Below, in pieces: positions 1 to 64,000 of a DNA stretch of 64,000 nt. Source of the stretch: Microcella alkalica (GTDB lineage: Bacteria > Actinomycetota > Actinomycetes > Actinomycetales > Microbacteriaceae); assembly GCF_014595885.1 (NCBI RefSeq), contig NZ_JABUKC010000004.1:1-64000 (forward strand). Direction: 5' to 3'. Under the pieces are notes generated by a model, which saw nothing but the letters and a program-made list of their open reading frames with translations, was not told where the DNA came from and did not search any database. Every line of letters begins with the position of its first letter. The stretch's first letter is position 1. The position numbers and the translations under genes are program-made.

Positions 1-153
1 CCCCATCATCGGTGCCGACGTCAGCAACCGTCATCGTCATCTCAGTATTGGTCCGTTCTCGCCCCGTGCAGTGCGAAGGTCAGCAGTGCTGGTGTCTCAC
101 CCCATCCTGACGCACAGGGGGCTCGCACGGGGCCTCTACGGGCCTGTGACAAG

Positions 154-188
154 TGTGACTTTGAGACTTTCAGGCTTCGAAAGTCACA
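154..188. promoter_or_regulatory. Inverted repeat upstream of the phage-like gene cluster
   Basis: TGTGACTTT at 154-162 faces its exact reverse complement AAAGTCACA at 180-188 across 17 bases. It lies about 45 bases before the first small gene and is followed by AT-richer repeats of the form ATCACAC. The placement suggests an operator or promoter region for the small-gene/capsid operon, but no clear -10/-35 pair was seen. The rest of 1-231 shows no gene that I can support. Confidence 0.35.
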
Positions 189-231
189 ACATCACACAAA
201 TCACACCCCCGCAGGATGGGGGTGGCCGGTG

Positions 232-372
232 ATGCTCGGCAGCCACAACGACTACGGCGCACGATGCCCCCGGCATGCGGCGCAGGTCTTCCTTCCCCGC
301 TGCTATGCCTGCGAATCCCTCAACCGCGAATACGCGGCCCTCCACCTCACCGACGAAAGCGACCACGCATGA
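232..372 (+). CDS. Small putative zinc-binding phage protein (46 aa)
   Basis: A 46-residue ORF starts at ATG 232, with an in-frame GTG one codon earlier, and stops at 370-372. Its TGA overlaps the next gene's ATG as ATGA, a sign of translational coupling. It contains C-P-R-H near residues 12-15 and C-Y-A-C at 24-27, a spacing that could hold one zinc ion. A purine-rich GGATGGGGG lies 10-20 bases upstream. Similar tiny zinc-finger proteins are common in actinophage early regions. I do not recognise a named family, and the function is unknown; DNA or RNA binding is only an inference. Confidence 0.6.
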   Translation: MLGSHNDYGARCPRHAAQVFLPRCYACESLNREYAALHLTDESDHA

Positions 373-563
373 TCCCCGAAGCAACCCATGTCACCCGTCA
401 AGGCAACGACGCATGGATCACCTGCCCTTACTGCCGCCGTCGCCACCTGCACCGAGGCGTCGCATCGGGCCTCAACTGGCGCGCCCCCGGCTGCGGTCTC
501 TACCGCAACGCTTCCGACCGTCTCGACGGCTACACGTTCACGACCAAGAAGGGCAACCGATGA
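369..563 (+). CDS. Small CxxC zinc-ribbon-like phage protein (64 aa)
   Basis: The ORF from ATG 369 encodes 64 residues. It overlaps the preceding stop (ATGA) and ends with TGA overlapping the next ATG at 560. Residues 17-20 form CPYC, followed by RRRHLH and a later CGLY, so a half zinc ribbon or CCHC knuckle is plausible. It is basic and short, as expected for a nucleic-acid-binding accessory protein. An upstream in-frame start at 216 would run through the first small gene and is not preferred. Function unknown; the context is the left part of a prophage or satellite. Confidence 0.6.
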   Translation: MIPEATHVTRQGNDAWITCPYCRRRHLHRGVASGLNWRAPGCGLYRNASDRLDGYTFTTKKGNR

Positions 564-853
564 CCAGGGACGAAGCCCTCAACCTCGGCAACAAGATCAT
601 GACCGACCTGCTCCAGACACAGATCGGTCAGCCTCTCGAAGTTCGCCGCATCATCACCGAGCACACTGACGGCCTCGACCGGGAGCAGCTTCTCGAAGTG
701 CTCGGGAACCTGTTGGGCGAATCGATGGACATTGGCGCGATTCTCGCCGTTGCACTCGAACGGCATCCCGACGCACAAGCCGAAGCGCTCAAGCTGCGGG
801 AACATCTCGAATTCGCTCGGATCACTTCGCGGATCTATGACGATAGCAAATAG
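560..853 (+). CDS. Hypothetical phage-associated helical protein (97 aa)
   Basis: The ORF runs from ATG 560, coupled to the preceding gene by an ATGA overlap, to TAG 851-853. The 97-residue product is acidic and predicted mostly helical, with Leu/Glu-rich stretches. There is no transmembrane segment, cysteine pair or recognisable catalytic motif. The longer frame opening at 275 overlaps two coupled genes and has no support. It overlaps the next ORF start (837) by 17 bases. I do not recognise the family. Its position suggests an accessory gene of the integrated element. Confidence 0.55.
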   Translation: MTRDEALNLGNKIMTDLLQTQIGQPLEVRRIITEHTDGLDREQLLEVLGNLLGESMDIGAILAVALERHPDAQAEALKLREHLEFARITSRIYDDSK

Positions 854-1238
854 GCCACCCGAGCATTACCTGCACGGCGACACGGTAATTGTTCCTTCAT
901 GGGCATGCGCGTTCCTCTACCAAGCAGGAAACTTCGAAACGTGGACAGCAAATAATCGTGGCAAGTTTCCGCATGCCGACAACGTTTTGATCGCCATTCG
1001 CCTCGGCGCGAAGAAATGGCGTGAACAGATCGAAGGAACACGGGCGGCACCGAAAGAGGAACGGCCCACACAATCGGAATGGCTAACAACAAGCGAATTG
1101 GCTGACCATTTGGGATTCACGACCAGAGGCGCACGGAAAGCATGCGCCGAAGGACGAATCGAAGCCGAACTGGTTGACGGCCGCTATCGCATCAGCCGAA
1201 CGGCGCTCGCACATTACCGAGCGCGACACCAGAACTAG
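837..1238 (+). CDS. Excisionase-like HTH DNA-binding protein
   Basis: The 133-residue product starts at ATG 837, overlapping the previous gene by 17 bases. Residues 82-128 (beginning WLTTSELADHLGF and ending near RTALAHYRA) form a winged-helix/MerR-type helix-turn-helix like those of excisionases and the helix_turn_helix_17 group. The N-terminal 70 residues are an unassigned domain. It ends eight bases before the capsid gene, so it is probably co-transcribed with it. It could be an excisionase/recombination directionality factor or a transcription regulator of the element; the sequence does not separate these. Base composition is clearly less GC-rich than the flanking chromosome. Confidence 0.7.
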   Translation: MTIANRPPEHYLHGDTVIVPSWACAFLYQAGNFETWTANNRGKFPHADNVLIAIRLGAKKWREQIEGTRAAPKEERPTQSEWLTTSELADHLGFTTRGARKACAEGRIEAELVDGRYRISRTALAHYRARHQN

Positions 1239-1245
1239 GAGTGAC

Positions 1246-2508
1246 ATGAGCAGGATTGACATGCTGCGGGAGTCCCGCAACAGCACATGGGAGCAGGCGA
1301 AGCGACTGCTCGACCGTGCCAAGAACGAGAAGCGCGGCCTCTACGGGGAGGAAGAGCGGCAGTACGAAGCGCTCACCGCCGACCTCGAGAGCATCGGCGC
1401 GCAGATCCGCCGACTCGAGGACGACGAGCGCAGCGCACGCCAGACCGAGGAGACGATGCGTGGTCTGCTCGGCCAGCCCGCGAGCCGCCGCCAGTCGGAG
1501 GTTGCCGACGAGATCCGCAACACCATCCTGACCCGCAGCAACGCGCCGCTGGAGTTCAAGACCGCTGAGGAGGAGGTGCGCAGCTACTTCCGACCCGGCA
1601 TCGAGCGTCGCGCCCTCTCGACCTCGACCGGCTCGGCCGGAATGCGTGGCGTTTCGTTCTTCGACCGCGTGCTGACGCACATGGTTGACGAGTCCGCGAT
1701 CCTCTCGGCCGGCGCGACCGTCATTCAGTCGCAGTCGGGTGAGCCGCTGCGGATCCCGAAGAGCACCGCGTTCTCGACGGCCGCGATCGTCACCGAGGGT
1801 GCGCAGATCGGCACGTCCGAGCCGACGCTCGACACGTTCACCCTCAACGCGTACAAGTACGCCTTCATGGTCTACATCACGCGTGAGCTCGCGGAGGACG
1901 CGAACTTCGACCTCGAGGGTTGGCTTGCCCGCGAGTCGGGTGAGGCGCTTGGCCGCGCGTTCGGCGCTCACGCGATCACCGGCACTGGCACCGGCCAGCC
2001 GACTGGCGCTCTCACGGGCGCGACGCTCGGCAACACCGGCCCGACCGGTACGGCGTCAAGCTTCGGCACGCACACCACTGCCGGTCAGGGTGGAGACCTG
2101 TTGCAGGATCTCTACGCCTCCGTCGCGGCCCCGTACGCCCGTTCGGAGTCCGCCGCGTGGCTCATGCGCTCGGCGACGCTCGCCGCGATCCGCAAGCTTC
2201 GCGACGCTGACGGCCGCTACGTGTTCTCGGCCGACATCCCCACGGGTTCCGGCGCGGCCGGCACCATCCTTGGCCGTCCGGTCTACATCGACCCGAACAT
2301 GCCCGCAATGGGCGCAAACGCCAAGAGCGTCCTGTTCGGTGACTTCTCGAAGTACTACGTGCGCCGCATCAACGGCATCCGTTTCGAGCGGTCGGAGGAG
2401 TTCAAGTTCGACACCGACCAGATCGCGTTCCGCTGCGTGGCACGCATGGACGGTGCTCTCGGGGACACCACCGGCGCGCTGAAGTACTTCGCCCACAGCG
2501 CTACCTAG
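1246..2508 (+). CDS. HK97-family phage major capsid protein
   Basis: The 420-residue protein starts at ATG 1246 behind a strong AGGAG Shine-Dalgarno; the ORF opens at 1174, but that region overlaps the HTH gene. Residues about 10-75 are a charged coiled coil matching the scaffolding (delta) domain of HK97-type capsid proteins, followed by a likely maturation cleavage zone near 105-125. The rest has the capsid pattern: FFDRVLTHMVDESAILSAGA, repeated IVTEGAQ/TLDTFTLNAYKYAF, and a C-terminal region with IDPNMPAMG and FGDFSKYYVRRINGI. It would form the icosahedral shell. No separate protease, portal or terminase is seen in the window. Downstream is a 363-bp non-coding stretch, which is unusual because capsid genes are normally followed by head-tail connector genes. 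Confidence 0.95.
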   Translation: MSRIDMLRESRNSTWEQAKRLLDRAKNEKRGLYGEEERQYEALTADLESIGAQIRRLEDDERSARQTEETMRGLLGQPASRRQSEVADEIRNTILTRSNAPLEFKTAEEEVRSYFRPGIERRALSTSTGSAGMRGVSFFDRVLTHMVDESAILSAGATVIQSQSGEPLRIPKSTAFSTAAIVTEGAQIGTSEPTLDTFTLNAYKYAFMVYITRELAEDANFDLEGWLARESGEALGRAFGAHAITGTGTGQPTGALTGATLGNTGPTGTASSFGTHTTAGQGGDLLQDLYASVAAPYARSESAAWLMRSATLAAIRKLRDADGRYVFSADIPTGSGAAGTILGRPVYIDPNMPAMGANAKSVLFGDFSKYYVRRINGIRFERSEEFKFDTDQIAFRCVARMDGALGDTTGALKYFAHSAT

Positions 2509-2623
2509 TAGCAGCTGAGGCGACGGCCCCGACAGTCGGCAGGTAGACAACCACCGACCCTCGGGAGTGACGCTGAGCGGCCCCCAGAGACCATCTCAGA
2601 CACCGCGTTAGCGTCCAGCCACC

Positions 2624-2667
2624 GTGTGCCCCCTGACGCGCTCACAGAGCCGCTGACGGGGGCACAC
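2624..2667. repeat. 10-bp perfect inverted repeat in capsid/tape-measure gap
   Basis: GTGTGCCCCC at 2624-2633 pairs perfectly with GGGGGCACAC at 2658-2667 across a 24-base loop. There is no U-run after it, so a classical terminator is doubtful. It sits in the 363-bp gap 2509-2871, which holds no supported gene. The same gap has two further G/C hairpins (2763-2785 and a CCCCATGGGG palindrome at 2810-2819). Confidence 0.6.
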
Positions 2668-2762
2668 GCACTATCCCGACTTTCTGGCCGGGGCAAACCG
2701 AGAAGACCGCGCCATCTTTCAATTTCTGAGCGATGAGACCCCTACCCCATCGCGCGCGCGAA

Positions 2763-2785
2763 CCCCCCCCTCCCCTCGGGGGGGT
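2763..2785. terminator. Poly-C/poly-G hairpin before tape measure gene
   Basis: A run of eight C (2763-2770), a TCCCCTC spacer and seven G (2778-2784) can fold into a very stable hairpin about 90 bases before the tape measure start. It lacks a T-tract. It could stop transcription coming from the capsid gene, or mark the join left by a deletion. Stable homopolymer runs of this kind are not seen elsewhere in the window. Confidence 0.35.
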
Positions 2786-2871
2786 ACGAGATGAAGACTG
2801 CGCGGTGAACCCCATGGGGGGTCGAGTTTAAACCTGGCCGCTTGTTTCGGCTTTTGATTGGAGGTCGCGTT

Positions 2872-4383
2872 ATGGCGATCAAGAAGAGCTTGTCATTTGA
2901 GATTTTCGGTAAGGACAAGAGCGCTTCGAAGACGATGCGCGGCGTTGGCAAGGAAGCCGATTCGCTGGGTAAGCGGATGGCGAGTGTTGGCAAGGCGATG
3001 GCTGCGGGGTTGGCGGTTGCGGGTGCGGCTGCGGTTGCTTTTGGTGTGGAGTCGGTGAAGGCGTTTGCTGAGGCGCAGGAGTCGCAGAATCGGCTTCGGT
3101 TTGCGCTTGAGAAGTTTCCGAAGGCGGCTGATACGAACATCAAGGCGTTGGGTCGGCTGAACGAAGCGCTGATGAAGAAGACCCGGTTTGACGATGACGC
3201 GATCGCGTCAGCACAGTCGGTGCTCTTGCAGTACGAGTTGACCGGGCAGCAGCTTGAAGATCTCACCCCGCTGCTGTTGGACTTCGCCGCCCGTACCGGG
3301 CAGGATCTCACGTCCGCGTCAGAGCAGTTGGGTAAGGCGCTGCTCGGTCAGGGGCGCGCGTTGAAGGACGTGGGTATCGACTTTGTGGATACGGGGTCGG
3401 TTGCCGGGAACTTCGATCAGATCATGGCGGGTCTGCGGAAGCAGGTTGGAGGTTTCGCGGAGGAAGACGCGAAGACTGCGGCCGGCACCCTCGAGCAGTT
3501 GCGGAACCGGTTCGGTGAGATTCAAGAGAAGATCGGCGAAGCGCTGATGCCGAAGCTGATGGATTTCGCGGAGTGGTTAGAGGGCGACGGCGCGAAAGCG
3601 GTTGAGGGGCTAACCGACTGGATCGTTGATGAGGCGATCCCGAACTTGAGTGACTTTGTTGACTGGGTTGTGAAGTGGAAGGACGAGCTCGCGCTCGTGA
3701 CGGGTGCCATCGGCGCAGCGACGGCCGCGCAGTGGCTGCTGAACGGCGCTATGGCTGCGAACCCTGTAGGCATCGTGGTTGCGGCGCTCATTGCGGCCTC
3801 GGCGTGGATCGTTCACGTGTTCCGCAACTTCGAGAAGTTCCGCCTCGGCGTGATCGACGCGGCCGCGCAGGTCGGCGGTGCGTTGGTTGGGATTGCTCGA
3901 GGCGTGAACGGGTTCATTCAGAACATGATCAACAACATGATCGCGGGCATCAACACTGTCATTCGGGCGGTCAATGGGTTGCTGTCGGCTGTCGGGTTGC
4001 CGCGTATTGGCACCATTGGGCGGTTCACGATGGATCAGTCGGGACTTGACCGGATTGCTCGGAACTTTCAGCAGAACCGCAGTAGCGGGGCGTTCAGCGG
4101 CAGCGGGGGCACGCGTCCTCGGTACATGGCTGAGGGAGGCATTGTGTTGCCTACCCCTGGCGGGACGAACGCGGTGATCGGTGAGGCCGGTTCTGCGGAG
4201 GCGGTGATTCCGTTGAGTCAGTCCGCCCTTGCACGGTACGGGCTGGGCGGAGATGGCCTGACGGTAAACGTGACCGTATCCGGCGTCAGCACACGCACGC
4301 AGGGCGAGATGGGCCGCGAGATCGTGAAGGCGATCCAGGCCGCTCAGGACGTTGGACTCATCCGCAAGGGACTCGTGCTCTAG
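2872..4383 (+). CDS. Phage tape measure protein (short)
   Basis: The 503-residue product starts at ATG 2872 behind GGAGG (2860-2864). The opening SLSFEIFGKDKSASKTMRGV is typical of tail tape measure proteins that begin with a Kxx-xxF-G-D/K domain. Hydrophobic segments lie near residues 42-62 and 278-320. A Gly-Ser linker follows, then the C-terminal motif AEGGIVLPTPGGTNAVIGEAG-SAEAVIPLS seen in many tape measure proteins. In a siphovirus it sets tail length and helps DNA delivery. At about 500 residues it would specify a short tail. Codons favour G/T in third position, unlike the chromosome. Tail tube, chaperone and tip genes are absent on both sides. Confidence 0.88.
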   Translation: MAIKKSLSFEIFGKDKSASKTMRGVGKEADSLGKRMASVGKAMAAGLAVAGAAAVAFGVESVKAFAEAQESQNRLRFALEKFPKAADTNIKALGRLNEALMKKTRFDDDAIASAQSVLLQYELTGQQLEDLTPLLLDFAARTGQDLTSASEQLGKALLGQGRALKDVGIDFVDTGSVAGNFDQIMAGLRKQVGGFAEEDAKTAAGTLEQLRNRFGEIQEKIGEALMPKLMDFAEWLEGDGAKAVEGLTDWIVDEAIPNLSDFVDWVVKWKDELALVTGAIGAATAAQWLLNGAMAANPVGIVVAALIAASAWIVHVFRNFEKFRLGVIDAAAQVGGALVGIARGVNGFIQNMINNMIAGINTVIRAVNGLLSAVGLPRIGTIGRFTMDQSGLDRIARNFQQNRSSGAFSGSGGTRPRYMAEGGIVLPTPGGTNAVIGEAGSAEAVIPLSQSALARYGLGGDGLTVNVTVSGVSTRTQGEMGREIVKAIQAAQDVGLIRKGLVL

Positions 4384-4386
4384 TGC

Positions 4387-4605
4387 CTAGAGCTGCGCGC
4401 GAAGGATTTCGTCGGCGGTCTCGCTGTTCGTTCTGATGCGAAGCGAGATGTTGAAGTATGCGCCCACGGTGTGGTTCACGACAGGCGCGTCGTACTCGAC
4501 CTCAATGTCTACAGATTCGGCGTTCTCGGGCACGATCAGCCCGAACTTGTTTTGAAGTGCTTGGAGGATCTTCTCGTCATCGAACTCGCGGTCTGTGGAG
4601 GCCAT
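4387..4605 (-). CDS. Hypothetical protein of the integrated element (72 aa)
   Basis: An ORF of 72 residues on the minus strand converges on the tape measure gene; the two TAG stops lie in a short palindrome (GCTCTAG 4377-4383 and CTAGAGC 4387-4393). The product is acidic at its N-terminus, followed by alternating hydrophobic residues that look like a small beta-sheet domain. No signal peptide or cysteines are present. No convincing Shine-Dalgarno precedes ATG 4605. I do not recognise the family. It could be a cargo or regulatory gene expressed from the lysogen, as it opposes the structural genes. Confidence 0.5.
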   Translation of the reverse strand: MASTDREFDDEKILQALQNKFGLIVPENAESVDIEVEYDAPVVNHTVGAYFNISLRIRTNSETADEILRAQL

Positions 4606-4614
4606 GAGAAGAAC

Positions 4615-4770
4615 TTACAAGCGCGCGGGCGGGCGGTCTACGGACTTGCCCGCCCGTTTTTCATGTTGCGGACTTCGACCTAGTTCCCTAGAAACTGTTG
4701 CGCCCTCGCTCGTGACGATGTGCCGCGGGGTCGTCGCGACGAGCCCCGTGAGGGTGATGGTGTCGGTCAT
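4615..4770 (-). pseudogene. ssb: 5' fragment of single-stranded-DNA-binding protein gene interrupted by the element
   Basis: ATG 4770, behind AAGGAG on the minus strand, opens an ORF of 51 residues. Its first 23 residues (MTDTITLTGLVATTPRHIVT, then SEG) match the start of actinobacterial SSB proteins, where the next residues should be of the type LPITSFRLAS. Instead the frame continues with unrelated, phage-side sequence and stops at 4615. The homology breaks near 4701. The remainder of the OB-fold is absent from this window, so the integrated element appears to have split the gene, with the other half expected beyond the left edge. Because ssb is essential, this is probably a paralogue or the element rebuilds a gene at its other end. 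Confidence 0.75.
4626..4661 (+). terminator. Rho-independent terminator at the right end of the element
   Basis: CGGGCGGGC (4626-4634) pairs with GCCCGCCCG (4648-4656) and is followed directly by TTTTT. This is a classical intrinsic terminator on the plus strand, probably ending the phage structural transcription unit before it reads into host DNA. Confidence 0.8.
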
Positions 4771-4928
4771 GGCGTGCTCCTTCAGTAGCCGGTGTCGGGT
4801 GGGCGCCGGCGGTTCGTGCCGGAGAGCGCCGGCGCCCGCGACGAGGATGCGCCGCCGGCGACCGCACCGGATGGCGGGAGCACGACCGGTGGACGCTCGC
4901 GCTCGCCCTCGCGGGTGGGGAGGAGCGG

Positions 4929-5624
4929 TCAGCTCGACTGCCAGCCGCTGTCGCGCAGGCGGGCGAACGACTCCAGCAGCAGATCCAGCGTGAACTCGAA
5001 CTCGAACCGCTCGTCGCACCCGGCGGGGTGGCGCCGCTGCTGCTCGGCGGCGACGCCGGCGATGTGCGGGAACGCCCGCGCGATCTGGGCGAGCAGCTGC
5101 GGGTCGGGCGCCGGCGACGTGGCGGCCGCTCCGCTCGAGGCGAAGGCCTCGGGGCTGAACCCCCAGATGCGGTGCCCCAGCGCGTGCATGGCGTGGTGGG
5201 CGAGGTCGTACGAGCAGCCGCCGGCGACGAGATCGCCGACGAGAGCGTTCATGTGACCGAGCACCGCAGGCGTGCGCTCGGTCGCCCCCTCGATGGCGGT
5301 GCGCAGCCAGGGATGCTCCAGCAGGGCCGCGCGGGCGCCGAGCACGCGCGCGCGGATCGCCGCGGTCCACTCCGAGCCCTCGGCGGGCGTCGGGTAGTCG
5401 GAGACGATCGCGTCGATCATCGCGGTGACGAGGTCTCCCTTGCTCGCGACGTGCTTGTAGAGCGCCATGGGCACCACGCAGAGCTCGGCGGCGAGTCGGC
5501 GCATGCTGACGGCCTCGAGCCCCTCGGCGTCGGCCAGCGCGATCGCCGCCCGCACGACGCGCGAGCGACTGAGCGGCGAGGCGGCCGCTCTCGACCCGGC
5601 CGGGGGTCGGCTCTGCTCGGTCAT
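4929..5624 (-). CDS. TetR family transcriptional regulator
   Basis: The 231-residue protein has an N-terminal TetR helix-turn-helix at about residues 22-68 (recognition region AELCVVPMALYKHVASKGDL) and a helical C-terminal ligand-binding domain of the TetR_C type. The start at 5624 has AGGGAGG a few bases upstream. It is transcribed away from the DUF4386 membrane protein gene at 5717. The 92-bp divergent region holds two matching 17-bp palindromes (5641-5657 and 5677-5693), so it very likely represses itself and that neighbour. The inducer is unknown. The 158 bp between its stop and the ssb start (4771-4928) hold no supported feature. Confidence 0.9.
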   Translation of the reverse strand: MTEQSRPPAGSRAAASPLSRSRVVRAAIALADAEGLEAVSMRRLAAELCVVPMALYKHVASKGDLVTAMIDAIVSDYPTPAEGSEWTAAIRARVLGARAALLEHPWLRTAIEGATERTPAVLGHMNALVGDLVAGGCSYDLAHHAMHALGHRIWGFSPEAFASSGAAATSPAPDPQLLAQIARAFPHIAGVAAEQQRRHPAGCDERFEFEFTLDLLLESFARLRDSGWQSS

Positions 5625-5634
5625 GCGCCCTCCC

Positions 5635-5693
5635 TTGACGGGTGTACAGCGTACACCTAGAGTGAGGCGATCCCGAGGTGTACGCCGTACACC
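5635..5693. promoter_or_regulatory. Two TetR-type operators with an embedded promoter
   Basis: GGTGTACAGCGTACACC (5641-5657) and GGTGTACGCCGTACACC (5677-5693) are perfect 7-3-7 palindromes 36 bp apart, placing them on nearly the same DNA face. On the plus strand TTGACG (5635-5640) and TAGAGT (5658-5663) are separated by exactly 17 bases, and the first operator fills that spacer. Repressor binding there would block RNA polymerase directly. The second operator lies at the transcription start and just before the DUF4386 gene. Confidence 0.8.
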
Positions 5694-5716
5694 CGCCGAG
5701 CATCCGGAGACCGCGC

Positions 5717-6400
5717 ATGACCACCGACCGCCGGCTCGCCCTCTGGGCGGGCATCCTCTACCTCGCGACGTTCGCCACGTCGTTCCCCGCCCTGGCCCTC
5801 AAGACGCCGCTGCTCGAGGGCAGTGACGAACCCGGGCTCGCCGCGCTCGGCACCGCGCTCGAGATCGCGCTCGCCTTCACGTGCGTCGGCACGGCGATCG
5901 CCCTGCTGCCGCTCGCCCGGCGCATCAGCGAGCCGCTCGCCGTCGGCTTCGTGGCCTCGCGCACGATCGAGGCGGCGATGATCCTCAGCGGTGCGCTCGC
6001 GCTCATCGCGCTCATCGAGCTCGGCCCGACCGCGGCGGGCGCGCCCGTGCTCATCGAGCTGCACGACGCGGCGTTCCTGCTCGGCCCCGCGTTCATGGCG
6101 TCGATCAACGCCGCGCTGCTGGGCAGGGTCATGCTGCGCGGCCGCCTCGTGCCGCGCATCATCCCCCTCATCGGCCTCGTCGGCGCACCGCTGCTGCTCG
6201 CGAGCTCGTTCGGGGTCGTCCTCGGCGCCTGGGAGCAGGTGTCGCCCGTCGGCGCCCTCACCGCCCTGCCGATCGCCGCGTGGGAGCTGTCGCTCGGGCT
6301 GTGGCTGACGATCAGGGGCGTGCGGATGCCCGCAGCCGCCCCCGGCGCGCCCGTCGCGGGCGGCGTCGACGACGCGATCGCGGCATCCGGTCGAGTCTGA
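5717..6400 (+). CDS. DUF4386 family integral membrane protein
   Basis: The 227-residue protein starts at ATG 5717 (GGAG at 5706-5709). It has six to seven hydrophobic segments starting with LALWAGILYLATFATSFPAL, the usual opening of DUF4386 proteins, followed by TM helices near residues 35-60, 70-95, 115-140, 145-170 and 175-200. The family has no established biochemical role. Its promoter is overlapped by two operators of the divergent TetR regulator, so expression is probably induced by a small molecule. It ends with a disordered Ala/Gly-rich tail. Confidence 0.85.
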   Translation: MTTDRRLALWAGILYLATFATSFPALALKTPLLEGSDEPGLAALGTALEIALAFTCVGTAIALLPLARRISEPLAVGFVASRTIEAAMILSGALALIALIELGPTAAGAPVLIELHDAAFLLGPAFMASINAALLGRVMLRGRLVPRIIPLIGLVGAPLLLASSFGVVLGAWEQVSPVGALTALPIAAWELSLGLWLTIRGVRMPAAAPGAPVAGGVDDAIAASGRV

Positions 6401-6408
6401 CCGAGCGG

Positions 6409-6444
6409 CACGGCCCCCGACTCGCGTGCGGGCCGGGGGCCGTG
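6409..6444 (+). terminator. GC-rich stem-loop after the DUF4386 gene
   Basis: CACGGCCCCCG (6409-6419) and CGGGGGCCGTG (6434-6444) form an 11-bp perfect stem with a 14-base loop, starting nine bases after the stop codon. It lacks a T-tract, as is common in high-GC actinobacteria, and probably acts as a terminator. Confidence 0.55.
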
Positions 6445-6470
6445 GCATGCTCGGCCGACGAGGAGGAACC

Positions 6471-6968
6471 GTGACGCACGACGCCGCCTGGCGCCCCATC
6501 ATCGCGGCGCTCGCCAACGACGACGCCCGCCCCGTCGCGGGTGCCCTGCTCGCCGGGCACGACGCAGGGGCGGCGCTCGAGGCGCTGTCGGCGGCGAAGC
6601 AGGCGCGCGTCATGCGCACCCTCGTCGACGCGGGCCTCGCCGAGCAGCGCGGCGACGACCTCGTGGCGCGGCCGGAGGTGTTCCGGCAGCTGCTGCGCAG
6701 CGCACCGATCGAGCGGCCCACCGGTATCGCGCGCTTCGTGCGCGACGGCCGCATCGAGCGCTGGCCGTCGAGCGCGAGCGATCGGGCCGAGCTGCTCGCC
6801 TGGGCCGCCGAGCGCGCGCTCGCCTTGGGCGAGGTCGCCGATGAGGCGACCGTCACCGAGCGGCTCGGCGCCGTGTTCAGCGACCCGGCGGCCCTCCGGC
6901 GCTACCTGGTCGACGCGGGGCTGCTCGAGCGCCGCCGCGACGGCTCGGAGTACGCCCGCCCGGCCTGA
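6471..6968 (+). CDS. DUF2087 domain-containing protein
   Basis: The 165-residue product begins at GTG 6471 directly after AGGAGGA. The N-terminal half resembles a winged helix (residues 30-70, with ALSAAKQARVMRTLVDAGLAEQ). The C-terminal 70 residues match DUF2087: FVRDGRIERWPSSASDRAELL, then a VTERLGAVFSDPAALRRYLVDAGLLERRRDGSEY-like end. DUF2087 proteins often combine HTH and this basic domain and are presumed nucleic-acid-binding regulators. The target is unknown. The upstream ATG at 6426 would include the terminator stem and is rejected. Confidence 0.8.
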   Translation: MTHDAAWRPIIAALANDDARPVAGALLAGHDAGAALEALSAAKQARVMRTLVDAGLAEQRGDDLVARPEVFRQLLRSAPIERPTGIARFVRDGRIERWPSSASDRAELLAWAAERALALGEVADEATVTERLGAVFSDPAALRRYLVDAGLLERRRDGSEYARPA

Positions 6969-7001
6969 CGACGTCGGCCCGAGCGGGCGGCGCGCCGAGC
7001 C

Positions 7002-7214
7002 TCAGTGCTCGCGGAACTCCGGTCGGTCGGCGCCCGGCCCGAGCGCCGCGTGCAGCGCCCCCTTGGCCGCGTCGAGCGAGCCGAAGGGCCCGCGAGCGTC
7101 ATCGTCGGCGCGCAGGCGAACGGTGAACCGCTCGCCCTCGCGATGGATCCAGCCGACCGTGCCTGCGGGGCCGGCCGCGACCCAGGTCTGCTGCGTTCCG
7201 GTGCTCATGCTCAT
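7002..7214 (-). CDS. Small conserved hypothetical protein (70 aa)
   Basis: A 70-residue minus-strand ORF starts at ATG 7214. Its sequence (WVAAGPAGTVGWIHREGERFTVRLRADDD, then a GSLDAAKGALHAALGPGA-like end) resembles small proteins of Microbacteriaceae with no assigned function. It looks like a compact beta-beta-beta-alpha fold: three strands and a C-terminal amphipathic helix. No cysteines or membrane segments are present. It precedes msrA on the same strand order but is separated from it by about 90 bases on the msrA 3' side, so it forms its own unit. Confidence 0.65.
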   Translation of the reverse strand: MSMSTGTQQTWVAAGPAGTVGWIHREGERFTVRLRADDDARGPFGSLDAAKGALHAALGPGADRPEFREH

Positions 7215-7305
7215 CGTCGAGCCCTCCTCCCGCGGCGCGCACTGCGCCGTGCGTGGCCGACGCTACGCCGCCGCGGCGAGCCTGTCGAGGGGCCGACGGA
7301 TGCCC

Positions 7306-7833
7306 TCAGGAAGCCTTGACGTAGGGCGCGTACGACGCCCTGATCTTGTTGACCTTCGGCAGGGCCACGGCGAGGCAGTAGCCCTGCCCGGGGTTCTTGG
7401 CGAAGAAGTCCTGGTGGTACTCCTCAGCGTCGAACCACTCCCCCAGCGGCGTGATCTCGGTGACGATGCCGCCCTCCCAGTAGCCGTCGGCGCGGTCTCG
7501 CGCCGCCTCGAAGAGGGCCTTCTCCTCCTCGTCGGCGTAGAACATCGCCGAGCGGTACTGCGTGCCGACGTCGTTGCCCTGGCGGTTCAGCTGACGCGGG
7601 TCGTGCAGGGTGAAGAACACGTCGAGGATCACGTCGGCGGGGATCACGGCCGGGTCGAAGACGACCTTCACCGCCTCGGCGTGACCGGTCGTGCCGGTGC
7701 AGACGAGCTCGTACGAGGGGTGCGCCACGGTGCCGCCGGTGTAGCCGGAGACGACGTCGTGCACGCCGTCGAGCACGCGGTAGACCGCGTCGAGGCACCA
7801 GAAGCATCCGCCGGCGAGATGGAAGGTTCGCAT
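7306..7833 (-). CDS. msrA: Peptide-methionine (S)-S-oxide reductase MsrA
   Basis: The 175-residue enzyme reduces the S-epimer of methionine sulfoxide in proteins and free methionine, using thioredoxin, and protects against oxidative damage in the cytoplasm. The active-site GCFWC lies at residues 9-13, with Cys10 as the nucleophile. Other family blocks are YRVLDGVHDVVSGYTGG, the TGHAEAVKVVFDP block and GTQYRSAMFY. Length is standard for MsrA. The start at ATG 7833 leaves only three residues before the first beta strand, as in other MsrA proteins. It is a single gene, divergent from the aldo/keto reductase at 7929. Confidence 0.97.
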   Translation of the reverse strand: MRTFHLAGGCFWCLDAVYRVLDGVHDVVSGYTGGTVAHPSYELVCTGTTGHAEAVKVVFDPAVIPADVILDVFFTLHDPRQLNRQGNDVGTQYRSAMFYADEEEKALFEAARDRADGYWEGGIVTEITPLGEWFDAEEYHQDFFAKNPGQGYCLAVALPKVNKIRASYAPYVKAS

Positions 7834-7928
7834 GCCGCCATCGTAGGCGGGCGCGCGGAGCGCGAGCCGAGCATCCGCGCCGATCGAATCGATACGAGCG
7901 CGGCCTCGCCGCGCACTAGAGTGACGGC

Positions 7929-8936
7929 ATGCCCCACGTCGCCGCCGATGACCGCTACGAGCAGCTCGAGTACGCGAGGGTCGGCCGCAGCGGCCTCAAG
8001 CTGCCCCGCATCTCGCTCGGGCTCTGGAACAACTTCGGCGACGACCGGCCGATCGAGACGCAGCGGGCGATCCTGCGCCGCGCCTTCGACCGGGGCGTGA
8101 CGCACTTCGACCTCGCGAACAACTACGGGCCGCCCGACGGCAGCGCCGAGACGAACTTCGGGCGCATCCTGCACGAGGACTTCGGGCCGTACCGCGACGA
8201 GCTCATCATCTCGACGAAGGCGGGCTACTACATGTGGCCGGGCCCCTACGGCGAGTGGGGCTCGCGCAAGTACCTGCTGAGCTCGCTCGACCAGAGCCTG
8301 ACGCGCATGGGCCTCGACTACGTCGACATCTTCTACAGTCACCGCCCCGACCCCGAGACCCCGCTCGAGGAGACGATGGGCGCGCTCGCGACGGCCGTGC
8401 AGAGCGGCAAGGCGCTCTACGCGGGCATCTCCAACTACGACGCCGGTCAGACGCGCGAGGCGCACCGGATCCTCGGCGAGCTCGGTGTGCCGCTGCTCAT
8501 CCACCAGCCGCGGTACAACATGTTCGATCGCCGCATGGAGCACGGCCTGCTGGATGCCCTCACCGAGACCGGCATCGGCAGCATCGTCTTCTCGCCGCTC
8601 GCGCAGGGGCTGCTCACGAACCGGTACCTCGACGGCGTTCCGGCCGGCTCGCGCGCCGCCGAGGGTCGCTGGATCAGCGGCGACAACATCGACGAGACCT
8701 ACCTCGAGCGCGCCCGCGCCCTCAACGCGATCGCCGAGGGCCGCGGCCAATCGCTCGCGCAGCTCGCCCTGCTCTGGGTGCTGCGCCACCCGCAGGTGAC
8801 GAGCGCCCTCATCGGCGCGAGCAGCGTCCGCCAGCTCGACGACAGCCTGGATGCCCTGCACGGCGCCGCGCTGACCGCCGACGAGCTCGCCGCCATCGAG
8901 CCGCACGCGGTGCACGGCACGGGCTCGCGGAGCTGA
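7929..8936 (+). CDS. Aldo/keto reductase, YghZ/Gpr-like
   Basis: The 335-residue (beta/alpha)8 NADPH-dependent reductase has the catalytic tetrad of the family: Asp and Tyr in HFDLANNYG, Lys in ISTKAGYYMWPG, and His in YSHRPDPETP. The motif WGSRKYLLSSLDQSLTRMGL and overall length place it with E. coli YghZ (L-glyceraldehyde 3-phosphate reductase) and the Kv-beta-like AKR14 group. These reduce aldehydes such as methylglyoxal or L-GAP. It ends one base before the EamA transporter gene, so the two are very likely co-transcribed. The true substrate cannot be read from sequence. Confidence 0.92.
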   Translation: MPHVAADDRYEQLEYARVGRSGLKLPRISLGLWNNFGDDRPIETQRAILRRAFDRGVTHFDLANNYGPPDGSAETNFGRILHEDFGPYRDELIISTKAGYYMWPGPYGEWGSRKYLLSSLDQSLTRMGLDYVDIFYSHRPDPETPLEETMGALATAVQSGKALYAGISNYDAGQTREAHRILGELGVPLLIHQPRYNMFDRRMEHGLLDALTETGIGSIVFSPLAQGLLTNRYLDGVPAGSRAAEGRWISGDNIDETYLERARALNAIAEGRGQSLAQLALLWVLRHPQVTSALIGASSVRQLDDSLDALHGAALTADELAAIEPHAVHGTGSRS

Positions 8937-8937
8937 C

Positions 8938-9903
8938 ATGGGCTACCTGCTCGCCGTCGCGGCGGCGGTGCTGTTCGGCGCGAACGGCAGCGTCACGAAG
9001 ATCATGATGGAGGCGGGGCTGAGCCCCGCGCAGGTGACGCAGTTCCGCCTGCTGGGCACCGCGATCGTCGCGGGGCTCGTGCTGGTCGTCGTCGACCGGG
9101 CGGCGTTCCGGCTGCCGCGCCGTCAGTGGCCGGTCATGATCGTGCTCGGCATCGTCGGCGTCGCCGTGCTGCAGGCGACCTACGCCGCCGCGGTACAGCG
9201 CCTGCCCGTTGGCATCGCGCTGCTGCTGGAGTACACGGCTGTGCTCATGGTCGCCCTGGTCGCGTTCTTCTTCTTCAAGGAGCAGGTCAAGACGCGGCTC
9301 TGGGTCGCGATCGCGCTCGTGCTCGTCGGGCTCGCCGTCGTCGCGCGCGTCTGGTCGAGCGAGCTCGACGCGCTCGGCGTCGTGCTGGCGATCGGCGCGG
9401 CGGTGTGCCTCGCGGCGTACTTCCTCATCGGCGAGCGCCAGGTGGCGAAGACCTCCGCCCTCGCGGTGTCGTTCTGGACGATGACGATCGCGACCGTCTT
9501 CTGGTCGTTCGTCAGCGGCTGGTGGGAACTCGACGCGAGCGTGTTCACGCAGCCGGTCGACATCGGCGGCGTCGGTGGCGAGCTCGTCGTACCGATGCTG
9601 CTGCCGCTCCTCTGGAACGTCGTGCTCGGCACCTTCGCCCCGTTCCTGCTGAGCCTCGCCGCGCTGCGGTTCCTGCCCGCGACGGCGGCCGGCATCGTGG
9701 CCTCCTCCGAGGTGATCTTCGCCTTCGCGGTCGCCTGGCTCTGGCTCGGCGAGACCCTCGACGTCGTGCAGATCGTCGGGGCCGCGGTCGTGCTCGCGGG
9801 GGTCATCCTCGCTCAGACGGCCCGCGCCGGGAAGGTCGTCGACGCCGATCTGGCCCTCACCACGGGCCCCATCACGACGGTTCGCGACACCGCCGTTCCC
9901 TGA
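8938..9903 (+). CDS. EamA/DMT-superfamily transporter
   Basis: The 321-residue membrane protein has ten predicted transmembrane helices in two EamA halves. The first begins YLLAVAAAVLFGANGSVTKIMM. The second ends with the family hallmark AATAAGIVASSEVIFAFAVAWLWLGETL (residues about 255-285). EamA proteins are drug/metabolite exporters of the cytoplasmic membrane. The start lies one base after the aldo/keto reductase stop, so the pair forms an operon; export of an aldehyde-reduction product or related metabolite is an inference. A 30-residue soluble tail follows the last helix. Confidence 0.92.
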   Translation: MGYLLAVAAAVLFGANGSVTKIMMEAGLSPAQVTQFRLLGTAIVAGLVLVVVDRAAFRLPRRQWPVMIVLGIVGVAVLQATYAAAVQRLPVGIALLLEYTAVLMVALVAFFFFKEQVKTRLWVAIALVLVGLAVVARVWSSELDALGVVLAIGAAVCLAAYFLIGERQVAKTSALAVSFWTMTIATVFWSFVSGWWELDASVFTQPVDIGGVGGELVVPMLLPLLWNVVLGTFAPFLLSLAALRFLPATAAGIVASSEVIFAFAVAWLWLGETLDVVQIVGAAVVLAGVILAQTARAGKVVDADLALTTGPITTVRDTAVP

Positions 9904-9972
9904 TCGATCCGGATGCTCGGCGCGGGTGTGGCGAATCCGAGGCCCGCGCGACCGCGGGGGTAGCCTGCGACC

Positions 9973-10935
9973 ATGCAGTGGGCGAACGACATCCTCGACT
10001 GGTTCGGCTCCCCTGAGGGGCGCCGCGTGCTGTCGAACGTGATCATCCCGGCCGTCGCGATCATCGTCGCCGGCATCATCGCCGGTCTCATCGGGCGCGG
10101 CTCGACGAAGCGCGTCATCGCCCAGTACCAGCGCGACGCGCTCACCGCCGCCGTGCAGGGGCTCGTGCTCGCGGGCCGCAAGGCCGCCGGCTGGAACGCC
10201 ATCGGCACCGTCGAGCGCGTGCAGGTCGACCACCTCATCGGCGAGGCCGAGACGCGCATCCGCCTGCTGCCTGTGCCAGGCGCCGCGCTCGCCGCCAACT
10301 GGGCCGCCCACCAGCTGGAGGACATGAAGCGCAACTCCGCCGGCTTCTCGTTCCAGGCGCAGCAGACCCTCGCCGAGTACCGCGACCGCCTCATCGCGTG
10401 GAGCGAGAAGCCCCGCCAGGCGAAGAAGCTCTTCGGCGCCGACCTGGAGCGCTGGAAGTACGAGGTCGACCCGGCCGAGCAGCAGCTCGTCGCCGAGCAG
10501 GCCCGCTGGGAGGCCGAGCACACGCCGGAGCGCGAGACCGCGGCCGTGACGCCCGTCGTCGCGACGACGCCCGCCGCCACCACCGGCGCCGTGAGCCCCG
10601 CCGCCGCCTCGGCGCCCGTCAGCCCGGTCAGCCCCGTCAGCCCGCTCACGCGCGACGAGCCGCCCGTGACGCCCCCGACCGCCGGCACGCCGCTCGTCGT
10701 CTCGACGCCGTTCGCCCCGACGCTCACGAGCTCGACCTCGAGCCCGGGCGGCGAGAGCGAGAGCGTCGCCGACGCGCGCTCGATCGACGCGGGCGAGAGC
10801 GACCCCGAGCCGACGCAGGCCTTCGTGGTGCAGCATCACGCCGAGAGCCCCTCGACGCCGGGCGCCGACGACGCTCCCCCGCCGATGCCCGCGCAGAACG
10901 TGCGCGACCGCATCGACCACCGCGACGACGTCTAG
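9973..10935 (+). CDS. Membrane-anchored protein with disordered Pro/Thr/Ala-rich tail
   Basis: The 320-residue protein starts at ATG 9973. Residues 20-45 (VLSNVIIPAVAIIVAGIIAGLIG) are a single transmembrane segment. Residues 50-180 are helical and charged, possibly a cytoplasmic coiled domain. From about 190 on it is low complexity, with repeated SPVSPVSPVSP-like and Thr/Ala/Pro stretches and a Glu/Asp-rich end. This resembles cell-envelope or cytoskeleton-associated actinobacterial proteins of unknown function. I do not recognise a named family. It converges with the decarboxylase gene 25 bases downstream. Confidence 0.8.
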   Translation: MQWANDILDWFGSPEGRRVLSNVIIPAVAIIVAGIIAGLIGRGSTKRVIAQYQRDALTAAVQGLVLAGRKAAGWNAIGTVERVQVDHLIGEAETRIRLLPVPGAALAANWAAHQLEDMKRNSAGFSFQAQQTLAEYRDRLIAWSEKPRQAKKLFGADLERWKYEVDPAEQQLVAEQARWEAEHTPERETAAVTPVVATTPAATTGAVSPAAASAPVSPVSPVSPLTRDEPPVTPPTAGTPLVVSTPFAPTLTSSTSSPGGESESVADARSIDAGESDPEPTQAFVVQHHAESPSTPGADDAPPPMPAQNVRDRIDHRDDV

Positions 10936-10960
10936 CGCGGCAGCGGGCCGCTCGCGGGGC

Positions 10961-12379
10961 TCAGCTCGCCGGCACCGCCTCGCCGTCGTGCGTCGCCGCG
11001 TACGCGCGACGCGACCACATCGACACGTGGTGGTGCATCTCGGGGATGAGCGGCTCATGCTCGGGCTTCATGAGCACGCTGCGCATGATGCGGCCGGTGG
11101 GCGCATCAACCTCGAGGTCGATGCCCCGCGCGCGCAGCTGCTCGGGCTTGACGACGTAGGTCGCCAGGTGCGTCTGCTGCGGGCGCGTCGTGTCGGCCGC
11201 CATCTCGAAGATTGCGTGACTCGTGCGGTCGAGCTCGGCCATCGTGCGCACGCGCGGCAGGTAGGTGATGATGTCGAGCTCGGGCCGCTGGTAGGGCTGC
11301 AGGATGTCGGACTCGCTGATGAGCCCGTGCCAGGTCTGGGCCGCGCGGTAGCCAGGCAGCACGATGCCGCCGAGGCCTTCCTTGGTGAGCGGGAATACGC
11401 GCAGCGTCGCCCACAGCGCGGCCGCCGAGGCCCCGGCCCGAGAGCACTCGAGCTGGATCTCGCCGAAGTGCCGCTCGGTGCTCGCGAAGTAGGTGTACGG
11501 CGACTCGTGGTGGTAGTACCGCAGGATCGACTGGTCGTTGAACAGCACCGCACCGCAGCCGTAGGGCTGCAGGCCGTGCTTGTGCGGGTCGACGACGACC
11601 GAGTCGGCGTCCTTGATCGCGCGGAAGTGCCGGGCCGTCCCCGGCTCGAGCTCGTCGGCGATGATCGAGAAGAACCCGCCGTAGGCGGTGTCGACGTGGA
11701 TGCGCGCGCCGTACCGCCGCGCGAGCGGGATGATGTCGGCCAGCGGGTCGACCGCGCCGAGGCCCGTCGTGCCGAGGGTCGCGACGACGACGCCGATGCG
11801 CCCGGTGGCGAGCTCGCGCTCGAGGGCGTCGAGCTCCATGCGCCCGATGGCGTCGGTCGGGATGCTCACGGTGTCGATGCCGAGCACCTCGCCCATGCGG
11901 GAGTGCGTGTAGTGGGCATCCGCTGAATGGGCGATCGCCTTGCCCGGTGCGATCTCGCGGCTGATCCAGAGCGCCTCGAGGTTCGCGGTCGTGCCGCTCC
12001 AGGTGAGGTGGCCCATGTACTCGGCCGGGTAGTCGAACATGGCGGCGAGCTGGTCGAGCACCTCGTGCTCCATGGCGGTGGTCGCCCGGCTCGCGTCGAT
12101 CGAATGGTTGTTGGGGTTCAGCTGCATCGTCGCGAGGTACGCGGCGGTCGCGACGGGGTGCGGCGGCTTGAGCATCTGGCCCGCGTACTGCGGGTGGAAG
12201 TACGGGAAGTTGTCGTCGAGCCGCTCGATGAGCTCGGCGAGCACCGCGTGCACCTGGTCGGGGTCGGCGTGGGTCGACGGATGCTGATCCCAGGTTCCGT
12301 AGGTCGCCTTCAGGTCGCCGATGCCGGTCATCACCTGCGGCAGCAGCTCGTTCAGATCGACGGGACGCTTCGCGCTCAC
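10961..12379 (-). CDS. Group II PLP-dependent decarboxylase
   Basis: The 472-residue fold-type I enzyme is related to glutamate, aspartate and aromatic amino acid decarboxylases. The PLP lysine lies in VVVDPHKHGLQPYGCG. An upstream Asp/His pair (HVDTAYGGF) contacts the cofactor ring, and LTWSGTTANLEALWISRE is the phosphate-binding region. The start chosen is GTG 12379, preceded by AAGGAG about ten bases upstream; the open frame extends to 12601 through the tRNA-fragment region, which is not coding. Substrate specificity (glutamate, aspartate, tyrosine or another) cannot be set from sequence. It stands alone between a membrane protein and tRNA-Arg. Confidence 0.9.
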   Translation of the reverse strand: MSAKRPVDLNELLPQVMTGIGDLKATYGTWDQHPSTHADPDQVHAVLAELIERLDDNFPYFHPQYAGQMLKPPHPVATAAYLATMQLNPNNHSIDASRATTAMEHEVLDQLAAMFDYPAEYMGHLTWSGTTANLEALWISREIAPGKAIAHSADAHYTHSRMGEVLGIDTVSIPTDAIGRMELDALERELATGRIGVVVATLGTTGLGAVDPLADIIPLARRYGARIHVDTAYGGFFSIIADELEPGTARHFRAIKDADSVVVDPHKHGLQPYGCGAVLFNDQSILRYYHHESPYTYFASTERHFGEIQLECSRAGASAAALWATLRVFPLTKEGLGGIVLPGYRAAQTWHGLISESDILQPYQRPELDIITYLPRVRTMAELDRTSHAIFEMAADTTRPQQTHLATYVVKPEQLRARGIDLEVDAPTGRIMRSVLMKPEHEPLIPEMHHHVSMWSRRAYAATHDGEAVPAS

Positions 12380-12505
12380 AACCGCACTCCTTCGTGTGGA
12401 CGGGTGGATCCGGCGCGAGCCTGGTGGGCCGCGCCGGAGAGTCACACGGAGTCTACGGAGGAACGGTGGCCGTTCGGTAGCGAACGAAGACCGCGTCCTA
12501 TGGTG

Positions 12506-12542
12506 GCGCCCTCGGCAGGAATCGAACCTGCGACCAAGAGAT
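12506..12542 (-). repeat. Partial copy of the tRNA-Arg 3' half (att-like)
   Basis: These 37 bases are identical to 12570-12606, which covers the T-arm, variable loop and acceptor 3' strand of tRNA-Arg(TCT). The two copies are 64 bp apart in direct orientation, and this copy has no 5' half, so it is not a tRNA. A duplicated tRNA 3' end is what integration by a tyrosine recombinase leaves behind. The 27 bp between the copies is far too short for an element, so this would be a scar or a short tandem duplication. Confidence 0.8.
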
Positions 12543-12570
12543 GAGAAGCACCGCGAGACCCACTCCAACG

Positions 12571-12643
12571 CGCCCTCGGCAGGAATCGAACCTGCGACCA
12601 AGAGATTAGAAGGCTCCTGCTCTATCCGCTGAGCTACGAGGGC
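12571..12643 (-). tRNA. tRNA-Arg (anticodon TCT)
   Basis: On the minus strand the acceptor GCCCTCG pairs with CGAGGGC. D-arm GCTC/GAGC, anticodon loop CTTCTAA and T-arm GCAGG-TTCGATT-CCTGC are all present. The anticodon TCT reads AGA arginine codons, which are rare in this genome. The anticodon stem has one weak closing pair next to the loop. No CCA is encoded. Confidence 0.93.
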
Positions 12644-12673
12644 TGGCCGCTCCAGGGTAGCCGAGGGGCGCGC

Positions 12674-12937
12674 TCAGTCGGCGGCCGCGGCGAGCGCCGT
12701 CAGCAGGCGCGGCAGCGTCGGCACGCCCGCGGCGCGCACGACCTCCGAGCCGTCGGCGCGGCGGATGATCGTCGTCGGCGTGCTCATGATGCCGAGCTCC
12801 TCGGCACGAGCGGCGTGGGCGGCGACGTCGCGCTCCTCGACGGCGAGCGCGGGCACGAGCCGCTGCGCCTCGGCGACGACCTCGCGGGCCCGGTGGCACG
12901 GGTCGCAGAAGGCGGAGGTGTAGAGCTCGAGCAGCAC
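12674..12937 (-). CDS. Small thioredoxin/glutaredoxin-like protein
   Basis: The 87-residue protein has a thioredoxin-like fold with the redox pair in FCDPCHRA (CDPC, residues 11-14) after a short first strand LLELYTSA. The cis-proline region MSTPTTIIRRADG follows near residues 51-63. It is at the short end for the family, about the size of glutaredoxins and NrdH-like proteins. It probably acts as a cytoplasmic thiol-disulfide reductant or in detoxification. It is transcribed divergently from orn with 43 bases between the starts. Confidence 0.85.
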   Translation of the reverse strand: MLLELYTSAFCDPCHRAREVVAEAQRLVPALAVEERDVAAHAARAEELGIMSTPTTIIRRADGSEVVRAAGVPTLPRLLTALAAAAD

Positions 12938-12980
12938 CCGCCCAGCGTAGGCCGTCGGTGCTGACGGTTAGACTCCCCGG

Positions 12981-13604
12981 GTGAGTGCTGCGACCGACCG
13001 TCTCGTCTGGATCGACTGCGAGATGACCGGTCTCGACCTCACGAAGGACGAGCTCGTCGAGGTCGCCGTGGTCATCACCGACTACGAGCTCGAGCCCGTG
13101 CATCCGGGCTTCGCCGTCGTCATCAGGCCGTCGGAGAGCGCGCTGGCGAGCATGGGCGACTTCGTGCGCGAGATGCACGCGAGCTCGGGCCTGCTCACCG
13201 AGCTCGAGCACGGCGTGAGCCTGGAGGAGGCCGAGCAGGCGGTGCTCGACTACATCACCGAGCACGTGCCGAACGCCGGCCAGGCGCCGCTCGCGGGCAA
13301 CACGATCGGCACCGACCGCTCGTTCCTGGCTCGCGACATGCCGCGCGTCGACGCGCACCTGCACTACCGCTCGGTCGACGTCTCGAGCATCAAGGAGCTC
13401 GTGCGGCGCTGGTTCCCGCGCGTGTACTTCAACGCCCCGGCGAAGAACGGCGGGCACCGGGCGCTCGCCGACATCCTGGAGTCGATCCGCGAGCTCGAGT
13501 ACTACCGCCGCGTCGGCTTCGTCGCCGAGCCCGGCCCGTCCAGCGAGGATGCCCAGGCCATCGCCGCGACCATCGTCGAGCGCTGGGCGCCCCGCCTGAG
13601 CTGA
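12981..13604 (+). CDS. orn: Oligoribonuclease
   Basis: The 207-residue DEDDh 3'-5' exonuclease degrades 2-5 nt RNAs (and pGpG) to mononucleotides and completes mRNA decay. Visible motifs are WIDCEMTGLDL (Exo I, with Asp and Glu), GNTIGTDRSFLARDMP (Exo II) and HRALADILESI (Exo III, with the general-base His and last Asp). GTG 12981 is the start, giving the usual opening SAATDRLVWIDCEMTG. Length is typical. It stands as a single gene before tRNA-His. Confidence 0.97.
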   Translation: MSAATDRLVWIDCEMTGLDLTKDELVEVAVVITDYELEPVHPGFAVVIRPSESALASMGDFVREMHASSGLLTELEHGVSLEEAEQAVLDYITEHVPNAGQAPLAGNTIGTDRSFLARDMPRVDAHLHYRSVDVSSIKELVRRWFPRVYFNAPAKNGGHRALADILESIRELEYYRRVGFVAEPGPSSEDAQAIAATIVERWAPRLS

Positions 13605-13710
13605 GCCTCGACGCAGCCCGCCGCGCCGCGAACGCCGGCCCTCGGCCGTGGCGCGCGGAGCCCCGGCGCTGTACTACCATTGAGCGGTCGCGCCTCTGGC
13701 GCCGACGCCT

Positions 13711-13787
13711 GGTGGGTATAGCTCAGTTGGTAGAGCACCTGGTTGTGGTCCAGGGGGTCGCGGGTTCAAGTCCCGTTACTCACCCCA
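13711..13787 (+). tRNA. tRNA-His (anticodon GTG)
   Basis: The cloverleaf has acceptor GTGGGTA/TACTCAC with an extra 5' G (13711) opposite C at 13784, the hallmark of tRNA-His. D-arm GCTC/GAGC, anticodon stem CTGG/CCAG with loop anticodon GTG, and T-arm GCGGG-TTCAAGT-CCCGT are present. The CCA end is encoded (13785-13787). Confidence 0.96.
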
Positions 13788-13791
13788 GCAT

Positions 13792-13831
13792 GAGACCCCG
13801 GTTCCGCGCAGCGGGCCGGGGTCTCGTCGTT
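13792..13831. terminator. Bidirectional terminator between tRNA-His and ligD
   Basis: GAGACCCCGG (13792-13801) and CCGGGGTCTC (13816-13825) form a 10-bp perfect stem followed by GTCGTT. It sits four bases after the tRNA and eight bases beyond the ligD stop, so it can serve both converging units. Confidence 0.75.
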
Positions 13832-13838
13832 CCGCGCC

Positions 13839-16310
13839 TCACTCGCGCACGATCGAGCCCGGGTCGACGTCGGCGCGCCACCCGCGCCACACGGGGTGCC
13901 GCAGCCGCCCGGGCCCCGTCCACTCGGTGAACGACACCTCGCCGACGAGCTCGGGGCGCAGCCAGATCGCGTCGCGAGCATCCGACGCGGGGATGTCCGT
14001 GAACGGGCACCGGGTGGTCTCCAGCGCCCGCAGGCGCTCGCGCAGGGCGTCGAGCTCGCGCTCGCCGAAACCCGAGCCGACGCGACCCGCATACGCGAGG
14101 CCTCGGCCCTGCGGCACGCCGACGAGCAGCGAGCCGATGCCGCCGCCGCGCCGCCCCGCGCCGGGCCGCCAGCCGCCGACCACGACCGACTGGCTGCGCA
14201 CGTGCTTGAGCTTGATCCAGGCGCTCGAGCGGCGGCCCGGCCGGTACACGCTGTCTCGCCGCTTGGCCATGACCCCCTCGAGCCCGAGCTCGCGGCTGGT
14301 CGTGAGCGCGGCGTCGAGCGCGCCGTCGAACGCGGGCGGCACCTGCACCGAGCCCGAGGCAGTCACGAGGGCGGTGAGCAGCTCGCGGCGGGCGTCGTAG
14401 TCGAGCCCCGCGGCATCCTCACCGCCGGCGACGACCACGTCGAAGAGCATGACCTGCACGGGCACGGCGGAGACCATCGCGGCGATCTCGCGCGGCTTCG
14501 TCAGCCCCATGCGGCGCTGCAGCAGGCCGAAGTCAGGGCGGCCGCGGGCGTCGAGCGCGACGATCTCGCCGTCGAGCACCGTGGGGCCGGCGGCGCGCAC
14601 CGAGCGCTCGACGAGGTCGGGCAGCGCTGCGAGCTCGGGGTAGGCGGAGGTCAGGTCGACGCCGTTGCGGCTGCGCAGGGCGAGCCCGCCGCCGTCCAGG
14701 TGGGCGAGGGCCCGGATGCCGTCCCACTTCATCTCGAACGCCCACGCCTCCGGCTCGACGATGTCGGCGGGCGTGCCGGCGGTCGCGAGCATCGGCGCGA
14801 CCGCCGACGAGCCAGCGCGAGCCGCGGCGGCCGCCTGGCCGCTGCCGTGCAGCACGCGCCGACCGGCGCGCGGGGCGAGCCGCTCCCCGGACGCCGGGCC
14901 CGACCGCTCGGCGGGAGCCTCGTCCATGAGGTGCATGATCCACTGCGCGCGGCCCGGCCCGGCGACACCCGCCGGAGCCCGGTCGCCCGTGCGGATGAGC
15001 GCGTACCGGTGCGAGCCGCGCCGCCCGTGCAGGGTCGCGATGACCTCCTCGCCGTCGCGCCACTTCTCGAGGTCGTAGGTGCCGGCATCCCAGATCGTCA
15101 TCTCGCCCGCGCCGTACTCGCCGGCCGGGATGGTGCCCTCGAAGTCGAGGTACTCGATCGGGTGGTCCTCTGTGGGCACCGCGAGCCGGTTCACCGCCGG
15201 GTCGTCGGGCGGCCCCTTCGGCACGGCCCAGCTGACGAGCACCCCGTCGCGCTCGAGCCGCACATCCCAGTGCAGGCGCCGGGCGTGGTGCTCCTGGATG
15301 ACGAAGCGGCGGCCATCGGTCGGGGGCGGCACGGCGCTCGGCACGGGCTCGGGCGTGCGCCGCGCATCCCGCATCGAGCGGTAGGTCGCGAGTCGGTCAT
15401 CCTCGTCATCGTCGTCGGTGTACGCGACCTCGAGCGGGGCGAGCAGGTCGCCCTTCTCGCGCGCCCGCCGCAGCACCTCGCGGTGGTCGAGGTGGCGCAG
15501 GCTCGGCGAGGCGAGCTCGCGCCAGGTGCGGGGCGCGGCGACCATCGGCCGCGAGCGCCCGCGCAGCGAGTACGGCGCGACGGTGGTCTTCGCGCCGCTG
15601 TTCTGGCTCCAGTCGACGAGCACGCGCCCGGTGCGCTTCGCCTTCTTCATGTCGCTCACGACGAGCTCGGGGTGGTCGGCCTCGAGCGCCCGCGCGAGCT
15701 CGTGGGCGAGCTGCGAGGCCTGCTCCGAGGTGAGGCTGCCGTCGAGCGCGCTGTACAGGTGGATGCCCTTGCTGCCGCTCGTCACCGGCAGCGGGTCGAG
15801 GCCCGCCCCCTGCAGGATGCTCCGCGCGAGCCGCGCGACCTCCGCGCACTCCGGCAGCCCGACGCCCGGGCCGGGGTCGAGGTCGAGCACGAGCCGGTCG
15901 GGGCGCTTCGGCGCGCCCGTGCGCCCCACGCGCCACTGCGGCACGTGGATCTCGAGCGAGCTGATCTGCGCGAGCCACGCGAGCGTCGCCGCGTCGTTGA
16001 CGAGCGGGTACGTGTTCACATGATCGGAGTGCTGCACCTCGACCCGTGCGACCCACTCGGGTGTCGAGGCGTCGAGGTTCTTCTGGAAGAACACCGCGCC
16101 CGGATGCTCGGCCGTGCCCACCCCGTCGACCCAGCGCTTGCGCGTCGCGGGCCGATCGCGCACGTGGGGCAGCATCACGGGCGCGACCTCGGCGTAGTAG
16201 GCGAGCACGTCGGCCTTCGTCGTGCCGGTCTCCGGGTACAGCACGCGGTCGAGGCTCGTGAGCTTCAGCGTGCGGCCCTCGATGGTGACGCGGGTGTCGG
16301 AACCTGCCAT
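13839..16310 (-). CDS. ligD: ATP-dependent DNA ligase LigD (Pol-PE-Lig)
   Basis: The 823-residue multidomain end-joining enzyme has an N-terminal primase/polymerase domain (about 1-300) with catalytic Asp143 and Asp145 in LVLDLDPGPG and Asp234 in VLVDWSQN. Next is a 3'-phosphoesterase domain (about 330-450; FVIQEHHARRLHWDVRLE and EGTIPAGEYGAG). The C-terminal ATP-dependent ligase (about 500-823) carries the nucleotidyl lysine Lys528 in EMKWDGIRA and the later motifs LDGEIVALD and VMAKRRDSVYRPGR. This order matches Mycobacterium LigD. It processes, fills and seals double-strand breaks together with Ku. The gene is divergent from ku with 89 bases between the starts. Confidence 0.97.
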   Translation of the reverse strand: MAGSDTRVTIEGRTLKLTSLDRVLYPETGTTKADVLAYYAEVAPVMLPHVRDRPATRKRWVDGVGTAEHPGAVFFQKNLDASTPEWVARVEVQHSDHVNTYPLVNDAATLAWLAQISSLEIHVPQWRVGRTGAPKRPDRLVLDLDPGPGVGLPECAEVARLARSILQGAGLDPLPVTSGSKGIHLYSALDGSLTSEQASQLAHELARALEADHPELVVSDMKKAKRTGRVLVDWSQNSGAKTTVAPYSLRGRSRPMVAAPRTWRELASPSLRHLDHREVLRRAREKGDLLAPLEVAYTDDDDEDDRLATYRSMRDARRTPEPVPSAVPPPTDGRRFVIQEHHARRLHWDVRLERDGVLVSWAVPKGPPDDPAVNRLAVPTEDHPIEYLDFEGTIPAGEYGAGEMTIWDAGTYDLEKWRDGEEVIATLHGRRGSHRYALIRTGDRAPAGVAGPGRAQWIMHLMDEAPAERSGPASGERLAPRAGRRVLHGSGQAAAAARAGSSAVAPMLATAGTPADIVEPEAWAFEMKWDGIRALAHLDGGGLALRSRNGVDLTSAYPELAALPDLVERSVRAAGPTVLDGEIVALDARGRPDFGLLQRRMGLTKPREIAAMVSAVPVQVMLFDVVVAGGEDAAGLDYDARRELLTALVTASGSVQVPPAFDGALDAALTTSRELGLEGVMAKRRDSVYRPGRRSSAWIKLKHVRSQSVVVGGWRPGAGRRGGGIGSLLVGVPQGRGLAYAGRVGSGFGERELDALRERLRALETTRCPFTDIPASDARDAIWLRPELVGEVSFTEWTGPGRLRHPVWRGWRADVDPGSIVRE

Positions 16311-16399
16311 GCGGCCATGCTCGCGCCGGGCATCCGCCGCCTGCCACCCCTTTGCGCAAGGGGGTTGGCGTGTGCTCGGTGCGCGCGCACGCTGGCGGC

Positions 16400-17359
16400 A
16401 TGCGATCGATCTGGAAGGGCGCGATCACGTTCGGGCTCGTCAATGTTAACGTCAAGGTCTACAGCGCCACTGAAGACCACGACCTGCCGCTGCACCAGGT
16501 GCACGACGCCGATGGCGGGCGCATCCGATATCAGCGGCGCTGCGAGGTGTGCGGGAAGATCGTCGACTTCGGCGACATCGACAAGGCCTACGACGACGGC
16601 GAGCGCACCGTCGTGCTCACCGACGACGACCTCGCGACGCTGCCGAGCGAGCGCAGCAAAGAGATCGACGTCGTCGAGTTCGTGCCGAGCGACCAGCTCG
16701 ACCCGATCATGTTCGACCGCAGCTACTTCCTCGAGCCCGACGGCTCCTCCCCCAAGGCGTACGTGCTGCTGCGCCGCACGCTGGAGGAGCAGGAGCGCAC
16801 CGCGATCGTGCTGTTCTCGCTGCGGCAGAAGACGCGGCTCGCGGCCCTGCGCGTGCGCGGCGACGTGCTCATGCTGCAGACGCTGCTGTGGGACGACGAG
16901 GTGCGCGAGGCGCGGTTCCCGTCGCTCGACGCCTCGGTGCGCATCGGCGCGAAGGAGCTCGACATGAGCCGCTCGCTCGTGGAGTCGTTCGCCTCCGACT
17001 TCGCCCCCGAGCGCTTCACCGACGAGTACCAGGAGGAGCTGCGCAAGCTCGTCGAGGCGAAGCTCGCGAAGGGCGACGCGATGTCGACCGAGGAGACCTT
17101 CGGCGAGTCGTCTGGCGACGAGGAGGGCGGCGGCGAGGTGCTGAGCCTCATGGACGCCCTGCAGCGCAGCATCGAGACGAACCGGTCGAAGAAGGGCGGG
17201 GCGAAGAAGCAGACCACGACGAAGCCGGCTGCGAAGAGGCAGACCGCGACGAAGCCGGCCGCCGCGAAGAAGACTGCCGCGACGAAGACTGCCGCGACGA
17301 AGACTGCGGCGAAGAAGCCCGCCGCGAAGCGCTCGTCGGCGGCAAAGAAGTCGGCCTGA
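16400..17359 (+). CDS. ku: Non-homologous end-joining protein Ku
   Basis: The 319-residue Ku homologue opens with MRSIWKGAITFGLVNVNVKV and continues with HQVHDADGGRIRYQRRCEVC, both diagnostic. The beta-barrel ring domain spans about 1-250. From about 265 the tail is a long Lys/Ala/Thr repeat (AKKTAATKTAATKTAAKK), like the basic C-terminal extensions of mycobacterial Ku proteins that add DNA binding and recruit LigD. It forms a homodimer that threads onto DNA ends. The start ATG 16400 is preferred to TTG 16352 because it gives the conserved N-terminus. Confidence 0.97.
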   Translation: MRSIWKGAITFGLVNVNVKVYSATEDHDLPLHQVHDADGGRIRYQRRCEVCGKIVDFGDIDKAYDDGERTVVLTDDDLATLPSERSKEIDVVEFVPSDQLDPIMFDRSYFLEPDGSSPKAYVLLRRTLEEQERTAIVLFSLRQKTRLAALRVRGDVLMLQTLLWDDEVREARFPSLDASVRIGAKELDMSRSLVESFASDFAPERFTDEYQEELRKLVEAKLAKGDAMSTEETFGESSGDEEGGGEVLSLMDALQRSIETNRSKKGGAKKQTTTKPAAKRQTATKPAAAKKTAATKTAATKTAAKKPAAKRSSAAKKSA

Positions 17360-17408
17360 GTCTGGCCGCGCGCACGGCCCGCGCAGCGCCGTGCGGGAGA
17401 ATGGCCGC

Positions 17409-17717
17409 ATGCCCGCCCTGCCCGCCGTGCCCCTCGTCGACGAGGGCGTCGACGTCGCGCGCCGCGAGCTGCACGCGAGCGAGGTGCCGTGGCAGACCGT
17501 CGTCTGGAACGACCCGGTCAATCTCATGAGCTACGTCGCGTGGGTCTTCCGTCGCCACTTCGGCATGGATGCCCCGACCGCCGAGCAGCGCATGCTGCAG
17601 GTGCACCACGAGGGCCGGGCGGTCGTCGCCGAGGGCAACCGCGAGGCCATGGAGCGCCACGTCGAGGCCATGCACGAGTACGGCCTGTGGGCGACGCTCG
17701 AGCGGGTGCCGCGATGA
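17409..17717 (+). CDS. clpS: ATP-dependent Clp protease adaptor ClpS
   Basis: The 102-residue adaptor binds N-end-rule substrates and delivers them to ClpC/ClpA for degradation by ClpP. The signature VVWNDPVNLMSYVAWVF (residues about 34-50) contains the NDxVN segment of the binding pocket, and the H..G..VV..G region follows. The N-terminal 25 residues are a flexible extension. ATG 17409 is used rather than 17391. Its TGA overlaps the next ATG (17714), so clpS, the DUF2017 gene and the metallopeptidase gene form a translationally coupled operon. Confidence 0.95.
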   Translation: MPALPAVPLVDEGVDVARRELHASEVPWQTVVWNDPVNLMSYVAWVFRRHFGMDAPTAEQRMLQVHHEGRAVVAEGNREAMERHVEAMHEYGLWATLERVPR

Positions 17718-18271
17718 GGGGCTTCGTGCCGGTCGACGGCGCGTTCGAGGCGCTGCTGGAGCCGGAGGAGGCGCGCGTGCTCGCCTCGCTCGCCGACCAG
17801 CTCGCCGGGCTGCTGGGCGAGGTCGCCGACGACGCCGAGCTCGTCGAGGCCGACCCCGCGCTCGGCCGCCTGCTGCCCGACGCGTACCGCGATGACCCCG
17901 AGGCCGCCGACGAGTGGCGCCGCCTGAGCCGTCGCGGGCTCGCCGAGCGCAAGGCCGGCTTCGCTGCGCGCTTGTCGGCCGACCTCGCCGACGCGGCGGT
18001 CGCCTCGCAGACGACGCGCATCCGCCTCGACGAGGCCGGCGCGATCGACTGGATGCGCGCGATCGGCGATCTGCGCCTCGTGCTCGCCGAGCGCATGGAC
18101 CTCGCCGACGCGCTCACGTCGCCCGGCGGCGACGAGCCGAGCGACGAGACCGGGAAAGAGACCGACGACGACCTCGAGCGCCGCTCCGGCATGGCCGAGC
18201 TCTACGACTGGCTCGCCTGGATGCAGGACGACCTCGTGCGCGCCCTCGACCGCGCCGCGGAAGCCTCGTGA
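17714..18271 (+). CDS. DUF2017 family protein
   Basis: The 185-residue acidic protein starts at ATG 17714 and overlaps clpS by four bases. It is mainly helical (EEARVLASLADQLAGLLGE, then DPALGRLLPDAYRDDPEAADEWRRL near 55-80), matching DUF2017, an actinobacterial family found next to clpS. The C-terminus has MAELYDWLAWMQDDLVRAL. No catalytic residues are evident. Because the gene is coupled on both sides (clpS and a metallopeptidase), a role with the Clp/N-end-rule machinery is a reasonable inference, unproven. Confidence 0.88.
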   Translation: MRGFVPVDGAFEALLEPEEARVLASLADQLAGLLGEVADDAELVEADPALGRLLPDAYRDDPEAADEWRRLSRRGLAERKAGFAARLSADLADAAVASQTTRIRLDEAGAIDWMRAIGDLRLVLAERMDLADALTSPGGDEPSDETGKETDDDLERRSGMAELYDWLAWMQDDLVRALDRAAEAS

Positions 18272-18639
18272 GCGAGGAGCGACGGGCCCTCGACCTCGAC
18301 GAGGAGGCCTTCGAGGCGCTCGTCGTCGACGAGCTCGACGCACTGCCGGACGACATGGTCGAGGGTCTCGACAACGTGGTCTTCGTCGTCGAGGATCGCC
18401 CGGAGGACGGCTCGCTCGACCTGCTCGGCGAGTACCACGGCGTCGCCCTCACCGACCGCGGACAGTACGGCTTCGGTGAGCTGCCCGACCGCATCGTGCT
18501 GTACCGCGAGCCGCTGCTCGCGATCGCGGAGGACGACCTCGATGAGCTGCGCGAGCAGATCCACATCACGCTCGTGCACGAGATCGCGCACTTCTTCGGG
18601 ATCGACGACGACGAGCTGCACCGCCTCGGCTGGGGCTGA
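18268..18639 (+). CDS. Metallopeptidase family protein (zincin-like, HExxH)
   Basis: The 123-residue protein begins at GTG 18268 overlapping the DUF2017 stop. It carries HEIAHFFGIDDDELHRLGW near the C-terminus: HEIAH is the zinc HExxH and the following Gly-x-Asp gives a third ligand, the minimal zincin (DUF1025) arrangement. The N-terminal part is acidic (LPDDMVEGLDNVVFVVED). It is small and cytoplasmic with no signal sequence. The family is conserved with clpS/DUF2017 in actinobacteria. The substrate is unknown. Confidence 0.9.
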   Translation: MSEERRALDLDEEAFEALVVDELDALPDDMVEGLDNVVFVVEDRPEDGSLDLLGEYHGVALTDRGQYGFGELPDRIVLYREPLLAIAEDDLDELREQIHITLVHEIAHFFGIDDDELHRLGWG

Positions 18640-18708
18640 TCGCGTCGAGCGCGACCGGGTCGGCGCGCCCCCCGACGCCGGGTGGACCGCCCGGCCTACC
18701 CTGTCGGC

Positions 18709-19923
18709 ATGGAACCGGCACGACGCGTCTGGCGCACCATCTCGAGCCTGTTCGCCGTCGCGGTCGTGCTCGTCACCGTCTGGGCGGCCGGGGCGCTGCT
18801 GAGCCCCATCCCCCCGCTCACGGCGGAGGTGGTCGACATCGACACGAGCGCGCTCGAGCAGGGCGCGACCTCGATCGTGCTGCCGGAGTCGGGCGCGAGC
18901 GCCGTCGCGCTGCCCACCGGCGACCCCGTCACGGCAGGTGGCGAGGAGCCCGTGCCGATCGCGGGCATCACCAAGCTCGTGCTCGCGCTCGTCGCGATCG
19001 AGCAGACCCAGCTCGAGCCGGGTCGCGGGGGCCCGACCGTGACGATCGACGCCGCCGACGTGCAGCGCCAGCGCGGCCTCGAGGCCAGCGGCGTGCGCAT
19101 CGTGCCAGTGTCGAACGGCCAGACCTGGACGACCCGCGACCTGCTCGCGGCGACCGTCATCGGCTCGGGCAACAACTCCGCCGAGCTGCTCGCCGAGGCG
19201 GCCTTCGGCAGCGTGGAGGCCTACGTCGAGCAGGCGGCCACCTGGCTGACCGCGAACGGGATGCCCGACACGACGATCGTCGATGCAACGGGTCTCAACC
19301 GCGCGAACGTCGCCACGGCGCGCGACCTCGGCGTGCTCGCCCAGCGCATCGCCGCGCAGCCCACCCTCGCCGGCCTGCTGCGGGAGCGCCCGCAGTCGGC
19401 CGTCGGGCAGCGCTTCGACGACAACGCCGCCGTGGCCGCCGACCTCGGCGCGCTGGGCGCCGCAAACAGCTATACGGATGCGGCCGGTGTCTGCCAGCTG
19501 CTCTTCGTGCCCGTCGGCGACGTGCTCGCCGGCGCCGTCGTCGTCGGGCAGCCCGGGTACGACGCGGCGAACGCGGCCGTGGCGGCGCTCGTGCCCTCGC
19601 TGCAGGAGGGCCTGCAGCCGGTGCCCGTGGTCGAGGTCGGCGACGTCGTCGGCGAGCTGCGCAGCGACTGGGGTCGCGCCGTCGACCTCATCGCGCTCGA
19701 GTCGGCGACGATCCTGTCGCTCGACGCGACGGAGGTCGAGGCGCGCATCGAGGTCGCCGAGCGGCGCTCGGTGCTGAGCGGCACGAGCATCGGCCGGCTC
19801 GAGATCGAGACGGCGAGCGGCACCCAGTCGGTGCGCGTCGAGACGGCCGGCGCGATCGGCGAGCCCGGCATCGCCTGGCGCTTCGCCGACCCGCTCACGG
19901 TGCTCGACCGCTGGCTCGACTAG
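18709..19923 (+). CDS. Degenerate S11-type D-alanyl-D-alanine carboxypeptidase homologue
   Basis: The 404-residue protein has an N-terminal membrane anchor (residues 10-34) and a fold related to peptidase S11. Motif 1, normally SxxK, reads AGITK (Gly86, Lys89), so the nucleophilic serine is missing. Motif 2 is intact (Ser153-Gly-Asn155, in IGSGNNSAELLAE). Motif 3, normally KTG before YTDAAG, reads ANS (252-254). The protein therefore looks catalytically dead and may be a cell-wall-binding or regulatory pseudoenzyme outside the membrane. The frame is intact and codon use normal, so it is not a decaying gene. Confidence 0.85.
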   Translation: MEPARRVWRTISSLFAVAVVLVTVWAAGALLSPIPPLTAEVVDIDTSALEQGATSIVLPESGASAVALPTGDPVTAGGEEPVPIAGITKLVLALVAIEQTQLEPGRGGPTVTIDAADVQRQRGLEASGVRIVPVSNGQTWTTRDLLAATVIGSGNNSAELLAEAAFGSVEAYVEQAATWLTANGMPDTTIVDATGLNRANVATARDLGVLAQRIAAQPTLAGLLRERPQSAVGQRFDDNAAVAADLGALGAANSYTDAAGVCQLLFVPVGDVLAGAVVVGQPGYDAANAAVAALVPSLQEGLQPVPVVEVGDVVGELRSDWGRAVDLIALESATILSLDATEVEARIEVAERRSVLSGTSIGRLEIETASGTQSVRVETAGAIGEPGIAWRFADPLTVLDRWLD

Positions 19924-19941
19924 CCGCACCGAGCACGCAGG

Positions 19942-20445
19942 TCAGCCGGCGACGACCTCGTCGGCGCAGCCGCGCGGGTCGTGGAGGCGCGCGTGCCACT
20001 CCTCCTGGCGAGCCCAGCGCTCCCACTCGCGCGCGAAGCTCTCGCCGTCGCGCGCGATCGCGCGCGCGCGTCGGGCGGCGGCGTCGAGCTCGATCCAGAC
20101 GCCGTGGTGGGCGAGCGATCGCGAGGCGGGGCTCAGCGCACCGCAGCCTTCGACGACGAGCGGGAGGCGGGCATCCACCGTGCGCCACTCGCCGGGGCGA
20201 CCGAGCGCCCAGTCCCACGTGCGGTAGCGGCCGTCGCGGCCCTCGGCGAGCGGCGTCAGCAGGTGTGCGATGACGTGCGCCTCGGCGGCCTCGAGGCCAT
20301 CCCACCCCGGATAGATCTCGTCGAGGCTCAGGATGCGCGCGCCGGTGCGGGCGGCGAGCTCCGTGGCCCACGTCGTCTTGCCCGAGCCGCTGCGGCCGTC
20401 GACGAGGGTGACGCGCGGGCGGGCGGGCTCAGCCGATGACGGCAC
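19942..20445 (-). CDS. P-loop NTPase, uridine kinase-like
   Basis: The 167-residue protein has Walker A GRSGSGKTTWA near residues 17-27 and a Walker B-like LPLVVEGCGAL (residues 94-104). The LSLDEIYPGWDGLEAAEAHV segment resembles the substrate region of uridine/pantothenate kinase-like proteins. It lacks the full lid of canonical uridine kinases. It starts 17 bases inside the end of the ECF transporter gene, so it is the last gene of that TPP-riboswitch operon; a role in thiamine precursor phosphorylation is a possible but unsupported inference. Confidence 0.82.
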   Translation of the reverse strand: MPSSAEPARPRVTLVDGRSGSGKTTWATELAARTGARILSLDEIYPGWDGLEAAEAHVIAHLLTPLAEGRDGRYRTWDWALGRPGEWRTVDARLPLVVEGCGALSPASRSLAHHGVWIELDAAARRARAIARDGESFAREWERWARQEEWHARLHDPRGCADEVVAG

Positions 20446-22729
20446 GGAAGCTCCCCGTGAGCAGGGCGGCGCCGAGCGCGGCGACGGAGATGCCGAGGCC
20501 GACGAGCACGGCGGCCGTGTCGACGCCGCGCCACGGCGAGGGTCGCACCCAGGTGCGCCGCACGGGGGCTCCGAAGCCGCGCGCCTCCATCGCGATCGCG
20601 AGGGCCGACCCGCGGCGGATCGACAGCACCAGCAGGGCCAGCAGCAGCCCCGCGAGGCGGCGGATGCGCCCCCGGTCGCCCGTGCCGCGGGCCCGACGCG
20701 CGCGCTCGAGCGTGCGCGCGTCGTCGCGCAGCAGCGTCACGAGCCGCAGGGCCGCGACGGCGCCGAGCACGAAGCGGGCCGGCAGCCGCAGGTTCTGCCC
20801 GAGCGCGTCGCCGAGCCGCGTCGCGTCGGGGCGGGCGAACAGCGCGATCGCCGGGATGCCGATCGCGAGCACGCGCAGCAGCGTCGCGAGCGCGACCTCG
20901 ATGGAGCCGTCGCTGATGCGCACGAGCAGGAACTCGGCGTAGACCCGGCCGCGCTCCTCGCCGTAGAGCAGCAGGGTGAGCGCGGTGAGCGGGGCGCCGA
21001 CGAGCACGGGTGAGAGGCGCAGCAGCAGCAGGCGCCACGGCACGCCGAGCAGCGGCAGCAGGGCGAGCTGCAGCGCGAGCGCGACCCCGGCCGAGACGAC
21101 GTCGAGGGTCACGATGAGCAGCAGCGCCGGCAGCAGGCTCGCGGCGATCGCAGCGACGGGGTTGAGGCGCTCGACGAGCGGGCGGCGGGCGTTGCGCGGG
21201 GTCTCCACGGCTCGAGGCGCGGGAGCGGGCGCGGGCAGCACCACCTCGCGCGCGCCGAGCGCCGCAATGAGCTCGCGGTCGTGCGTGGCCATCACGACGG
21301 CTCCCCCGGCGTCGCGGTGCGCGGCGAGCAGGGCGGCGAGCTCGGCCCAGGTGCGCGCATCCTGCCCGAAGCTCGGCTCGTCGAGCACGAGCACGGGCGG
21401 CGCCGTCGCGAGGGCCGTCGCGACGGAGAGCCGCCGCTGCTCGCCGCCGCTGAGCGTGAACGGGCTCGACCCGGTGAGGTGCCGCAGCCGCAGCCGGTCG
21501 AGGAGCGGCTCGGCGATCGTGCGGGCCTCGGCGTCGTCGCGGCCGAGCGCGCGCGGGCCGACCTCGAGCTCGGCGCGCACGGTCGGCGCGACGAACTGGT
21601 GCTCGGGGTTCTGGAAGACGACGCCGAGGCGGGCGACGAGGGCGCGCGAGCTCCACGAGGCGGGGGCGGGAGAGTCGACGGGCGGCGGCACGGCGAGCAG
21701 GGCATCCGTCGCCGTCACCTGACCTTCGGCGGCGTCGAGCAGGCCCGCGAGCGTGAGGGCGAGCGTCGTCTTGCCGGCGCCGTTGACGCCCGTGAGCGCG
21801 ACGACCTCGCCGGCGCGCACGTCGAGGTCGAGCCCGCGCTGCACGACGGCGCCGCCGGCCGGCCGCACGGCGAGCCCGCGCGCGGCGAGCAGCACCTGCC
21901 CCGGCTCGCGAGAGGCGGGGGCGGGATGCTCGGGCGAGCGCCCGGGAACCCACACCCCGCGCGCCGCGAGCCGCTCCCCCTGCTCGCGCAGCACGTCGGC
22001 GACGGGCCCGTCGGCCACGACCCGCCCGTGCTCGAGCACGACGACGCGGTCGACGAGCGGCGCCCACACGTCGACGCGGTGCTCGACGACGAGCAGCGTC
22101 ATCGAGCGGTCGGCGACCAGGGCGGCGACGGCCGCGGCGACCTCGCGCACCCCCGCCGGGTCGAGCTGGGCGGTCGGCTCGTCGAGCAGCAGCGCGCCCG
22201 GCCGCAGGGCGAGCACCCCGGCCAGCGCGAGCCGCTGCTTCTGCCCGCCCGACAGCCGCGTCGTGTCGGCGTCGAGCGGCAGGTCGAGACCGACGGCGGC
22301 GAGCGCCTGCGGCACGCGCCGCGCGATCTCGTCGGCCGGCACGCCGAGGTTCTCGGGGCCGAAGGCGACATCGTCGCCGGCGCGCGCGAGCACGAGCTGC
22401 GCATCCGGATCCTGCAGCAGCAGCCCGACGCGACCACGCGCCGCACCCGGCTCGACGCCGTCCACCTCGAGCGCGCCCGAGCGCACCCCCTCGTCATCGC
22501 CGCCGAGCACACCAGCGAAGGCCTGCAGCAGCGTCGACTTGCCGCTGCCGGAGGCGCCGAGCAGCAGCACGCGCTCGCCGGGCTCGACCGTCAGGTCGAG
22601 GCCGGCGAGCACGGGCTCGGCGCGGCCCGCGGGCGTGAAGCTCCAGTCGCGCGCGGCGAGCGAGGCGGCGCCGTGCGGGGCGAGCGCAGCATCCGCCGCC
22701 TCGCCCCGTCGGGCGTCAGGAATCGGCAC
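20429..22729 (-). CDS. ECF transporter fused ATPase-ATPase-permease (A-A'-T)
   Basis: The 766-residue fusion has three parts. The first ABC ATPase (about 20-250) has Walker A GASGSGKST at 58-66, signature LSGGQKQR at 159-166 and Walker B LLLDEPTAQLD. The second ATPase (about 275-510) has GVNGAGKTT, LSGGEQRR and VLVLDEPSF. The C-terminal part (about 530-766) is a CbiQ/EcfT-like membrane domain with five or six helices and the coupling motif EARGFGAPVRRT. Together they form the energising module of a group I ECF importer. It overlaps the YkoE-type S component upstream by 14 bases, and a TPP riboswitch heads the operon, so the substrate should be thiamine or its pyrimidine precursor (compare B. 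subtilis YkoEDC). Confidence 0.93.
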   Translation of the reverse strand: MPIPDARRGEAADAALAPHGAASLAARDWSFTPAGRAEPVLAGLDLTVEPGERVLLLGASGSGKSTLLQAFAGVLGGDDEGVRSGALEVDGVEPGAARGRVGLLLQDPDAQLVLARAGDDVAFGPENLGVPADEIARRVPQALAAVGLDLPLDADTTRLSGGQKQRLALAGVLALRPGALLLDEPTAQLDPAGVREVAAAVAALVADRSMTLLVVEHRVDVWAPLVDRVVVLEHGRVVADGPVADVLREQGERLAARGVWVPGRSPEHPAPASREPGQVLLAARGLAVRPAGGAVVQRGLDLDVRAGEVVALTGVNGAGKTTLALTLAGLLDAAEGQVTATDALLAVPPPVDSPAPASWSSRALVARLGVVFQNPEHQFVAPTVRAELEVGPRALGRDDAEARTIAEPLLDRLRLRHLTGSSPFTLSGGEQRRLSVATALATAPPVLVLDEPSFGQDARTWAELAALLAAHRDAGGAVVMATHDRELIAALGAREVVLPAPAPAPRAVETPRNARRPLVERLNPVAAIAASLLPALLLIVTLDVVSAGVALALQLALLPLLGVPWRLLLLRLSPVLVGAPLTALTLLLYGEERGRVYAEFLLVRISDGSIEVALATLLRVLAIGIPAIALFARPDATRLGDALGQNLRLPARFVLGAVAALRLVTLLRDDARTLERARRARGTGDRGRIRRLAGLLLALLVLSIRRGSALAIAMEARGFGAPVRRTWVRPSPWRGVDTAAVLVGLGISVAALGAALLTGSFRAVIG

Positions 22730-23354
22730 GCGCCGCGTGCTCGCGACCCGCCGCGAACCGGCTCAGCGCGCCCGTGCGCGCGAGGCCGCGCACGAGGAGC
22801 CACGAGCCGCCACCGGCGAGCAGCGCGCCCGAGACCATAGCGCTCGCGGCGTAGATGACGGCGAACTCGGGGCGCGCGCCGGCGTAGTAGAAGGTCAGAT
22901 CCATGACGGCCATGCCGACGCCCGCGCCGAGGCCGGCGAGCAGCGCGGGAACGAGACCCCACGCCCGGTAGAGCAGCAGCGCGAAGACGAGCTCGGCGCC
23001 GAGACCCTGCACGAGACCCCACTGCACGGCCGTCCAGCCCCAGAAGCCGCCGAGCAGCGCCGACGTCGCCGCGGCGAGCAGCTCGCCGTAGAGCGCCGCG
23101 CCCGGCTTGCGCACGACGAGCGCGACGAGCACCGCGGGGAACAGCCAGACGCCGTACAGCAGCGCCTGCAGGCCGGGCAGCGCCGCCTCGATGGGCGCCG
23201 TGAGCGGCGAGTAGACGAGGTTCCACACCGTCATGACGAGGCCGCCGGCGACGCCGAGCACGCTCGCGACGACGATGTCGACGACGCGCCAGCGCAGCGA
23301 CGGTCGGGCCGGGCGGCCGGTGGGGGCGGTGGTGGATGCTTCGGTCGAGACCAT
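22716..23354 (-). CDS. ECF transporter S component, YkoE family
   Basis: The 212-residue membrane protein has about six helices beginning RVVDIVVASVLGVAGGLVMTVW, with FPAVLVALVVRKPGAALYGEL and SALLGGFWG, as in YkoE-type substrate-binding subunits for hydroxymethylpyrimidine/thiamine. The start ATG 23354 has AAAGG about ten bases upstream; a GTG at 23384 is an alternative. Its stop lies inside the next gene, and its 5' leader contains a TPP riboswitch. The protein would bind the vitamin precursor at the outer membrane face and hand it to the A-A'-T fusion. Confidence 0.92.
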   Translation of the reverse strand: MVSTEASTTAPTGRPARPSLRWRVVDIVVASVLGVAGGLVMTVWNLVYSPLTAPIEAALPGLQALLYGVWLFPAVLVALVVRKPGAALYGELLAAATSALLGGFWGWTAVQWGLVQGLGAELVFALLLYRAWGLVPALLAGLGAGVGMAVMDLTFYYAGARPEFAVIYAASAMVSGALLAGGGSWLLVRGLARTGALSRFAAGREHAARADS

Positions 23355-23421
23355 GCGGATCGTGCCTTTCGAGAAGGGCGCCACGGTGCGGCGCCGAACG
23401 GTTCGGCACGGGTGCGAGATG

Positions 23422-23507
23422 TCCTCCCTGCGCCGGCATGACCCGGATCAGGTTCGACGGTCGAAGCTTGGAGCAGCTTCCTCTCAGCCCGGCTCACCGG
23501 ACTCCCG
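23422..23507 (-). ncRNA. TPP riboswitch (THI element)
   Basis: Read on the minus strand, the leader holds the conserved TPP blocks in order: GGGAGTCCGG at the 5' side, GGGCTGAGAGG in the middle, and ACCTGATCCGGGTCATGCCG followed by GCGCAGGGAGG at the 3' side. The spacing is right for the three-way THI fold. A TACACT -10-like hexamer lies just upstream. It lies about 70 bases before the YkoE-type gene, so thiamine pyrophosphate should turn the transport operon off. Confidence 0.95.
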
Positions 23508-23552
23508 TGTACGCCGCTCAGTGTACGCCCGCCGCCGCCTAGGGTGGTGCGC

Positions 23553-24356
23553 ATGCTCGACGCCTCCGGCATCCGCCGCGCCTTCTCCGCCTACCTCGAC
23601 CGTCTCATCGCCTCCCTCGAGGCGCGCCCCGAGGTCACCGGCCTCGTGCTCGCCGGCTCGACCGCCGACCGCTCGCGCGTCGACGAGTGGAGCGACCACG
23701 ACTTCCTCGTGGTCTGCGACAGCCTGCACGCCGCCGAGGCGATGCGTGCCGACGTCAGCTGGCTGCCCGACGCCGACGAGCTCGTCATCGTGGTGCGCGA
23801 CACCGCGCACGGCGTCAAGGGCGTCTACCGCGACGGGCACGTGCTGGAGTTCGCCGTGTTCGGGCCCGATGAGCTGCGGCTCGCCCACGCCAACGCCTTC
23901 GAGGTGCCGCTCGACCGCGGCGGCATCTACACGACCATGCGCGAGGTCGCCGCGCGCCCGAAGCCCGGCACCGAGCTGAGCCCGCTGCAGCACGCGCAGC
24001 TCTTCCTCACCCTCGTGCTCATCGGCGTCGGCCGCGCGCGCCGCGGCGAGACGCTCACCGCGGGGCAGTTCATCCGCACCCACGCGCTCGCCCACCTGCT
24101 CGCCCTGCATCGGCGCGTCGTGCCCGGCGCGAACGACCCGCGGCTGGACGACCTCGACGTCTACCGCAGGCTCGAGCAGGTGCATCCGGAGCTCGCCGCG
24201 CTCATCGAGCGCGCCCTCGAGCGCGACCCGGAGACTGCCGCGCGGGGCCTGCTCTACGTCGCCGAGGCGAGCGGCATCGCCCGCTGGAGCGAGTGGCCCG
24301 TGGAGGCGGCCGCGACCGTCAGGCAGCGCCTGGGCTGGAGCGACGACGCGGCCTGA
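23553..24356 (+). CDS. Nucleotidyltransferase-fold protein
   Basis: The 267-residue protein has an N-terminal nucleotidyltransferase core: GLVLAGSTADRSRVDEWSDHD near residues 30-50 gives the GS and DxD-like motif, and VLEFAVFGPDEL supplies a third acidic position. The C-terminal half is helical, with HALAHLLALHRRVVPG. Such proteins resemble antibiotic nucleotidyltransferases and MNT-type proteins. There is no partner HEPN gene. It is divergent from the thiamine transport operon. ATG 23553 is chosen over GTG 23544 because it keeps the conserved start close to the first helix. Substrate unknown. Confidence 0.78.
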   Translation: MLDASGIRRAFSAYLDRLIASLEARPEVTGLVLAGSTADRSRVDEWSDHDFLVVCDSLHAAEAMRADVSWLPDADELVIVVRDTAHGVKGVYRDGHVLEFAVFGPDELRLAHANAFEVPLDRGGIYTTMREVAARPKPGTELSPLQHAQLFLTLVLIGVGRARRGETLTAGQFIRTHALAHLLALHRRVVPGANDPRLDDLDVYRRLEQVHPELAALIERALERDPETAARGLLYVAEASGIARWSEWPVEAAATVRQRLGWSDDAA

Positions 24357-24403
24357 CCGGCGCCGCCGGGTCGCCAGCAGGGGGCATCAGTAGGATCGCT
24401 CGC

Positions 24404-25204
24404 ATGGAGCTCGCCCTCACCCCGGAACTGCTCGTCGCCTTCGCCACGCTGCTCGTGCTCGAGATCGTGCTCGGCATCGACAACGTCGTGTTCATCTCGA
24501 TCCTCGCGGGCAAGCTGCCGCCCGAGCAGCAGAACCGGGCGCGCATCGTCGGGCTCTCGCTCGCGATGTTCCTGCGCATCGGGCTGCTGTTCGCCGCCTC
24601 GTGGGTGATCACCCTCACCGCCGACGTCTTCGAGCTGTTCGGCATGGGCTTCTCCGGCAAGGACATGATCCTGATCCTCGGCGGGCTCTTCCTGGTCTAC
24701 AAGGCCGTCACCGAGATCCACGAGCGCCTCGAGGGTGAGGAGGGGCACGCCTCCTCCGGCGGCAAGGCCGTCACCTTCGGCGCCGTCATCGCGCAGATCC
24801 TGCTCGTCGACCTCGTGTTCTCGATCGACTCGGTCATCACCGCCGTCGGCATGGTCGACGAACTGTGGGTCATGGTCGCGGCCGTCGTCATCGCCGTCGT
24901 CATCATGCTCTTCAGTGCCAAGGCCGTGAGCGACTTCGTCAACCGCCACCCCACGGTGAAGATGCTCGCGCTCGCCTTCCTCGTGCTCATCGGCGCGATG
25001 CTCATCGCCGAGGGCTTCGAGGTCAAGATCGACAAGGCGCTCATCTACGGCCCCATCGCCTTCGCGATCGGCGTCGAGATGCTCAACCTCGCCGCCCGCC
25101 GCCGCGCCGCGAAGCGCCGCAACGCTGCGCCCGTCGAGCCCGTGCACCTGCGCCCCGTGCTCGTGAAGGAGACGGGCGAGCCCGTCGGCGACCCGAAGCA
25201 GTAG
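24404..25204 (+). CDS. TerC family integral membrane protein
   Basis: The 266-residue protein has about seven transmembrane helices with the TerC signatures EIVLGIDNVVFISILAGKLP (about 20-39) and QILLVDLVFSIDSVITAVGM (about 130-149). The paired acidic residues within helices are thought to bind metal ions. TerC proteins are linked to tellurite resistance and, in other bacteria, to manganese export and metalation of secreted enzymes. The C-terminus is basic then disordered. The histidine kinase gene starts three bases after its stop, so the three genes 24404-27408 probably form one transcription unit. Confidence 0.93.
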   Translation: MELALTPELLVAFATLLVLEIVLGIDNVVFISILAGKLPPEQQNRARIVGLSLAMFLRIGLLFAASWVITLTADVFELFGMGFSGKDMILILGGLFLVYKAVTEIHERLEGEEGHASSGGKAVTFGAVIAQILLVDLVFSIDSVITAVGMVDELWVMVAAVVIAVVIMLFSAKAVSDFVNRHPTVKMLALAFLVLIGAMLIAEGFEVKIDKALIYGPIAFAIGVEMLNLAARRRAAKRRNAAPVEPVHLRPVLVKETGEPVGDPKQ

Positions 25205-25207
25205 CGC

Positions 25208-26754
<1,547 letters not shown>

Positions 26755-26758
<4 letters not shown>

Positions 26759-27408
26759 GCGACGATCTGCGGGTCTTCCTCCTCGACGACCACGAGATCG
26801 TGCGTCGGGGCCTCGCCGACCTGCTGGCCGAGCAGGACGGCATCGTCGTCGTGGGCGAGGCCGGCGAGGCGACGGGCGCGGCCGAGGCGATCGTCGCCGC
26901 CGGCACCACCGTCGCCGTGCTCGACGGCCGACTGCCCGACGGCAGCGGCATCGACGTCTGCCGCGACGTGAAGTCGGCCGACCCGACGATCGGCTGCGTC
27001 ATCCTCACCTCGTACGACGACGACCAGGCCGTGCTCGGCGCCGTGCTCGCCGGCGCCGACGGCTACCTGCTGAAGGAGGTGCGCGCGACGAGCCTCGTCG
27101 AGGGTCTGCGCCGCGTCGCCCGCGGCGAATCGCTGCTCGACCCCGACGTCGTCGCCCGGGTGCGCGCCCGCATGACCGCGGCGAGCGCCGACACGAGCGC
27201 AACCTCGCCGCTGACCGCCCTCACCCCGCGCGAGCGCGAGATCATCGCGCTTATCGCCGAGGGGCTGTCGAACCGCGAGATCGCCGGCCGGCTCTACCTC
27301 GCCGAGAAGACGGTGAAGAACTACGTCAGCGGCATCCTCGCCAAGCTCGGGCTGCAGCGGCGCACGCAGGCGGCTGTGCTCGCCACCGAGTGGCTGCGGC
27401 GGCCGTAG
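26755..27408 (+). CDS. NarL/DevR-type response regulator
   Basis: The 217-residue regulator has an N-terminal receiver domain with acidic residues in LLDDHEIV, phosphoacceptor Asp57 in VLDGRLPDGSG and Lys107 in GYLLKEV. The C-terminal LuxR-type helix-turn-helix (about 150-212) includes LTPREREIIALIAEGLSNREIAGRL and KTVKNYVSGILAKL. The pair with the upstream GAF kinase resembles DevR/DevS (DosR/DosS). Targets are not visible here, although the upstream terC is a candidate because of the shared transcription unit. Confidence 0.95.
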
Positions 27409-27446
27409 CGCGACGAGGCGGGGCGGCTCGGCGAGGGCTCGTCGCG
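27409..27446. terminator. Possible terminator between response regulator and acetyltransferase genes
   Basis: CGCGACGAG (27409-27417) and CTCGTCGCG (27438-27446) form a 9-bp perfect stem immediately after the regulator's stop codon, between convergent genes. No T-tract follows, so the call is tentative. Confidence 0.4.
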
Positions 27447-27465
27447 GCCGCGGCCGGGCATCCGC

Positions 27466-27969
27466 TCAGGCGACGGGAGCCGCGAGCAGCGCGACGGTGA
27501 CGGTGCCGCCCTTCGTGGCCTGCGTGCCGACCTGCGCGAAGCCGAGCCGGGCGTGGAAGGCGAGACTGCCCGGGTTCGGCGGGTCGAGGTTGACCTCGCA
27601 CGTGACCTCGGGCAGCCCTCGCCGACGCGCCTCGGCGAACACCGCCTCGTACAGCACGGGCCCGAGCCCGCGGCCGCGCTCGTTCTCGGCGACGACGATG
27701 CGGTCGACGTAGAGGTGCCCGGTGCCGCGCGCCTCGAAGAAGCGGTAGTTCTCGCTGTCGTACGCCGAGCCGGGTGCCATGGCGATGACGAAGCCGACGA
27801 GCTCGCCGTCGCGCTCCAGGCCCAGGGCGAGCGCCGCGTGGCCGAGCAGAGCGCGCAGCTCGTCGGCGCTCGTGATCGGCACGGCGGGGTGCGCGGCGTC
27901 GTTGAGCGAGGCGAGCGCGGGCGCATCCTCAGCGGTCAGGGGGCGGATGCTCGGGGCGATGTCGGTCAC
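27466..27969 (-). CDS. GNAT family N-acetyltransferase
   Basis: The 167-residue protein starts at GTG 27969 after GGAGG and overlaps the upstream methyltransferase by four bases. The acetyl-CoA site is seen in VDRIVVAENERGRGLGPVLYEA (motif A, about 95-115). Motif B follows, with EVNLDPPNPGSLAFHARLGF. It acetylates an amine substrate that cannot be predicted. It is probably expressed together with the methyltransferase gene. Confidence 0.9.
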   Translation of the reverse strand: MTDIAPSIRPLTAEDAPALASLNDAAHPAVPITSADELRALLGHAALALGLERDGELVGFVIAMAPGSAYDSENYRFFEARGTGHLYVDRIVVAENERGRGLGPVLYEAVFAEARRRGLPEVTCEVNLDPPNPGSLAFHARLGFAQVGTQATKGGTVTVALLAAPVA

Positions 27970-28616
27970 GGAACCTCCGGTTCGGGCGGGGCGAGGCGGC
28001 CGACGCGCACCTGGATATGGCCGCCGCGCAGGGAGCGGCCGCGCAGCTCTGCGGCCTCCTGCTCGATCATCCTCCACGGTCGCACGGTGAGGTCGGCGCC
28101 GCCGAAGCCGGCGAAGGCGCGCGCGAGGGGCGCGAGCAGGCGGGCGGGGCCGTGCGGCTCCTGCATGTCGACGATCGCCACGCGCGCGCTGGGCCTCGCC
28201 GCCGCGAGCGCTCGTCGCCACGCCTCGGCGGGGTCGCTCATGATCGAGAGCGTGTAGGTGGCGAGCACGACGTCGGCGGGGCCGCCGAGGGCGGTGCGCA
28301 CCGCTTCCGGGTCGAGCGCCGTCGCGTCGGCCTCGAGCAGGCGCACGCTCGCGAGACCCCGCCGCTCAGCGCGGCGGCGCGCCACGGCGAGCATCTGCGG
28401 GCTGCGGTCCACGCCGAGCACCCGACCGTCGCGGCCGATCGCGGCGTCGAGCGGCGCGTGGTTGAGACCGGTGCCGCAGCCGAGGTCGAGCACGCGCTCG
28501 CCCGGGCGCGGGGCGAGCAGCTCGATCGCCGTCGTGCGCCCGACGCGGTAGACGGGCCAGTCGGCCGACAGCGCGTCGTACAGACGCGCGCCCGAGGAGT
28601 ACCGTTCACGCGCCAC
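27966..28616 (-). CDS. Class I SAM-dependent methyltransferase
   Basis: The 216-residue enzyme opens at GTG 28616. Motif I is VLDLGCGTGLNHAPL (about 43-57), and the acidic SAM-ribose residue is in GVDRSPQML. Motif II/III positions include LLEADATALD and VVLATYTLSIM. This is the UbiE/Methyltransf_25 type acting on small molecules. The substrate is unknown. Overlap with the acetyltransferase suggests a two-gene modification operon, divergent from the disulfide reductase at 28658. Confidence 0.9.
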   Translation of the reverse strand: MARERYSSGARLYDALSADWPVYRVGRTTAIELLAPRPGERVLDLGCGTGLNHAPLDAAIGRDGRVLGVDRSPQMLAVARRRAERRGLASVRLLEADATALDPEAVRTALGGPADVVLATYTLSIMSDPAEAWRRALAAARPSARVAIVDMQEPHGPARLLAPLARAFAGFGGADLTVRPWRMIEQEAAELRGRSLRGGHIQVRVGRLAPPEPEVP

Positions 28617-28657
28617 GCCCGGAGCCTATCCGCCGCCGCCCCCAGTAGCCTCAGCGC

Positions 28658-30106
28658 ATGACCGCCCTCGCCGATGCGCCCGCCGACGTCGACCTGCTCG
28701 TGATCGGGGGCGGCACCGCGGGGCTCGTCGCCGCGAAGACCGCGGCGGGCTTCGGCGCGACGGCGCTGCTGGTCGAAGCGCACCGCATGGGTGGCGACTG
28801 CCTCTGGACGGGCTGCGTGCCCTCGAAGTCGCTCATCGCCGTCGCCGCCGCCGCGCACGACGCGCGCGCGGCGCAGCGCTTCGGCGTCACCGCGACCGAC
28901 GTGCGCGTCGACTTCGCCGCGGCGATGCGTCACGTGCACGCCGCGATGCACGAGATCGAGCCGGTCGACTCGGTCGAGGCCACCGAGGCCGCCGGCGCGC
29001 TCGTCGTCATCGGGCGGGCCCGCTTCACGGGGCCGCGCACGGCCGAAATCGACGGGCGACCGATCCGGTTCGCGCACGCAGTCATCGCGACCGGCTCGGC
29101 GCCCGACGTGCCCGAGCTGCCGGGGCTCGACGGCGTCGACGCGCTCACGAGCGACTCGGTGTGGGAGCTCGACGCCCTGCCCGAGCGGCTCGTCGTGCTC
29201 GGCGGCGGCGCGATCGGCTGCGAGCTCGGGCAGGCGTTCGCGCGACTGGGCGCGAAAGTGACGCTCGTCCAGCGCAACAAGCGGCTGCTGCCGAAGGAGG
29301 ATCCGGACGCGAGCGCGCTCATCGCCGCCGCCCTCGCCGCCGACGGCGTCGACGTGCGGCTCGCGACGACGGTCGAGCGGGTCGAGGGGGCGGATGACCG
29401 GCGCGCGGGCATCCTGCACCTGTCGTCGGGCGATCGGGTGCCCTTCGATCGCGTGCTCATCGCGCTCGGACGCCGCCCCCGCACGGCCGGCCTCGGGCTC
29501 GACGCCGCGGGCGTGCGCACCGACGAGCGCGGCCACGTCGTCGTCGACGGTGCTCTGCGCACGAGCAACCGGCGCATCTTCGCCGCGGGCGACGTGAGCG
29601 GACTCCCCCAGTTCACCCACCTCGCCGGCATGGGCGGCAGCGTCGCCGCGACGAACGCCGTGCTGGGGCTGCGCCGCCGCCTCGACCGCGACGCCGTGCC
29701 CCGCGTCACCTTCACCCACCCCGAGGTCGGCGCGATCGGGCTGCTGCCCTCGCAGGCCGCCGAGCACGGCTGCACCGTGCACGAGGTGCGGCACAGCCAC
29801 ACCGACCGCGCGATCGCCGAGGGCGAGGAGGACGGCTTCACGCGGCTCGTCGTCGACGGCCGCGGCCGCGTGCGCGGCGTCACGATCGTCGGCCCGCGCG
29901 CCGGCGAGTCGCTCGGCGAAGCCTCGCTCGCGGTGCGGCTCGGGCTGCGCACGAGCCAGCTGGCGAGCGCGACGCACGCCTACCCGACCTTCAGCGACGC
30001 GCTGTGGAACGCGGCGGTCGCCGACGTGCGCGGTCGACTGCGAACCGGCGCGCTCGCCCGCGCCATCGGCCTGCTCGCGCGGCTGACGGCCTGGCGCAGC
30101 CGCTAG
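28658..30106 (+). CDS. FAD-dependent pyridine nucleotide-disulfide oxidoreductase (mercuric reductase-like)
   Basis: The 482-residue class I flavoprotein has FAD-binding LLVIGGGTAGLVAAKTAAG at the N-terminus and the redox-active disulfide in GGDCLWTGCVPSKSL (Cys-x4-Cys). The NAD(P)H motif is LVVLGGGAIGCELGQAFARLG, and FAAGDVSG binds FAD. The C-terminal dimerisation domain has FTHPEVGAIGL and ATHAYPTFSD; the canonical HPTxxE of lipoamide and glutathione reductases reads HAYPTFSD here. It lacks an N-terminal heavy-metal domain and a C-terminal CC pair, so true mercuric reductase activity is doubtful. It overlaps the next (convergent) gene by four bases. Confidence 0.9.
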   Translation: MTALADAPADVDLLVIGGGTAGLVAAKTAAGFGATALLVEAHRMGGDCLWTGCVPSKSLIAVAAAAHDARAAQRFGVTATDVRVDFAAAMRHVHAAMHEIEPVDSVEATEAAGALVVIGRARFTGPRTAEIDGRPIRFAHAVIATGSAPDVPELPGLDGVDALTSDSVWELDALPERLVVLGGGAIGCELGQAFARLGAKVTLVQRNKRLLPKEDPDASALIAAALAADGVDVRLATTVERVEGADDRRAGILHLSSGDRVPFDRVLIALGRRPRTAGLGLDAAGVRTDERGHVVVDGALRTSNRRIFAAGDVSGLPQFTHLAGMGGSVAATNAVLGLRRRLDRDAVPRVTFTHPEVGAIGLLPSQAAEHGCTVHEVRHSHTDRAIAEGEEDGFTRLVVDGRGRVRGVTIVGPRAGESLGEASLAVRLGLRTSQLASATHAYPTFSDALWNAAVADVRGRLRTGALARAIGLLARLTAWRSR

Positions 30107-30732
30107 CGCAGCGCCCGGTACCCGGCGACCATGCGCTGCACGGCGCTCACGCCCACGAACACGGCCCACACGACGGCGAGCTGCCACGCCCAGAACGGCG
30201 CGATGAGCCACAGGCTGTGCACGACGATCGTCTCGGTGCCCTCGGCGATGCGCCCCAGGAACGACAGCGACCGCCCGTCGTCGATGCGGCGCCCGGTGCG
30301 CTCGGCGATCGACGAGAACGCCAGGAACGCTGCCCCGTTGACGTAGTACACCAGCAGCACCGCCGCGAACGGCTGCCACGGCGCGTCGTAGGCCGCGGTC
30401 ACGCCGAGCGCGACGCCGAGCACCGTCGCGCCGTAGACCACGAAGTCGGCCGTGATGTCGAGGAACCCGCCCGCCTCGCTGTCGCTCGACTGCCGGCCGT
30501 CGGCACGGCGGCGACGCGCGAGGGCCCCGTCGAGGCCGTCGACGACGCGCGAGACGAGCCACAGCGCGAGCGCAAGCGCCCACAGCTGCAGCGCGGCGGC
30601 GACGGCCGAGCCGAGGCCGAGCACGAGGCCCGCGACGGTGAGCCCGTCGGGCGTGATGCCGGGGCGGTCGAGGGCGGCGGCGAGGGCGCCGACCGGGCGG
30701 TCGAGCATCGCGCGCACGGGGCGGTCGAGCAT
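30103..30732 (-). CDS. CDP-alcohol phosphatidyltransferase family protein
   Basis: The 209-residue membrane enzyme begins at ATG 30732 behind AGGAGGG. The CDP-binding motif D-G-A-L-A-R followed by G-G-F-L-D-I-T-A-D is present (about 65-95), but 14 residues separate AR from the Gly instead of the usual eight or nine. About five transmembrane helices follow. Such enzymes transfer a phosphatidyl or similar group from CDP-alcohol to an alcohol (PgsA, PIS, Cls-like). Its start overlaps the TVP38-family gene stop, so they are co-transcribed, suggesting a shared role in envelope lipids. Confidence 0.88.
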   Translation of the reverse strand: MLDRPVRAMLDRPVGALAAALDRPGITPDGLTVAGLVLGLGSAVAAALQLWALALALWLVSRVVDGLDGALARRRRADGRQSSDSEAGGFLDITADFVVYGATVLGVALGVTAAYDAPWQPFAAVLLVYYVNGAAFLAFSSIAERTGRRIDDGRSLSFLGRIAEGTETIVVHSLWLIAPFWAWQLAVVWAVFVGVSAVQRMVAGYRALR

Positions 30733-31499
30733 CAGGGGCCCTCCTCGGCGGCGGTCCGGGAATCCGTCGCCTGGATGTCGCGGCGGGCGGGTGCCGCCTC
30801 CGCCGCCCGGGCGCGGATGCGCGCCGCGCGTCGCCCGCGCCAGGCGACGACGGCGCCCGCGAGCGTGAGGGCTCCGAGCGCGCCGAGCGCGGCCCACGCC
30901 TGCCAGTCCAGCTCGAGCCCGAAGGCGCCGAGCGCGACGTAGGCGGCGGTGCCGGGCACGATGCCGAGCGCCGTGCCGAGCGCGTAGTCGCGTCGACGCA
31001 CCGCGGTGAGGCCCGCGACGTAGTTGATCGCCGTGAACGGCAGCACGGGCACCAGGCGCACGCCGATGACGGCGAGCAGGCCGCGCCGAGCGAGGAGGTC
31101 GTCGACCCGGGCGACGCGTGCACCCGTGAAGCGCTCGACCGCGTCGCGCCCCAGTGCGCGGCCCAGCACGAACGCGGCCGCTGCGCCCAGCAGAGCACCG
31201 AGGTACACCCACAGCAGCGCCGCGGCGAAGCCGAACGCGAGCCCCGCCGCAACCGAGAGCACGTTCTTCGGCGCGGGCGTCAGCGTCACGGCGGCGTAGC
31301 CGAGCGCGAGAGCCGGGCCGCCCCACGGCCCGAGGTCGGCGACGGCCGCCCGCACCTCGTCGATCGAGGGCAGCGGCACGAGCATCCCAACCGCGACGGC
31401 GACGGCGACGAACACCATGAGAGCGATCGCGCGCACCACGACCCCTCGGGGGGCGAGCGGGGCTCGACCCGCGGCGTGGAGACCGGCGCGCGGAGGCAT
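30732..31499 (-). CDS. TVP38/TMEM64 (DedA-like) family membrane protein
   Basis: The 255-residue protein has an N-terminal helix (about 22-42) and a SNARE-associated (VTT) domain with GALLGAAAAFVLGRALGRDAVERF, VIGVRLVPVLPFTAINYVAGLT and LGIVPGTAAYVALG. These contain the re-entrant motifs of DedA/VTT proteins, implicated in lipid scrambling or transport in the cytoplasmic membrane. It is translationally coupled to the CDP-alcohol phosphatidyltransferase downstream. The C-terminus is an Arg/Ala-rich cytoplasmic tail. Confidence 0.9.
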   Translation of the reverse strand: MPPRAGLHAAGRAPLAPRGVVVRAIALMVFVAVAVAVGMLVPLPSIDEVRAAVADLGPWGGPALALGYAAVTLTPAPKNVLSVAAGLAFGFAAALLWVYLGALLGAAAAFVLGRALGRDAVERFTGARVARVDDLLARRGLLAVIGVRLVPVLPFTAINYVAGLTAVRRRDYALGTALGIVPGTAAYVALGAFGLELDWQAWAALGALGALTLAGAVVAWRGRRAARIRARAAEAAPARRDIQATDSRTAAEEGP

Positions 31500-31624
31500 C
31501 GTGGGTCATTCTAGGAGCGGCCCTGACGATGGCCGCCGCACCGCGACCGATCGAGCGGCGCACCACCGCACCGACCGCCGCACCCAGCAGCACCGCGCAG
31601 CCACAACCGCGCACGCCACCACCG

Positions 31625-31655
31625 CACCTGCACAGCACCTGCACCTCACCTGCAC
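31625..31655. promoter_or_regulatory. Three CACCTGCAC direct repeats at 11-bp spacing
   Basis: CACCTGCAC occurs at 31625-31633, 31636-31644 and 31647-31655, exactly 11 bp apart (one helical turn), 44 bases before the start of the ABC importer operon. A GATCCCG/CGGGATC inverted repeat follows at 31660-31679. Regular helical spacing suggests cooperative binding by a regulator, but the regulator is not identified. Confidence 0.5.
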
Positions 31656-31698
31656 CGATGATCCCGCTCCCGCGGGATCCCGACCATCTGGAGCCACC

Positions 31699-32946
31699 TT
31701 GCACAGCACAGCCCCGCGCCGCGGCGCCGTCGCCGCAGCCCTCGCGCTCGGCCTCGTCGCGCCCCTCGCCGCCTGCTCGGCCGAGCCCGCCTCGAGCGCC
31801 GACGCCCAGCAGTACGCCTCGTGGGAGGAGGTGCTCGAGGCCGCCGACGGCCAGACCGTGAAGCTGTGGATGTACGGCGGCGACGAGCAGGGCAACGCCT
31901 ACGTCAACGACGTGCTCGTGCCCGCGGCCGCCGAGCTCGGCGTGACGCTCGAGCAGGTGCCGATCGCCGACACCCCCGATGCGCTCAACCGCATCCTCAG
32001 CGAGGTGCAGGCCGGCGAGACCGACGGCGAGGTCGACCTCGTGTGGGTCAACGGCAACAACTTCGGCACCGGCAAGGAGGCCGGCGCGTGGGAGTGCGGC
32101 TGGACGGACCTGCTGCCGAACATGGCGCTCACCGACCCCGACGACCCGCTGCTGCTCAACGACTTCGGCACGCCCGTCGACGGATGCGAAGCCCCGTGGC
32201 ACAAGGCGCAGTTCACCTTCGTCTACAACAGCGACACCGTCACCGATGTGCCGACGACCCTCGATGAGCTGCTGGAGTGGGCGAAGGCGAACCCCGGGCG
32301 CTTCACCTACCCCGCGCCGCCGGACTTCACCGGCTCGGTGTTCGTGCGCGAGGTGCTCTACAGCGTCCACGGCGGCCCCGACGGCGTGCCGCTCGCCTAC
32401 AGCGAGGAGGACTTCGCCGAACTCACCCCCGCCCTGTTCGAGACGCTGCAGGAGCTCGAGCCGTACCTGTGGCGCGAGGGCACGACGTACCCGCAGAACT
32501 CGAACGAGCTCAACGAGCTTTACGCCAACGGCGAGGTCGACTTCACCATGACGTACGGCCCCGCGACCCTGACGGCCCTCGTCGAGGACGGCACCTATCC
32601 CGCCGGCACGAAGGTGCTCACGCTCGAGGAGGGCACCGTCGGCAACGCGAGCTTCCTCGGCCTCGCCTCGACCTCCGGCAGCAAGGCCGGCGCCATGGTC
32701 GTCGCGAACCTCGCCCTCTCGGTCGAGCAGCAGGTCGCCAAGGCGCAGCCGGACGTGTGGGGCCAGTTCACGGTGCTCGACCTCGACCAGCTCAGCGACG
32801 AGCAGCGCGCCCAGTTCGAGGCCCTGCCCGAGTCGCCGGTCGTGCCGAGCTACGACGTGCTGAGCGAGAACGCCAACCCCGAGCTCGCGTCGGCGTGGGT
32901 CACGCCGATCGACGAGGAGTGGCGTCGGCTCGTGCTGACGCAGTAG
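31699..32946 (+). CDS. ABC transporter substrate-binding lipoprotein (YnjB-like)
   Basis: The 415-residue protein starts at TTG 31699 behind GGAG (31690-31693). A signal peptide of about 26 residues ends in the lipobox LAAC, so it should be a lipid-anchored extracytoplasmic receptor. The mature part is a type 2 periplasmic-binding fold (TVKLWMYGGDEQGNAYVND through LASAWVTPIDEEW) resembling E. coli YnjB and related extracellular solute-binding family 1 proteins. Transport substrate is unknown for this group. It heads an operon with two permeases and an ATPase. Confidence 0.9.
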   Translation: MHSTAPRRGAVAAALALGLVAPLAACSAEPASSADAQQYASWEEVLEAADGQTVKLWMYGGDEQGNAYVNDVLVPAAAELGVTLEQVPIADTPDALNRILSEVQAGETDGEVDLVWVNGNNFGTGKEAGAWECGWTDLLPNMALTDPDDPLLLNDFGTPVDGCEAPWHKAQFTFVYNSDTVTDVPTTLDELLEWAKANPGRFTYPAPPDFTGSVFVREVLYSVHGGPDGVPLAYSEEDFAELTPALFETLQELEPYLWREGTTYPQNSNELNELYANGEVDFTMTYGPATLTALVEDGTYPAGTKVLTLEEGTVGNASFLGLASTSGSKAGAMVVANLALSVEQQVAKAQPDVWGQFTVLDLDQLSDEQRAQFEALPESPVVPSYDVLSENANPELASAWVTPIDEEWRRLVLTQ

Positions 32947-32960
32947 TCGGGCCGCGACGC

Positions 32961-33851
32961 ATGCTGACCACCCCGCTGCCGGGCGCCGACGCGCGCGCCC
33001 GGCAGCGGGCATCCCGCGAACGATGGGTGGGGCTCGCGATGGTCGCGCCCGCGCTCGCCGTCGCGGGTGTCGTGGTCGTCGGCGGCATCGGGATGTCCGT
33101 GGTGCAGAGCGTCGGGCTGCTGCCGCTGGTCGGCGAGGCCCGCTTCACGCTCGACGCCTACGTCGCGAACGGCGACGAGCTGCTCACGGGCCTCGCGCTG
33201 TCGCTCGGCATCGCCACGGCCTCGACCCTGCTGTCGAGCGTCATCGGGCTCGCCGCCGCCGTCATCATCACGCAGGGCCGCATCACGGGGCGCCTCGTCG
33301 CGGGGCTGAGCGCCGTGACGATCCCGGTGCCGCACCTCGTCGGGGCGGCCGCCGTCGGCCTGCTCGTCGCCGACTCCGGGCTGCTGCCGCGCTGGTTCGG
33401 CGTCGAGCCGGGGGCGTGGCCCGACCTCGTCGGCGGGCCCTGGTGGGTCGCCGTCGTGCTCGAGTACACATGGAAGGAGTCGGCGTTCATCGCCCTCGTC
33501 GTCGCCGGGGTGCTCGCCACGCGCGTCGCCCGCTACGACGAGACGGCCGCGCTGCTCGGCGCCTCGCGCGCTCGCCGGCTGCGGCACATCGTCATCCCGC
33601 TCGCGACGCCCGCCGTCATCGTCAGCGCGATCATCGTCTTCGTCTACACGTTCGGGTCATACGAGGTCGCCTGGTTGCTCGGCCGCCCCTACCCGGAGCC
33701 GCTGCCCGTGCTCGCGTTCCGGCTCTTCAACTCGATCACCCTGACGTCGCGGCCGGAGGCGGCCGCGGTCGCCGTCATCACGACCGTCGTCTCGCTGCTG
33801 GCCGTCGCGGTCGGCATGGCCCTGCTGCGGCGCACGCCGCTGTGGAGGTGA
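32961..33851 (+). CDS. ABC transporter permease subunit 1 (YnjC-like N half)
   Basis: The 296-residue inner-membrane permease has about six helices. The coupling EAA loop is DETAALLGASRARRLRHIVIPLATPAVI (about 190-217). The start ATG 32961 comes 14 bases after the receptor gene's stop. In E. coli YnjC the two permease halves are fused; here they are separate genes. It should form the transmembrane channel with the next protein. Confidence 0.9.
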   Translation: MLTTPLPGADARARQRASRERWVGLAMVAPALAVAGVVVVGGIGMSVVQSVGLLPLVGEARFTLDAYVANGDELLTGLALSLGIATASTLLSSVIGLAAAVIITQGRITGRLVAGLSAVTIPVPHLVGAAAVGLLVADSGLLPRWFGVEPGAWPDLVGGPWWVAVVLEYTWKESAFIALVVAGVLATRVARYDETAALLGASRARRLRHIVIPLATPAVIVSAIIVFVYTFGSYEVAWLLGRPYPEPLPVLAFRLFNSITLTSRPEAAAVAVITTVVSLLAVAVGMALLRRTPLWR

Positions 33852-33858
33852 GCGCGCC

Positions 33859-34764
33859 GTGGCGATGATGATCCCGTACGGGCAGCGCATCACGCCCGAT
33901 GATCGCACGACGACCTCGCGCGGGCTCATGCGGCCCCGGCCGGGCGGCCGGGCGCTGCGGGTCGCGGTCGCGACGGTGCTCGCGCTGTGGTTCGCGCTGC
34001 CGCTCGTGCCCCTGCTGCTGTGGGCGGTGGCGAACCGCTGGTCGTTCCCGGCACCCCTGCCCACGGCGTGGGGCGTCGACGGCCTCGTGACGGCGCTCGA
34101 GCAGGGAGCCGCGCCCGCCTTCGGTCGATCACTGCTGCTCGGCCTCGCGGTGGCCGCGATCGCGACGCCGCTCGGCGCGCTCGCGGCTCGGGCTCTGACC
34201 CGCGGCATCGTGCCGGCGCCGCGCCTGGTGAGCGCACTGCTGCTGGCCCCGCTGGCGTTGCCGGCGTTCGTGGCCGTCATGGGGCTCACGGTGCTGCTGC
34301 TGCGCGCGCGGGTGCCGGCGACCCTCGCGGTGCTGCTGCTGCTCGTCGCGGCGGCGCTGCCCTACACCGTGTACACGATGCGCGTCGCCTACGCCGCGCA
34401 CGACCTGGCGTACGAGGAGGAGGCGCGCACGCTCGGCGCCTCGCGCCTCGCGGTGCTCGTGCGCGTGCACCTGCCGCTCGTCGCGCCGGGTCTGGCGCGC
34501 GCGGCGTTCCTCGCCTTCCTCGTCGGCTGGAGCGACTACGTCGTGACGGTGCTCGTCGGCGGCGGCTCGCTCGTGACCCTGCCGCTGCTCGTCGGCTCGT
34601 ACGCGGCGGGCGTCGGCAACGAGGCGATCGTCGCGGTGCTGTCGCTCGGCGCGATCGTGCCGCCGCTCGTGCTGCTGCTCGCGCTCGGCCGCTTCGGCCG
34701 CCGCTACCCGACGGCTCGGTTCACCGGCCCGACGCCCAGTCGCTCTCCGAAAGGATCGCCGTGA
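33859..34764 (+). CDS. ABC transporter permease subunit 2
   Basis: The 301-residue permease starts at GTG 33859 with GGAGGTG just upstream. It has six predicted helices and an EAA loop EEEARTLGASRLAVLVRVHLPLVAPGL (about 190-216). Its stop overlaps the ATPase start by four bases (GTGA), so the ATPase is translationally coupled. It is the heterodimer partner of the 32961-33851 product. Confidence 0.9.
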   Translation: MAMMIPYGQRITPDDRTTTSRGLMRPRPGGRALRVAVATVLALWFALPLVPLLLWAVANRWSFPAPLPTAWGVDGLVTALEQGAAPAFGRSLLLGLAVAAIATPLGALAARALTRGIVPAPRLVSALLLAPLALPAFVAVMGLTVLLLRARVPATLAVLLLLVAAALPYTVYTMRVAYAAHDLAYEEEARTLGASRLAVLVRVHLPLVAPGLARAAFLAFLVGWSDYVVTVLVGGGSLVTLPLLVGSYAAGVGNEAIVAVLSLGAIVPPLVLLLALGRFGRRYPTARFTGPTPSRSPKGSP

Positions 34765-35858
34765 GCGCCTCCCTCACCCTCGACTCGCTCGTGAAGGTCT
34801 TCGACGATCCGGCTCGACCCGCGGTCGACGGCGTCTCGTTCGCGGTCGCCCCAGGCGAGTGCCTGGCGATCCTGGGGCCCTCCGGCTCGGGCAAGTCGAC
34901 CGTGCTGCGCTCGATCGCGGGCCTCGACGTGCCGAGCGCGGGGCGCATCCTCGTCGACGGCACTGACGTCGCGGGCCTCGCGCCGGAGCGCCGCGGCATG
35001 GCGATGGTCTTCCAGCGCCCCCTGCTCTTCCCGCATCTGAGCGTGCTCGACAATGTCGCCTTCGCCGCGACGGTCGCCGGCCAGCCGAAGCGCGAGGCGA
35101 GGGCGGATGCGACCCAGTTCCTCGAGCTCGTGCAGCTGGCGGGCTTCGGGTCTCGGCCGGTCACCGCGCTCTCCGGCGGGCAGGAGCAGCGCGTCGCCCT
35201 CGCCCGCGCGCTCGCCGCCCGGCCCCGCGTGCTGCTGCTCGACGAGCCGTTCAGCGCCCTTGACCCGCAGCTGCGCGGCGACATGCACGTGCTGCTCGCG
35301 GCGATCCGCGCGCAGCTCGCGCCGACCGTCGTCATGGTCACGCACGACCGCGACGAGGCGGCGGTCGTCGCCGACCGCGTCGCTCTGCTGCAGCGCGGGC
35401 GCCTGCTGCAGCACGACACGGTCGAGCGGCTCTACACGCGACCGGACTCGCTCGAGGTGTCGAGGCTCATGGGCGGGCGGAACGAGCTGCCCGGCACGGT
35501 CATCGGCGGCGTGCACCGCTCGGCGGCGGGCGGGGTGCCCGCCCCCGAGGGCGAGACGTGGGCCGAGGGGTCGGGCGTGCTCGTCGTGCGGCAGGAGGCG
35601 CTGCAGGTGGCCGCGGCAGGGGCATCCGCCCCCGAGGGGTTCGTGGCGCTCGCCGTCGTCGTCGCCGACCGGCGGGCGCGAGGGCCGCGCGCCGAGCTCG
35701 AGCTCGCCGTCATCACAGACGACGCACCGGATGCCCGGCCTGACTCGCTCGGCTCGACGCGGCTGCTCGCCGAGGTGCCGGCGAGTCGCCCGCTCGCGGT
35801 CGGCGACAGGGCGACGGTGCTCGTGCCGCGCTCGGCGTGCACGGTCGTAGCGGGGTAG
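34761..35858 (+). CDS. ABC transporter ATP-binding protein
   Basis: The 365-residue ATPase begins at GTG 34761. Walker A GPSGSGKST (about 38-46), Q-loop VFQRPLLFPHLSV, signature LSGGQEQRVALARAL, Walker B VLLLDEPFSALD and the H-loop VTHDRDEA are all intact. A C-terminal TOBE-like domain (about 240-365) follows, as in CUT1, sulfate and molybdate type importers. It powers uptake by the preceding permeases. The last codons and stop are duplicated immediately downstream (35872-35895). Confidence 0.94.
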   Translation: MSASLTLDSLVKVFDDPARPAVDGVSFAVAPGECLAILGPSGSGKSTVLRSIAGLDVPSAGRILVDGTDVAGLAPERRGMAMVFQRPLLFPHLSVLDNVAFAATVAGQPKREARADATQFLELVQLAGFGSRPVTALSGGQEQRVALARALAARPRVLLLDEPFSALDPQLRGDMHVLLAAIRAQLAPTVVMVTHDRDEAAVVADRVALLQRGRLLQHDTVERLYTRPDSLEVSRLMGGRNELPGTVIGGVHRSAAGGVPAPEGETWAEGSGVLVVRQEALQVAAAGASAPEGFVALAVVVADRRARGPRAELELAVITDDAPDARPDSLGSTRLLAEVPASRPLAVGDRATVLVPRSACTVVAG

Positions 35859-35921
35859 CCCCCACCCCCGCCGTGCACGGTCGTAGCGGGGTAGCGCCGC
35901 CCCTGCGCTCGACGTGCACGG
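35836..35921. repeat. 36-bp-spaced direct repeat of the ATPase 3' end
   Basis: The 24 bases at 35836-35859, which end the ATPase gene including its TAG, recur exactly at 35872-35895. The first nine (CGTGCACGG) occur again at 35913-35921. This looks like local tandem duplication at the gene end. It begins a 547-bp gene-free stretch (35859-36405) that also holds an inverted repeat and a 24-bp tandem array. Confidence 0.75.
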
Positions 35922-36057
35922 CCATTCCATTCCTGGTGGCCAGCCTCGCTGCGCACTGCGCCGATTCTGGTGGCCGGGCTGCGCGAGCACTGCCGTCGCG
36001 CTGACAACCGGCCGGGCCCTGTCACGCGCCTCGGACCCGCCAGGTCACCTCGACTCC

Positions 36058-36124
36058 GCAGACTCTGCGAACGGCGGAAGATCGCGAATGCGATTCTCGT
36101 TCTTCCGAACTTTGCAGAGTCTGC
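36058..36124. repeat. Long imperfect inverted repeat
   Basis: GCAGACTCTGC (36058-36068) and its exact complement GCAGAGTCTGC (36114-36124) close a hairpin whose inner arms (36069-36089 and 36093-36113) match at about 15 of 21 positions around a GCG loop. The base composition is less GC-rich than its surroundings. It resembles a REP-type or small MITE-like element; no transposase or target duplication was seen. Confidence 0.6.
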
Positions 36125-36260
36125 CGACGTCAAGGAACCGCGCAGGCGCTCGCGGCGCCGCGCAGCCGCTGAGCGAGGGGCCGGTTCGCCGCCGGCTGGC
36201 GGCGGCGACAGGGAGATGCGGTGGCGCAGTCGCCCAATCGCGCGGCGGCGCAGCAGCGCT

Positions 36261-36404
36261 GCGGCGCGGTGGCGCAGGGACGCAGCGGCGCGGTGGCGCA
36301 GCGGCACAGCGGCGCGGTGGCGCAGCGGCACAGCGGCGCGGTGGCGCAGCGGCGCAGCCGCGCAAGGGCGCAGCGGCGCAGCCGCGCAAGGGCGCAGCGG
36401 CGGG
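36261..36404. repeat. 24-bp tandem repeat array, six units
   Basis: Six consecutive 24-bp units start at 36261, 36285, 36309, 36333, 36357 and 36381. Units 2 and 3 are identical, and unit 1 and unit 4 differ from them only near the 3' end. Units 5 and 6 share a second variant with GCCGCGCAAGG in place of GCGGCGCGGTGG. The array ends one base before the stop codon of the radical SAM gene. With no spacers it is not a CRISPR array; it is a minisatellite. Confidence 0.9.
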
Positions 36405-36405
36405 C

Positions 36406-37872
36406 CTACCAGCGCGACGCGTTGCCCGCGACGAGCTCGTCGGCGCGGCCGTTGGTGATGCCGCGGCTGCGCTCGCCCTTGGGCTCGAGCGGCAGCAGCT
36501 TTCGCAGGCCGATGTTCTCGATCGGGTCGAGCACCGAGTGCTGGGCGCACGCCGGCACGAGCTCGCCCGTCTCGGGGTGCGCCATCGCGTACATGCAGGC
36601 GCCGAGTCGCTCCTGGGTCTCCTTGAGCTTCGGGTCGTCGGCGACGATGCCCTTGCGCATCATCTCCCAGGCGGGCTTGACCTGCTCGGCGTCCATGAAG
36701 TTGTGCACGACGAAGGTCTTGAAGCTCACCTTCCCCTTCCGCGCCGCGCGCAGCACCGCGCGGAGCCCGCCGCCGCGCCGCACGATGCGGCGCAGCAGGC
36801 CGACGAGCGGCACGATGTCCTGCGGGTGGCTGAGGATGGCGCGGATCACCTTGACGGTGAGCGCCCATCGGGGGATGTCGCCGAAGATCATGCCGCCGTA
36901 GTGCTGGAGGAAGCGGTCGCGCGCCGCGATGTCCTTCGGCTCGTCGGCGTCGAGCACGGAGGCGAACCGGCCATCGACCATGACGCCCACCGTGTGGCGG
37001 TTGCAGCGCGGGTCACCGAACTGCACCGCCTTGTGCGGCAGCTTCTGGCCGGCTCCGGCCTCGATGCGCTCCCAGACGGCGTCGATCGTGACCTCCTGGA
37101 AGTTCTCCTTCCAGCGGCGGTCGTCGCCGATGAACGCGGCGGGCTGGAACGACATCATGTCGTACGGCATGCGCAGCACGTCGCGCGTGACCTGCTCGAC
37201 CTCGTCGAGGTTCGTCGGCGTGACCGTCATGTTGTGCGCCAGGTACGACTGCACGCCCGTCTGCGCCTTCAGGTCGATGAACATCTGCGCGAACTTCTCG
37301 CGGAACGGGTTCAGCTCGGCCTCGCTGCGCGGGCGCACGGCCCCCCGACGCCCGCGCATGAGCGAGTCGAAGTGCGCGGCGAATGACACCTTCGTGAAGG
37401 CGGGCTTGCCGTCGTCGTCGAGCACGACATCCAGCAGGTAGTCGTAGTCGAAGTCGCCGTGCGTCATCGACATCGGCTCGCGGCCGACCGCGCGCATCGC
37501 CTTGAGGGTGTCGCGGTGCGCCTTGGGAGGCAGAAGACTCACCTCGCCGCCGATGAGCTGGGCGTGGGCGCGCGGCCCGCGGATCTGCCGCAGCAGCCCC
37601 ATCTGCTTCGTCACCTCGGTCACGGTGTGGTCGCCGTCGATGCGCACCTTGTTGGCGTCGGCGGAGTGGTAGCAGGGCGAGCAGGTCAGGTTGCACTTCG
37701 GGAAGACGCCGTGCGTGCCCTCGCAGCCGACCGCGCAGCGGCCCAGCAGCTGCTCGGGCGTCTTGGCGTGCTCCGGCAGCTCGGCCCAGCGCTTGTCGAG
37801 CGCGGCGCGCGTCTCGGGGTGGATCGGCCTGGTCTCGAGCTCGAGACGGCGGGCGAAGGCGGCGATCGACAC
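36406..37872 (-). CDS. Radical SAM protein of unknown function
   Basis: The 488-residue protein has the radical SAM cluster motif C-N-L-T-C-S-P-C (Cys60, Cys64, Cys67), preceded by Cys46 and Cys50 and followed by YHSADANKVRIDG. GGEVSLLPP matches the GGE SAM-binding motif near residue 109. Additional cysteines occur at RCNRH, LGACMYAM and PACAQHS near the C-terminus, which may bind a second cluster. The length exceeds the 250-350 residues of simple radical SAM enzymes. No peptide substrate or partner gene is adjacent. The reaction cannot be assigned. The 110 bases between its start and the M23 gene hold nothing obvious. Confidence 0.9.
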   Translation of the reverse strand: MSIAAFARRLELETRPIHPETRAALDKRWAELPEHAKTPEQLLGRCAVGCEGTHGVFPKCNLTCSPCYHSADANKVRIDGDHTVTEVTKQMGLLRQIRGPRAHAQLIGGEVSLLPPKAHRDTLKAMRAVGREPMSMTHGDFDYDYLLDVVLDDDGKPAFTKVSFAAHFDSLMRGRRGAVRPRSEAELNPFREKFAQMFIDLKAQTGVQSYLAHNMTVTPTNLDEVEQVTRDVLRMPYDMMSFQPAAFIGDDRRWKENFQEVTIDAVWERIEAGAGQKLPHKAVQFGDPRCNRHTVGVMVDGRFASVLDADEPKDIAARDRFLQHYGGMIFGDIPRWALTVKVIRAILSHPQDIVPLVGLLRRIVRRGGGLRAVLRAARKGKVSFKTFVVHNFMDAEQVKPAWEMMRKGIVADDPKLKETQERLGACMYAMAHPETGELVPACAQHSVLDPIENIGLRKLLPLEPKGERSRGITNGRADELVAGNASRW

Positions 37873-37982
37873 GTGGGGCTCCTCGGTTCAGGGCTGACGC
37901 GGCCGGGGGCGGCGTGGCGTCAGTCTAGGCACGAGGGGTTCGGAGCCGAGAGCGTCTCGGATGGGGCGCGCCGGGCCCGACC

Positions 37983-38786
37983 TCAGCGGGGCTCGGTGCG
38001 CACGTTCGCCGCAAGCCATGCGACGGGGTCGACGGGCGAGCCGCCGAGGTGCACCTCGAAGTGCAGGTGCGCTCCGGTGCTCTGCCCGGTCGAGCCGACC
38101 GCGCCGATGACCTGGCCGACCTCGACGGCCTGCCCCACGCCGACCGGCACCGAGCCCGACTGCAGGTGGGCGTAGAGCGTGCGCACCGCCTGGCCGTCAA
38201 TGACGTGCTCGACCTCGACCTTCATGCCGAACGTGCCGTCGTAGCCGGCGGCGACGACGACGCCGTCGGCGATGCTCGCGACGGGCGTGCCGGCGCCGGG
38301 GGTCCAGTCGACGCCGTGGTGGTCGGTCGAGCATCCGGCGCAGGGGGCGGTGCGGTAGCCGAAGCCGTCGGTCTGCGGGGCACCGGGGCCGAGCGGGTAG
38401 ACGACGGGAGGGGTCCAGGTGATCGAGAACTCGTCGCGCCCGGCGAGGGGCGCCTCGACCTGCTCGCTGACCGCGAAGGTTTGGGGCCGCGGCAGCGCGG
38501 CCGCGCGGGCCTCGTCGTCGAGCGTGCTGCCCAACGCGGCCACGCCGTTGCCGGCGAGCACGCTCGCGGCGACGATCGCGATGCCGCCGGCGATCAGCTG
38601 CTCGCGCCGGTGGTGCGGGTCAGGCTGGCGGTGGGCGAGCGCGCGCCGGCCGCGGCGGGGCGGCGGCACGGTGAGCACCGGGTCGAGCACGAACTCGGCG
38701 GGCGACTCGGGCACCGCGGTCTCGGTGGTGCGGGTGGGGGTCGGGGCGCCGGAGCGCGCGCGGAAGAACCAGGGCGGAGTGGGCAT
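37983..38786 (-). CDS. M23 family metallopeptidase (LytM-like)
   Basis: The 267-residue protein has a basic N-terminal cytoplasmic stretch, one transmembrane segment (about 63-85, IAGGIAIVAASVLAGNGVAAL) and an extracytoplasmic C-terminal peptidase M23 domain. Zinc ligands are visible as His and Asp in HHGVDW and the HxH pair in GAHLHFEVHLGG. It should cleave peptidoglycan cross-bridges or act as a cell-wall regulator. The start ATG 38786 is preferred to 38912, which adds a Cys-rich stretch with no homology. Positions 38787-39074 (288 bp) hold no supported gene. Confidence 0.92.
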   Translation of the reverse strand: MPTPPWFFRARSGAPTPTRTTETAVPESPAEFVLDPVLTVPPPRRGRRALAHRQPDPHHRREQLIAGGIAIVAASVLAGNGVAALGSTLDDEARAAALPRPQTFAVSEQVEAPLAGRDEFSITWTPPVVYPLGPGAPQTDGFGYRTAPCAGCSTDHHGVDWTPGAGTPVASIADGVVVAAGYDGTFGMKVEVEHVIDGQAVRTLYAHLQSGSVPVGVGQAVEVGQVIGAVGSTGQSTGAHLHFEVHLGGSPVDPVAWLAANVRTEPR

Positions 38787-39074
38787 GGAGCGTGGGGCTT
38801 TTCTCGTAGTCAGCCGACGCGACGGATCAGCTGGTCGATAACGGGCAGTGCACGTCGTTGCGCATTCGCACCCACGCTGGAGGGCGGGCGTCAGGAGGTC
38901 ACGGCACCGCACCCGGCGGACTCATCACACCGGGGATGCTCTCCCCTGCGGCTGTCGGAGCCGCTCTTCCAGGGTGCGGGGCCGAACCTGGCAAAAGCCT
39001 GGCAATGGTGAGCGGCGCTCCGTCGAGGTTCGCTCGAACGAACGTCACGATCGATGGCGGATGCCCCGCCGAGC

Positions 39075-40181
39075 TCAGGCGAGCGTCGTGCCGAAGGTAA
39101 GCCCGAGGGCGTAGGTCGCGGCGGCCGCGCCGTATCCGATCGCGAGCTGCCGCACCGCCCGCCGCCACGGGGAGGCGCCCGAGAGCACGCCGACGATCGT
39201 GCCGGTGACGAGCAGCGCGAGCCCGACGAGCACGGCGGCCGTGATGACGGCGGTGAGCCCAGACAGGCCCAGGAGGTACGGCACGACCGGGACCACGGCG
39301 CCGCTGGCGAAGAAGCAGAAGCTCGACGCCGCCGCCCCCCACGCCGAGCCGACCGCCTCGTGCTCGTCGTCGAGCGCGACACGGGCTCGAGTCTCGGCCG
39401 CGCGCGCGGCCGCGACGGTCGGGTCGTACGAGGCGACGACCTCGCGCGCGTGCGCGAGCGCCTCCTCCTCGCTCATGCCGCGCGCCCGGTAGACGAGGGC
39501 GAGCTCGTTGGCGTCGACGTCGAGGTGCGGCACCGCGGTATGCGCGTCGGGGTCGGGGGTCGAGGCGTCGAGCAGCTCGCGCTGCGACCGCACCGACACG
39601 TACTCCCCCGCCCCCATCGACAGCGCGCCGGCGAGCAGGCCCGCGATGCCGGTGAAGAGCACGGTCGAGGCGGGCACGCCGGTGGCGCCGATGCCGAGCA
39701 CGAGGGCGAGGTTCGACACGAGGCCGTCGTTGGCGCCGAAGACGGCGGCGCGGAACGTGCCCGAGAGCCGCTGCCGCCCGCGCGCGGCCAGCCCCCGCAC
39801 GACCTCCTGGTGGATGCGCTCGTCGGCCGCCATCGCCGCCGTCGCGTGCGCATCCGCCTCGTAGGGCGAGCGCGACTCGGCGCGCTGCGCGAGGGCGAGC
39901 ACGAACACGCTGCCGAAGCGCCGGGCGAAGAAGCCCAGGATGCGCGTGCGCACCGACACGGCGGGAACGCGGGCGGCCTCGTCACCCAGCAACGACATCC
40001 AGTGCGCCTCATGGCGGCCCTCGGCGTCGGCGAGCGCGAGCAGGATCGCGCGCTCCTCCCCCGCGCGGCGACGGGCGAGATCGCGGTAGACGGCCGCCTC
40101 GGCCCGTTCGTCGGCCAGGTAGCGCCGCCAGCGCCGGATGTCGGCGCGGCTCGGCTGCTCGGGCGCGGTCGGGTCGGTCAC
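39075..40181 (-). CDS. Ferritin-like/VIT1 family fusion (Er-VIT, MbfA-type iron/manganese exporter)
   Basis: The 368-residue protein begins at GTG 40181. Residues 10-140 form a ferritin/rubrerythrin-like four-helix domain (YLADERAEAAVYRDLARRR, DAEGRHEAHWMSLLGDEA and a later ERIHQE). Residues 145-368 are a VIT1/CCC1 membrane domain with FRAAVFGANDGLVSNLALVLGI and SMGAGEYVSVRSQRELL, followed by four more helices. Such erythrin-VIT fusions export Fe(II)/Mn(II) and protect from iron and peroxide stress. The Glu residues of the first domain would sense or oxidise iron. Confidence 0.93.
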   Translation of the reverse strand: MTDPTAPEQPSRADIRRWRRYLADERAEAAVYRDLARRRAGEERAILLALADAEGRHEAHWMSLLGDEAARVPAVSVRTRILGFFARRFGSVFVLALAQRAESRSPYEADAHATAAMAADERIHQEVVRGLAARGRQRLSGTFRAAVFGANDGLVSNLALVLGIGATGVPASTVLFTGIAGLLAGALSMGAGEYVSVRSQRELLDASTPDPDAHTAVPHLDVDANELALVYRARGMSEEEALAHAREVVASYDPTVAAARAAETRARVALDDEHEAVGSAWGAAASSFCFFASGAVVPVVPYLLGLSGLTAVITAAVLVGLALLVTGTIVGVLSGASPWRRAVRQLAIGYGAAAATYALGLTFGTTLA

Positions 40182-40276
40182 GCGGTCAGTGTGCCAGCGC
40201 GGATGCTCCCGCCGCAGTTCGGCCGCCCGAAACACCGGCGCGGCTCAACACCGCTCAGCGCGCCGGGCGCGGCGGC

Positions 40277-40774
40277 TCACCAGCCCCAGGTGCCCGCGCC
40301 GCCCTTGAACGGCCCCACGATGGTCGAGGTGATCCAGCCGCCGTAGAAGTCGCCCTCCTGCGCCTGCACCACCTCGCCGTCAACGGTGCAGCGGTCCATC
40401 CGGCCCGGATACACCGAGACGTAGCCGGCGATCTGCTCGAAGCCTCGGCTCGGCTGCGGGTAGTACCAGGCCGCGCGCTGCGCGACGCGGTCACCGCTCA
40501 CGACGTCGGCGTAGGCCGCGCGCCCCTTGAACTCGCAGAAGGTGGAGCCCTCGATCGGGCGCAGGGCGCCGTCGACGAAGTCCTCCGGCGGCAGGTAGTA
40601 CGCCGGCGGGTGGCTGGTCTCGAGCACGCGCATCGCGCGCGTCGTGTCGGCGACGACGCGCCCGCCGAGCTCGATCGTGACGCGGGCGTGCACGGGCTCG
40701 ACCCGGGGAGGGCGGGGGTAGTCCCACACCGACTCCTGCCCGGGGCCCGGCTCGATGCGGCGAGGTCGTGCCAT
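40277..40774 (-). CDS. DUF427 domain-containing protein
   Basis: The 165-residue protein starts at ATG 40774, one base downstream of the preceding gene's stop. The core is DUF427: VWDYPRPPRVEPVHARVTIELGG, TSHPPAYYLPPEDF, STFCEFKGRAAYADV and AWYYPQPSRGFEQIAGYVSVYPG. DUF427 folds as a small beta barrel with a conserved Cys-x-x-Lys segment, and no activity is established. The earlier frame start at 40936 falls within the upstream gene and is rejected. Confidence 0.9.
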   Translation of the reverse strand: MARPRRIEPGPGQESVWDYPRPPRVEPVHARVTIELGGRVVADTTRAMRVLETSHPPAYYLPPEDFVDGALRPIEGSTFCEFKGRAAYADVVSGDRVAQRAAWYYPQPSRGFEQIAGYVSVYPGRMDRCTVDGEVVQAQEGDFYGGWITSTIVGPFKGGAGTWGW

Positions 40775-40775
40775 G

Positions 40776-41390
40776 TCAGAACCCGAAGTCGCCGAAGCCG
40801 CCGCCGTCGAAGCCGCCGCCATCGAAGCCGCCGGCGTCGAAGAAGCCGCCGTCGCCGCCCGCCGCGTCCGCGCCCGGGTCGGCGGCGCCCGCATCCGTCG
40901 CCCCGGCGTCACCGGCGCCCCCGTCATCACCGGCACCGGCGTCGCCCGCCTCGGCGCCGCCGGCGTCGATCGGAGGCAGGAAGGCGCTGACGAGGGCGGA
41001 GGCGACGACGTACCCGGCCACCGTGCCGAGCAGCGAGGCGCCGAGCATGCTGCCGAACGAGGGGCCGGCGAACGAGCGCTCCATGGTGCCGGGCTGGCGC
41101 AGCTCGCTGCGGGTCGCAGCCTGCGCGAGCGTCGTCGGCTGGTCGTCGCGCGGCGCCTCCCCCGCGGGAGCCTCGGCCGTCAGCCGCTCGAACACGAGTC
41201 GGCGCTGCTCGGGGGTGAGCTTCGCGAAGGCCTCGGCGTGCACCTTCTCGATCGTCTCCGGCGGTGCCGTCTCGAGGAGGTAGCGGTAGCGCTCAACGGC
41301 GCGCTCGTCGTCGCTGCGCACGGGCCGCGGCGGCGGCGATTGCTCGGGCTCGGGGGTGCGGGCGCCGAAGAGGCGGTCGAAGAAGCTCAT
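40776..41390 (-). CDS. Hypothetical protein with Gly-Asp-Phe-rich C-terminal tail
   Basis: The 204-residue protein has a soluble N-terminal helical region with VERYRYLLETAPPETIEKVHAEAF and LTPEQRRLVFERL, then a hydrophobic segment (about 113-138, FGSMLGASLLGTVAGYVVASAL). From residue 145 it is almost only Gly, Ala, Asp and Phe, ending with repeated GGF-D-GGGF. The N-terminal part is conserved among actinobacteria, but I know no function. The tail looks disordered and sticky, as in phase-separating or surface-attached proteins. It is transcribed just ahead of the DUF427 gene. Confidence 0.8.
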   Translation of the reverse strand: MSFFDRLFGARTPEPEQSPPPRPVRSDDERAVERYRYLLETAPPETIEKVHAEAFAKLTPEQRRLVFERLTAEAPAGEAPRDDQPTTLAQAATRSELRQPGTMERSFAGPSFGSMLGASLLGTVAGYVVASALVSAFLPPIDAGGAEAGDAGAGDDGGAGDAGATDAGAADPGADAAGGDGGFFDAGGFDGGGFDGGGFGDFGF

Positions 41391-41619
41391 GGGTCGCTCC
41401 GGAGTCAGATTGGGGGCCCCGAGGCGGGGCTCGACGCGACCGTAGGTGCTGCGACTTGCTGAAGCCTGAGCGCCGCATCGGTAACAACTCGGTGACGATG
41501 GTGCCGCCCGCGCTCAACTGCGCTAGCGTGAGCCCCGAAGTTGATACGCCTCGCTGCGCCGGGCGTCTTGCACCACACCTGCAGGTCGCTGATCCCCATG
41601 GATTCGGTTCACGAGTTGG

Positions 41620-41647
41620 TTCGACTGGTGGTTTCGACAGTCGAAAC
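41620..41647 (+). promoter_or_regulatory. Alternative hairpins in the cspA 5' leader
   Basis: TTCGACTG (41620-41627) can pair with CAGTCGAA (41638-41645). The overlapping GTTTCGA (41631-41637) can pair with TCGAAAC (41641-41647). These two stems exclude each other and lie 30-57 bases before the start codon. The gene-free leader 41391-41676 is long, as for cold-shock genes whose mRNA folding responds to temperature. Confidence 0.5.
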
Positions 41648-41676
41648 TCCGTGAAAGAGAAACAAGGGAGTCAGCA

Positions 41677-41880
41677 ATGACGACAGGCACCGTGAAGTGG
41701 TTCAACGCCGAGAAGGGCTTCGGCTTCATCACCCCCGACGACGGCAGCGCCGACGTGTTCGCGCACTTCTCGGCGATCCAGACGAGCGGCTACCGCTCGC
41801 TCGACGAGAACCAGAAGGTCGAGTTCGACGTCGCCCAGGGCCCGAAGGGCCTCCAGGCCGAGAACATCCGCCCGCTCTAG
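41677..41880 (+). CDS. cspA: Cold shock protein CspA family
   Basis: The 67-residue single OB-fold protein has RNP1 KGFGFI and RNP2 VFAHF, with [19 protein letters not shown] at the N-terminus and [13 protein letters not shown] at the end. It binds single-stranded RNA/DNA and acts as an RNA chaperone. A clean Shine-Dalgarno AGGGAG (41665-41670) precedes ATG 41677. It is a single gene with a long leader that may be cold-regulated, followed by a strong terminator. Confidence 0.97.
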
Positions 41881-41928
41881 TCGTTCACCGACTGCAGCGC
41901 TTCGCGTGACCCGTCACGCGAACCTCAC

Positions 41929-41966
41929 GAGAGCCGCCCCCGACGATGTGGGCGGCTCTCGTCGTT
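41929..41966. terminator. Terminator after cspA
   Basis: GAGAGCCGCCC (41929-41939) and GGGCGGCTCTC (41950-41960) form an 11-bp perfect stem followed by GTCGTT. It lies between cspA and the convergent DUF3097 gene and could serve both. Confidence 0.8.
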
Positions 41967-42018
41967 CCCGGGTGCGGTGGGCGGGGCGGGGGGATGCTCG
42001 GCCGGCGTCTGCCGACGC

Positions 42019-42933
42019 TCACTCCTCCGCGGTGACGAAGTCGATGAGCTGCTCGACCCGCCCCAGCAGCGCAGGGTCGAGGTCGGCGTAGTTGCGCACC
42101 GCGCCCCGGATGCGTCGCCACGCGGCCGCCGTATCGGCCTGCGTCGCGTGCGGCCAGCCGAGGGCTCGCAGCACGCCAGTCTTCCAGTCCACGCCCCGCG
42201 GCACGCTCGGCCAGGCGTCGATGCCGAGCCGCTGCGGCTTCACCGCGGCCCACACGTCGATGTACGGATGCCCGACGACGAGCACGTGCCGGGCATCCAC
42301 CCCTCGCAGCGCCTCGTGGGCGAGTCGCTCCTCCTTCGATCCGGTCACGAGGTGGTCGACGAGCACGCCGACCCGGCGGCCGGGGCCGGGCGCAAACTCG
42401 CGCAGCCGCTCGGCGAGGTGGTCGACGCCCTCGAGGTACTCGACGACCACGCCTTCGACGCGCAGGTCGTCGCCCCACACCTGCTCGACGAGCTCGGCGT
42501 CGTGGCGCCCCTCCACCCAGATGCGGCTGCCGCGCGCGACGCGGGCCCGCTGCTGCTCGACCGCGAACGAGCCGCTCGCGGTGCGCTGGCGGCCGGCGGG
42601 CGCCGGCTTCGCGACGGGCGGGGTGAGGATGACCGGGGCTCCGTCGACGAGGAACCCCGCCCCCAGCGGGAAGGCCCGCACCCTCCCCTGACGATCTTCG
42701 AGGTGCACGTTGCCGACCTCGACGCCCACGACGGCACCGACGAAGCCGGAGTCGGGCAGCTCGACCACCAGGTCGCGCTCGGCCGGAACCTCCGGCACGA
42801 CGACGCGACCGCGCGCACGCCAGTCGCCGGCGAGCACGTCGGCGCCGTAGCGGTCGGCGGGGGTCGCGCGGTGGGCGGGGCGGCGCGGGTCGGCGGGCGG
42901 CGGAGGCGCGGGAGGGGGCGGAGCGGCGGTCAC
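42019..42933 (-). CDS. DUF3097 family protein
   Basis: The 304-residue cytoplasmic protein starts at GTG 42933. It has a proline-rich N-terminus, then VGVEVGNVHLEDRQGRVRAFPLG, WVEGRHDAELVEQVWGDDLRVEGVVVEYLEGVD and LVDHLVTGSKEE with VLVVGHPYIDVWAAVKP, the pattern of actinobacterial DUF3097. The VEG.HD motif resembles the Toprim-like core of primase-type proteins, so nucleic-acid metabolism is possible, but no activity is established. It stands alone; the region up to 43237 holds two strong hairpins and no gene. Confidence 0.88.
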   Translation of the reverse strand: MTAAPPPPAPPPPADPRRPAHRATPADRYGADVLAGDWRARGRVVVPEVPAERDLVVELPDSGFVGAVVGVEVGNVHLEDRQGRVRAFPLGAGFLVDGAPVILTPPVAKPAPAGRQRTASGSFAVEQQRARVARGSRIWVEGRHDAELVEQVWGDDLRVEGVVVEYLEGVDHLAERLREFAPGPGRRVGVLVDHLVTGSKEERLAHEALRGVDARHVLVVGHPYIDVWAAVKPQRLGIDAWPSVPRGVDWKTGVLRALGWPHATQADTAAAWRRIRGAVRNYADLDPALLGRVEQLIDFVTAEE

Positions 42934-43029
42934 CCGGCGACGCTACCCGGCGCGCTCGGCAGGGCCGGTCATCCACGCCGGGGCGCGGCGGCGCTCGCGG
43001 CGGTCCGCCCGCCGCACGTCGCTCGCCAA

Positions 43030-43091
43030 GCACTACTGATCACGGCACACACTGCGCCGCCGAACGCAGTGCGTGCCGTGAGCAGTAGTGC
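43030..43091. repeat. 27-bp near-perfect inverted repeat
   Basis: The arms 43030-43056 and 43065-43091 match at 25 of 27 positions around an eight-base loop (CCGCCGAA). They lie in the divergent gap 42934-43237, where no converging transcripts need a terminator. It looks like a REP/palindromic element or a binding site. Confidence 0.85.
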
Positions 43092-43093
43092 GT

Positions 43094-43126
43094 GCAGCGG
43101 GCGTGCGTGTGGCGCACGCCTGCTGC
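43094..43126. repeat. Second inverted repeat beside the first
   Basis: GCAGCGGGCGTGCG (43094-43107) and CGCACGCCTGCTGC (43113-43126) form a 14-bp stem with one mismatch and a five-base loop, starting two bases after the previous hairpin. The adjacent pair forms a double hairpin like bacterial palindromic repeat units. Confidence 0.7.
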
Positions 43127-43237
43127 GCCCCACGCGGCGCCCGCGCGCTCGCCGTGCGCGAACCCGCGCCCTCCGCGCGGCCCGCGCAGGGCATCCGTCG
43201 CTAGGGTGTTCGGCACCACCGACCCGGGAGGATCCGC

Positions 43238-44116
43238 ATGCGCGCGACCGCCTACTTCCGCTGGGGCATGACGTGCCTGCTGCTCGCCCCGCTCGCCTTC
43301 CTCGGCTGGCTGCTGTCGCTCGGCGGCGGCGCGGCCCTGCAGCCGGCGACGCCCGAACCGGTAGTCGCGCTCGCGCGCGCGTGGGGCGCGCTCACGCCCG
43401 TGCTCGCCGTGCTGCTCGTGCTGGCCGGCGGGGTGCTGAACGCGCTCGCGATCCGTCGCGGCGTGCGCGGCGTCGAGCGGGTGGCGAGCGGCGACTGGGA
43501 TGCTCCCGCGATGCCCAGCGGCCCCCGCATCATCTACCCCGCCGGGTGGAGCGACAGCCACCCGGCCCCCGCCGCCCGCACCGGCCTGCCGCGCCGCACC
43601 CTCGGAGTTGCGCTGGCTGCGGCCCTGCTCGCCTGGGTCGCCGTCATCGGGTGGATGCTCGTCGCAGGCCACCCGCTCGCCATGGCTCAGGGCCGCCTCA
43701 CCCTCGCCGAGGTCTACGCCGCCTGGTCGGGCGCGGGGCAGGCGGGCTTCGTGGTCGCCGTCGTGGTGTGGGCGATCGTCGCGCTGCTCGCGGTGCTCGC
43801 GATCGCCGCCCTGGGCCTGGCGCCGCGCCCCGCCCTCGATCGACTGCTCGCGCCGCGGCGCTTCGTCGCGCTCACGGCGATCGTCGGCAGCGCGCTCGTC
43901 GTCGCCGCCCTGCCCGCGTACGCGACGCTCGGCGGCACGCTCGGCGACGACCTGGCGGCGGTGCTCGGGCCGGTCACCGGCGGCGGCGCGAGCGCGGCGT
44001 CGTGGTTCGTGCTGCACGGCGGCGTGCTGCTGAGCGCCCTCGCGATCGTCGTGACGGTGGCGCCGTGGGGCCGGCGGGCGCGCTCCGGCGCGACCGGCGC
44101 GGTCAGCCCGCGCTGA
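43238..44116 (+). CDS. Polytopic membrane protein of unknown function
   Basis: The 292-residue protein starts at ATG 43238 behind GGGAGGA. About six hydrophobic segments are visible, near 10-28, 50-72, 122-145, 168-195, 208-228 and 252-275. The loop residues 75-118 include IIYPAGWSDSHPAPAA. No transporter signature, lipobox or catalytic motif is recognised. It is transcribed alone, convergent with the methyltransferase at 44126. Confidence 0.78.
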   Translation: MRATAYFRWGMTCLLLAPLAFLGWLLSLGGGAALQPATPEPVVALARAWGALTPVLAVLLVLAGGVLNALAIRRGVRGVERVASGDWDAPAMPSGPRIIYPAGWSDSHPAPAARTGLPRRTLGVALAAALLAWVAVIGWMLVAGHPLAMAQGRLTLAEVYAAWSGAGQAGFVVAVVVWAIVALLAVLAIAALGLAPRPALDRLLAPRRFVALTAIVGSALVVAALPAYATLGGTLGDDLAAVLGPVTGGGASAASWFVLHGGVLLSALAIVVTVAPWGRRARSGATGAVSPR

Positions 44117-44125
44117 GCGACCCGT

Positions 44126-45694
44126 TCACGCGAGGCTGAGGAACCCCGTCACGACGAGCTCGCGCACGCGCGGCAGCACGTCGGCGGCGAGCGCGGCCTC
44201 GTCGACGTCGAGCAGCTGCGCGAGCGCGCCCACGAGCTGCCCCACGGTGAGCTCGCCGTCGCTCGCGCCGACGAGGCCGACGAGCGCGGCATCCGCGTCG
44301 ATCGTTCGAGCGAAGCCGCCGCCCTGGCGCAGCCGCATGACGGTGGGGCCGTCGGCGCCCGGCCACTGGTGGCGCTCTTCGGTGACGTCGGGGGCGACCT
44401 GCAGGCGCAGCTCGGCGAGCGCGGCGTCGTCGAGCGCGGCGATCGCGTCGTGCGCGGCGAAGCCGGCCATGAGGTGGTCGCCGATGCCGGTCGGGGCCGA
44501 GCCGAGCGGGTCGAGCAGGCGCTCGAAGCGGCGCAGCGGGGGCGCTGCGGGGTCGAGCGGCCTGCGCAGCACGACGTAGCCGAAGCCGACGCCGGTCACG
44601 CCGCGCGCCGCGAAGTCGTCGAGCCACTCGTCGGCGAGCGCCTCGAACGACGTCGACCCGACGGGGGTGCCGCCGTCGCGGATCCACGTCTCGGCGTACT
44701 CGGCGGGGCTCTGCCGCTCGCGCTCGACGACCCACGCCTCGAGCCCGGCCTCCTCGACCCAGCGCCGCACGCGCGCGAGGCCGTCGCCGCCGAAGCCGTC
44801 GCGGTACTCCCAGTTGCCGAGGAGGTGGGCGGTGCCGCCCGGCACGAGGTGGTCGGCGGCGCCGCGCACGACCTCTTCGACGATGCCGTCGCCGACGCGC
44901 CCGCCGTCGCGGTACTCGAAGACGGGCACGCCCTCGCGCCGCGGCGTGATGACGAAGGGAGGGTTCGACACGATGCGGTCGAAGCGCTCGCCCGCCACGG
45001 GCGCATACAGGTCGCCAAGGCGCAGCTCGACGCCGCCGGGGCCGAGCTCGATGCCGTTGAGGCGCAGGGTGAGCGAGGCGAGCTCGGCGGCGCGCGCCGA
45101 GAGGTCGGTCGCGACGATGCCGCGGGCGTGCCTGGCTGCGTGCAGCGACTGGATGCCGCAGCCCGTGCCGAGGTCGAGCACGCGCCCCACCTCGCTCGTC
45201 GGGATGAGCGACGACAGCGTGACGGATGCTCCGCCGACGCCGAGCACATGGCCGGCGTCGAGCGGCCCCCCGGTGGCGAGCTCGCCGAGGTCGCTCACGA
45301 TCCACCACGAGACCGCGCCCGTGGTGTCGATCGTGGAGTACGGCCGCAGGTCGAGCAGGGCGCGAGCCGCGCCGCCTGCACCGCCCGCGCCGGCGGCACC
45401 CTCGACCGCCACGAGCCCGAGCTCGCGCGCCCCCTCGACCCCGAGCGCGGGCAGCGCCGCCGCGAGCGAGTCGGCCGGCACCGCGTCGGCGAGCAGGAAG
45501 AGGCGCGCGAGGGTCGCGAGCGGCGACTCCCCCGCCGAGCGCAGGGCCCGGCGCGCCGGCACCCGGTCGTGGCGCCGCAGGGCGGCGTCGGCCTCGTCGC
45601 CCCAGAGCCTGCGCACGGCGTCGACCGTGTAGTCGGCGGCGGTGAGGTCGGCACGGAGGGCGGCGACGAGGGGCTCGGGGTGGGCATCCTGCAC
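44126..45694 (-). CDS. N6/N5-type methyltransferase with DUF7059-like N-terminal domain
   Basis: The 522-residue protein has an N-terminal helical domain (about 1-110) with YTVDAVRRLWGDEADAAL. The Rossmann methyltransferase has motif I VLDLGTGCGIQSLHAARHA and catalytic SNPPFVITPRR (NPPF), as in HemK/RsmC-type enzymes that methylate a planar amide or base nitrogen. A C-terminal extension of about 180 residues is specific to actinobacteria. GTG 45694, preceded by AGGCGG, is used; ATG 45718 is an alternative eight codons longer. It is an rRNA or protein methyltransferase candidate, target unknown. Confidence 0.88.
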   Translation of the reverse strand: MQDAHPEPLVAALRADLTAADYTVDAVRRLWGDEADAALRRHDRVPARRALRSAGESPLATLARLFLLADAVPADSLAAALPALGVEGARELGLVAVEGAAGAGGAGGAARALLDLRPYSTIDTTGAVSWWIVSDLGELATGGPLDAGHVLGVGGASVTLSSLIPTSEVGRVLDLGTGCGIQSLHAARHARGIVATDLSARAAELASLTLRLNGIELGPGGVELRLGDLYAPVAGERFDRIVSNPPFVITPRREGVPVFEYRDGGRVGDGIVEEVVRGAADHLVPGGTAHLLGNWEYRDGFGGDGLARVRRWVEEAGLEAWVVERERQSPAEYAETWIRDGGTPVGSTSFEALADEWLDDFAARGVTGVGFGYVVLRRPLDPAAPPLRRFERLLDPLGSAPTGIGDHLMAGFAAHDAIAALDDAALAELRLQVAPDVTEERHQWPGADGPTVMRLRQGGGFARTIDADAALVGLVGASDGELTVGQLVGALAQLLDVDEAALAADVLPRVRELVVTGFLSLA

Positions 45695-45826
45695 CCGCCT
45701 ATTCGAGCACGCGAACATGCCGGGCGAGAATTCGCGGCGATCGGGAATAGCCCGACAACTCCATGCGGTTGCATCGATCTGGCGCCGCCGCGCCATGCAG
45801 AAGACATGCAGAACGAGGAGAGACTC

Positions 45827-46384
45827 ATGACGATCACCGCAGAGACCGTTCCCGGCTACCAGGCCGGCACCTGGACCATCGACCCCGCGCACACCGAGAT
45901 CGGCTTCTCGGTGCGCCACCTGGCCATCAGCAAGGTCAAGGGCACCTTCGAGTCGTTCACCGCCACGGTGAACGCCGCGGAGAACCCGCTCGAGTCGAGC
46001 GTCGAGGTGAGCGTCGACGTGGCCTCGATCAACACCGGCAACGCCGACCGCGACGCGCACCTGCGCACCAACGACTTCTTCGCGCCCGAGCAGTTCCCGA
46101 CGATGACGTTCCGCTCGACGGGCATCCGCCTCGAGGGCGACAACGTCCTCCTCGACGGCGAGCTCACGCTGCGCGGCGTCACCAAGCCCGTCACCATCAC
46201 GGGCGAGTTCGGCGGCATCGCGAAGGACCCGTGGGGCAACCTCAAGGCGGCCGCGAGCGGTTCGACCGTCATCAACCGCCACGACTTCGGCGTCAGCTGG
46301 AACGCCCCGCTCGAGGCCGGGGGCTTCCTGCTCGGCGACCAGGTGACGATCACGATCGACGCGCAGTTCGCGCTGCAGGCTTAG
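45827..46384 (+). CDS. YceI family protein
   Basis: The 185-residue protein starts at ATG 45827 behind GAGGAGAG. YceI signatures are GTWTIDPAHTEIGFSVRHLAISKVKG at the N-terminus, then DRDAHLRTNDFFAPEQFPTMTFRST, GELTLRGVTKPVTI and NRHDFGVSW. It forms a lipocalin-like barrel that binds a polyisoprenoid or other lipid. It lacks a signal peptide, unlike the E. coli protein, so it is probably cytoplasmic. The leader contains a CATGCAGAA direct repeat (45794-45802 and 45805-45813). Confidence 0.95.
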   Translation: MTITAETVPGYQAGTWTIDPAHTEIGFSVRHLAISKVKGTFESFTATVNAAENPLESSVEVSVDVASINTGNADRDAHLRTNDFFAPEQFPTMTFRSTGIRLEGDNVLLDGELTLRGVTKPVTITGEFGGIAKDPWGNLKAAASGSTVINRHDFGVSWNAPLEAGGFLLGDQVTITIDAQFALQA

Positions 46385-46388
46385 TCGC

Positions 46389-47798
46389 TCACTCCTCCGC
46401 GGGGCGGTCCGGTTCGCCGGGCCGCCCCGTCGTCGTTCCCGGCAGCGCCTCGTCGACCGGAGGCTGCAGCCCGAGGCTGACGCCCACCCCGGTGACCTCG
46501 GCCGGCAGGTCGTCGTCGGCCGAGGGCTGCGGGTCGAGCGGGTGCGCCAGCTCGTCGGCCCCGAGCCGCGCGGTCAGCAGCGTGATCGCCGCGAGCACGA
46601 CCGGGATCACCCCGGCGGCGATGAAGGCCACCGGGATGCCGATGAGCTCGCCGACCGGCCCCGCGATCGCCATCGACACCGGCATGAGCGCGAGCGAGAC
46701 GAAGAAGTCGAGGCTCGACACGCGCCCGAGCATCGCGGGCGGCACACGACGCTGCAGCAGCGTGCCCCAGACGACGCCCGCGCCCGAGAACAGCACTCCG
46801 CACACGAACAGCGCCGCGACCATGAGCCACAGCTGGTCGGTGACGCCGATGAGGGCGAGCGGCCCGCACCCGAAGCCCCACGCGGCGAGCATGATCGTCA
46901 GGTAGCGGCGCGGCAGCGGCAGCGAGGCGACCACGATCGAGCCGACCGCCCCGCCGACGCCGAACGCGGCGAGCGCGAGCGCGAAGGCCCCTTCGCCGCC
47001 GCCCGCCTGGTCGCGCACGGCGAACGGCAGCAGCACCTCGATCGGCCCCATGATGACGAGCACGAGCAGGCACGAGTACAGCAGCGTCACGAGCAGCCAG
47101 CGCGTGACGAGCATGTAGCGCACGCCCTCGCGCAGGTCACCCCAGAGCGCCCGCAGCGGATGCTGCGCCGGGGCATCCTCGTCGACCTCGCGACGCACCG
47201 CCGTCTGCCGCATGGCCACGAGCAGCACCGTCGCGAGCGCCTGCGCGGCCGCGACGATCGCGAAGGCGAGGCCCGGCGAGAGCAGGGAGATCGCGCCCGC
47301 CGCAGCCGCCGGCCCCGCCGCCTGCATGACGGCGGGCCGCAGCACGCCCTCGATGCCGTTGGCGGCGAGGAGGTCGTCGGCCGGCAGCAGGGCGGGCAGC
47401 CACGCGCTGTAGGCGGGGTAGAAGAAGCCGTCGGCGGCGCCGAGCAGCAGCGACAGCACGGCGAGGTGCCACAGCTGGATGGTGCCCGTCAGCGAGAGCA
47501 CGGCGATCGCCGCCATCGCGAGCGCCTTGACCGTCTCGATCGTGGCGAGGATGCGCCGCTGCGGCACGCGGTCGGCGACGACCCCGCCGACGAGCACGGC
47601 GAGCACGAGGCCGAGGCCGCCGCCGGTGGCGACGAACGACAGGTCGACGGGCGTGCCGTCGAGGGCGAAGACCTGGAAGACGACCGCGACGAGCCAGACG
47701 CCGGTGCCGAACAGCGACAGCGAGAGCGCGCCGGCGAGCAGCCGGTACTGCCCGGTGGCGAAGGGGTGCAGCGCCCGCGGCAGCGCGGTGCGAGTCAT
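46389..47798 (-). CDS. MFS transporter
   Basis: The 469-residue transporter has twelve predicted helices. The conserved loop between helices 2 and 3 reads GGVVADRVPQRRILATIETVKAL, and the second half has a similar loop near VASLPLPRRYLTIML. It resembles the MFS_3/enterobactin-exporter-like and macrolide efflux group. The start ATG 47798 has GGAAGG upstream. The C-terminal 45 residues are disordered. The substrate is unknown; drug or siderophore efflux is an inference. It is divergent from the FBP gene. Confidence 0.9.
   Translation of the reverse strand: MTRTALPRALHPFATGQYRLLAGALSLSLFGTGVWLVAVVFQVFALDGTPVDLSFVATGGGLGLVLAVLVGGVVADRVPQRRILATIETVKALAMAAIAVLSLTGTIQLWHLAVLSLLLGAADGFFYPAYSAWLPALLPADDLLAANGIEGVLRPAVMQAAGPAAAAGAISLLSPGLAFAIVAAAQALATVLLVAMRQTAVRREVDEDAPAQHPLRALWGDLREGVRYMLVTRWLLVTLLYSCLLVLVIMGPIEVLLPFAVRDQAGGGEGAFALALAAFGVGGAVGSIVVASLPLPRRYLTIMLAAWGFGCGPLALIGVTDQLWLMVAALFVCGVLFSGAGVVWGTLLQRRVPPAMLGRVSSLDFFVSLALMPVSMAIAGPVGELIGIPVAFIAAGVIPVVLAAITLLTARLGADELAHPLDPQPSADDDLPAEVTGVGVSLGLQPPVDEALPGTTTGRPGEPDRPAEE
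46401..46437 (+). terminator. Terminator after yceI-like gene
   Basis: GGGGCGGTCC (46401-46410) and GGGCCGCCCC (46419-46428) form a 10-bp stem with one G-T pair, followed by GTCGTCGTT. It lies 16 bases after the YceI stop and overlaps the last codons of the convergent MFS gene. Confidence 0.65.
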
Positions 47799-47850
47799 GA
47801 GGGTTCCTTCCGCCCAGCAGGCTACAGGCCGCTGACGTACCCTGGCGAGG

Positions 47851-48345
47851 ATGAAGCCGCTCACCGCCGATCAGATCACCGCCTCGATCGTCAACGCCGA
47901 CCCGGCCGAGATCGACCGCATGGAGCTGCCGGGTCTGCACGAGGTCGTCTGGGAGGATCGCGAGTTCCTCGGCTGGCGCGACCCGCAGGGCTCGCTGCGC
48001 GGCTACCTCGTGCACTGGGTCGATTACCGGCCGGTCGGCATCGTGCTGCGCGCCGCCTCGAACTCGCTCAAGCCCGGCATCGGCGCGATGTGCTCGCTGT
48101 GCCACACGCCGCAGCCGGCGACGCAGGTGCTCATGTTCAGCGCCCGTCGCGGGGGCCGCGCGGGCCGCGAGGGCAACTCGATCGGCACCTACATCTGCGC
48201 TGACCTGGCCTGCTCGATCATGATCCGCATCTTCCCCGGCATGAGTGAGATGCGCCTCATGCGCGACGAGCTCATCGCGCGACGCAGCGCCGGTCTCACG
48301 CAGCGCGTGGAGGCGTTCACGGCCCGCATCCTCGAGACCGTCTGA
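47851..48345 (+). CDS. FBP (elongation factor G-binding/FusB-type) zinc protein
   Basis: The 164-residue protein has the FBP C-terminal treble-clef zinc finger: CSLCHT near residues 81-86 and ICADLAC near 115-121 supply four cysteines. The N-terminus has a helical region. FBP domains in FusB/FusC bind EF-G and rescue stalled elongation on fusidic acid-bound ribosomes. Standalone actinobacterial homologues are common and uncharacterised. The start ATG 47851 is divergent from the MFS gene. Confidence 0.9.
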   Translation: MKPLTADQITASIVNADPAEIDRMELPGLHEVVWEDREFLGWRDPQGSLRGYLVHWVDYRPVGIVLRAASNSLKPGIGAMCSLCHTPQPATQVLMFSARRGGRAGREGNSIGTYICADLACSIMIRIFPGMSEMRLMRDELIARRSAGLTQRVEAFTARILETV

Positions 48346-48387
48346 GGCGGATGGCGTCGCTCGCGCGACGCACGCCCCCGCCACGAC

Positions 48388-48417
48388 GAAGGCCCCGTCG
48401 ACGTCGACGGGGCCTTC
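48388..48417. terminator. Long perfect palindrome terminator
   Basis: GAAGGCCCCGTCGA (48388-48401) and TCGACGGGGCCTTC (48404-48417) form a 14-bp perfect stem around CG. It separates the FBP gene from the convergent small membrane protein gene and could terminate both. Confidence 0.75.
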
Positions 48418-48434
48418 GGGGGTGCTCGTGGAAT

Positions 48435-48608
48435 CTAGTCGCGCCGCCCGAGCAGGTTGAACGGGATCGCGAGCGAGAGCGTCACCGACATGATGCCGGT
48501 GAAGAAGGTCAGGGCCGCCCACTCCTCCGGCACCCAGAACGCGTACGCGAAGAGCGGGAACGACGCGAGGAACAGCGCCAGGGAAGCGATGACGGCGAAG
48601 ATCTTCAT
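48435..48608 (-). CDS. Small two-helix membrane protein (57 aa)
   Basis: A 57-residue ORF runs from ATG 48608 to TAG 48435. The product begins MKIFAVIASLALFLASFPLF and has two hydrophobic helices (about 4-25 and 31-51) joined by WVPEEWAA, ending NLLGRRD. Codon use follows the chromosome's G/C bias, supporting a real gene. Such small proteins often regulate or stabilise membrane complexes. The function is unknown. Confidence 0.7.
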   Translation of the reverse strand: MKIFAVIASLALFLASFPLFAYAFWVPEEWAALTFFTGIMSVTLSLAIPFNLLGRRD

Positions 48609-48805
48609 GGTGCTTCCATTGTGCCAGGTCGGCCGGGGATCACGTGCACAGGGTTGACGGAACGTTCCGATATTGCTCGAAGAGTGTCAGAACGCGGTTC
48701 TACTCCCCTATAGGGGCCGTCCGATCGTTACCCTTGCGAACGAGCGGCTGCGGGTTTTCACTTCTTGCGCACGACCAGGCCGCGCATTCAGTAAGGGGGC
48801 CCCCG

Positions 48806-49168
48806 ATGGGTGCTTTGATCTACGGATCTCCCGCGATGGAGATCCAGTTCGACGACCGCGTGCTCGCGCACGTTCAGATCGTCATGTCCGCCAAGCTGCG
48901 CAGGGGCGAGAACTTCTTCTTCAGCTGGCGCGATTCGCCCGCCGTGGGCGATGGCCGCAGCGCGATCTGGATCGATCCGTCGATCCCCATGTACTTCCGC
49001 TACAGCGGCAGCCGTCACCCCGAGATCGACCGCGAGTGGCTCGAGCAGATGGCGATCGCCGCGGCGAGCACCCACGGCCTCGACCTCACGGAGGATTCGC
49101 GGCTCGCCGGCATGCACCACGCTCGGCACTCGAGCGTGAAGCGGAAGGATCGCCCGCTCGACGACTGA
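48806..49168 (+). CDS. DUF7882-type conserved protein (120 aa)
   Basis: The protein starts at ATG 48806, shortly after AAGGGGG. The sequence MGALIYGSPAMEIQFDDRVLAHVQIVMSAKLRRGENFFFSW, then IWIDPSIPMYFRYSGSRHPEI, matches a short family very common in Microbacteriaceae, often annotated as an ATP-dependent DNA ligase-like or hypothetical protein without evidence. It is a compact alpha/beta protein. The upstream in-frame ATG 48644 is not supported by homology. Function unknown. Confidence 0.85.
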   Translation: MGALIYGSPAMEIQFDDRVLAHVQIVMSAKLRRGENFFFSWRDSPAVGDGRSAIWIDPSIPMYFRYSGSRHPEIDREWLEQMAIAAASTHGLDLTEDSRLAGMHHARHSSVKRKDRPLDD

Positions 49169-49207
49169 CGAGCGCATCGTCGCACCGGGCATCCGGTGCT
49201 GACGGCC

Positions 49208-49239
49208 GAAGGGCCCCGTGATCGCTCACGGGGCCCTTC
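49208..49239 (+). terminator. Intrinsic terminator after DUF7882 gene
   Basis: GAAGGGCCCCGTGA (49208-49221) and TCACGGGGCCCTTC (49226-49239) form a 14-bp perfect stem with a four-base loop, followed by GTCAT. It lies 39 bases after the stop and before a convergent gene. Confidence 0.8.
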
Positions 49240-49263
49240 GTCATGCTCGGCGCTCGCGCACGC

Positions 49264-49770
49264 CTAGAGCATGCTCGGGCCGGTGCTGCCCGGCAGATCG
49301 CGATCGGTGACCTGGCCGCCGTGCACCTCGCCGCGCCAGGCGCCCTCGGGCGTGCCGCGCTCCTCGATGAGGCGCTTGAAGTCCTTCAGGTCGCTGCTGA
49401 CCTGCGCCTGGTCGATGTTGAGGGCGGCGCCGACCTTCTCGACGAAGCCCTCCGGCTCCCACGCCATCTCGACGTCGACGCGCGTCGACTCGGCGCCCTC
49501 CGGCGCGAACACGACGCGGCCGGAGTGCAGCTCGCCGTCGACGCTGCGCCAGGCGATGACCTCGTCGGGGCGCTGCTCGGTGATCTCCGCGTCGAACTCG
49601 CGCGTCACGCCGCCCACGCTGACGACCCAGTGCAGCTTGGTGTCGTCGAGCTGGCGCACCTCGTCGACGCCGCTGAGGAAGTCCGGGAAGGACTCGAACT
49701 GCGTCCACTGGTCGTACGCGACGCCGACGGGAACGTCGACGACGACGTCGGCATGGATGGTGCTCGTCAT
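49264..49770 (-). CDS. SRPBCC/START-like (polyketide cyclase-type) protein
   Basis: The 168-residue protein starts at ATG 49770 behind AGGGAGG. It has the SRPBCC opening IHADVVVDVPVGVAYDQWTQFESFPDFLSGVDEVRQL and HWVVSVGGVTREFDAEITEQRPDEVIAWRSVDG. The long C-terminal helix follows (VGAALNIDQAQVSSDLKDFKRLIEERG). This is the cyclase/dehydrase type that binds a hydrophobic ligand in a helix-grip fold. The ligand is unknown. It is divergent from the epimerase gene. Confidence 0.9.
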   Translation of the reverse strand: MTSTIHADVVVDVPVGVAYDQWTQFESFPDFLSGVDEVRQLDDTKLHWVVSVGGVTREFDAEITEQRPDEVIAWRSVDGELHSGRVVFAPEGAESTRVDVEMAWEPEGFVEKVGAALNIDQAQVSSDLKDFKRLIEERGTPEGAWRGEVHGGQVTDRDLPGSTGPSML

Positions 49771-49916
49771 GATGACCTCCCTACTGACCCGGGTGGCGCG
49801 GTCGCGCCGGTCGGGTTCTGGTGATGCGCGAGCCACGCTAGGCACCGGCGGGAAGGGTCAGAAGGGGGTTGACACTCCCTCGGGGCCGCCGAGGCGCGGC
49901 CCGTAGGCTTCCGCCC

Positions 49917-50945
49917 ATGACGCGACGCGCGGTGATCCTCGGCGGAACCGGTCAGCTCGGCGCGGCGAGCGCCCGCACCCTGCTCGAGCACGGCTGGCAG
50001 GTGGACCTCGCCCATCGGGGCGAGCGCGGCGTGCCCGCCGAGCTCGCCGAGGCGCGGTCGGTGTCGCTCGACCGCTCCGACGCCGACGCCGTCGAGCGGC
50101 TCTGCCGCGGCGCCGACCTCGTGCTCGACTGCCTCGCCTTCGCGCCGGCCGACGCCGCGGTGCACGGCCGGCTCGTCGGCGAGGTGGGCTCCGTCGTGGT
50201 CATCAGCACGGCATCCGTCTATCGCGGTGAGAACGGCACGTGGCTCGACATCGCCGACAGCGACGAGACCTTCCCCGTGCTGCCGGTGCCGATCGACGAG
50301 TCGCACCCCACGGTCGACGCCGTCGACGACCCGGGCTACTCGCCGCAGAAGGCCGCGCTCGAGCGGGCGCTGCTCGCGGTCGAGGGGCTGCCGGTGACGA
50401 TCCTGCGGCCGGGGGCGATCCACGGCCCGCACTCCCCCGCGCTGCGCGAGTGGTTCTTCGTCAAGCGCGCGCTCGACGGCCGCGAGCGCGTGCCCCTGGC
50501 CCACCTCGGGCAGAGCCGCTTCGGCACGAGCGCGAGCGTCAACGTGGCCGAGCTCGTGCGGCTCGCGGGCGAGCATCCTGGCCGCCGCGTGCTCAACGCC
50601 GTCGACGACCCCGCGCCGACCGCGCTCGAGATCGGTCAGGCGGTCTTCGCCCACCTGGGGCACGCGGGCGAGTTCGTGCTGCTGGAAGGGCCGCCCGTCG
50701 ACGGCGTCGGCGGCCACCCGTGGGCGGTGTCGCGCCCGGTCGTGCTGTCGATGGCGGCGGCGAGGCGCGAGCTCGGCTACGAGCCCGTCGGCACGCATCG
50801 CGCGACGATCGGGGCGGCGATCGACTGGATGCTCGAGGCCGTCGGCGACGCTGACTGGCGCGAGCGATTCCCGGCCCTGTCGAACCGCTACGGCGCCGCG
50901 TCGTGGTTCGACTACGACGCGGAGGATCAGGCGCTCGCGCGCTGA
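49917..50945 (+). CDS. NAD-dependent epimerase/reductase family protein
   Basis: The 342-residue extended SDR-type protein has the glycine-rich NAD(P) motif VILGGTGQLGAASARTLLEHGW at the N-terminus. A STASVY block follows near 99-104, and the catalytic YxxxK reads YSPQK in PGYSPQKAALE. ILRPGAIHGPHS (about 164-175) is the substrate-side loop. It resembles UDP-sugar epimerases and isoflavone reductase-like proteins. Substrate unknown. The start ATG 49917 is preferred to 49869. Its end overlaps the next gene (minus strand) by 19 bases. Confidence 0.88.
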   Translation: MTRRAVILGGTGQLGAASARTLLEHGWQVDLAHRGERGVPAELAEARSVSLDRSDADAVERLCRGADLVLDCLAFAPADAAVHGRLVGEVGSVVVISTASVYRGENGTWLDIADSDETFPVLPVPIDESHPTVDAVDDPGYSPQKAALERALLAVEGLPVTILRPGAIHGPHSPALREWFFVKRALDGRERVPLAHLGQSRFGTSASVNVAELVRLAGEHPGRRVLNAVDDPAPTALEIGQAVFAHLGHAGEFVLLEGPPVDGVGGHPWAVSRPVVLSMAAARRELGYEPVGTHRATIGAAIDWMLEAVGDADWRERFPALSNRYGAASWFDYDAEDQALAR

Positions 50946-51466
50946 CCCAGCTCGGCGCCGAACCCGGCGGGCGCGACGCGGCGGTAGGTCGTGACGCCGT
51001 TGCGCCACAGCGCCCACCGCACGCTCTCGCGGGCCAGGTCGACGACGACGTCAAGCTCGGCCGCGTCGCGGGGAGCGAACAGGATCAGCTCGGTGCCGTG
51101 CACCGCGTTCGGGCAGGGCACCGCCCAGCCCTGCGCGATGACGAGCGCGCCGCGCTCGGGCGGCAGCACGACGTGCACGCTCGTGTCGTTCGGGCTGTGC
51201 AGGTGCGCCGGTTCGAGGGCGGCGCCGCCGTCGGGCCCGAACGAGGTGCCGGGCACGGGGTGGGAGACGGAGGGCACGAGCACGGCGCGCGCGCCCGGCT
51301 CGTCGAGCGAGGAGGGGCCGGCGATGACGCCCGGCACGGCGCGTAGGGCATCCCACACAGCAACCCACGCGGTGGGCACAGCGCGCTGATCGAGCTGCCA
51401 GATCGGGCCCTCGTCGTCGAGGGCGGGCGGTCGACCGCTGCGGGGCAGCAGCACCGCGGTGCTCAC
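50927..51466 (-). CDS. Luciferase-domain (DUF5519-type) protein
   Basis: The 179-residue protein starts at GTG 51466, overlapping the upstream lipoprotein gene by four bases. It has VPGVIAGPSSLDEPGARAVL, then LHSPNDTSVHVVLPPERGALVIAQGWAVPCP and TELILFAPRDAAELDVV. This matches the luciferase-like domain of DUF5519, whose function in bacteria is unknown despite the name; no light-producing enzyme is implied. The two genes form a coupled pair. Confidence 0.8.
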   Translation of the reverse strand: MSTAVLLPRSGRPPALDDEGPIWQLDQRAVPTAWVAVWDALRAVPGVIAGPSSLDEPGARAVLVPSVSHPVPGTSFGPDGGAALEPAHLHSPNDTSVHVVLPPERGALVIAQGWAVPCPNAVHGTELILFAPRDAAELDVVVDLARESVRWALWRNGVTTYRRVAPAGFGAELGQRASA

Positions 51467-51990
51467 GAGGCCACCCACTCGTCGACGGTGACCTCGATGC
51501 CCTCGGCGGCGCACGTGGTCATGACGCGGTCGATCGTGGCGACCCAGACCGGGTCGGCCGGGTCGAGGCCGACGGCGTCGGCCGGCGGCGCCTCGACGAG
51601 GTCTTGCAGGGCGATGAGCGGCAGGGCGACCGGCGATCCCGACGGCACGGGGATGTAGTCGAGGATGCGCGCCGCGGCCCGGTAGGCGCCCTCAACCTCG
51701 CCGTCGGCCCAGCGCCCGGACTCGGCCCCACGCTGGGCATTGGTGGCGAGCGTGAGCGCGTTGGCCACGCGCCAGCAGGCGGCGGTGACCGCCGCGTCGG
51801 AGGTGCCCTCGGGCTCGGTCGCGAAGACGGGGGCGGGCGCCGTGGCGTCAGTCGTGCATCCGCCCAGGAGGAGGCCCAGAGCGGTCGCCGCGACGGCGAC
51901 GAGCGCGGCCGGATGCGGGGTGCGTTGCGAGAGGGCGCGCCGATCGCCTCGAGTGTTCGGTCGTGCCGTGCCGTGCATCGTGCCGCCCAT
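51463..51990 (-). CDS. Putative lipoprotein of unknown function
   Basis: The 175-residue protein has a basic N-terminus and a hydrophobic stretch ending in LLLGGC (cysteine at 45), a lipobox, so it is probably a secreted lipid-anchored protein. The mature region is helical with DAAVTAACWRVANALTLATNAQRG. No family is recognised. ATG 51990 is used, with an in-frame ATG at 51978. It is coupled to the DUF5519-type gene. Confidence 0.75.
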   Translation of the reverse strand: MGGTMHGTARPNTRGDRRALSQRTPHPAALVAVAATALGLLLGGCTTDATAPAPVFATEPEGTSDAAVTAACWRVANALTLATNAQRGAESGRWADGEVEGAYRAAARILDYIPVPSGSPVALPLIALQDLVEAPPADAVGLDPADPVWVATIDRVMTTCAAEGIEVTVDEWVAS

Positions 51991-52171
51991 GTGGCGCCCC
52001 CAGGCTGTGATTGACGATCACTCAGACATGACCGCAGGCTCAATGTACAGAGGAATCGTCACCAGTGCGAGAGGCTTGCGCGGATCGTGATCGTGTGCGG
52101 GCGGCACGAGCGTTCTGTCCCCCCGCGGGCTCGCCGAGCGGGCGCTCGCGCAATCGTGGCACAGTGGGCGC

Positions 52172-52858
52172 GTGAGCGCGCAGCCCCAGCACCGACGCAC
52201 GGGCACGCTCGCGCGCTGGAACGACGATCGCGGCTTCGGGTTCATCCGCCCCGATGGCAGCGGCGACAAGCTCTTCGTGCACGTCTCGGCGTTCGGCCCG
52301 ATCGAGCGCCGGCCGATCGCGGGCGACCGCGTGCGCTTCTCGGTCACGACCGACAGCAGCGGCCGGCAGCAGGCGACCGAGGCGAGCATCGACGGCGTCG
52401 CCCGCGCCGCGGTCATGCCGCGCAGCGACGGTCTGCCCCGCGACCAGCGCCGCACTCCGCTCGGCCACGCCCGCACCGCGCTCGACGTGCTCGCGCTCGG
52501 CACCCTCGTCACCGTGCTCGCGCTCGGGCTGCTGGTGTGGAGCATGCCGGCCTGGGTCGTCGTGCTCTACGGCGGCATGAGCCTGGCCTCGCTGCTGCTC
52601 TACTTCAGCGACAAGCGCAGCGCGGCGGCCGGCGGCTGGCGCACCCCCGAGTCGACCCTGCACCTCATCGCGCTCGCCGGCGGCTGGCCGGGCGCGATCG
52701 TCGGGCAGCGCGCGCTGCACCACAAGACGGTGAAGCAGGAGTTCCGGCTGATGTTCTGGAGCACCGTCGCCATCAACCTGCTCGCCCTCGCCGTGCTCGT
52801 CGTGCCGCTCGACGGCTCGCCGCTCGTGAGCGTCGAGCATGACTGGTGGCCGCGGTGA
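52172..52858 (+). CDS. Cold shock domain-DUF1294 fusion protein
   Basis: The 228-residue protein starts at GTG 52172. An N-terminal cold shock domain (about 8-70; GFGFIRPDGSGDKLFVHVSAF with RNP1/RNP2) is followed by DUF1294 (about 110-215), which has three hydrophobic segments and the motif DKRSAAAGGWRTPESTLHLIALAGGWPGAIVGQ. The arrangement suggests a membrane-tethered RNA-binding protein. Such fusions are common in bacteria, with no known function. It overlaps the next gene. Confidence 0.9.
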   Translation: MSAQPQHRRTGTLARWNDDRGFGFIRPDGSGDKLFVHVSAFGPIERRPIAGDRVRFSVTTDSSGRQQATEASIDGVARAAVMPRSDGLPRDQRRTPLGHARTALDVLALGTLVTVLALGLLVWSMPAWVVVLYGGMSLASLLLYFSDKRSAAAGGWRTPESTLHLIALAGGWPGAIVGQRALHHKTVKQEFRLMFWSTVAINLLALAVLVVPLDGSPLVSVEHDWWPR

Positions 52859-53820
52859 ACGACGGGCGCGTGACGGCGGCGCCGCTGCCCTCCCCCGACG
52901 GCCGGCTGCACCTCACCGACGGCGGCCTCGAGACAGTGCTGATCTTCCACGACGGGCTCGACCTGCCCGAGTTCGCGGCCTTCCCCCTCGTCGACACCCC
53001 CGACGGCCGCGCTCGGCTCGAGCGCTACTACGACGAGTACGTCGCACTCGCCCAGCACCACGGCACGGGCGTCGTGCTCGAGACGCCGACGTGGCGCGCC
53101 AGCCGAGACTGGGGCGCGGTGCTCGGCTACGACGCGGCCGCGCTCGCGCGCGTCAACGCCGAGGCCGTCGCGCTCGTGCGTCGCGTCGTCGAGGCGCGCG
53201 CGGGCGAGGGGCGCGGCTCCGCCGAGGCGGGGATGCTCGTGAGCGGGTGCGTGGGTCCGCGCGGCGACGGCTACCTCGTCGAGGATGCGATGAGCGCCGC
53301 CGATGCGGCCGACTACCACTTCCCGCAGGTCGCGGCGCTGCACGCGGCGGGCGCCGACCTCGTCTCGGCGCTGACGATCACCTCGTCGGCCGAGGCGGCC
53401 GGCATCGTGCTCGCCGCGCGGCAGGTCGGCGCGCCCGTCGTCATCTCGTTCACGGTCGAGGTCGACGGCCGACTGCCCTCGGGCGAGGGCCTCGCCGAGG
53501 CGATCGGTGCCGTCGATGAGGCGACGGTTGCCGCCGCCGCGTACTTCATGGTCAACTGCGCGCATCCGGTGCACGTCGCGCCGGCGCTCGACGGCGGCGA
53601 CGCGGCGCTGCGGCGCCTGCGCGGCCTGCGCGCGAACGCGTCGACACTCAGCCACACCGAGCTGGATGCCGCCGACGAGCTCGACGACGGGGACCCCGTC
53701 GACCTCGGCGAGCGCCTCGCGGTGCTCATCGCGACGCACCCGCAGCTGAGCGTCGTCGGCGGATGCTGCGGCACCGACGCCCGGCACGTCGCGGCGATCG
53801 CCGCCGCCTGCTCGCGCTGA
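52846..53820 (+). CDS. Homocysteine S-methyltransferase family protein
   Basis: The 324-residue (beta/alpha)8 enzyme has the zinc-binding cysteines in NCAHP and GGCCGTD near the C-terminus, and an N-terminal TDGGLETVLIFHDGLDLPEFA. It transfers a methyl group to homocysteine or a related thiol, as in MmuM and betaine-homocysteine methyltransferase types. The start is GTG 52846; GTG 52855 would give a four-base overlap with the preceding gene. The donor cannot be named from sequence. Confidence 0.92.
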   Translation: MAAVNDGRVTAAPLPSPDGRLHLTDGGLETVLIFHDGLDLPEFAAFPLVDTPDGRARLERYYDEYVALAQHHGTGVVLETPTWRASRDWGAVLGYDAAALARVNAEAVALVRRVVEARAGEGRGSAEAGMLVSGCVGPRGDGYLVEDAMSAADAADYHFPQVAALHAAGADLVSALTITSSAEAAGIVLAARQVGAPVVISFTVEVDGRLPSGEGLAEAIGAVDEATVAAAAYFMVNCAHPVHVAPALDGGDAALRRLRGLRANASTLSHTELDAADELDDGDPVDLGERLAVLIATHPQLSVVGGCCGTDARHVAAIAAACSR

Positions 53821-53996
53821 CGCGGGCTGCTCGCGCTCACGCGGGCTCCGCGCTCTGACCAGGCCCGTTCGCCGCGAGCGCCCTGGGCGCCGCGTGCACG
53901 CCGCCTTGGCGCCCCCTGACAATGGCCCCCGTTCGGGGGGTGGGGTGCGTACCGTGGCCCGCATCGAACCGAGATCGACACAGATGGAGGAGAGAC

Positions 53997-54545
53997 ATGG
54001 CTGAGATCACCGGGCGCTCCGTCGCCTTCCTGCTCACCGACGGCTACGAGGACAGCGAGCTCACCGAGCCCTGGTCGGCCGTGACCGCCGCCGGCGCGAG
54101 CGCCACGCTCGTCTCGCCCGCGACCGGCACGATCGAGGGCAAGAACGGCCACTCGCAGTCGGTCGACAAGGCGGTGGCCGAGGTGAGCGCCGACGACTTC
54201 GACGCGCTCGTGCTGCCGGGCGGCGTCGTCAACGCCGACCATCTGCGCATGAGCGGCGAGGCGGTCGCGTTCGCGAAGCGCTTCTTCGAGCAGGGCAAGC
54301 CGGTGGGCGTCATCTGCCACGGCGCGTGGATCCTCATCGAGGCCGACGTCGTGCGCGACCGTGAGATCACCAGCTACCCCTCGCTGCGCACCGACCTCAT
54401 CAACGCGGGCGCGCGCTGGGTCGACGAGGAGGTCGTCACCGACCAGGGCCTTGTCTCGAGCCGCACCCCCGACGACCTGCCCGCCTTCTGCGCGAAGGTC
54501 GTCGAAGAGATCAGCGAGGGCGTGCACGCGGGCCAGCACGCCTGA
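53997..54545 (+). CDS. DJ-1/PfpI family protein (PfpI/YhbO-like)
   Basis: The 182-residue protein starts at ATG 53997 behind GGAGGAGAG. The catalytic cysteine lies in VGVICHGAWIL with a Glu in TDGYEDSELTEP. LVLPGGVVNADHLRM and GARWVDEEVVTDQGLVSSRTPDDLPAFC complete the fold. The type I glutamine amidotransferase-like domain belongs to the PfpI/YhbO group, described as glyoxalase III or protein deglycase. It is a stress protein of the cytoplasm. Confidence 0.95.
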   Translation: MAEITGRSVAFLLTDGYEDSELTEPWSAVTAAGASATLVSPATGTIEGKNGHSQSVDKAVAEVSADDFDALVLPGGVVNADHLRMSGEAVAFAKRFFEQGKPVGVICHGAWILIEADVVRDREITSYPSLRTDLINAGARWVDEEVVTDQGLVSSRTPDDLPAFCAKVVEEISEGVHAGQHA

Positions 54546-54564
54546 CGCACCCCTCCCCCGACTG

Positions 54565-54591
54565 CCCCGCCCGACCAGGATGCGGGCGGGG
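54565..54591 (+). terminator. Stem-loop after the DJ-1/PfpI gene
   Basis: CCCCGCCCG (54565-54573) and CGGGCGGGG (54583-54591) form a nine-bp stem with a nine-base loop, 20 bases after the stop. No T-tract follows. Confidence 0.55.
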
Positions 54592-54720
54592 CCTGCAACG
54601 GCGGCGGGCACGGCGCGGTGGAGCCGTGCCCGCCGCGCTGCGCACGACGCCGGCCGGGCATCCGCCCGCATGGCGCCCCTCTGCGGGCGGCCGCTCAGGC
54701 GCGCTCGATAGGAATGCCCC

Positions 54721-55650
54721 ATGGCCCGCCGACCCGCCCTCGACCGCCCCCTGCCCGACCTCTCCGGCCGCCTCGCCGTCGTCACCGGCGCGAACAGCGG
54801 CCTGGGCCTCGAGATCTCCGGCGCTCTCGCCGGCGCCGGAGCCCACGTCATCATGACCTCCCGCGACGCGCAGAAGGGGGCGGATGCTCGTCGCGAGCTG
54901 CTCGCCCGCTCACCCCGCGGCGAGCTCGAAGTGCGGCCGCTCGATCTTGCGTCGCTCGACAGCGTGCGCACCTTCGCGGCGCAGGTCGTGGCGGATGCCC
55001 GCCCCCTCGACATCCTCGTCAACAACGCCGGAGTCATGGCGGTGCCGCAGCGCCTCGAAACCGCCGACGGCTTCGAGCTGCAGTTCGGCACGAACCACCT
55101 CGGGCCGTTCGCGCTCACCGGGCTGCTGCTGCCCGCGCTGCGCGCCGCGGTCGAGGCCCGCGTCGTGTCGACGGCGAGCATCGCCGCGCGGCCCGGGCGC
55201 ATCACGCGCGAGGCGATCGCCGGCGAGGCGCCCTACGACCCGTGGCGCGTGTACTCGATGACGAAGCTCGCGAATCTCGTGTTCGGCCGCGAGCTGCAGT
55301 CGCGCTCGGTCGCCCACGGGTGGGGCCTCACGTCGGTCACGGCGCACCCCGGCTTCAGCACGACGAACCTCGCCTCGAACGGCCCGCGCTTCGGCAAGAA
55401 GCCGGTGCCGCAGTGGGCGCTGAAGCTGTCGCTGCTCGTCGGCCAGACCGGCGCCGACGGCGCGCGGCCGTCGATCTACGCGGCGACCGCCCCTGACGTC
55501 GAGCCGGGCGGTTACTACGGCCCGAACGGCCGTCGCGAGCTGCGCGGCGGCACGACGACGGCCGAGGTGCCGGCGGGCGCACTCGAGCCGGGTGTGGGCG
55601 AGCTGCTGTGGAGCGAGTCGGAGCGGATGACGGGCGTCACGTACGCCTAG
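54721..55650 (+). CDS. Short-chain dehydrogenase/reductase
   Basis: The 309-residue SDR has TGANSGLGLEISGAL (cofactor), NNAGVMA, catalytic Ser in STASIAA and YxxxK in YSMTKLANLVFG. The size and the ending GGYYGPNGRRELRG fit retinol/light-dependent protochlorophyllide reductase-like SDRs. The substrate is unknown. Its stop overlaps the stop of the convergent DUF1697 gene by four bases. Confidence 0.92.
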   Translation: MARRPALDRPLPDLSGRLAVVTGANSGLGLEISGALAGAGAHVIMTSRDAQKGADARRELLARSPRGELEVRPLDLASLDSVRTFAAQVVADARPLDILVNNAGVMAVPQRLETADGFELQFGTNHLGPFALTGLLLPALRAAVEARVVSTASIAARPGRITREAIAGEAPYDPWRVYSMTKLANLVFGRELQSRSVAHGWGLTSVTAHPGFSTTNLASNGPRFGKKPVPQWALKLSLLVGQTGADGARPSIYAATAPDVEPGGYYGPNGRRELRGGTTTAEVPAGALEPGVGELLWSESERMTGVTYA

Positions 55651-56186
55651 CTACCGCTGGGCTCCAGCATCCCGATCAGGGTCTCGATCGTCCGCAGGTT
55701 GCGGGCGGTTCCGGCGACGCCGAGCACGCGCAGCAGTCGGGCGAGGTCGAGCTGCGCGCGGCCTGCGCCGTTCTCGTAGCGCACGTGCAGGTCGTCGCCG
55801 ATGACGGCCCAGGCGTCATCGCCTGCGGGGACGGTGGCGGCCGCCGCGATCGCGGCCGGATCGGGGGCGGCGGTGAGGGGCGCGACGAACGAGCGCGCGG
55901 CATCCGTGACCTCGAAGGGATGCTCGGCGAGCGCCGCACGGAGGGCGGCGGCGTCGCGCACGATGACCTCGCGCGAGAAGCCGTAGCGCTGTTCGACGGC
56001 GCCCGACAGGGTTGCGGCGAACTCGGCGGGCGGGCCGGGCGGAGTGGCGAGGAGGTTGCCGGAGGCGATGTAGGTGGCGACGTCGGTGGCTCCGAGCTCA
56101 GCGGCGAGGGCGCGGAGCTCGGCCATGGAGAGCTTCGCCGTGCCGCCGACGTTCACGGCGCGGAGGAGGAAGGCGTGCGTGCTCAC
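55647..56186 (-). CDS. DUF1697 family protein
   Basis: The 179-residue protein starts at GTG 56186, overlapping the DUF1905 gene by four bases. It opens with FLLRAVNVGGTAKLSMAELRALAAELG and contains TYIASGNLLA and a FTDAARSF-like block, the DUF1697 pattern. The fold is ferredoxin-like with no known activity. It is part of a two-gene operon with the DUF1905 gene. Confidence 0.9.
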   Translation of the reverse strand: MSTHAFLLRAVNVGGTAKLSMAELRALAAELGATDVATYIASGNLLATPPGPPAEFAATLSGAVEQRYGFSREVIVRDAAALRAALAEHPFEVTDAARSFVAPLTAAPDPAAIAAAATVPAGDDAWAVIGDDLHVRYENGAGRAQLDLARLLRVLGVAGTARNLRTIETLIGMLEPSGS

Positions 56187-56491
56187 GTGCGCACCTCCGC
56201 GAGCTCGAGGTGCACGCGCGCCGTCGATCCGGCGGTGAGGCCCTCGGCCAGGCGCACGGCCTTCTTCACGGGCAGGAGGTAGCAGCCCGTCTTGGAGTCG
56301 GGGAAGACGCTCGTCGCCCACTCGCTGCCGCCGATGCGCACCTGCACGCGCACGCTGCCGAAGCCGCGCGTGAAGCCCTCCATGCGGGCGGCGATCTCGT
56401 CGCTCATCGGCTCGGGGACGGCGACGAAGTGCCAGGCGGCGTTGCCGCTCCATTCGAAGAGGGCGCTCTCGAAGTCGAAGTCGATGGGCAT
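56183..56491 (-). CDS. DUF1905 family protein
   Basis: The 102-residue protein starts at ATG 56491. It has FESALFEWSGNAAWHFVAVPEP and a C-terminal RIGGSEWATSVFPDSKTGCYLLPVKKAVRLAEGL, as in DUF1905. This small OB- or barrel-like family often occurs beside or fused to YdeI/OmdA proteins. Function unknown. It is coupled to the DUF1697 gene by a four-base overlap. Confidence 0.92.
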   Translation of the reverse strand: MPIDFDFESALFEWSGNAAWHFVAVPEPMSDEIAARMEGFTRGFGSVRVQVRIGGSEWATSVFPDSKTGCYLLPVKKAVRLAEGLTAGSTARVHLELAEVRT

Positions 56492-56506
56492 GCGAGAAGT
56501 CTGCCG

Positions 56507-56950
56507 TCAGACTCCGACACCGGGGTCGGCGGTCGGCGCTGCGGGGCCCTCGATGCGGCGGGCGAAGCCTCCCCGCCAGGGCGCGACGGCGGAAAGCGTG
56601 AGGCCCACGACGATGATCGCGGTGATCGTCAGCGCTCCGGGCGCGGCGACGCCGAAGCCGGACACCGCAGCGCCCACGACGATCGCCGTACCGAGCGCGA
56701 CGCCGAGCCCGCGCCATGCGAGCGACTCGGTGCGGGCTGACACGAGCCACCCGCCGACGAGCGCGCCGACGACGCCGAACACCGCCAGCACGGCTCCAGC
56801 GAGCATGCCCATGAGCCCGAACGGGAACGAGCCGGCAGCACCGGCGGCGACCATCATGATGAGCCCGCCACTCAGCGCTCCGGCCAGGAGCGACACGAGG
56901 GCGAAGACGACGCTGCGGGGCCACGGCCCCGTTCGATGCTCCGGCTTCAT
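56507..56950 (-). CDS. Small polytopic membrane protein (147 aa)
   Basis: The protein starts at ATG 56950 and has four hydrophobic segments (about 14-38, 43-66, 78-100 and 104-124) rich in Gly and Ala. No family signature is visible. It is divergent from the MFS gene. Function unknown. Confidence 0.75.
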   Translation of the reverse strand: MKPEHRTGPWPRSVVFALVSLLAGALSGGLIMMVAAGAAGSFPFGLMGMLAGAVLAVFGVVGALVGGWLVSARTESLAWRGLGVALGTAIVVGAAVSGFGVAAPGALTITAIIVVGLTLSAVAPWRGGFARRIEGPAAPTADPGVGV

Positions 56951-57007
56951 GGGGTGACAGTAGCGGTCGCGGGCGACAGGGGCCGCGATGGGAATGCGCG
57001 CAGCGCG

Positions 57008-58396
57008 GCCGTGATTGCATGGAGGGTCGCACCGCGGACATCCGCCGCCGGTGCGTGTTCTTCGGAGGCAACCATCTCGGCTCCTCGCGCGTCGCTCGCC
57101 CGCCGCCACTTCGTCGACCTCGCTCCGCTGCGCGAGAGCCCCGCGTTCGCGCGCATGTGGGTGGGCGGCACGATCACGGGCATCGGCAGCCAGATGACGA
57201 TCCTGGCGGTGGGGCTGGATGTCTACGCCCGCACGCAGTCGACGCTCATGGTGTCGTACGTGGCGGCGTTCGCGCTCGTGCCGATGATCGTCGCAGGGCT
57301 CTACGGCGGGGTGCTCGCCGACTCGTTCGACCGGCGCATCGTGGCGCTCGTGTCGGCGCTCGTGGCGTGGGGCTCGACGGCGGGGCTCGCGGCGTACTCG
57401 TGGTCGCAGGCGGAGCCGGTGCTGCCGCTGTACCTGCTGATCACGCTCAACACCGTCGCGGCGACGATGGTCGGGGTCGCGAGGCAGGCGATCGTGCCGC
57501 GGCTGATCCGGCGCGAGCTGCTGCCGGCGGCGGGCGCGCTCGGGGGCATCAGCGGCGGGCTCATGCTGACGGTCGGCCCGGCGCTCGCCGGCGTGCTCGT
57601 GGCGGGCGTGGGCATCTCGTGGACGTACACGATCGACACGGTGCTGTTCGTCGCCGCGTTCGTCGGGCTCTACACGCTGCCGGCGGTGCGGCCGGAGGGC
57701 GAGGCGCTGCGGCCCGGCGTGCGGTCGGTCGTGGAGGGGTGGCGGTTCCTGCGGGTGGCGCCGAACATCCGTGCCTCGTTCCTGCTCGACATCTTCGCGA
57801 TGACGTTCGGCAACCCGCGCGTGCTGTTCCCGGCGATCGGGGCGGTGCTCATCGGCGGCGGGGCGGTGACCGTCGGCGTGCTGACGTCGGCGATCGCGGT
57901 GGGCGTGCTCGTGCTGGGGGTTTTCCCGGGTCGCCTCGGCGGCGTGCGGCGGCAGGGGCTCGGCGTCATCGCGGGCGTCGCGGCGTACGGGCTGACGATC
58001 CTCGGGCTCGGGGTGGTGCTGCTGCTCGCGGCCGTGTCGGGTGCGCCGGTGTCGTCGTCGTGGTCGGCCGAGTCGGTGAACTGGCCGGCGCTCGTCGCGG
58101 CGAGCGTGCTGCTGGCGCTCTCGGGCGCGGCCGACAGCGTCAGCATGATCTACCGCAACACGATGCTGCAGGCGTCGGTCCCCGATGCGATGCGGGGCCG
58201 CCTGCAGGGGTTGTTCACGGTCGTCGTCACGGGCGGGCCGCGCATCGGCGACCTGTACGTCGGCGTGCTGAGCGTGACGGCGCTGCTGTGGTTCCCGCCG
58301 CTGCTGGGCGGGTTCGTGATCGTGGTCGCGGCGGCCGTCATCCTGCGGGCGCAGCGCACGCTGCGCGAGTACGACGCGGAGGATCCGCGGCCCTAG
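57008..58396 (+). CDS. MFS transporter with unclear start
   Basis: The transporter has twelve predicted helices, beginning RESPAFARMWVGGTITGIGSQMT, with loop GGVLADSFDRRIVALVSAL. The group is MFS_3/enterobactin exporter-like. The start is ambiguous. The canonical choice is GTG 57008, but it has no Shine-Dalgarno. A perfect GGAGG (57064-57068) lies five bases before an in-frame ATC at 57074, suggesting an unusual start that gives a 440-residue protein. The next ATG is inside the first helix. It encodes an exporter with unknown substrate, possibly a drug. Confidence 0.82.
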   Translation, partial: AVIAWRVAPRTSAAGACSSEATISAPRASLARRHFVDLAPLRESPAFARMWVGGTITGIGSQMTILAVGLDVYARTQSTLMVSYVAAFALVPMIVAGLYGGVLADSFDRRIVALVSALVAWGSTAGLAAYSWSQAEPVLPLYLLITLNTVAATMVGVARQAIVPRLIRRELLPAAGALGGISGGLMLTVGPALAGVLVAGVGISWTYTIDTVLFVAAFVGLYTLPAVRPEGEALRPGVRSVVEGWRFLRVAPNIRASFLLDIFAMTFGNPRVLFPAIGAVLIGGGAVTVGVLTSAIAVGVLVLGVFPGRLGGVRRQGLGVIAGVAAYGLTILGLGVVLLLAAVSGAPVSSSWSAESVNWPALVAASVLLALSGAADSVSMIYRNTMLQASVPDAMRGRLQGLFTVVVTGGPRIGDLYVGVLSVTALLWFPPLLGGFVIVVAAAVILRAQRTLREYDAEDPRP

Positions 58397-58531
58397 GGGC
58401 CGTACCGCCGGTGCTGTCAGCTCGGGGCCCGGACGGCGGTTGTGCGTTTCTCGTGTGTGCCTGTTGCGGCACATGCCGCGACGTGCCGAGTGAGGGATCG
58501 CGAGAACGCCCCCAGCGAGTAGCGTGGCGCG

Positions 58532-59008
58532 ATGCTCCTGCGACCCCTCACCACCGCCGACCGCCCGCTGCTGCGGGAGGCGACGCTCGCCAACATGAAC
58601 TGGAGCGGGCCGCGCTACGGAGTCGCCGACATCGACGAGGCGCCCGAGCTGTCGCACTACTTCACGGGGTTCCCCGGCGATAGCGACTTCGGGTTCGCCG
58701 CGCTCGTCGACGGCGCCGAGGCCGGCGTGGCGTGGGCTGTGCTGCTGCCCGCCTCAGACCCGGGGTACGGGTTCGTCGACGCCGAGACGCCCGAGCTGAG
58801 CCTCACGACGTTTCAGCCGTATCGCGGCCGCGGAGTGGGCACGGCGCTGCTCGACGCGCTCGTTCAGGAGGCTCGGCGGCGAGGGCTGCCCGCGCTGAGT
58901 CTCAGCGTGGAGGACGCCAACCCGGCCCGGCGGCTCTACGAGCGAACCGGGTTCGAGGTCGTGGGGCGCAACGGCGGGTCAGACACGATGCTGCTGCACC
59001 TGCGCTGA
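58532..59008 (+). CDS. GNAT family N-acetyltransferase
   Basis: The 158-residue protein starts at ATG 58532. Acetyl-CoA motif A is FQPYRGRGVGTALLDALVQEARRRG (about 95-119), and motif B has LSVEDANPARRLYERTGFEVVG. The N-terminus has LRPLTTADRPLLREATLANMNW. Substrate unknown. It is a single gene. Confidence 0.9.
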   Translation: MLLRPLTTADRPLLREATLANMNWSGPRYGVADIDEAPELSHYFTGFPGDSDFGFAALVDGAEAGVAWAVLLPASDPGYGFVDAETPELSLTTFQPYRGRGVGTALLDALVQEARRRGLPALSLSVEDANPARRLYERTGFEVVGRNGGSDTMLLHLR

Positions 59009-59101
59009 CCGTCGATGCTCACCCCCGAACTGGGCACAGCGCGCCCCTGACGATCGCTCCACTTCTCGACGAGACTGGAGCGACACTCAGCAAGGGGGCG
59101 C

Positions 59102-61186
59102 ATGAGCGAGGCGGGAAGGTCCGCGGGCACCGAGGCCCGTCGCCTGGTCGCGCTCGCCGACGAGCACGAGCGCCTCGCCGCGATCGCCCGCGACGAGGCC
59201 CAGCGGTGGATGCTCGCCCACCGCACCGAGCGCCAGGTCGCCGGCACGCTCGCCCCGCTGACCGCGCAGGGCTACACCTTCCTGCACGACCGCGGCTGGC
59301 CGGGCGCCCGCCGCGGCAGCCGCGCGCAGATCGACCACGTGCTCGTCGGGCCGGGCGGCGTCTTCGTCGTCGACACGAAGGCGTGGAAGGACGTAGCGAT
59401 CGCCGCGGGCCGCATCTTCCGCGGGCAGGCCGACGTGACCGATGAGCTCGCCGGCCTCGCCGATGTCGGCTACAGCACCGAGGCGGCGCTCGCCGAGCTC
59501 GGCCTCGCACCGGGCGAGGTGCATGTGCTGGTCGTGCTGGCCGGCTCCTCGATGCCACCCACTCCCCTGCAAGGTCTCGGCGGACTCATGGTCGTCGGCG
59601 AGCGGGCCGCCGCCAAGCAAATCGCCGGCTTCGGGCGCCGCCTGACCGACAAGCAGCAGAACGCGGTGCTGAGCCTGGTGCTCGACCACTTCCCGCTCGT
59701 GGGTGAGGCTCCGAGCGAGCTCGATGCGAGCATCCCCGACCCGATCGTCACCCAGGATGAGCCGCTGCTGACGCTCGACGAGATCGCCGACACCTTCCTG
59801 GCCGGGATGCTCGCCGCCCCCATCGAGGAGTGGATGGCCTTCCTGCACCCCGACCAGGCGAAGCTCGTGCGGCGCAGCTTCAGCGGCCCCTCGCGCATCC
59901 GCGGCCCGGCAGGATGCGGCAAGACGGTCGTCGGGCTGCATCGGGCGGCGTACCTGGCTCGGGCATCCACCGGGCGCGTCGTCGTCACCACCTACGTGCG
60001 CACGCTGCCCGACGTGCTCGCCACGCTCATGACGCGGCTCGCGCCGGAGGTGGCCGACCGCGTCGAGTTCACCGGCATCCACCAGTTCGCGCTGCGGGTG
60101 CTGCGCGAGCGCGGGCACCGCGTAGTCGTGAAGCTGCCCGAGGCGACGCAGGCGTTCAACCGAGCGTGGGCGCAGGTCGGCCGGCAGGGCCCGCTCGCGG
60201 CGCTCGACTCGAACTCGCGCTACTGGCACGACGAGCTGCTGCACGTCATCAAGGGCCGCGGCCTGACGACCTTCAAGCAGTACGCCGACCTCGCCCGCGC
60301 CGGGCGCCGCCGACGGCTGAGCGTCGACCAGCGCCGCGAGGTGTGGCGGCTCTACCTGCAGTACCAGCAGAACCTCCGCGACGCGGGCGTCATGGATTTC
60401 GAAGACGTCATCCTGCGCGCCGAGGCGTCGCTGCGCGAGCGCCCCCTCGAGGGAGTCAGCGCGGTCGTCATCGACGAGGCGCAAGACCTCTCGTGCGCCA
60501 TGATCCGGATGCTCTACGCCCTCGTCGGCGACCGCCCCGACGGTCTGACGCTCATAGGCGACGGCCAGCAGACCATCTACCCCGGCGGCTACACGCTCGC
60601 GGAGGCCGGGCTCACCGTCGCCGGACGCGGCGTCGTGCTCTCCACGAACTACCGCAACACTCGCGAGATCGCGGCCTTCGCGGCGACGGTCGTCGAAGGC
60701 GACGAGTTCGTCGACATCGAGGGCGGCGCGCTGCGAGGGGATGCGGCGGTCGCCATCCCGCGGACGGGCCCCGCCCCGCAGTCGGCGGTCTTCACCTCCG
60801 CGACCGAGCACGACGCGGCGCTCGTGTCGCACGTGCGGTCGCTCGTGATCTCGGGCGTCTCGGCCGGAGACATCGGCGTGCTCTGCGCCACGAACCGCGA
60901 TGCGGAGGCGTGCGCTGGCGCGCTGCGCCGGGCCGGGCTCGAGACAGTCAAGCTCAGCGACTACTCGGGGGTCGTGACCGAACGCGTGAAGGTCGGCACG
61001 ATCAAGCGCGCCAAGGGGCTCGAGTTCAAGCAGGTGCTCGTGGCGCGCGTGCGCGAGTCGCTGCTCGGCAATTTCGCACCCGGCGCCCACGATGGGGCCA
61101 GGGAGCGCTGGGAGATCGAGCGGCGCGAGCTCTACGTGGGGATGACGCGAGCGCGCGACGGGTTATGGGTCGGTCGCACACGATGA
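59102..61186 (+). CDS. NERD nuclease domain-UvrD/REP-type helicase fusion
   Basis: The 694-residue protein combines an N-terminal NERD domain with an SF1 helicase. In the NERD domain (about 38-165), Glu43, Asp78 in QIDHVLVGPGG and Asp91-x-Lys93 in VVDTKAW give a PD-(D/E)xK-like active site. In the helicase, Walker A is GPAGCGKT (268-275) and motif II is VIDEAQDL (about 456-463). Later motifs are GDGQQTIY, STNYRNTREI and, near the end, ELYVGMTRARDGLWVG. NERD is a predicted nuclease domain; the helicase moves 3'-5' on DNA in relatives. The next gene encodes a RecB-like nuclease candidate 71 bases downstream. Role could be DNA repair or phage defence. Confidence 0.92.
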   Translation: MSEAGRSAGTEARRLVALADEHERLAAIARDEAQRWMLAHRTERQVAGTLAPLTAQGYTFLHDRGWPGARRGSRAQIDHVLVGPGGVFVVDTKAWKDVAIAAGRIFRGQADVTDELAGLADVGYSTEAALAELGLAPGEVHVLVVLAGSSMPPTPLQGLGGLMVVGERAAAKQIAGFGRRLTDKQQNAVLSLVLDHFPLVGEAPSELDASIPDPIVTQDEPLLTLDEIADTFLAGMLAAPIEEWMAFLHPDQAKLVRRSFSGPSRIRGPAGCGKTVVGLHRAAYLARASTGRVVVTTYVRTLPDVLATLMTRLAPEVADRVEFTGIHQFALRVLRERGHRVVVKLPEATQAFNRAWAQVGRQGPLAALDSNSRYWHDELLHVIKGRGLTTFKQYADLARAGRRRRLSVDQRREVWRLYLQYQQNLRDAGVMDFEDVILRAEASLRERPLEGVSAVVIDEAQDLSCAMIRMLYALVGDRPDGLTLIGDGQQTIYPGGYTLAEAGLTVAGRGVVLSTNYRNTREIAAFAATVVEGDEFVDIEGGALRGDAAVAIPRTGPAPQSAVFTSATEHDAALVSHVRSLVISGVSAGDIGVLCATNRDAEACAGALRRAGLETVKLSDYSGVVTERVKVGTIKRAKGLEFKQVLVARVRESLLGNFAPGAHDGARERWEIERRELYVGMTRARDGLWVGRTR

Positions 61187-61257
61187 GTTCCTATAGCGCA
61201 AGTCTCGTACCCACCAGCGGCCCCGAAACCTGATCCAACAGAAAGCAGAAGACCTCG

Positions 61258-62610
61258 ATGGCAGCGAAGACCCCCTCACCGGAACCCGCTTGGAACGCCG
61301 CCCGCCTGATCCCCACCTCAGGGATCAATGGAGCAGACGAGCAGGAGCGTCGGGCGACCTCCGCTCTCCTGGCAGTGATGTCTGCTGTTCGAGACTTCGG
61401 CAAGACGCTCACGCAGCCGCTCGGTGCGCCGGCGGCGAGTCTCGAGACCTTCATCGAAGTGCCGTTCACCATCGGCGAGCGTCGGGTCTACCCGGACGGA
61501 CTAATCCGCGCGAGCCGCGGCGCAAAGACGTGGACGGCGCTCGTCGAAGTCAAGACGGGGACGAACGTCCTGGAGACTGCACAGCTCGAGGACTACCTCG
61601 ACGTCGCCCGGGAGCAGGGATTCGACGCGCTCATCACCATCTCGAACGAGATCCCGTCTGCGATGGGCACGCATCCGACCGCCATCGACGGCCGCAAGCT
61701 CAAGAAGGTGGCGCTGCACCACTACTCGTGGTCGGAGATCCTCACCGCGGCCGTCGTGCAGAAAGAGCATCGCGGGATCGCCGACCCCGAACAGGCATGG
61801 ATCCTCGGCGAGCTGATTCGTTACCTCGAGCACCCGAAGTCCGGGGCGCTCTCTTTCGAGGACATGGGGCCGAACTGGGTGCCGGTGCGCGAAGCGCTGG
61901 CGTCGGGCACACTTCGGGCCAATGACAAGGGAGTGGCTGAGGTCGCAAGCCGGTTCGATGCGCTTCTGCGCTTCGCCGGGCTGCGCCTCGGGCGACAGCT
62001 CGGTTCCGAAGTGCTGCCCGCCCTCAACCGTGCCGAAGCAGCCGATCCGAAAGCGCGGAGTACCCGCCTGGTCGCTGAACTCGTGCGCGACGGTCAACTG
62101 CGCGGCGGCCTGCGGATACCGGGTGCAGTGTCCGACCTCGCCGTTGTCGCCGACCTTCGCGCCGGCACCATCACCGCCTCGTTCGAGCTCGATGCCCCCA
62201 AGGAAGGGCGGCCGACCACCCGAGTGAATTGGCTCGTGCGTCAGTTGAAGGACGCACCGCCGAGCGTTCGTATCGAGGCGACCCCCGTTCGCTCGAGTAG
62301 CGGCCCGGCCGCGCTCTTGGGTGCCGTGCGCGAGACCCCTACATTGCTGGTTCCCGAGTCCGGACGGGACATCAAGACCTTCACCGTCGCGCGCTCAGTG
62401 CCGATGGGCGCGAAGCGCGGAACCGGACGAGGCTCGTTCATCGACTCGATGGTCGACGCGATCGACTGCGCCTACCTCGAGATCGGCCAGGTCTTGAAGG
62501 CGTGGGCAGCGACGCCGCCGAAGCTTCGTCCTACGCAGGTCGTCGAGACCGAGCCCGGTATCGACAGCGCGTTGCCGTCGGCCGCCCTCTCCTCACAAGA
62601 CAACGAGTAA
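61258..62610 (+). CDS. Hypothetical protein with PD-(D/E)xK RecB-like nuclease signature
   Basis: The 450-residue product starts at ATG 61258. Residues 65-115 fit a restriction-endonuclease-like core: Asp80 in VYPDGLI, then Glu97-x-Lys99 in LVEVKTG, and Gln109-x3-Tyr113 in TAQLEDYLD, the QxxxY seen in RecB-family nucleases. The preceding helix includes ADEQERRATSALLAVM. The remaining 330 residues are an unassigned alpha/beta domain. Homologues in actinobacteria are sometimes called stress response proteins without support. Position after the NERD-helicase gene suggests a shared function. The third-position choice is more mixed than in the neighbouring genes. Confidence 0.75.
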   Translation: MAAKTPSPEPAWNAARLIPTSGINGADEQERRATSALLAVMSAVRDFGKTLTQPLGAPAASLETFIEVPFTIGERRVYPDGLIRASRGAKTWTALVEVKTGTNVLETAQLEDYLDVAREQGFDALITISNEIPSAMGTHPTAIDGRKLKKVALHHYSWSEILTAAVVQKEHRGIADPEQAWILGELIRYLEHPKSGALSFEDMGPNWVPVREALASGTLRANDKGVAEVASRFDALLRFAGLRLGRQLGSEVLPALNRAEAADPKARSTRLVAELVRDGQLRGGLRIPGAVSDLAVVADLRAGTITASFELDAPKEGRPTTRVNWLVRQLKDAPPSVRIEATPVRSSSGPAALLGAVRETPTLLVPESGRDIKTFTVARSVPMGAKRGTGRGSFIDSMVDAIDCAYLEIGQVLKAWAATPPKLRPTQVVETEPGIDSALPSAALSSQDNE

Positions 62611-62692
62611 CGGGCGGTCACGCAGAATGGCGTGTGTGCCACAACCGGCACACTCGCCAATGAGAAACCATCCGCTCTGGGGAAGCCCGCGA

Positions 62693-64000
62693 CTACTGCG
62701 CGGCGCGCTCAAGCACCAACTCGCGCACGCGAGCCGCATCAGCCTTGCCGCCCATCGCCTTCATCACCGCGCCGATGACAGCGCCAGCGGCCTGCACCTT
62801 GCCGTCACGGATCTTCTCGAGAACATCCGGCTGCGAAGCGAGCGCAGTGTCGACGGCGGTGATGAGCGCGCCGTCGTCCGAGACGACCTCGAGACCACGA
62901 GCCGCGACGACCTCGGCCGGCGAGCCCTCCCCCGCGATGACGCCCTCGACGACCTGTCGGGCGAGTCGGTCAGTGAGGGCTCCCGACTCGACGAGGGCGA
63001 CGATCTCGGCGACGTGGGCCGGTGAGATGAGCGACGCGGGCTCCGCGTCGGTCGCGTTGGCGATGCGGGCGATCTCACCCGTCCACCACTTGCGCGCCTG
63101 CTGGGGGGCGGCGCCCGCGGCGACCGTGTCGGCCACCTCGACGAGCAGGCCCGAGTTCACGACGTCGCGGAACTCGAGGTCGCTGAAGCCCCACTCCTCC
63201 TTCAGGCGGCGTCGGCGCGCGGCCGGAGCCTCGGGCAGAGCATCCCGCAGTTCTTCGATCAGGGCCGCAGTCGGCGTGACCGGCAGCAGGTCGGGCTCGG
63301 GGAAGTACCGGTAGTCGTCGGCGTCGCTCTTCGGGCGGCCGGGCGACGTCGTGCCGGTGTCTTCATGCCAGTGGCGCGTCTCTTGCGTGATCGTGCCGCC
63401 CGCCGCGAGGATCGCCGCCTGGCGCTGGATCTCGTACCGCACGGCCCGCTCGACGCTGCGCAGCGAGTTGACGTTCTTCGTCTCAGTGCGCGTGCCGAAC
63501 TGCTGCTGCCCGCGCGGCCGCAGCGACACGTTCGCGTCGCAGCGCAGGTTGCCGCGCTCCATGCGGGCCTCCGAGATGCCGAGAGCACGCACGATGTCGC
63601 GGATCGTCGACACGTAGGCCTTCGCGAGCTCCGGCGCGCGGTGCTCGGCGCCGACGATCGGCTTCGTCACGATCTCGACGAGCGGCACGCCGGCGCGGTT
63701 GTAGTCGACGAGCGAGTACTCGGCGCCCTGGATGCGGCCCGTCGAGCCGCCGACGTGCGTCAGCTTGCCGGCGTCCTCCTCCATGTGGGCGCGCTCGATC
63801 GGCACCTGCACGAGCGTGCCATCCTCCAGCTCGACCTCGAGAGATCCCTCGAAGGCGATCGGCTCGTCGTACTGGCTGATCTGGTAGTTCTTCGCGAGAT
63901 CCGGGTAGAAGTAGTTCTTGCGCGCGAAGCGGCTCGTCGGCGCGATCTGGCAGCCGAGCGCGAGACCCAGCGAGATCGAGTACCGCACGGCCTGCTCGTT
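62693..64000 (-). CDS. gatB: Aspartyl/glutamyl-tRNA amidotransferase subunit B (N-terminus outside window)
   Basis: The open frame runs from its stop at 62693 to the right edge, so about 436 C-terminal residues are visible and the first 60-70 are missing. Diagnostic blocks are [54 protein letters not shown] and [19 protein letters not shown]. The C-terminal YqeY/tail domain follows, with the ending [26 protein letters not shown]. With GatA and GatC it converts misacylated Glu-tRNAGln (and Asp-tRNAAsn) to Gln-tRNAGln. gatA and gatC are expected just beyond 64000. Confidence 0.97.

Follow-up and report, generated by a model that had tools for sequence, protein, structure and literature searches.

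The adjacent genes hel and nuc of Microcella alkalica are probably two independent genes that share one chromosomal site, hel being most likely a stand-alone anti-phage or anti-plasmid enzyme and nuc a separate PD-(D/E)XK protein. Both lie in the window, meaning the whole stretch of 64,000 nucleotides that was analysed (Table 1), where a first-pass annotation had proposed them as a candidate two-gene defence or repair system built from two predicted nucleases, one of them fused to a helicase. The prediction of the two nucleases and of the fusion agrees with the domain and residue evidence, and a defence role for the helicase gene is made likely by defence-type neighbours in other genomes; the two-gene system is not supported, as nuc mostly occurs without hel and few defence-model matches lie in its flanks.

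Table 1. Features of the hel-nuc region, with positions in the window
Feature	Position	Strand	Evidence
hel, 694-aa fusion of a NERD nuclease and a UvrD-type helicase	59102..61186	+	Open reading frame; Pfam; best PADLOC match C3a187 'NERD+UvrD' (4.5e-28); motif conservation
NERD nuclease domain, hel residues 40-100 (Pfam stretch)	59219..59401	+	PF08378 (3.5e-12); D78, D91, K93
UvrD helicase N-terminal domain, hel residues 250-493, with Walker A K274 and DEAQD	59849..60580	+	PF00580 (4.5e-18)
UvrD helicase C-terminal motifs, hel residues 625-690	60974..61171	+	PF13361 (2e-15)
hel-nuc gap, 71 bp from stop to start	61187..61257	+	Sequence; promoter and terminator scan
nuc, 450-aa predicted PD-(D/E)XK protein that stands alone and corresponds to the C-terminal half of TerD-nuclease fusions	61258..62610	+	Open reading frame; alignment; TerD fusions
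Predicted nuclease core of nuc, residues 26-172 (D80, E97, K99, Q109, Y113)	61333..61773	+	AlphaFold2 model; Foldseek; invariant residues
C-terminal alpha/beta domain of nuc (modelled), about residues 264-410, without a convincing fold match	62047..62487	+	Model pLDDT 90; Foldseek best E 0.059
gatB, cut by the window's end; convergent gene that anchors the variable region in which relatives carry hel and nuc	62693..64000	-	NCBIfam NF004013

The helicase gene and its surroundings

The NERD-UvrD fusion had been placed correctly in the first-pass annotation, and its reading frame gives Pfam matches to NERD, UvrD-helicase and UvrD_C (Table 1). K93 lies within DTK, K274 within GPAGCGKT, and DEAQD begins at residue 458; in 28 aligned sequences, that of the window included, K274, D458 and E459 are present in all 28, D78 in 27 and K93 in 26, and hel thus belongs to the NERD-UvrD proteins by both the acidic and lysine residues of NERD and the motor motifs of UvrD. 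The pN/pS of hel is 0.13-0.28 among four genus members and 0.63-0.70 against the distant hel of a genome from another genus (G158), that of nuc is 0.12-0.36 (six genomes), and both genes look to be under purifying selection, as judged from these sequence comparisons.

Some known systems resemble hel. Its best PADLOC match, the model C3a187, combines the same two domains, the match being moderate, with its best stretch at model positions 313-540 of 559; we know of no experimental report for this PADLOC label. Nhi is a nuclease fused to a helicase of the DUF2075/SLFN-g3 type. Like the single-gene Nhi and Nhi-like systems, hel joins a nuclease and an SF1 helicase in one protein, but its helicase part matches UvrD, and PF09848 at just 0.086, below the cut-off of that model, which places it outside Nhi; Nhi models are also absent from the best 25 of the 36 PADLOC matches of hel. 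One review tabulates the NERD domain for both Mokosh type I and Nhi-like systems (PMC10952713).

The flanks of hel were surveyed at 26 loci of the family, three genes on each side, 20 loci being hand-picked and mostly unlinked to gatB and six being others; genes in these and in the nuc flanks were called with our own gene-calling script and pooled training, and 149 of the 151 open reading frames were used after two long ones at a locus end were dropped. The most frequent models in the best 25 of the resulting rows, mad3 (5/149) and AriA (3/149), occur also in a control of 55 of the 63 called open reading frames of the window (2/55 and 1/55, among four PADLOC models matched) and are therefore taken as background. 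Ten neighbours, hand-picked from the larger flank reading frames, are more telling: six matched at 1e-10, one of them as a partial MkoA, four had no match, and strong matches were seen in five, namely Orf5/HEC-06 (1e-128), DrmD (2.9e-176), ZorA (6.2e-166), PsyrT (5.6e-214) and LmuB (9.2e-73). Defence systems found near hel elsewhere in the family are thus DISARM (DrmD), Zorya (ZorA), PsyrT and Lamassu (LmuB), and such neighbours make hel by itself a candidate single-gene anti-phage nuclease-helicase.

Around the window's own hel no recognisable defence genes were found in the 55-gene control, and the gene sits among ordinary genes, which, together with the purifying selection on hel in the four genus members compared, would suit a housekeeping DNA repair helicase accompanied by a repair or stress nuclease, neither of them anti-phage. 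Such a function is rather unlikely, given the patchy presence of hel (47/299 genomes in the family), its fragments in G004 and G016, and in G020 alongside a full copy, and its defence-type flanks elsewhere. Our best guess is that hel alone would act against phages or plasmids, as its domains and surroundings suggest: an ATP-driven helicase would translocate along DNA after loading at ends or on single strands, and cutting would fall to the NERD domain.

The nuclease family and its TerD fusions

The protein encoded by nuc has the length, position and residues that had been described for it, and an alignment of 24 sequences, that of the window included, shows no variation at D80, E97, K99, Q109 and Y113. 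It gives no match to Pfam, NCBIfam or PADLOC models at E 1 and none to PDB sequences at E 5, and the 24 aligned members give weak profile matches to VRR_NUC (13/24, best 0.0059) and TnsA-N (7/24, best 0.0042). An AlphaFold2 model of nuc (pLDDT 86) has restriction endonucleases as its top Foldseek hits, EcoT38I (E 4.1e-3, probability 0.98) and MspJI, none of the hits reaching E 0.001. The predicted membership of nuc in the PD-(D/E)XK superfamily holds on the modelled core fold, the conserved D and E-x-K, the other invariant residues and the weak profile support. A Q-x3-Y motif III is a trait of the RecB-type branch of PD-(D/E)XK. Of the RecB-family signature that had been claimed for nuc, the PD-(D/E)XK assignment and the invariance of Q109 and Y113 in the 24 sequences stand, whereas no RecB-type match was found in Pfam or among PDB sequences. 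In the model the nuclease core is followed by a helical linker and the C-terminal alpha/beta domain; a fold identity for the latter, modelled alone, was sought with Foldseek, and no convincing match was obtained (Table 1).

The flanks of nuc were surveyed at 33 loci, two genes on each side, four of 37 loci (L063, L067, L132 and L133) being left out because nuc was not called there. They matched 38 PADLOC families among 132 proteins, fewer than the 202 families matched among the 149 proteins of the hel flanks, in a comparison of sets of unequal design in which one protein can match many models, the hel loci are hand-picked and from the family, and the nuc loci are mostly from other families; 18 of the best 25 of the 38 rows are PD-T4-6 models with one member each. 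A constant neighbour of nuc was not found across genera, common neighbours being confined to close relatives such as those in Kribbella, and carriage by phages was rejected after 0 matches in 50,697 phage records. Three loci (L201, L202 and L203, in G804, G870 and G817) hold reading frames of ~300 aa with only the nuclease part of nuc (query residues 10-202), and in G870 and G817 a complete nuc gene precedes this frame by ~2.3-2.6 kb. A record named Planococcus sp. APC 4015 has a nuc (L057, 8001-9326) that clusters in the nuc tree with copies from the family of the window, and this record may be mis-named or mixed.

Plasmid records gave 11 matches to nuc, from Streptomyces and Rhodococcus, ten annotated as TerD family protein and one unannotated; their C-terminal part is homologous over 89-94% of nuc and 38-42% identical. 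The TerD domain is N-terminal, with the nuc-like part after it, in all three of the 11 records that were scanned, and it likewise precedes nuc in 7/7 long-frame homologues from the order, in 5/5 matches from genus g109 and in G572; the fusions are present on both plasmids and chromosomes. Unlike them, the window nuc lacks the N-terminal domain, having no Pfam match to TerD, and falls outside the TerD-nucleases.

A TerD sensor acting in trans, with nuc serving a stress or anti-phage response of the TerD type, is suggested by the fusions on plasmids and chromosomes and by passages in the literature that propose TerD as a possible sensor of nucleotide derivatives (PMC7159879) and mention a TerD-dependent anti-phage system (PMC3710099), but it is improbable: a TerD gene was found in 0/8 genomes (that of the window and seven relatives), against 2/14 control genomes, and no TerD match was found beside stand-alone nuc copies in the loci searched. 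Our best guess for the nuc family, held with low confidence, is a signal-linked nuclease whose activity would be coupled to stress or nucleotide signalling, as the TerD-fused relatives suggest, the TerD sensor being missing here. A fuller and tentative proposal, with a small chance of being right, is that nuc represents an actinobacterial protein family not described before, whose members would combine a PD-(D/E)XK nuclease with a new C-terminal domain into a signal-gated effector; the TerD-fused branch would bring the sensor along, and another host signal would drive the stand-alone branch, to which the window nuc belongs.

Co-occurrence of the two genes and the gatB site

The hel-nuc pair, of which no description was found in the open-access literature among the matches listed, is not kept together across genomes. 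In named genomes hel was found in 0/32 nuc loci (tblastn, 1e-10), each taken with up to 8 kb of flank on each side, shorter at contig ends, and a scan of 60 genomes (own, genus, family and order) found nuc in 8 and hel in 22, with a hel cut-off of E up to 1e-40. With naive P values, which are uncorrected for kinship and count the window's own genome, co-occurrence is at chance in the genus, where 19 genomes (completeness 90% or more, contamination 5% or less) gave nuc in 6, hel in 10 (the G022 copy with a stop) and both in 3 against 3.2 expected (P 0.74); it is borderline in the family, where 299 genomes gave nuc in 14, hel in 47 (1e-100) and both in 5 (G000, G034, G084, G154 and G158) against 2.2 expected (P 0.051), leaving 42/47 hel genomes without nuc and 9/14 nuc genomes without hel; and it exceeds chance in the order, where 396 genomes gave nuc in 29, hel in 17 (1e-80) and both in 5 (G000, G738, G829, G1018 and G1061) against 1.2 expected (P 0.005), with 24/29 nuc genomes lacking hel and the genes being neighbours only in G000, the genome of the window.

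In the window both genes are intact and on the same strand, and the convergent gatB comes after nuc. The 60-genome scan and the family scan combined give 17 genomes with nuc in the family, nuc being broken in G034 and G154; an intact hel lies within ~1 kb of nuc in four of them and in two opposite orders, hel-nuc in G000 and G158 and nuc-hel in G006 and G014, and in G004 nuc adjoins a C-terminal remnant of hel with two stops. G158, from another genus, repeats the order of the window with ~66 bp between the matched frames. Across the same 17 genomes, gatB is at most ~6 kb from nuc in ten (G000, G004, G006, G010, G014, G019, G084, G106, G154 and G158), separated from it by 75 kb or more or on a different contig in six (G138, G179, G210, G277, G317 and G330), and absent from the 16-kb stretch examined around nuc in G034. 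Among the 43 hel genomes of the family's other genera, a gatB match being missing in three (G114, G161 and G229), 11 have hel and gatB convergent and no more than 20 kb apart (G080, G084, G089, G131, G158, G177, G222, G226, G308, G313 and G325); in G308 hel and gatB are ~60 bp apart, and nuc was not found in that genome. Each gene is thus seen next to gatB without the other, and the gatB site best explains their adjacency.

Trees bear on the history of the two genes. In the nuc tree (40 rows: 15 of the 32 named loci plus TerD-fused sequences and those of genus, family and order, without G034 and G154) the genus copies form one clade (100/99), nested in a larger clade (87/95) that holds most copies of the family but not those of G210 and G330, and this nesting points to nuc as an old resident. 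In the hel tree, with modest support and long branches, the hel of G158 and that of G084 fall outside the hel clade of the genus, so that the hel-nuc order common to G000 and G158 does not have to go back to a single inherited pair. The two genes also differ in GC3 when compared within one genome, in the window with 0.80 for nuc versus 0.93 for hel. Broken or fragmentary hel or nuc genes were also observed at six loci of relatives (L074, L086, L087, L089, L076 and L139), partly beside gatB. At the gatB flank of G022 (L085) a 411-aa reading frame occurs twice (8474-9706 and 12111-13343), the first copy with parts of a broken hel on either side, and this repetition and position make it look like an insertion element. 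The gatB site is, as read from these genomes, a putative site of repeated gain and decay of hel and nuc, and their residence beside gatB in the family would make them neighbours in few genomes, in either order.

The gap between the genes was scanned as well. Neither a sigma-70-like promoter nor a plus-strand terminator-like site was found in it, and one minus-strand terminator-like site (61269-61253) was not above chance. By eye, no clear block was shared between the gap and the regions upstream of nuc in six relatives; a block with a GGAGG-like ribosome site precedes the nuc of G006 and G014, and partly that of G010, G019 and G004, and was not seen in the window (61187-61257). The length of the gap would allow one transcript across both genes, and the window nuc may depend on the hel transcript or on another promoter.

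Two known systems were compared with the pair. Gabija (GajA/GajB) likewise has a UvrD-type helicase with a nuclease, and hel matches GajB models down to 3.7e-27; GajA is described as an OLD-family nuclease (PMC10822852), and the lack of Pfam and PADLOC matches in nuc sets the pair apart from Gabija, where an OLD ATPase-nuclease stands beside GajB. AbpAB also consists of neighbouring genes for a nuclease-domain protein and a helicase, which a passage of the source gives as both needed for defence (PMC10732053); it differs in that AbpB is DEAD-box-like and AbpA has a Cap4-type nuclease domain, according to the same passage (PMC10732053), and in that the hel-nuc pair is not conserved. A true but facultative two-gene defence module, in which hel would unwind and some lineages of the family would have taken on nuc as an additional nuclease subunit, could draw on the four intact adjacencies, the hel remnant beside nuc in G004 and the co-occurrence above naive chance in the order, but it is quite improbable given the flips in gene order, the many family genomes in which either gene lacks its partner, the chance-level co-occurrence in the genus and the presence of each gene alone at the gatB site.

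The candidate two-gene defence system resting on adjacency falls away, and a variable site beside gatB that gathers both genes is the likely reason for their proximity. Two leads are left in its place. The first is hel considered alone, as a defence-linked NERD-UvrD enzyme. The second is a nuclease family that no Pfam model matches and whose TerD-fused branch has a putative sensor-plus-nuclease design; the TerD-nuc fusion and the unmatched C-terminal domain of nuc are the mildly surprising points.
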